Below are positions 1 through 16,323 of a stretch of 16,323 nt of DNA, piece by piece. The stretch's first letter is position 1, and every line of letters starts with the position of its first letter. Below the pieces are notes generated by a model, which saw nothing but the letters and a program-made list of their open reading frames with translations, ran no database searches and had not been told where the DNA came from. The translations under genes were made by a program, and so were the position numbers. This DNA comes from an uncultured Clostridium sp. (GTDB lineage Bacteria; Bacillota; Clostridia; Peptostreptococcales; Peptostreptococcaceae), in assembly GCA_900550335.1 (NCBI GenBank), contig URRU01000020.1, forward strand, positions 1-16,323, read 5' to 3'.

Positions 1-60
1 GTAAAATTTAAATTTTCTGATAAAAAAATATTTTTCCATTTATGAAAAAATTATTAAAAT

Positions 61-90
61 ATAAAAAAATAGAGGCTTATCGCCTCTATT
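61..90 (-). terminator. Rho-independent terminator of the YcxB-like pair
   Basis: Read on the minus strand, a 9-bp perfect stem AATAGAGGC / GCCTCTATT (82-90 with 68-76) encloses a 5-nt loop and is followed by a run of seven T. The stop codon of the preceding gene (86-88) lies inside the 5' arm of the stem, so termination structure and translation end overlap. Confidence 0.85.
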
Positions 91-604
91 TCATTCCTCT
101 TGCTGTATAAATTAAATCTTCTACAGTATCAAAATCTCCGTATGTAAATCCGTCTTTTTTAAATGTAACTGCATAATCTTTATTAAAAACTAAAACAACT
201 ACATTCTTTCCTCTTCCCATTTTTTTAATCTTTCTATACTTTAATTCAGATTTTAATCCATTCTGATTATTTAGTACTAGATAATCTTTATAGAAATCTA
301 TTTTTAATTTTATCTCATCTGTACCATTTTCTTCTACAACCTTTTTAAAACTTTTTGAACCAAGTACACTATAAGATATAAATAATTCCCACACAAGCAT
401 AACAAGTCCAAATATTGCAAATGCTAGTCCATAGGCAATAGCTCCTGTAAATGCTCCATAACCACCTACTACTACCAAGATTAAACTAAGTATTATACTT
501 ACAGTTTTTATTTTTCTATTTGTAGAAAGTTTTACAGATTCTACATAATCCTCTTTTGTTATGTAGCTAGTATTTCTAGCTTTTATTACTTCTGATTTAG
601 CCAA
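86..604 (-). CDS. YcxB-like two-helix membrane protein, second of a tandem pair
   Basis: Small membrane protein of about 172 residues and unknown function. Two hydrophobic helices lie close together near the N-terminus (IILSLILVVVGGYGAF and YGLAFAIFGLVMLVWELF), followed by a soluble C-terminal domain with alternating hydrophobic strands ending in YAVTFKKDGF. That layout and the KKDGF ending match the YcxB-like C-terminal domain family; the assignment is from pattern recognition only. I place the start at TTG 604: GGGGGA at 617-612 sits about 8 nt upstream. A TTG at 619 directly abuts the previous stop and would place that same G-run inside the coding region. The upstream gene at 620-1135 is a paralogue with the same helix layout and the same KKDGF...G...EDL ending, so this is a tandem duplication in one operon. 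Role unknown; such proteins are often seen as accessory membrane proteins. Confidence 0.8.
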   Translation of the reverse strand: MAKSEVIKARNTSYITKEDYVESVKLSTNRKIKTVSIILSLILVVVGGYGAFTGAIAYGLAFAIFGLVMLVWELFISYSVLGSKSFKKVVEENGTDEIKLKIDFYKDYLVLNNQNGLKSELKYRKIKKMGRGKNVVVLVFNKDYAVTFKKDGFTYGDFDTVEDLIYTARGMK

Positions 605-619
605 TTTTATTTCCCCCAA

Positions 620-1135
620 CTACGCTTTTTTACTAATATTTTCTTTTACTATTGGTATAAGTAAGTCTTTTAAATCTTCTAAAGTTCCTTCTTTAAATCC
701 ATCTTTTTTAATTAACATAATTACATTTTTGCCAAAAATTATAATAAGCTTGTCCTCTGTTTCCTTTATCATCTGCATATCTGAATATTTTAGTTTTATC
801 ATTTTTGAGTTGCTAGTTATCATTTCTGCATGATTATTGAAAAAGTTTACAGTCTGAACCATATCTTTTCCACCCTGAGCCTGTAATTTCGATCTATACT
901 GGCTTTTACCCATTTTTCTAGGCAGATAATAAAATCTCCAGACAAGTATACCTATTGCAAGAAGTATTGATGCTATAGCTGCTATAGTTTTACCTCTATT
1001 TAACCCATAGAACCCCATAGCTATACCTAGCACTCCAAACCCTATACTCATTATAGAATAGATTTTTGGAATACCAAATTTCATAACTTCTATCATATCT
1101 TTTTCACTTATTTCATTTCTAGTTCTAATTGTCAT
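620..1135 (-). CDS. YcxB-like two-helix membrane protein, first of a tandem pair
   Basis: 171-residue membrane protein: a charged N-terminus (TIRTRNEISEKDM), two hydrophobic helices (IYSIMSIGFGVLGIAMGFYG and TIAAIASILLAIGILVW), then a soluble domain ending with VIMLIKKDGFKEGTLEDL. This is the same architecture as the downstream gene, with clearly diverged sequence. ATG at 1135 is preferred over an earlier in-frame codon at 1177 because AGAGGTGAAAGA immediately precedes it. The earlier start would also lie inside the region just after the fhs terminator. The gene begins about 40 nt downstream of that terminator; a TATAAT hexamer at 1171-1166 could be its -10 box, but no good -35 is visible. 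Family call (YcxB-like) is moderate; function unknown. Confidence 0.78.
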   Translation of the reverse strand: MTIRTRNEISEKDMIEVMKFGIPKIYSIMSIGFGVLGIAMGFYGLNRGKTIAAIASILLAIGILVWRFYYLPRKMGKSQYRSKLQAQGGKDMVQTVNFFNNHAEMITSNSKMIKLKYSDMQMIKETEDKLIIIFGKNVIMLIKKDGFKEGTLEDLKDLLIPIVKENISKKA

Positions 1136-1174
1136 TCTTTCACCTCTTTTTGCATAGTATAGTATATTATAACA

Positions 1175-1208
1175 CAAAAAATCCCCGAATTTTAAAAAAT
1201 CCGGGGAA
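1175..1208 (-). terminator. Rho-independent terminator of fhs
   Basis: On the minus strand TTCCCCGG is followed, across an A/T-rich middle that can also pair, by CGGGGA and a run of six T. The GC-rich 5-bp clamp plus the pairable ATTTT/AAAAT interior gives a strong hairpin 33-60 nt past the fhs stop. It separates fhs from the YcxB-like pair. Confidence 0.88.
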
Positions 1209-1240
1209 TCTATTAAACAATCTAAAAATCAAATTTTAAA

Positions 1241-2917
1241 CTAGAATAGTCCTGATATTACTCCGTTTTCATCAACATCTATTCTTTCTGCTGCTGGAAC
1301 TTTTGGAAGTCCTGGCATCTTCATTATAGCACCTGTAAGTGCTACTATGAATCCTGCACCAGCTGATACAGTTAAATCTCTAACTGTTATTCTGAATCCT
1401 TCTGGTCTACCAAGTTTAGTCTGGTCATCAGTTAATGAGTACTGAGTTTTTGCCATACATATTGGTAATTTGTTGAATCCTAATCTTTCAAATTTAGCTA
1501 TTTCTTTTTCAGCTTCCTTAGTGAAGTCTACACCCTCAGCTCCATATATTTTAGTTGCTATTGCATTTATTTTTTCTTTTATTGATAGGTCTTCATCGTA
1601 GCAGTACTGGAAGTTATTTTCTTCTTCATCTATTAATCTTAGTATTTCTTTAGCTACTTCGATTCCACCTTCTCCACCTTTTGCCCAAACTTCAGATAAT
1701 GCAACATTTACACCTAATTCTTTACATTTATCTTCAACTAATTTAAGCTCAGCTTCTGTATCCATTGGGAATCTGTTTATAGCAACAACTGCTGGTAATC
1801 CAAATACTTTAGTTATGTTTTCTACGTGTTTTAATAAGTTTGGAAGACCTTTTTCAAGAGCTTCTAAGTTTTCTTCATTTAACTGATCTTTAGCTACACC
1901 ACCGTTGTATTTTAATGCTCTTATTGTAGCAACTATTATAACAGCATCTGGTTTTAAGTCAGCCATTCTACATTTTATATCTATGAATTTTTCAGCACCT
2001 AGGTCAGCACCAAATCCAGCTTCTGTTAATACGTAATCTGAGAAATGCATAGCCATTTTTGTAGCTATAACAGAGTTACATCCGTGAGCTATATTAGCGA
2101 ATGGTCCACCGTGTACAAATGCTGGTGTTCCTTCTAATGTCTGAACTAAGTTTGGTTTTAATGCGTCTTTTAATAATGCAGCCATAGCTCCATTAGCTTT
2201 TAATTCTCTAGCTGTTACAGGCTGTCCATCGTAGTTGTAAGCAACTATTATGTCACCTAATCTTTCTTTTAAGTCAGCTATATCATTTGCTAAACAGAAA
2301 GCAGCCATTACTTCTGAAGCAACTGTTATATCGAATCCATCTTCTCTTGTTACACCGTCTACTCTTCTTCCTAATCCGTCTACAACATTTCTAAGCTGTC
2401 TGTCGTTCATGTCGACACATCTTCTCCAAGTTATGCTTCTTGTGTCTATGTTAAGAGCATTTCCCTGATGTATGTGGTTGTCAAGCATTGCAGCTAATAA
2501 GTTGTTTGCTGCTCCTATTGCGTGGAAATCACCTGTGAAATGAAGGTTTATATCTTCCATTGGAACTACCTGTGCATATCCTCCACCTGCAGCTCCACCT
2601 TTTATACCGAAAACTGGTCCTAGTGATGGTTCTCTAAGAGCAACTAATGCATTTTTTCCTAATCTTGAAAATGCATCTGCAACACCTATTGTTGTAGTTG
2701 TTTTACCTTCTCCTGCTGGAGTAGGGTTTATTGCTGTTGCAAGTATTAATTTAGCTTTTTTCCCTGTATCTCTTTTTAATAAGTTGTAGTCAACTTTAGC
2801 TTTATATTTTCCGTAAAGTTCTATATCGTCTTCTGAAAGACCAACTTTTTTAGCAACCTCTCTTATGTCTAAAGGTTTAGCTTCCTGTGCTATTTCGATA
2901 TCAGATTTGAATCCCAT
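1241..2917 (-). CDS. fhs: Formate--tetrahydrofolate ligase
   Basis: Catalyses ATP-dependent joining of formate to tetrahydrofolate to give 10-formyl-THF, in the cytoplasm. It feeds purine and one-carbon metabolism, and the methyl branch of the Wood-Ljungdahl pathway where that exists. 558 residues, the usual length for the family. The P-loop TPAGEGKT is at about residues 66-73. The family-typical stretch [17 protein letters not shown] and then [13 protein letters not shown] follow within the next 50 residues, and the C-terminus ends [15 protein letters not shown]. The start is ATG 2917, with GGAGGG at 2930-2925; a TTG at 2932 overlaps that ribosome binding site and is rejected. A promoter with consensus spacing lies at 2987-3015, so the gene can be expressed apart from the ptb-like gene upstream. 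Its own terminator follows. No other Wood-Ljungdahl gene appears downstream within the window. Confidence 0.97.
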
Positions 2918-2986
2918 GTTAATTCCCTCCAACTAATAATTTTGATTTTATAGATAAAAATATTTTTTTACGTTTCCTATATTTAG

Positions 2987-3015
2987 ATTATATTCAAAAA
3001 CACGAATAATTTCAA
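2987..3015 (-). promoter_or_regulatory. SigmaA-type promoter of fhs
   Basis: On the minus strand TTGAAA (3015-3010), a 17-nt spacer and a perfect TATAAT (2992-2987) form a near-consensus vegetative promoter. Transcription would start near 2980 and leave a leader of about 60 nt before ATG 2917. Confidence 0.7.
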
Positions 3016-3025
3016 GTATTTTTTC

Positions 3026-3060
3026 AAAATCATTCTTGTTATTATATTTAAAATCATTCT
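3026..3060 (-). repeat. Direct repeat upstream of the fhs promoter
   Basis: Two identical 11-bp copies of AGAATGATTTT (minus strand; 3060-3050 and 3036-3026) lie 24 bp apart, start to start. The nearer copy ends 10 bp upstream of the -35 box. Position and spacing would suit an activator or repressor binding site, but the sequence is AT-rich and chance is possible. Confidence 0.35.
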
Positions 3061-3076
3061 CCCATTTATTGTTGTT

Positions 3077-3982
3077 CTATTTTGCAGCTATAGCTCCATA
3101 AGCTATAGAGTATAATTTTGACTCATGTGTATCAGCTCTTGAAACAAGTACAACTGGAGCCTTTGCACCCATAATTATACCTGCAGATTTAGCATTTGCC
3201 ATATATGTAAGTGCCTTTCCTATTCCATTTCCTGTTTCTATATTTGGAACAAGTAAAATATCAGCATCTCCACCAACTTCACTATTATATCCCTTTATTT
3301 TACAAGCTTCTTCTGATACAGCTAGATCAAATGCTATTGGACCTTCCACAACGGCATTTTTTCCGAACATTCCATCTTTGCACATGTTTTTTAGTTCGTC
3401 TGCATCTAATGTTGCCTTCATCTTAGAATTCACCTTTTCTTTAGCTGCTAGACAAGCAACTTTTACAGTATCTATTCCCAGTGATTTTGCAGCCTTTATG
3501 GCATTATCTACTATTTTCTTTTTCTGAGATACATCTGGATTTATATTCATTCCACCATCAGTAAGTATTAAAAGCTTATGATAAGAAGGCACTTCATAAA
3601 TCATAACATGGCTTAGTAAACTATCAGTTCTAAGTCCGTATTCTTTATTTAATACCTCTTTTAAAATTATTGACGTATCTAATAGTCCCTTCATAACATA
3701 ATCTGCTTTTCCTGATGATACTAGCTTTACTGATTTTTCAGCACATAGCTTTAAATCGCATTCATTTATAACTTCTACATCAGTTAAATCGAATTTGATT
3801 TCATTAGCTATTTTTCTAATTTTCTCCTCTTCACCTATAAGAATTGCTTTTATTATATTCATCTCACAGGCATCTTTAACAGCTAATAAAACTTCTTCAT
3901 CATGTGCAACTGCTACAGAAAGAACTGCTTTTTCATTACACGATTTTAACTCATCGAAAATATCGTCTAATTTTTTTATCAT
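3077..3982 (-). CDS. ptb: Phosphate butyryltransferase (phosphotransbutyrylase-type)
   Basis: 301-residue enzyme of the phosphate acetyl/butyryl-transferase family. It interconverts an acyl-CoA (butyryl-CoA or a branched-chain acyl-CoA) and the acyl phosphate, the step before an acyl kinase makes ATP. Family-typical stretches include MKGLLDTSIILKEVLNKEYGLR near residue 100, LSHVMIYEVPSYHKLLILTDGGMNINP near 125-150, VEGPIAFDLAVS near 215 and the C-terminal GAKAPVVLVSRADTHESKLYSIA. Length is right for Ptb and it lacks the extra domains of bifunctional Pta proteins. Start ATG 3982 follows GGAGGTGTAGT. It lies 47 nt behind the YczE-type gene and 159 nt ahead of fhs. No butyrate kinase gene is adjacent, so the kinase must be elsewhere if the acyl phosphate is used for ATP. 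Substrate chain length cannot be read from sequence. Confidence 0.9.
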   Translation of the reverse strand: MIKKLDDIFDELKSCNEKAVLSVAVAHDEEVLLAVKDACEMNIIKAILIGEEEKIRKIANEIKFDLTDVEVINECDLKLCAEKSVKLVSSGKADYVMKGLLDTSIILKEVLNKEYGLRTDSLLSHVMIYEVPSYHKLLILTDGGMNINPDVSQKKKIVDNAIKAAKSLGIDTVKVACLAAKEKVNSKMKATLDADELKNMCKDGMFGKNAVVEGPIAFDLAVSEEACKIKGYNSEVGGDADILLVPNIETGNGIGKALTYMANAKSAGIIMGAKAPVVLVSRADTHESKLYSIAYGAIAAK

Positions 3983-4029
3983 ACTACACCTCCAAATGCA
4001 TTTTTTATGATAAATATTATTAAAATATT

Positions 4030-4704
4030 CTATCCTATGTTTTCTCTTTTGTCCTTAGATATTAAAAATTCTATATATTTATGTTTTACTTCCTTAGCAT
4101 CAAATTTAACTATTTTAAATACAATCCGCATAACAACACCCATTCCAAATGCACTTATAATAGTTCCAATACCTACTGGACCTCCTAAGAAATAACCTAT
4201 AATAAGTACTATTACCTCTATACAACTTCTTATAAATCCAATTGGTTTTCCAGTTCTTCTATGGAATAAAAGCATCATACCATCTCTAGGACCTGAGCCC
4301 ATTGCTGCACCTATGTACCACCACATACATATAGAAAGTAGTGTAAGTCCCATTATTACCATAAACACGCTCATTAAAAATCCATTAGTATGAGGAACAA
4401 AATCTAAATACATTATTAAATCTATAAACAATCCAAAAAATATCATATTTAAAACTGTTCCCCAGCCAATATACTCTCCAGAAATCTGGTCTAAAATTAT
4501 AACCATTAAAGATACTATTATAGATGCCTGACCTATAGTAATTCCTAACTTTTGAGAAATACCTATATGTAAAACATCCCAAGGTGCAACCCCTATATTT
4601 GCATTAATCATAAACACCGTACCTGTCGCACCAATAAAAAATCCAGCAAACAACCTAATAAACCTAAACAAACTTATCTTTTCCTTTTTACCACCATTTT
4701 CCAA
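4030..4704 (-). CDS. YczE/YyaS/YitT-type integral membrane protein
   Basis: 224-residue polytopic membrane protein with about five to six helices. Its N-terminal part carries ANIGVAPWDVLHIGIS and its middle GAAMGSGPRDGMMLLFHRRTG, two glycine/proline motifs with acidic residues that mark the YczE family. The transport or regulatory role of this family is not established, so none is assigned. The C-terminal tail is charged and cytosolic in appearance. The start is TTG 4704, with GGGAGAGGG ending about 9 nt upstream; no ATG is available near it in frame. A TATAAT-like hexamer at 4865-4860 lies upstream without a convincing -35. The ptb-like gene follows after 47 nt with no terminator visible, so the two may be co-transcribed. 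Confidence 0.85.
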   Translation of the reverse strand: MENGGKKEKISLFRFIRLFAGFFIGATGTVFMINANIGVAPWDVLHIGISQKLGITIGQASIIVSLMVIILDQISGEYIGWGTVLNMIFFGLFIDLIMYLDFVPHTNGFLMSVFMVIMGLTLLSICMWWYIGAAMGSGPRDGMMLLFHRRTGKPIGFIRSCIEVIVLIIGYFLGGPVGIGTIISAFGMGVVMRIVFKIVKFDAKEVKHKYIEFLISKDKRENIG

Positions 4705-4917
4705 AATAACTACCCTCTCCCTAAAAAAAATTCTATTAATATAAGTTTATAACTTTTTCGTAAATAAGTAAATTACAAGAAAAAATATAAGATAATTTAT
4801 TTGTGAAACTCAAAAAAATGACTAATCACTTTCAGAACTTATAGATATTTCCTACTCTCATTATACAATTTGATTGGACAAGAGAATTAACAATAAACAT
4901 AGATAAAAAATGAGAAT

Positions 4918-4997
4918 AAAAAAATAACTATAACTCGTTGACTATCTGCAAGCGTAGGCTACGCCGTAGCTGAAGCCAGGAAACGAGTATAGTTATT
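4918..4997 (-). terminator. Terminator with an oversized structured loop, behind the TPR gene
   Basis: Reading the minus strand, AATAACTATACTCGTT (4997-4982) pairs with AACGAGTTATAGTTATT (4939-4923) with one bulged base, and a run of seven T follows (4924-4918). The loop is the 42-nt core of element A rather than the usual 3-8 nt. The mirror strand also ends in T-runs, so it could act in both directions. Confidence 0.65.
4941..4980. other. Conserved core of element A
   Basis: ACTATCTGCA (4941-4950) and GAAGCCAGG (4972-4980) match the two flanks of the core behind mutS2 (ACAATCTACA and GAAGCCTGG) at all but one position in each flank. Between them lie two overlapping, mutually exclusive hairpins: GCGTAGGCTACGC (4952-4964) and GCTACGCCGTAGC (4958-4970). 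The flanks are not complementary to each other, so within the long stem they would form a conserved internal loop. I do not recognise the motif. Confidence 0.6.
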
Positions 4998-5015
4998 TTT
5001 TATTCTCACTATTTT

Positions 5016-6161
5016 TTATCTATATTTATTTAATTCTCTTAAACAAGCATTTGTAACCTCATCCATTGGATCAAGTTCATAAGCTCTTTCTATGTAATAA
5101 GCTGCATCGTCCATATTTCCATTGTTGAAATATGCCATACCTAAGTTACATAATATCTCAGGATCTTCTTTTCTAAGTTTAGCAGCCTTTTCAAAGTACT
5201 CTATAGCTCCTTCAAGGTTGTATTTCTGAGCTTCTAAAAGTCCCATTTCAACAAGAGTATCAACCTGAGTTGGTCTTAATACTAGTATTTTTTCAAAGTA
5301 TTTCTGAGCATTTTCAATATCAGCCATACCTTTATATCCTAGTGCTATCATGAATAATAAATTCCACCAATCTGGGAACTCATCTTCTAATGGAAGAAGT
5401 TTTTCTAATCCTTCTTCACATTTTCCTGAAAGAACTAAAGTGTATCCTTCTTCATACTGAACTTTGTAGTCCATCTTACCTAAGTTATCCTGAATTTCAG
5501 CTACTATATCGTCATCTAATTCTAATTTTAAAGCTTCTTCCCAAGTTAATTTAGATTTTATATACTGGTCCTGATTATAGTAGTGGTATCCTAACTGATA
5601 ATAAGCTAGACCAAAGTTTGGATCTATATTTATTACTCTTTCTAATTTATCAAGTGCATCAAGTAAAAAGTCATTTACTGCTTTTGCATCTTCATCTTTT
5701 TTGTACTGTTCTGCTATCTGCTGACAGATTATAGCATAATGATATAGCCCATTTACATCTTCTGGGTATTTATTTACTAGTGATTTCATGTATATTAATG
5801 AATCAGTGTACTCACCTATTTCAAAGTATTTATTAGACATATATCCCATATATGCTTTTAAATCTAAGTCTAATCCTTTAGCAAGTGCTTCTATAAATTT
5901 ATCATATTCTTCATTGTATTTGAATGTAGAATCTATACCCATTATATAAATCATCGCATCTGCTATAGACATAGAGTTTAAACTTTCCTGTGCAGTTTTA
6001 TCCTTTATCCCTTTAACAAGAACCTCATTTTTTATTGGAACATCAAGTCCTTCTGCAGGAATATCGTATCCTTTTATTTTGAAATCCCCGTCTGCTTTAA
6101 GAGTTATAAAAGCAAGCTCATCTGTTTTTTTAAGAAGGTATTTTTCTATTTTATATTTCAT
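5016..6161 (-). CDS. Tetratricopeptide repeat protein
   Basis: 381-residue cytosolic protein made mostly of TPR helices, which usually serve protein-protein binding. Clear repeat units include FGLAYYQLGYHYYNQDQYIK (about residue 184), WWNLLFMIALGYKGMADIE followed by AQKYFEKILVLRP, VDTLVEMGLLEAQKYNLEG followed by AIEYFEKAAKLR, and PEILCNLGMAYFNNGNMDD near the C-terminus. The first roughly 80 residues are non-repeat and have a mixed alpha/beta look. There is no signal peptide or membrane helix. ATG 6161 follows GGAAAGGTGA. It starts 35 nt after the stop of the B12-binding radical SAM gene and is almost certainly in its operon; a role as its partner is inference from position. Its last seven codons are part of a long palindrome with the downstream flank. 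Confidence 0.9.
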   Translation of the reverse strand: MKYKIEKYLLKKTDELAFITLKADGDFKIKGYDIPAEGLDVPIKNEVLVKGIKDKTAQESLNSMSIADAMIYIMGIDSTFKYNEEYDKFIEALAKGLDLDLKAYMGYMSNKYFEIGEYTDSLIYMKSLVNKYPEDVNGLYHYAIICQQIAEQYKKDEDAKAVNDFLLDALDKLERVINIDPNFGLAYYQLGYHYYNQDQYIKSKLTWEEALKLELDDDIVAEIQDNLGKMDYKVQYEEGYTLVLSGKCEEGLEKLLPLEDEFPDWWNLLFMIALGYKGMADIENAQKYFEKILVLRPTQVDTLVEMGLLEAQKYNLEGAIEYFEKAAKLRKEDPEILCNLGMAYFNNGNMDDAAYYIERAYELDPMDEVTNACLRELNKYR

Positions 6162-6196
6162 ATTTATTCACCTTTCCTTTTTATTTGTATATTCAA

Positions 6197-7951
6197 CTAA
6201 ATTTCCACTCTATACGATAGAGATTTTTCAAATATCTTTGAAATATCATAATCGAACATCACTATATTGTCAATCTTTTCAGGATTTATCATAATATTTT
6301 CCTTTAATGCCTCTACATCGTATCTAAATGGCTCAAATTGAACATATTTTATTATCATTTTTGCTGGTGTATCGAAGTGTTTTGGAATATACTTCTTAAC
6401 ATTTTCGTCATCCTGAAGGAATACATGGCATCTATTTTTAAAGTCCTCAGGATAATTTCTAACAAAGAAATCTGGCACATTGCTAGTTTTTCCAAGAGAT
6501 ACATAATCGTATTTTAAAATATCTCTAAATAATTCTATATCTTCTCCTATTTTTTCTTCATAGAAGTCTAATAAAATTTTATAGTTCTGATTTTTTCCCT
6601 GTCCAGCATCAAAATATCCATTTGAGTCATGATACTCGGCAAATTCTTCATAGAATTTAAATGGAGACTCTCTGTAATATCTCTTTACAATAAATTCCAT
6701 AGACATTCTAAAGTTTCCTGAGTTGTAGTATCTTTCAACCATCTCCTCAATATCTTTTAATTTTAATATTTCTCCATAAGAAATATATTTATTAGATAAA
6801 ACCTCGTAAGGTGGATATGATTTATACTCAAACCCATGCATATCAGCCATTTTTCTTATTCCTGTTCCCTTAATCATCTTTAAGAATCCTAGCTGTAGCT
6901 GCTCTATTCCTAAGTTATATACATCGTTAAATGATTTCTCAAACCCTTTATAGCCTTCATAAGGTAATCCTGCTATTAAATCTAAGTGCTGATGTATATT
7001 TTTATAAGATTCTATCTGTTTTACAACTTTAGATAATTTTACAAAATCGTCTTTTCTTCCACATGCCTCAAGTACATTTGGGTCTGTAGACTGAACACCT
7101 ATTTCAAATTGGAATAAACCTGGCTTACAGTCTTTTAAGAATTCCAACATCTCATCGTCAATTAAATGAGCAGTTACCTCAAAATGATATGTCGTAAATC
7201 CATTATCATTTGCCATAAGGAATTTCATTATATCCATAGCTGTTTTTTTCTTAGCATTAAATGTTCTATCTATAAACTTTATCTGTGCAACTCTAGCATC
7301 TATAAGATTTTTTAAATCTTTTTTAACTCTATCTAAACTAAAGTATCTAAGACCTTTAATTGCTGATGATAGGCAGTACTGACAGTTAAATGGACATCCT
7401 CTTGAAGATTCATAGTAAACTATTCTATTTTCGTATTCTTTAGGATCCATGTTATCGTATGGACTAGGTATTAAGTCTAAGTCCTGTAGATAAGGTCTTT
7501 CTTCATTCACTACAACTTTTTCTCCATCTCTCCAAACAAGACCTTTTATATCAGCTGCATTCATCTTCTCATTTAACATAAGACAAACATCTCTAAATGT
7601 AACTTCACCTTCTCCATAAAGGATATAATCTATAAAGTTATGCTCTTTCATTAAGTTTTCGCTATCGTAACTAACTTCTGGTCCACCTAGTCCTATTATA
7701 AGATTAGGCATAACCTTTTTTAAGTTCTCACAAAGGCTCATTATATCTACAACATTCCAGATATACACTGAGAAGAACACAGCATCGTATCCGCCTTTGT
7801 ATATATCTTTTAAAATATAATCAGCTTGGTTATTTATCGTATACTCTCTTATTTCTGTTTCTTGCACATCTTTTGCAAATTCTTTTAAATATCTTATCGC
7901 TAAATTTGTGTGTATAAATTTAGAGTTAAGGGTTGTAAGCAATATCTTCAA
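6197..7951 (-). CDS. B12-binding-domain radical SAM protein (DUF4080 type)
   Basis: 584-residue enzyme of unknown substrate. The N-terminal ~130 residues look like a cobalamin-binding Rossmann domain (MKILLTTLNSKFIHTNLAIRYL, later IGLGGPEVS), but no DxHxxG cobalt-ligand motif is visible, as is usual for this subgroup. The radical SAM core follows with the [4Fe-4S] motif CPFNCQYC, cysteines at about 186, 190 and 193. The FEIGVQSTDPNVL and LDLIAGLPYEGY stretches are typical of this core. The C-terminal third (about 370-584) matches the DUF4080 extension. Start: TTG 7951, six nt after GGAGGG; an earlier TTG at 7966 overlaps that ribosome binding site. The TPR gene follows in the same operon. Two copies of a 16-bp direct repeat lie in the promoter region. 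Substrate and need for B12 cannot be told from sequence. Confidence 0.9.
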   Translation of the reverse strand: MKILLTTLNSKFIHTNLAIRYLKEFAKDVQETEIREYTINNQADYILKDIYKGGYDAVFFSVYIWNVVDIMSLCENLKKVMPNLIIGLGGPEVSYDSENLMKEHNFIDYILYGEGEVTFRDVCLMLNEKMNAADIKGLVWRDGEKVVVNEERPYLQDLDLIPSPYDNMDPKEYENRIVYYESSRGCPFNCQYCLSSAIKGLRYFSLDRVKKDLKNLIDARVAQIKFIDRTFNAKKKTAMDIMKFLMANDNGFTTYHFEVTAHLIDDEMLEFLKDCKPGLFQFEIGVQSTDPNVLEACGRKDDFVKLSKVVKQIESYKNIHQHLDLIAGLPYEGYKGFEKSFNDVYNLGIEQLQLGFLKMIKGTGIRKMADMHGFEYKSYPPYEVLSNKYISYGEILKLKDIEEMVERYYNSGNFRMSMEFIVKRYYRESPFKFYEEFAEYHDSNGYFDAGQGKNQNYKILLDFYEEKIGEDIELFRDILKYDYVSLGKTSNVPDFFVRNYPEDFKNRCHVFLQDDENVKKYIPKHFDTPAKMIIKYVQFEPFRYDVEALKENIMINPEKIDNIVMFDYDISKIFEKSLSYRVEI

Positions 7952-7988
7952 AAAATCACCCTCCAAAAATTATTTTTTATTTTATTTG

Positions 7989-8035
7989 TGCAATATTCTT
8001 ATCTAATTTACTTTAATACTGCAATATTCTCATCT
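7989..8035 (-). promoter_or_regulatory. Tandem 16-bp direct repeat, candidate operator
   Basis: On the minus strand AGATGAGAATATTGCA (8035-8020) and AGATAAGAATATTGCA (8004-7989) differ at one base and start 31 bp apart, close to three DNA turns. They lie between the divergent radical SAM gene (start 7951) and the 67-residue gene (start 8124), so a protein bound here could control either. The repeat is not one I recognise. Confidence 0.5.
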
Positions 8036-8088
8036 TTCCTTGTATTTTACGCTTTATTTTATTATTATAATAATTGTAGGTAATATAT

Positions 8089-8094
8089 TATAAT
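8089..8094 (+). promoter_or_regulatory. Possible -10 box of the 67-residue gene
   Basis: A perfect TATAAT lies 30 nt upstream of ATG 8124. No good -35 hexamer is present at 16-18 nt; TTGTAG at 8074 is too close. The assignment rests on the -10 alone. Confidence 0.35.
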
Positions 8095-8123
8095 CGTCTA
8101 TTTTGACAGAAAGGATAGCTAAC

Positions 8124-8327
8124 ATGGAAAAGTTTGAAAAAGTTTCACTTAATGATTTATCTGTTCAAGACCTTCTTCTAATAATAAAAGCACTTGAATA
8201 CACTCACGAAAATACTAAACTAAATGTATTCGGCGACCTTAGAAATAATCTTGTAAAAGAACTTTGTTTCCTTACTGAAACAACTGAGTCTGAATTTCTT
8301 TCTTATATAGAATCTTTATCAGAGTAA
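8124..8327 (+). CDS. Small acidic hypothetical protein, 67 residues
   Basis: I do not recognise this protein. It is short, acidic and predicted mostly helical (VSLNDLSVQDLLLIIKALEYTHENTK, then LRNNLVKELCFLTETTESEF), with no membrane helix, signal or metal-binding cysteine pattern. ATG 8124 is chosen over TTG 8103 because AAAGGATAG sits just upstream and the earlier codon leaves no ribosome binding site. It is the only plus-strand gene between two minus-strand genes: divergent from the radical SAM gene and tail-to-tail with the 308-residue gene, the stops being about 6 nt apart. Its standard start, ribosome site and leader with TATAAT support a real gene. Confidence 0.7.
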   Translation: MEKFEKVSLNDLSVQDLLLIIKALEYTHENTKLNVFGDLRNNLVKELCFLTETTESEFLSYIESLSE

Positions 8328-8333
8328 CTTTTA

Positions 8334-9260
8334 TTATGATTTTTTTAAAAATCTAAAGCAGTACTCTCCTGATTTAGATACTACATTTATTTTTAATAAA
8401 TTTCCATTTATACTTTTTGATTTTACTGTAAGTTTGTTTAATATAGGGTCTTGAATTGAATCGCCCTCATTTAACGCAATAATCTCTAGAGGATTTGCCT
8501 TCGCATTATACTCTTTTTTATTAATTTTATACTTTTTAAGTTTTACAGTATAATCTGCCATGGAATTTACAAAGTCTATATTCTCTATTTCCGTTGAAGC
8601 ACTTTGACCTAATAGTGAGAATAGGACTTTTTTTATTGAATTTATATCTGTACTTTCATCCCTATCCTCTACATATATATCAAAAATAGCATCCAATAAT
8701 CCAGAGCATATATCATCACTCGAATCTCTTTTTCCATCCTTGTACTCATCTATCATTTTTATAAGAGATATTCTATACATCTGGAACTTTACAACTTCCG
8801 ATTTTTCCATATATATATTTAGTGAAATTAATCTTTCTTTTATAGAATCCATTATCTCTTCATATTCAACAATTGGATTTTTTATTAAAAGGTGCACTAA
8901 TTCACTATAAATAAGTGCAGCTATTAAATATTCACTATATTTTTTATCAATCTTAAAATACATTACATATTTTTTTACAAGCTCAATAAGCTCTCTATCA
9001 CATTTTTCACCGTCATTATTTCCAAGTATGACTGGTAGAAAAATATTTAAAAGATTTTCTTTGTTGTACTCTGCTCCATAAAATTTATAATATCTAAGCT
9101 CATCCCTAAGTCTATTATTGTCTATATATAAATATCTTTGCTTAAAATCATCTATCAAACATTTTGTATTTACTATCATCAGCATTTTTATTATATCACT
9201 ATCTGTGTCAAACGCACTTATATACGCATTTTTGATAATATTATCAATTTGATTTTCCAT
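8334..9260 (-). CDS. Unrecognised 308-residue soluble protein
   Basis: No family recognised. The protein is soluble, rich in Ile, Lys, Asp and Tyr, and helical over most of its length (about 1-240). The last 60 residues look strand-rich (LTVKSKSINGNLLKINVVSKSGEYCFRFLKK), suggesting a small beta domain. No signal peptide, membrane helix or catalytic motif is evident. ATG 9260 follows AGAGGTGAAATT, a strong ribosome site. It starts only 23 nt after the argS terminator hairpin, with no room for a separate promoter beyond it, so it is either read through from argS or transcribed from a promoter inside the argS tail. Four of its five glutamine codons are CAA, against mainly CAG in the neighbours, which fits low expression or a different origin. 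Convergent with the 67-residue gene. Confidence 0.8.
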   Translation of the reverse strand: MENQIDNIIKNAYISAFDTDSDIIKMLMIVNTKCLIDDFKQRYLYIDNNRLRDELRYYKFYGAEYNKENLLNIFLPVILGNNDGEKCDRELIELVKKYVMYFKIDKKYSEYLIAALIYSELVHLLIKNPIVEYEEIMDSIKERLISLNIYMEKSEVVKFQMYRISLIKMIDEYKDGKRDSSDDICSGLLDAIFDIYVEDRDESTDINSIKKVLFSLLGQSASTEIENIDFVNSMADYTVKLKKYKINKKEYNAKANPLEIIALNEGDSIQDPILNKLTVKSKSINGNLLKINVVSKSGEYCFRFLKKS

Positions 9261-9275
9261 AATTTCACCTCTAAT

Positions 9276-9307
9276 TTAAAAAAAGAGGCTTATAAAAATA
9301 AACCTCT
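9276..9307 (-). terminator. Rho-independent terminator of argS
   Basis: Minus strand: AGAGGTTTAT, loop TTTT, ATAAGCCTCT (one G-T pair) and then a run of seven T. The hairpin is 33-56 nt past the argS stop and runs almost to the ribosome site of the next gene. Confidence 0.88.
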
Positions 9308-9339
9308 CTCTTTACTCTAAACTACTTTAAATCTAAAAA

Positions 9340-11037
9340 CTACATTTTGTGTGGTGCATGCATTCCTAATAATGCAAGACCATTTTCTATTGACTGTCTT
9401 GTAGCTTCAACAAGAGCAAGTCTTGCTTTTCTTAATTCTGCATCGTCTACAAGTATTGGGTTGTCATGATAGAATTTGTTGAATGCCTGAGCAAGATCCA
9501 GTACAAATCTTGTTACTATATGAGGCTCATTTTTCTTCATTGATGCAAGTATGCATTTGTTGAATGATTCTATAACTTTTAGAACTTCTGAACTTCCTTC
9601 ATCTGAAAGTAAGCTGTAATCTATATCAGAAGTAACTTCTTCACCAGCTTTTCTTAATACTGCACAACATCTAGCATGAGTGTACTGAACATAAGGTCCA
9701 GTTTCTCCATCAAAGCTAAGTGTTTTATCCCAAGAGAATGTATAGTCTTTTATTCTACTATTTGATAATTCCTGGAATACAACAGCTCCTACACCTACCT
9801 GTTTAGCTATTTCATCAACATTTTCAGCGTTAGGATTTTTAGTAAGTATTATATCTTTAGTTTTTTCTATTGCCTGTTTTAAAACATCTTCAAGGAATAC
9901 TACTCTACCTTTTCTAGTAGACATTGTTCCACTTTCAAGAGCAACCATACCAAATGGAACGTGAACAAGGTCTTTAGACCATTCGTATCCCATAAGTTCT
10001 AATACTTTGAATAACTGCTGGAAGTGAAGTGCCTGCTGAGAACCAACTACATATAAACATTTGTCGAAATCATAAGTTTCTTTTCTGTATATAGCAGCTG
10101 CTAAGTCTCTTGTCATATATAATGTTGAACCGTCTTTTTTAGTTATAAGAGCTGGAGTTAAATTATATGCATCAAGATTTACTATATTTGTTCCTTCAGA
10201 TTCTTCTAGTAATCCTTTTTCTTTTATTAAATCTATTACTCTATCCATTTTATCTGAATAGAAACTTTCTCCTGCGTATGAATCGAATTCTATGTCTAAA
10301 AGATCATAAACTCTTGAGAATTCTTTTAAACTTTCATCTCTGAACCACTGCCATAAAGCTTTAGCTTCTTCATCACCGTTTTCAAGTTTTGTAAACCATG
10401 CTCTAGCTTCATCTTCCATTTCTGGATGTACTTCGGCTTCATCATGGAATCTTACGTATAATTTTAATAATTCTGGTATTGGGTTGCTTTCTACTGTTTC
10501 TTTATCTCCCCATAATTTGAATGCTACTATTAATTTACCAAACTGTGTTCCGTAGTCTCCAAGGTGGTTTATTCTAACCATATTGTATCCCTGAGAATTG
10601 TATATTTTGTATAGTGCATTACCTATAACAGTAGTTCTTATATGCCCTATATGGAATGGTTTTGCTATATTAGGAGAAGAGAAGTCAACTACAACCGTTT
10701 TTCCTTTTCCTAATTCACTTTTACCGTAGTTTTCTTTTTCAGTAAGAACTTTATTTATAACTGTTTCAGCTAATTTTGATTTATCAACGAAGAAGTTTAC
10801 ATATCCTCCTAGCTGAACAACTTTTGATATAGCTCCTTTTGGTTCTATTTTACCAGCTATATCTTCTGCTATCATATTTGGAGCTTTTCTAAATATTTTA
10901 GCTAATTTAAAGCAAGGGAACGCATAATCTCCCATTTCTTTATTAGGTGGTATTTCTATAAAGCTCTGTATTTCTTCTAAAGTAAGGTCTTCTATCTGTT
11001 CTTTTAGAGCAGAAGCGACTTCAAATTTAAAATCCAT
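9340..11037 (-). CDS. argS: Arginyl-tRNA synthetase
   Basis: Charges tRNA-Arg with arginine in the cytoplasm; class I synthetase, 565 residues, the normal size. An N-terminal tRNA-recognition domain covers about residues 1-85 (with GDYAFPCFKLAK). The active site has the HIGH signature in NIAKPFHIGHIR (H129-H132), then INHLGDYGTQFGKL. The KMSKS position is replaced by MSTRKG (372-377), as usual in this enzyme. The C-terminal ~120 residues are the all-helical anticodon-binding DALR domain. ATG 11037 follows GAGGAGGAAGAA at close spacing. A candidate promoter lies about 110 nt upstream, within the gap after the DUF523 gene; I see no T-box leader there. A strong terminator follows. Nearly all glutamines are CAG, consistent with high expression. 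Confidence 0.97.
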   Translation of the reverse strand: MDFKFEVASALKEQIEDLTLEEIQSFIEIPPNKEMGDYAFPCFKLAKIFRKAPNMIAEDIAGKIEPKGAISKVVQLGGYVNFFVDKSKLAETVINKVLTEKENYGKSELGKGKTVVVDFSSPNIAKPFHIGHIRTTVIGNALYKIYNSQGYNMVRINHLGDYGTQFGKLIVAFKLWGDKETVESNPIPELLKLYVRFHDEAEVHPEMEDEARAWFTKLENGDEEAKALWQWFRDESLKEFSRVYDLLDIEFDSYAGESFYSDKMDRVIDLIKEKGLLEESEGTNIVNLDAYNLTPALITKKDGSTLYMTRDLAAAIYRKETYDFDKCLYVVGSQQALHFQQLFKVLELMGYEWSKDLVHVPFGMVALESGTMSTRKGRVVFLEDVLKQAIEKTKDIILTKNPNAENVDEIAKQVGVGAVVFQELSNSRIKDYTFSWDKTLSFDGETGPYVQYTHARCCAVLRKAGEEVTSDIDYSLLSDEGSSEVLKVIESFNKCILASMKKNEPHIVTRFVLDLAQAFNKFYHDNPILVDDAELRKARLALVEATRQSIENGLALLGMHAPHKM

Positions 11038-11144
11038 TATTTCTTCCTCCTCAAATATTTTCTTTATATATTATTAATTTTCTTTATATTTTTCCGTACA
11101 AAAATCATAATTTCCCGATTTTACATACTTACACTTATCTCTCT

Positions 11145-11173
11145 ATGTTAAAACAATTTCAACTATTTTTCAA
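11145..11173 (-). promoter_or_regulatory. Candidate argS promoter
   Basis: Minus strand TTGAAA (11173-11168), 17-nt spacer, TAACAT (11150-11145; four of six consensus bases). It lies in the 181-nt gap between the DUF523 stop and argS, which otherwise holds no hairpin or gene. Confidence 0.4.
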
Positions 11174-11218
11174 GGTGTTTAGAAAATTTAATCATTCATT
11201 TTTTCTTTTTCTATTTAT

Positions 11219-11674
11219 TTACTTTTGAGCTTCTAAGTCCTTCTCACTAATCGCTTTTATTCCGTTCATTTCAAATAGAGCTGCAGTTACTCCTTTTCCT
11301 TCTTTTTTTATTCCTTTAAATTCTCCATTGTGTATTTTATTAACACCACAAGAAGGACTTCCCTCCTTCAATATCGCCAACTCTACATCGTATTTTTTTG
11401 CCTCTTCTAAGCTAACCTCTGCACCCTTCATATACTCTTTTGTAACATTTACTCCTACTCTAGATATAACCTTACAATTTCCATCTATTACATCTTTTCC
11501 TTCTCCACCTATTATCTCTGCAGGCTCTCTCGGAGTAGAAAGACCTCCTGTACACTCTGGGCAAATAGTTATGTATTCCTTTCCCTCTAAATAACTTAAA
11601 ACAGCCTCATTTCTATTATTTCCACCACTGTACTTACAATTTTCTCCAACTAAACAAGCTGATACAACTATCAT
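11219..11674 (-). CDS. DUF523 family protein
   Basis: 151-residue stand-alone DUF523 protein; function not established. It carries the family's cysteine-bearing motifs in order: VSACLVGENCKYSGGNN at the N-terminus, CPECTGGLSTPREPAEI near residue 38-54, and LKEGSPSCG near 100-110. The conserved cysteines suggest metal or Fe-S binding, but this is inference. In some relatives this domain is fused to a DUF1722 domain; here it stands alone, as is common in Clostridia. ATG 11674 follows GGAGGATGTTTT. A reasonable promoter lies at 11731-11760, downstream of the mutS2 terminator, so it seems to be an independent unit. Confidence 0.92.
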   Translation of the reverse strand: MIVVSACLVGENCKYSGGNNRNEAVLSYLEGKEYITICPECTGGLSTPREPAEIIGGEGKDVIDGNCKVISRVGVNVTKEYMKGAEVSLEEAKKYDVELAILKEGSPSCGVNKIHNGEFKGIKKEGKGVTAALFEMNGIKAISEKDLEAQK

Positions 11675-11730
11675 AAAACATCCTCCAAATCTATATTAAG
11701 CTTAATAAAAAATATCTTTCTCATATACTA

Positions 11731-11760
11731 ATTATACCTTTATATGCACGCCCTTGTCCT
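11731..11760 (-). promoter_or_regulatory. Candidate promoter of the DUF523 gene
   Basis: Minus strand AGGACA (11760-11755), 18-nt spacer and perfect TATAAT (11736-11731), about 57 nt upstream of the start codon. The -35 matches consensus at four of six bases. The rest of 11761-11865 is AT-rich with no further feature seen. Confidence 0.5.
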
Positions 11761-11892
11761 AAAATATTTTCCTAACAAACCCTTTTAAAAGTAAACTTTA
11801 TTAATAAATATTCTCTTTATTTAATCATTAAAAGCTATTTCATATAGTTATAAGGTACAATTTAATAACATTAAAATAATTTTATTATATAG

Positions 11893-12009
11893 AAAAAAGG
11901 TGATGTTCAATCAAACAGCAACAATCTACAGACGATTTTTACATTATCCTCGAACAACGTTCGAGATATAGAAAATCGTCGAAGCCTGGCGCGTTTGATG
12001 AACCTCACC
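11893..12009 (-). terminator. Terminator with an oversized structured loop, behind mutS2
   Basis: Minus strand GGTGAGGTTCATCAAAC (12009-11993) pairs with GTTTGATTGAACATCACC (11916-11899), followed by six T (11898-11893). The loop is a 76-nt structured core instead of a few bases. Position just after the mutS2 stop and the T-run support a terminator role. Confidence 0.7.
11921..11989. other. Conserved core of element B
   Basis: ACAATCTACA (11921-11930) and GAAGCCTGG (11981-11989) flank an inner stem GACGATTTT / AAAATCGTC (11931-11939 with 11972-11980). That stem carries a further perfect 7-bp hairpin CTCGAAC-aac-GTTCGAG (11949-11965). The flanks match those of the core behind the TPR gene at 9 of 10 and 8 of 9 positions, whereas the inner hairpins are unrelated in sequence. 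Conserved unpaired flanks with a variable stem are typical of structured RNA motifs; family not recognised. Confidence 0.6.
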
Positions 12010-12025
12010 TTTTTCTTTAAATATA

Positions 12026-14407
12026 TTATTTTAATGTTACGATTGTGACACCTACACCACCTTCACCGTATCCACCTTGTCTTTTTTTCTTAACATGCTT
12101 ATTCTTTTTAAGAACATCCTGAAGTCCTGTCTTTAGTACCCCTGTACCAACACCATGTATTACTGTTACCTGCTCTAAACCTGCAACTGTAGCATCATCA
12201 AGATATTTTTCAAGTTCAAGAGTTGCTTCTTCAAGATTCATTCCTCTTAAATCTACCTCTCCTTTAACTCTTCCTGATTTTGCTTTTATTACATTTCTAG
12301 TTTTCTTAGTAACTGTAGTGTGTTGCTGATTCTTAATTTTCTGAAGCGACTTATATGGAAGTGTCATTTTCATTATACCAATTTGGACAACTGCCTCTTT
12401 CTTTTTATCATCTGCTGAAACAACTGTACCCTCCTGGTTAAGTGTTATTACTCTTACATCTTCCCCAGCCTTTAAATTTTTAATTTCTTTTGATGCTACT
12501 TTTGGAACTATCATACTCTTAACAGTAGGCTGTAAACTTCCCATTGAATCCGTCAATTCTTTTCTAAGCTGTTCAATCTGTCTACTCTTTTCTTTTGAAG
12601 CTCTTTCCTGTTCTAATTCTTTAAGACGTTTTATTATTTCATCTACTTCTTCTTTTGCCTGTCTTGTTATAGAGAATGCTTCACTTCTAGCTTTTTCTAT
12701 CATCTTTTCTCTCTGATTAGTTAATTTTTCTAGCTTTTCAGCTTCTGCATCTCTTATCATCTGTATTTCAGTTTTTAATTTTTCAGCTTCTGCCCTATCT
12801 TCTTCTGCCTTTATTCTATTCTTTTCAACATTCTGAAGAAGGTCTTCAAGCTCTATATTTTCTGTATTTATAAATTCTTTTGCTCTATCTATTATATAAT
12901 CTCTAAGCCCTAGCTTTCTTGATATTTCAAATGCATTTGATTTTCCAGGTACTCCTATAAGAAGCTTGTATGTTGGGCTAAGTGTCTCTACATCAAACTC
13001 AACAGCAGCATTTTCAACACCTTTTTTAGTAAGTGCATAGTTTTTAAGTTCACTGTAGTGAGTTGTAGCTATGCATTTTGCTCCAGCCATTTTAACATCT
13101 TCAAGTATTGCAATAGCTAGTGCTGCACCTTCTACTGGATCTGTTCCTGCTCCAAGTTCGTCAAATATAACTAGCGAATCTTCTGTAACCTTATCTAATA
13201 TAGATACTATTCTAGTCATATGAGACGAGAATGTAGATAAACTCTGTTCTATACTCTGTTCATCACCTATATCTGCAAATATATTGTCATATACACACAT
13301 ACTACTTCCAAAGTCTGCTGGTATATGTAGACCACTCTGTGTCATAAGTGCAAATAGACCGACAGTTTTAATAGTTACTGTCTTACCACCTGTATTTGGC
13401 CCTGTTATAACTAATGTATGGAATTCATCGCCTAAATATATTGTATTTGCTACAACTTTTTTAGGATCTAATAGCGGATGACGTCCATTTTTTATTACAA
13501 AGTTTTTATCTTTATTTAGCTTAGGGTCTATACCTTTCATCTCAAGAGATAATTTTCCTTTTGCAAATATAAAGTCTATTTTTTCTAATATCTCCTGGTT
13601 TGAGATTATTTCTCTAGCTATTTCTCCTATCATTTTTGATAACTCAGCTAAAATTCTCTCTATTTCTTCTTGTTCATCTAACTTTAATTTTCTAAGTTCA
13701 TTATTCATTTCAACTATACTCATAGGTTCTATAAATAATGTGGCTCCTGAAGAAGATTGGTCATGTACTATACCAGATACAACAGATCTATACTCTGCCT
13801 TTACTGGTACAACAAATCTATCCCCTCTCATAGAAATAATACTGTCTTGTAAATACTTCTGATATGTAGCTGAAGATATTATTGAATTTAATTTAGATCT
13901 TATAGACTGATTTTTTTGAACGATTTTTCTTCTTATGTCTCTTAGTGTAGATGATGCACTGTCTGCTATTTCTAATTCACTTATTATAGCATTGTATACC
14001 GCATCTTCTATTTCTCTATGTATGTAGAGAGATGTAGCTAAAGACTGGATTATTGGGTAGTTGAAATCCTCTTCTTCTCCATCTCCAGATAAACTATTCG
14101 CAATTACTCTGGCCGCTCTTAAAGTATCTGCAACCATAAGTAAACTTCCTGGATCAAGAGATGCTCCTATCTCTGCTCTCTTTACCTTATCTAAAACATC
14201 ATGTATTCCTCCAAGACTTACATGCCCTCTCTTGATTAAAATAGATTGAGCTTCTGTAGTTTCCTGTAATCTATACTTTACTTCTTCAAAATCAGAACTT
14301 GGTTCTAACTTTTCAATCTTATTAAGTCCTAAAGAAGATGATGCTTTGGTTTTTAAAATATCTATTATCTTATCAAACTCAAGAACTTTGAATGACTTAT
14401 TATCCAT
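12026..14407 (-). CDS. mutS2: MutS2 family ATPase/endonuclease (RqcU-type)
   Basis: 793-residue MutS2. It lacks the mismatch-recognition domain of MutS; family members act on recombination intermediates or, in Bacillus, on collided ribosomes. Domains in order: helical clamp/core (about 1-300); ABC-type ATPase with Walker A GPNTGGKT (336-343), Walker B LVIFDE (412-417) and a THYSELK stretch after it; a long charged coiled coil (about 515-640, rich in Glu/Lys/Arg); a small beta domain; and a C-terminal Smr nuclease domain from about 718 with VDLRGMNLEEA and HGVGTG (751-756), ending GGYGEGGVGVTIVTLK. ATG 14407 follows AAGAGGGGATAGT; an earlier TTG at 14425 overlaps that site. It is divergent from pepD. 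Its final codons are mirrored in the palindrome downstream. Confidence 0.96.
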   Translation of the reverse strand: MDNKSFKVLEFDKIIDILKTKASSSLGLNKIEKLEPSSDFEEVKYRLQETTEAQSILIKRGHVSLGGIHDVLDKVKRAEIGASLDPGSLLMVADTLRAARVIANSLSGDGEEEDFNYPIIQSLATSLYIHREIEDAVYNAIISELEIADSASSTLRDIRRKIVQKNQSIRSKLNSIISSATYQKYLQDSIISMRGDRFVVPVKAEYRSVVSGIVHDQSSSGATLFIEPMSIVEMNNELRKLKLDEQEEIERILAELSKMIGEIAREIISNQEILEKIDFIFAKGKLSLEMKGIDPKLNKDKNFVIKNGRHPLLDPKKVVANTIYLGDEFHTLVITGPNTGGKTVTIKTVGLFALMTQSGLHIPADFGSSMCVYDNIFADIGDEQSIEQSLSTFSSHMTRIVSILDKVTEDSLVIFDELGAGTDPVEGAALAIAILEDVKMAGAKCIATTHYSELKNYALTKKGVENAAVEFDVETLSPTYKLLIGVPGKSNAFEISRKLGLRDYIIDRAKEFINTENIELEDLLQNVEKNRIKAEEDRAEAEKLKTEIQMIRDAEAEKLEKLTNQREKMIEKARSEAFSITRQAKEEVDEIIKRLKELEQERASKEKSRQIEQLRKELTDSMGSLQPTVKSMIVPKVASKEIKNLKAGEDVRVITLNQEGTVVSADDKKKEAVVQIGIMKMTLPYKSLQKIKNQQHTTVTKKTRNVIKAKSGRVKGEVDLRGMNLEEATLELEKYLDDATVAGLEQVTVIHGVGTGVLKTGLQDVLKKNKHVKKKRQGGYGEGGVGVTIVTLK

Positions 14408-14543
14408 ACTATCCCCTCTTTTCAAATTTTTTTAAATTTATTAATTTAAAATTTTTATGGTTTAAATTTAATTTATTTTATAATTTCTTACGAAACGTTG
14501 AATTTACAGACATATTAAGAAAATCGTTTTTTCTTTTTTAAAA

Positions 14544-14558
14544 AATTTTCAGATTTTG
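14544..14558. promoter_or_regulatory. Weak CodY-box-like sequence between mutS2 and pepD
   Basis: AATTTTCAGATTTTG agrees with the known CodY consensus (AATTTTCWGAAAATT) at 11 of 15 positions, including the first ten. It lies about 150 nt upstream of pepD and of mutS2 in the 300-nt divergent gap. In DNA this AT-rich such matches are frequent, so this is only a pointer. Confidence 0.25.
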
Positions 14559-14595
14559 ATATAAATTTTGACGTTTTCCAATGTTTTTTTTTCTA

Positions 14596-14665
14596 TTTTG
14601 TATTATACTGTTAGTGTAGCTATTTAATATTATACATAAACATATAAAGTTTGTATAATACAAAA
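14596..14665 (+). repeat. 13-bp inverted repeat in the pepD upstream region
   Basis: TTTTGTATTATAC (14596-14608) and GTATAATACAAAA (14653-14665) are perfect inverted copies 57 bp apart. They contain promoter-like hexamers (TATACT at 14604, TATAAT at 14654). They could be a paired operator or, if transcribed, the stem of a leader hairpin. The remaining 14408-14595 stretch is A/T tracts with the CodY-like site only. Confidence 0.5.
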
Positions 14666-14707
14666 GCAATTTTATTTATTATTATTTTATTCAGGAGGAC
14701 TTTACAA

Positions 14708-16168
14708 ATGTCAAATGTATTAGGACACTTAGAACCAAAAAGAGTTTTCGAAAACTTCGAAGCAATGAACCAGATACCAAGAGCTTCTTATCATGAAGAA
14801 GCAGTTAGTAACTGGTTAAAAGAATTCGGTGAAAAATTAGGATTAGAAACTATCCAGGATAAAGTTGGTAACATAATAATCAAAAAACCAGCTACTCCAG
14901 GTTATGAAAATTGCCCAGCTGTTATACTTCAGGGACACATGGACATGGTTCCAGTTAAAGGAAAAGGATCTAACCACAATTTCGATACTGACCCAATAGA
15001 AATGAGAATAGTTGACGATATGATATACGCTAACAACACTACTCTTGGTGCTGACAACGGTATAGCAGTTGCTATGTCTTTAGCTATATTAGAAGACAAC
15101 ACTTTAAAACACCCAGCATTAGAAGCTGTATTTACAATAAACGAAGAAAGTGGTATGGACGGTGCTTATGCTCTAGATACTTCTTTATTAAAAGGTAAAT
15201 ATCTTCTAAACATAGACTCTGAAGAAGAAGGATGCTTCACTATAGGATGTGCTGGTGGTAAAACTCCACTTATAACATTAGACAGAGAATTCAAAGATGC
15301 TTGCAGCTGCAAAAAAGCTTTAAAATTCGCTGTTACTGATTTACTTGGTGGACATTCAGGACAGGAAATACAGTTACAGAGAGCTAATGCAACTAAATTA
15401 GTTGTAAGAATGTTAAATATGCTTTCAGTTGAATATGATTTAGCTGACTTAACTGGTGGTACTATGCACAATGCTATACCAAACCATGCAGAAGCAGTTA
15501 TATTAGTTTCTGATGTTGATGCTGCTAAAGCTGAATTAGAAGAATTATTCAACAAAATGAGAGCTGAATTCGCAGTTTCTGAACCTCACATGAACTTATT
15601 ATTTGAAGATGCTTCAGTTGAAAAAGTTTATACTGATGAATTCAAAACAAAATTATTAACATTATTAACATTATTACCACACGGTGTAAATTCTTACACA
15701 GTTAACGAAGATGGTACTCTTGATACTTCTCTTCCAGAAAGTTCAACAAACATGGCTATAGTTGAAAACGCAGGAGATCAGGTTAAAGTTACTTTCTCTA
15801 TAAGAAGTGCTAAAGAAACTATAAAAGAAGAATTAGCTAAGAGAGCTGAATTATTAGCTGCTGATTTAGGATGCAAATTCGAAATAATAGCAGGATACCC
15901 AGCTTGGGAAGTAATACCTCACTCTACTATAGAAAAAATATGTACAGATTCTTGGGTTAAAATAACTGGTAAAACTCCAGCTATAATAGCTATACATGCA
16001 GGACTTGAATGTGGTCTTCTTCTTGACAAAATGGAAGGTGTAGAAGCTATATCTATAGGACCAGATATGTTCGATGTTCACTCTGAAAAAGAACATTTAA
16101 GCATACCATCAACTAAAAACTGCTACGAATTCGTTCTAGATGTATTAGAATCTATGAACCAGTACTAA
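14708..16168 (+). CDS. pepD: Aminoacyl-histidine dipeptidase (M20C, PepD)
   Basis: 486-residue cytosolic zinc dipeptidase that cleaves Xaa-His and other dipeptides, releasing amino acids for growth or fermentation. M20 catalytic features are all visible: HMD in ILQGHMDMVP (H77, D79), bridging Asp in LGADNGIA (D116), catalytic and metal-binding Glu pair in NEESG (E146/E147), NIDSEEEG (D170), the lid-domain GGHSG, and the C-terminal metal His in GPDMFDVHSEKEH (H458). Length is right for PepD. ATG 14708 is chosen over an in-frame TTG at 14651 because AGGAGG lies 9-10 nt upstream and the extra 19 residues would come from the promoter region. All eight glutamines are CAG, suggesting high expression. 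A terminator follows. Divergent from mutS2. Confidence 0.96.
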   Translation: MSNVLGHLEPKRVFENFEAMNQIPRASYHEEAVSNWLKEFGEKLGLETIQDKVGNIIIKKPATPGYENCPAVILQGHMDMVPVKGKGSNHNFDTDPIEMRIVDDMIYANNTTLGADNGIAVAMSLAILEDNTLKHPALEAVFTINEESGMDGAYALDTSLLKGKYLLNIDSEEEGCFTIGCAGGKTPLITLDREFKDACSCKKALKFAVTDLLGGHSGQEIQLQRANATKLVVRMLNMLSVEYDLADLTGGTMHNAIPNHAEAVILVSDVDAAKAELEELFNKMRAEFAVSEPHMNLLFEDASVEKVYTDEFKTKLLTLLTLLPHGVNSYTVNEDGTLDTSLPESSTNMAIVENAGDQVKVTFSIRSAKETIKEELAKRAELLAADLGCKFEIIAGYPAWEVIPHSTIEKICTDSWVKITGKTPAIIAIHAGLECGLLLDKMEGVEAISIGPDMFDVHSEKEHLSIPSTKNCYEFVLDVLESMNQY

Positions 16169-16212
16169 AATTGACGGTACATACAAATTTAAAACTGAAT
16201 AAATAATAGCTT

Positions 16213-16258
16213 AAAAGGGATTGTCTCTTCAATTTATTGATGATACAATCTCTTTTTT
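16213..16258 (+). terminator. Rho-independent terminator of pepD
   Basis: AGGGATTGT (16216-16224) pairs with ACAATCTCT (16245-16253) with one G-T pair, extended by A-T pairs outside, with a small inner TCAAT/ATTGA hairpin. A run of T follows. It lies 45 nt after the stop. The rest of the window to 16323 is AT-rich with nothing recognised. Confidence 0.85.
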
Positions 16259-16323
16259 ATTTAACTTTTTTATATATTTTTATATGGACTTTATTTTTAT
16301 AAGATTTTATATGCATTATATAT

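What the first reader, a model, noticed from the sequence alone, without database searches (positions are those of the whole stretch)
4941..11989. Same conserved core motif in the loops of two terminator palindromes 7 kb apart
Behind the TPR gene (4941-4980) and behind mutS2 (11921-11989) the sequence reads ACWATCTRCA, a hairpin, then GAAGCCWGG. The flanks are nearly identical, while the hairpins between them are unrelated in sequence and length (about 21 and 50 nt). The outer stems that close the core are also unrelated. Both cores have the same orientation relative to the upstream gene (CCWGGCTTC first in the transcript). Conserved unpaired flanks inside variable stems is the signature of a structured RNA or a nucleoprotein recognition site rather than of a plain terminator. 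It resembles none of the small ribozymes, riboswitches or REP elements I can recall in detail. Possibilities: a protein- or small-molecule-binding RNA in 3' ends, a self-cleaving or processing motif defining mRNA 3' ends, or the ends of a very small palindromic mobile element.
Basis: partly seen in the sequence, partly recalled or inferred. Interest (0 to 1): 0.8.

Follow-up and report, generated by a model that had tools for sequence, protein, structure and literature searches.

The report
Palindromic repeats that mirror gene ends
The two matching motifs belong to a family of about 100 hairpin-forming DNA repeats, found so far in one bacterial lineage, that sit behind genes and often carry a backwards copy of the end of the gene in front of them; how they spread and make that copy is not yet proven.

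Summary
Both sites share the core CCWGGCTTC-[variable hairpin]-TGYAGATWGT (gene strand). No Rfam family reaches threshold. The window is Peptacetobacter-like. An unnamed relative, G034, 91% identical over 10 kb and occupied at both sites, holds 98 model hits; of 393 genomes of the order one other has a hit, a decayed copy. This is a dispersed, lineage-specific repeat.

93 of 101 copies lie behind a same-strand gene, none between divergent genes. In 94 of 101 the core sits in an imperfect palindrome (arms 24-214 nt). The downstream arm is an inverted copy of the 3' UTR and, in part of the copies, of the last codons: arm length tracks the stop codon (Spearman 0.76, n=72), and 17 of 88 gene ends match their own element's far arm best (about 1 expected).

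Best reading: a mobile palindromic element of REP/ERIC/MITE kind at gene ends, serving as or lying behind terminators, its far arm made by fold-back DNA copying. A 3'-UTR RNA role is not excluded. The enzyme is unknown; a terminator-targeting IS91-family transposon is only a lead.

The parts
4972..4980 (-). site 1, 5' half of core, CCTGGCTTC
   Evidence: model R1 hit 4985-4934, E 7e-9
4951..4971 (-). site 1, variable inner hairpin (21 nt); the orthologous site in G034 has an unrelated 46-nt hairpin here
4941..4950 (-). site 1, 3' half of core, TGCAGATAGT
4981..5040 (-). site 1, upstream (5') arm: TPR 3' UTR plus about 25 nt of TPR coding sequence (stop codon at 5016-5018)
4880..4940 (-). site 1, downstream (3') arm: inverted, imperfect copy of the upstream arm; carries the T7 tract of a terminator
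11981..11989 (-). site 2, 5' half of core, CCAGGCTTC
   Evidence: model R1 hit 11994-11914, E 5e-18 (this copy was in the model's alignment)
11931..11980 (-). site 2, variable inner hairpin (50 nt)
11921..11930 (-). site 2, 3' half of core, TGTAGATTGT
11990..12039 (-). site 2, upstream (5') arm: mutS2 3' UTR plus the last 14 nt of mutS2 (stop codon at 12026-12028)
11866..11920 (-). site 2, downstream (3') arm: inverted copy of the upstream arm, with a T6 tract

Best explanation
The two sites are members of a lineage-specific, high-copy family of non-coding palindromic DNA elements (about 100 copies in a close relative), comparable in kind to REP, ERIC or MITE repeats. Shown by the sequence: a conserved mismatched core around a variable hairpin, set in a long imperfect palindrome; placement behind stop codons in the sense of the gene; in many copies a terminator-like T tract behind the hairpin or a terminator-like hairpin before it; and a downstream arm that is an inverted copy of the gene's 3' UTR and, in part of the copies, of its last codons. 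Inferred: the core is the recognition hairpin for whatever moves the element, and the element goes in at gene ends near terminators. Also inferred: the far arm is made, and later kept complementary, by DNA fold-back synthesis, either snap-back extension of a hairpin end along the target strand or replication template switching. This rewrites one arm from the other and can run into the gene's last codons. For the host the element most likely serves as, or stands in for, the gene's terminator, which would explain why site 2 is as conserved as coding sequence.
For: Family and lineage restriction: 98 model hits in G034, 1 in G001, 0 in G002 (at most 150 candidates scored per genome); a scan of 393 genomes of the order found hits in G034 and G001 only (stricter filters, 12 candidates scored per genome). 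In the sister locus L001 the conserved blocks around the two sites lie 62 and 82 bp apart, against 328 and 352 bp in the window, with no element; of five G034 gaps with elements compared with G001, four are shorter there and one is alike in length, none with an element by eye. Position: 48 copies in tandem and 45 in convergent context behind a same-strand gene, 8 in the opposite sense, 0 of 101 between divergent genes, where 60 of 331 gaps over 150 bp in the same stretches are divergent. Arms: 96 of 101 copies score above the best of 20 shuffles, 94 of them in register with the core. Host-specific copy: own downstream flank ranks first for 17 of 88 gene ends and in the top 5% for 27; controls 2 of 88 (direct orientation) and 1 of 86 (deeper coding sequence). 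Arm length tracks the stop codon: Spearman 0.76, n=72 with distance under 200 nt; 0.55 for all 77; median overrun 15 nt; spread 10.5 nt against 32 in permutations, lowest 18 of 20,000. DNA-level copying: in 15 subfamily-A copies, 50 two-sided pairing-preserving changes (29 transversions) against 25 two-sided non-pairing ones, single-sided G.U 31 against A.C 35. Template switching is described as a way to make and repair hairpins (PMC8794818, abstract and passages). Host use: a T5+ run follows 28 of 103 hairpins within 6-26 nt. Site 2 divergence from G034 is 4-7% in core and arms, 6.5% in mutS2 coding sequence, 18% in the rest of the gap.
Against: No clean recent insertion with a perfect inverted copy was seen: arm identity including gaps is 65-88%, median 79%. 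Near-identical copies (910917, 1430244, 1457098) share arms that are already imperfect, so for that subfamily the arms travel with the element, and 65 of 101 upstream arms resemble another copy's. Only 27 of 88 gene-end copies are individually convincing and the median rank, 37, is close to the 43.5 expected by chance. Over all 77 copies the linear correlation of arm length and stop distance is weak (Pearson 0.16, p 0.15), because five copies lie more than 200 nt from the stop. No target-site duplication was defined. The inner stem favours G.T over A.C (33 to 8, copies not independent), the core keeps an almost fixed G.U pair (89 of 92) and the outer parts of the arms have more G.U than A.C (77 to 32), all of which suit RNA. 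The quasi-regular one-base insertions in the downstream arm (mode 9-11 nt) are not explained by simple copying. The enzyme is unidentified: no match to reverse transcriptase (PF00078) or Y1 transposase (PF01797) in G034, and the IS91-family transposon there lacks the core.
Confidence: 0.6

Rival explanations
1. A structured 3'-UTR RNA: the transcript folds into the long hairpin, the core binds a protein or RNA, and the hairpin ends, protects or processes the mRNA. Selection on RNA pairing keeps the arms complementary up to the stop codon, where ribosomes prevent pairing.
For: Fixed orientation behind genes (93 of 101), covariation of core and inner stem, an almost fixed G.U pair in the core, G.T over A.C in the inner stem (33 to 8) and in the outer arms (77 to 32), the arm boundary at the stop codon, and coding-like conservation at site 2.
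Against: Subfamily arms show no G.U preference among single-sided changes (31 to 35; 8 to 7), and near the core A.C exceeds G.U (34 to 16); 43 of 103 copies have a terminator-like hairpin in the 230 nt upstream of the core, 37 within 120 nt, so the core may often not be transcribed; hits in only two of 393 genomes of the order; no Rfam relative.
Confidence: 0.25
2. A non-autonomous passenger of an HUH (Y2, IS91-family) transposase: single-stranded hairpins are inserted at terminators by the transposase of the IS91-like transposon of G034, and an unjoined hairpin end is extended along the target strand.
For: G034 has 14 near-identical IS91-family copies, G001 and G002 none. All 14 of 14 insertions lie directly behind an intrinsic-terminator stem against 38 of 400 random intergenic points, and many elements also lie in or behind terminators. 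The transposon's 3' end carries a stem (CTGTCACA...TGTGGCAG, then T6) of the kind seen in element arms.
Against: The element core is absent from the transposon; by position only 2 of its 14 copies end next to an element (12 and 31 nt before the model start by the aligned end), and a third has an element about 200 nt beyond its other side; the presence-absence match rests on three genomes; it is unknown whether the window's species has the transposon.
Confidence: 0.15
3. Ordinary intrinsic terminators that resemble each other by chance or because of a shared composition.
For: Both window hairpins end in T6-T7 and each half-motif is common when one mismatch is allowed.
Against: 98 hits in one genome to a model built from 22 copies, with E-values down to 8.5e-23 (the 22 match by construction); covariation; long arms, some reaching into coding sequence.
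Confidence: 0.01

Closest known systems
REP / BIME / REPIN sequences (mobilised by RAYT, a Y1 transposase)
   Same: High-copy intergenic palindromes, absent between divergent genes, frequent behind genes, often in facing inverted pairs; may end or stabilise transcripts (properties of REP recalled).
   Different: No Y1 transposase match in G034; much longer, with host-mirroring arms; the conserved part is an internal mismatched core; REP arms do not copy the neighbouring gene (recalled).
ERIC / IRU and other palindromic MITEs
   Same: Imperfect palindromes of 100 nt or more with a conserved centre, in intergenic regions near stop codons (recalled).
   Different: ERIC has conserved arms and is known from enterobacteria (recalled); here arms and inner hairpin vary and mirror the local gene end.
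Template-switch hairpins (Monttinen and Loytynoja 2022, PMC8794818; abstract and passages read)
   Same: Inverted copies and two-sided compensatory changes made by DNA replication switching templates.
   Different: The passages I saw treat microRNA and rRNA gene stems, not a dispersed family with a conserved core.
Integron attC sites
   Same: Structure conserved, sequence variable, extra bases on one strand, placed at gene ends in fixed orientation (recalled).
   Different: Copies are spread over the chromosome, not in a cassette array; conserved part inside rather than at the base of the hairpin; no integron integrase was sought.
Stem-loop repeat families of bacterial genomes (PMC2267715; abstract read)
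   Same: Catalogue of 92 repeated stem-loop families found in a set of 40 genomes, two thirds intergenic and with a common predicted fold.
   Different: I did not compare its families with this one; host-copied arms are not mentioned in the abstract.

Membership tests
Rfam RNA families | covariance-model match at the curated threshold | tested here: not met
   0 matches in the window and in three G034 stretches; permissive hits far below threshold, best MIR8562 with 26.7 bits against 211 needed
REP/RAYT | Y1 transposase (PF01797) in the same genome | tested here: not met
   0 in G034; present (with stops inside) in G001 and G002, which have 1 and 0 element hits
REP/RAYT | dispersed intergenic palindromes, not between divergent genes, with inverted pairs | tested here: met
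   0 of 101 divergent; 14 facing pairs with starts 206-513 nt apart and one at 851
REP/RAYT | conserved 5' GTAG-type tetranucleotide at the hairpin foot | not tested
   motif recalled; no formal test made
MITE of a DDE transposon | terminal inverted repeats and target-site duplication | tested here: inconclusive
   subfamily A shows repeated TATAAATTTACTA-like ends on inspection; no duplication defined
Intrinsic terminator | hairpin followed directly by a T tract | tested here: inconclusive
   met at both window sites and in 28 of 103 copies in all (T5+ within 6-26 nt of the model end); not in the others
IS91-family derivative | ends shared with the transposon | tested here: not met
   neither core half occurs in the 1715-bp transposon; only a terminator-type stem is alike
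Structured 3'-UTR RNA | transcribed, function depends on RNA fold | not testable with these tools
   no expression data; sequence evidence mixed
Template-switch hairpin | two-sided compensatory changes without single-sided G.U intermediates | tested here: inconclusive
   subfamily arms: 50 against 25 two-sided changes, G.U 31 and A.C 35; inner stem G.T 33 and A.C 8
Integron attC | R'/R'' core sites, cassette array and IntI | not tested
   not searched for; copies lie dispersed along the chromosome

The most novel reading that the evidence does not exclude
A new class of mobile DNA hairpin that goes into the 3' end of genes as single-stranded DNA and, while its own end is folded back, is extended along the target strand. 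Every insertion thus writes an inverted copy of the host gene's 3' UTR and last codons into its far arm, turning the gene end into one long, personalised hairpin whose outer limit is set by the stop codon.
Probability: 0.25. Interest if true: 0.85.

Novelty: new variant of a known kind. Interest (0 to 1): 0.64.

Why it matters
If right, this is a repeat family in which many copies carry a reverse copy of their own host gene's end. That is a natural record of fold-back DNA synthesis at tens of sites in one genome, and a system in which the origin of long hairpins (for example small-RNA precursors) can be studied site by site. It also links gene ends, terminators and mobile elements: the stop codon appears to set the edge of the copied stretch. 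And a sizeable number of gene 3' ends in this lineage would depend on a recently spread repeat.

Tried and rejected
Rejected: plain terminators (copies, covariation); any Rfam family at threshold; reverse-transcriptase or Y1-driven spread by a gene now in G034. No trace of spread by phages or plasmids in what was searched (two viral contigs pattern scans with 0 stretches; one element against phages and plasmids, no match). Considered and left open: IS91-family mobilisation, integron-like recombination.

Led nowhere or was mended: 11 pattern matches in nine other family genomes look like chance. Of these 11 loci, 9 scored below their shuffled maximum and 2 above it but out of register with the core; in the same run 2 of 19 G034 loci also fell below (L024, L029), though both pass the finer test. 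The first inner-stem count was partly out of register and was replaced; in turn skipped 12 of 92 rows. Alignment A2 had wrong coordinates for one row and was not used. The spacing test used simulated arms in which fewer insertions were recovered than in the real ones, so its excess (44 against 18.5, s.d. 4.3, 60 simulations, 52 non-redundant copies) is somewhat inflated. For arm statistics I kept 81 of 101 copies (score more than 6 above the shuffled maximum, upstream arm starting within 25 nt of the core; one of the 81, 1145194, has its downstream arm 172 nt away), and for the stop-codon test 77 (more than 4 above, same-strand upstream ORF), of which 72 within 200 nt. The dropped copies include 5 whose arms did not beat shuffles. 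Three of the 101 copies are weak model hits outside the 98. ORFs were called by a simple rule (90 aa or more, longest first), so some of the 8 opposite-sense cases may be missed small genes.
Full report
WHAT WAS CHECKED. The finding names two motifs 7 kb apart. Both are present exactly as described, on the - strand, behind the TPR gene (stop codon 5016-5018) and mutS2 (stop codon 12026-12028). Each region folds far better than shuffled sequence (z -4.7 and -6.9). Rfam has no match at gathering thresholds; permissive searches return a few long-hairpin and other models far below threshold.

WHERE THE WINDOW COMES FROM. No whole genome is held for the window. A protein of the window finds Peptacetobacter sp. 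(90% amino-acid identity) and Peptacetobacter hominis (76%) as nearest named relatives. It may be P. hiranonis or a close neighbour; that name is my guess, the handle bears none.

COPIES ELSEWHERE. The gapped pattern occurs 32 times in G034 and 11 times in nine of the other 70 family genomes, against 4 matches of the reversed control in 71. The 11 others lack core-anchored arms above shuffles. A covariance model from 22 copies, window site 1 not among them, gives 98 hits in G034, 1 in G001 and 0 in G002 (at most 150 candidates scored per genome), and finds site 1 at E 7e-9. In 393 genomes of the order only G034 and G001 have a hit at 1e-5 (stricter filters, 12 candidates scored per genome). 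The single G001 copy is decayed and lies behind what reads like gpsA (name recalled from the sequence), as does an intact G034 copy. No copy was found in viral contigs by two patterns, nor in phage or plasmid records by one element. In the sister locus L001 the conserved blocks around the two window sites lie 62 and 82 bp apart, against 328 and 352 bp in the window, and no element is seen between them. So the family spread in one lineage, and both window sites were most likely filled before the window's organism and G034 parted.

ANATOMY. The core is a mismatched helix: three outer pairs, a two-by-two mismatch, C-G, A-U or U-A, G.U, a G-A mismatch, C-G, U-A, a C-G pair in 67 of 92 copies, then an inner stem that varies but stays paired. 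In 92 aligned copies 94% of pair cells are standard; 13 of 14 pairs change on both sides and 201 cells carry such a change, against 64.6 in shuffles, none of 500 reaching it (the alignment was fitted to this structure). Inner hairpins fall into subfamilies. At the TPR site the inner hairpin and nearby arms differ between window and G034, in both arms together, while site 2 is conserved. Around the core lie long arms. In 96 of 101 copies the fold-back score exceeds the best of 20 shuffles, 94 of them in register; upstream arms of those 94 are 24-214 nt, median about 72, with identity including gaps of 65-88%, median 79%. Arms are shared within some subfamilies: 65 of 101 upstream arms match another copy above the 95% level of a shuffled control, part of this probably through a common terminator-type stem (14 of 28 terminators in element arms against 23 of 145 at gene ends without element). 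The other 36 have no recognisable relative by that test.

POSITION. Of 101 copies, 48 lie between two same-strand genes in the sense of the upstream gene, 45 between convergent genes, 8 in the opposite sense and none between divergent genes; 60 of 331 gaps over 150 bp in the same stretches are divergent. Fourteen facing pairs of elements have starts 206-513 nt apart, and a fifteenth lies 851 nt apart. By strand composition the replication terminus is near 1.1 Mb, and 92 of 101 copies lie between 0.23 and 1.53 Mb.

THE COPIED GENE END. Many arms do not stop at the stop codon. In 57 of 77 copies the fold-back arm enters the coding sequence by 6 nt or more. Arm length follows the distance from core to stop codon (Spearman 0.76 for the 72 copies under 200 nt; 0.55 for all 77, where the linear correlation is weak, Pearson 0.16), and for the 72 the overrun into the gene has a median of 15 nt with half of the values between 7 and 31. 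With distances permuted, the median absolute spread rises from 10.5 to 32 nt, lowest of 20,000 permutations 18. Tested one by one, the last 40 coding bases match the inverted downstream flank of their own element best in 17 of 88 cases (about 1 expected), and 27 are in the top 5%; the median rank, 37, is only a little better than the 43.5 expected. The same test in direct orientation gives 2 of 88 first ranks, and for coding sequence further in 1 of 86. The two window sites rank second, each behind its own G034 orthologue. Many individual overruns are short and prove nothing alone; the case rests on the set and on about 27 clear copies.

COPYING, AND AT WHICH LEVEL. In 15 copies of subfamily A, 50 pair cells changed on both sides and still pair (29 by transversion), 25 changed on both sides and do not; single-sided changes are G.U 31, A.C 35 and other 91. 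In 9 copies of subfamily II the numbers are 10, 5, 8, 7 and 26. No preference for G.U is what copying of DNA predicts. The inner stem leans the other way (G.T 33, A.C 8) and the core has a nearly fixed G.U (89 of 92). By distance from the core the arms are mixed (G.U against A.C 16 to 34 near, 42 to 52 middle, 77 to 32 far), and related copies were not separated there. I therefore rate DNA-level copying as likely but not settled. Replication template switching is a described way to make and mend such stems (PMC8794818, abstract and passages read).

A REGULARITY LEFT UNEXPLAINED. One-base insertions are nearly three times as common in the downstream arm as in the upstream one (318 against 114), and their spacing peaks near 9-11 nt, about one helical turn (44 observed against 18.5 +/- 4.3 simulated in 52 non-redundant copies, somewhat inflated as told above). 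Avoidance of long perfect stems, by a hairpin nuclease or RNase III, is one possible reason; not tested.

USE TO THE HOST. Twenty-eight of 103 copies (both window sites included) have a T5+ run 6-26 nt behind the model end, as a terminator would; 43 have a terminator-like hairpin in the 230 nt upstream of the core, 37 of them within 120 nt; 7 have both. At site 2 core and arms differ from G034 by 4-7%, like the coding sequence (6.5%), while the rest of the gap differs by 18%, which suggests selection for function there. Site 1 was rebuilt, so this rests on one site.

WHO MOVES IT. No reverse transcriptase or Y1 transposase match was found in G034. G034 has 14 nearly identical copies of an IS91-family transposon (Y2_Tnp and Zn_Tnp_IS91 domains), without a match in G001 and G002; every copy sits directly behind an intrinsic-terminator stem (14 of 14 against 38 of 400 random intergenic points). 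Its preference for gene ends parallels that of the elements, but it lacks the core and ends next to an element in only 2 of 14 cases. It is a lead, not a finding.

LITERATURE. Searches, of which I saw the listings, show no paper that by title or abstract start describes such elements; one search failed and was not repeated. PMC2267715 (abstract only) shows that repeated stem-loop families are a known kind. Properties of REP, ERIC and attC are recalled.

VERDICT. The kind (mobile palindromic repeat) is known; the mirrored gene end is, as far as I could see, a new variant. The mechanism is inferred.

Noticed in passing
L174-L187 (G034: 574304, 812559, 921296, 950354, 1080990, 1122192, 1163297, 1245045, 1473166, 1522892, 1569427, 1595272, 1809824, 1844832): An IS91-family (Y2) transposon in 14 near-identical copies, all inserted directly behind the stem of an intrinsic terminator; its own 3' end is a terminator-like stem with a T6 tract. 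The one paper search on this returned nothing.
   Followed up: partly
G034 0.23-1.53 Mb (L078-L117): 92 of 101 elements lie in the half of the chromosome around the terminus, which strand composition puts near 1.1 Mb.
   Followed up: partly
G034, arms of 81 copies: One-base insertions in the downstream arm recur about every 9-11 nt; no explanation.
   Followed up: partly
G034 551060 and 1018562: By inspection, next to these elements lie upstream-arm pieces of another subfamily without its core; at 551060 the piece ends inside the core sequence. They look like deletion or recombination products between facing elements.
   Followed up: no
G034 1457098: By inspection, an element appears fused to a truncated HTH-type regulator gene, as if a deletion had joined gene and arm.
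   Followed up: no
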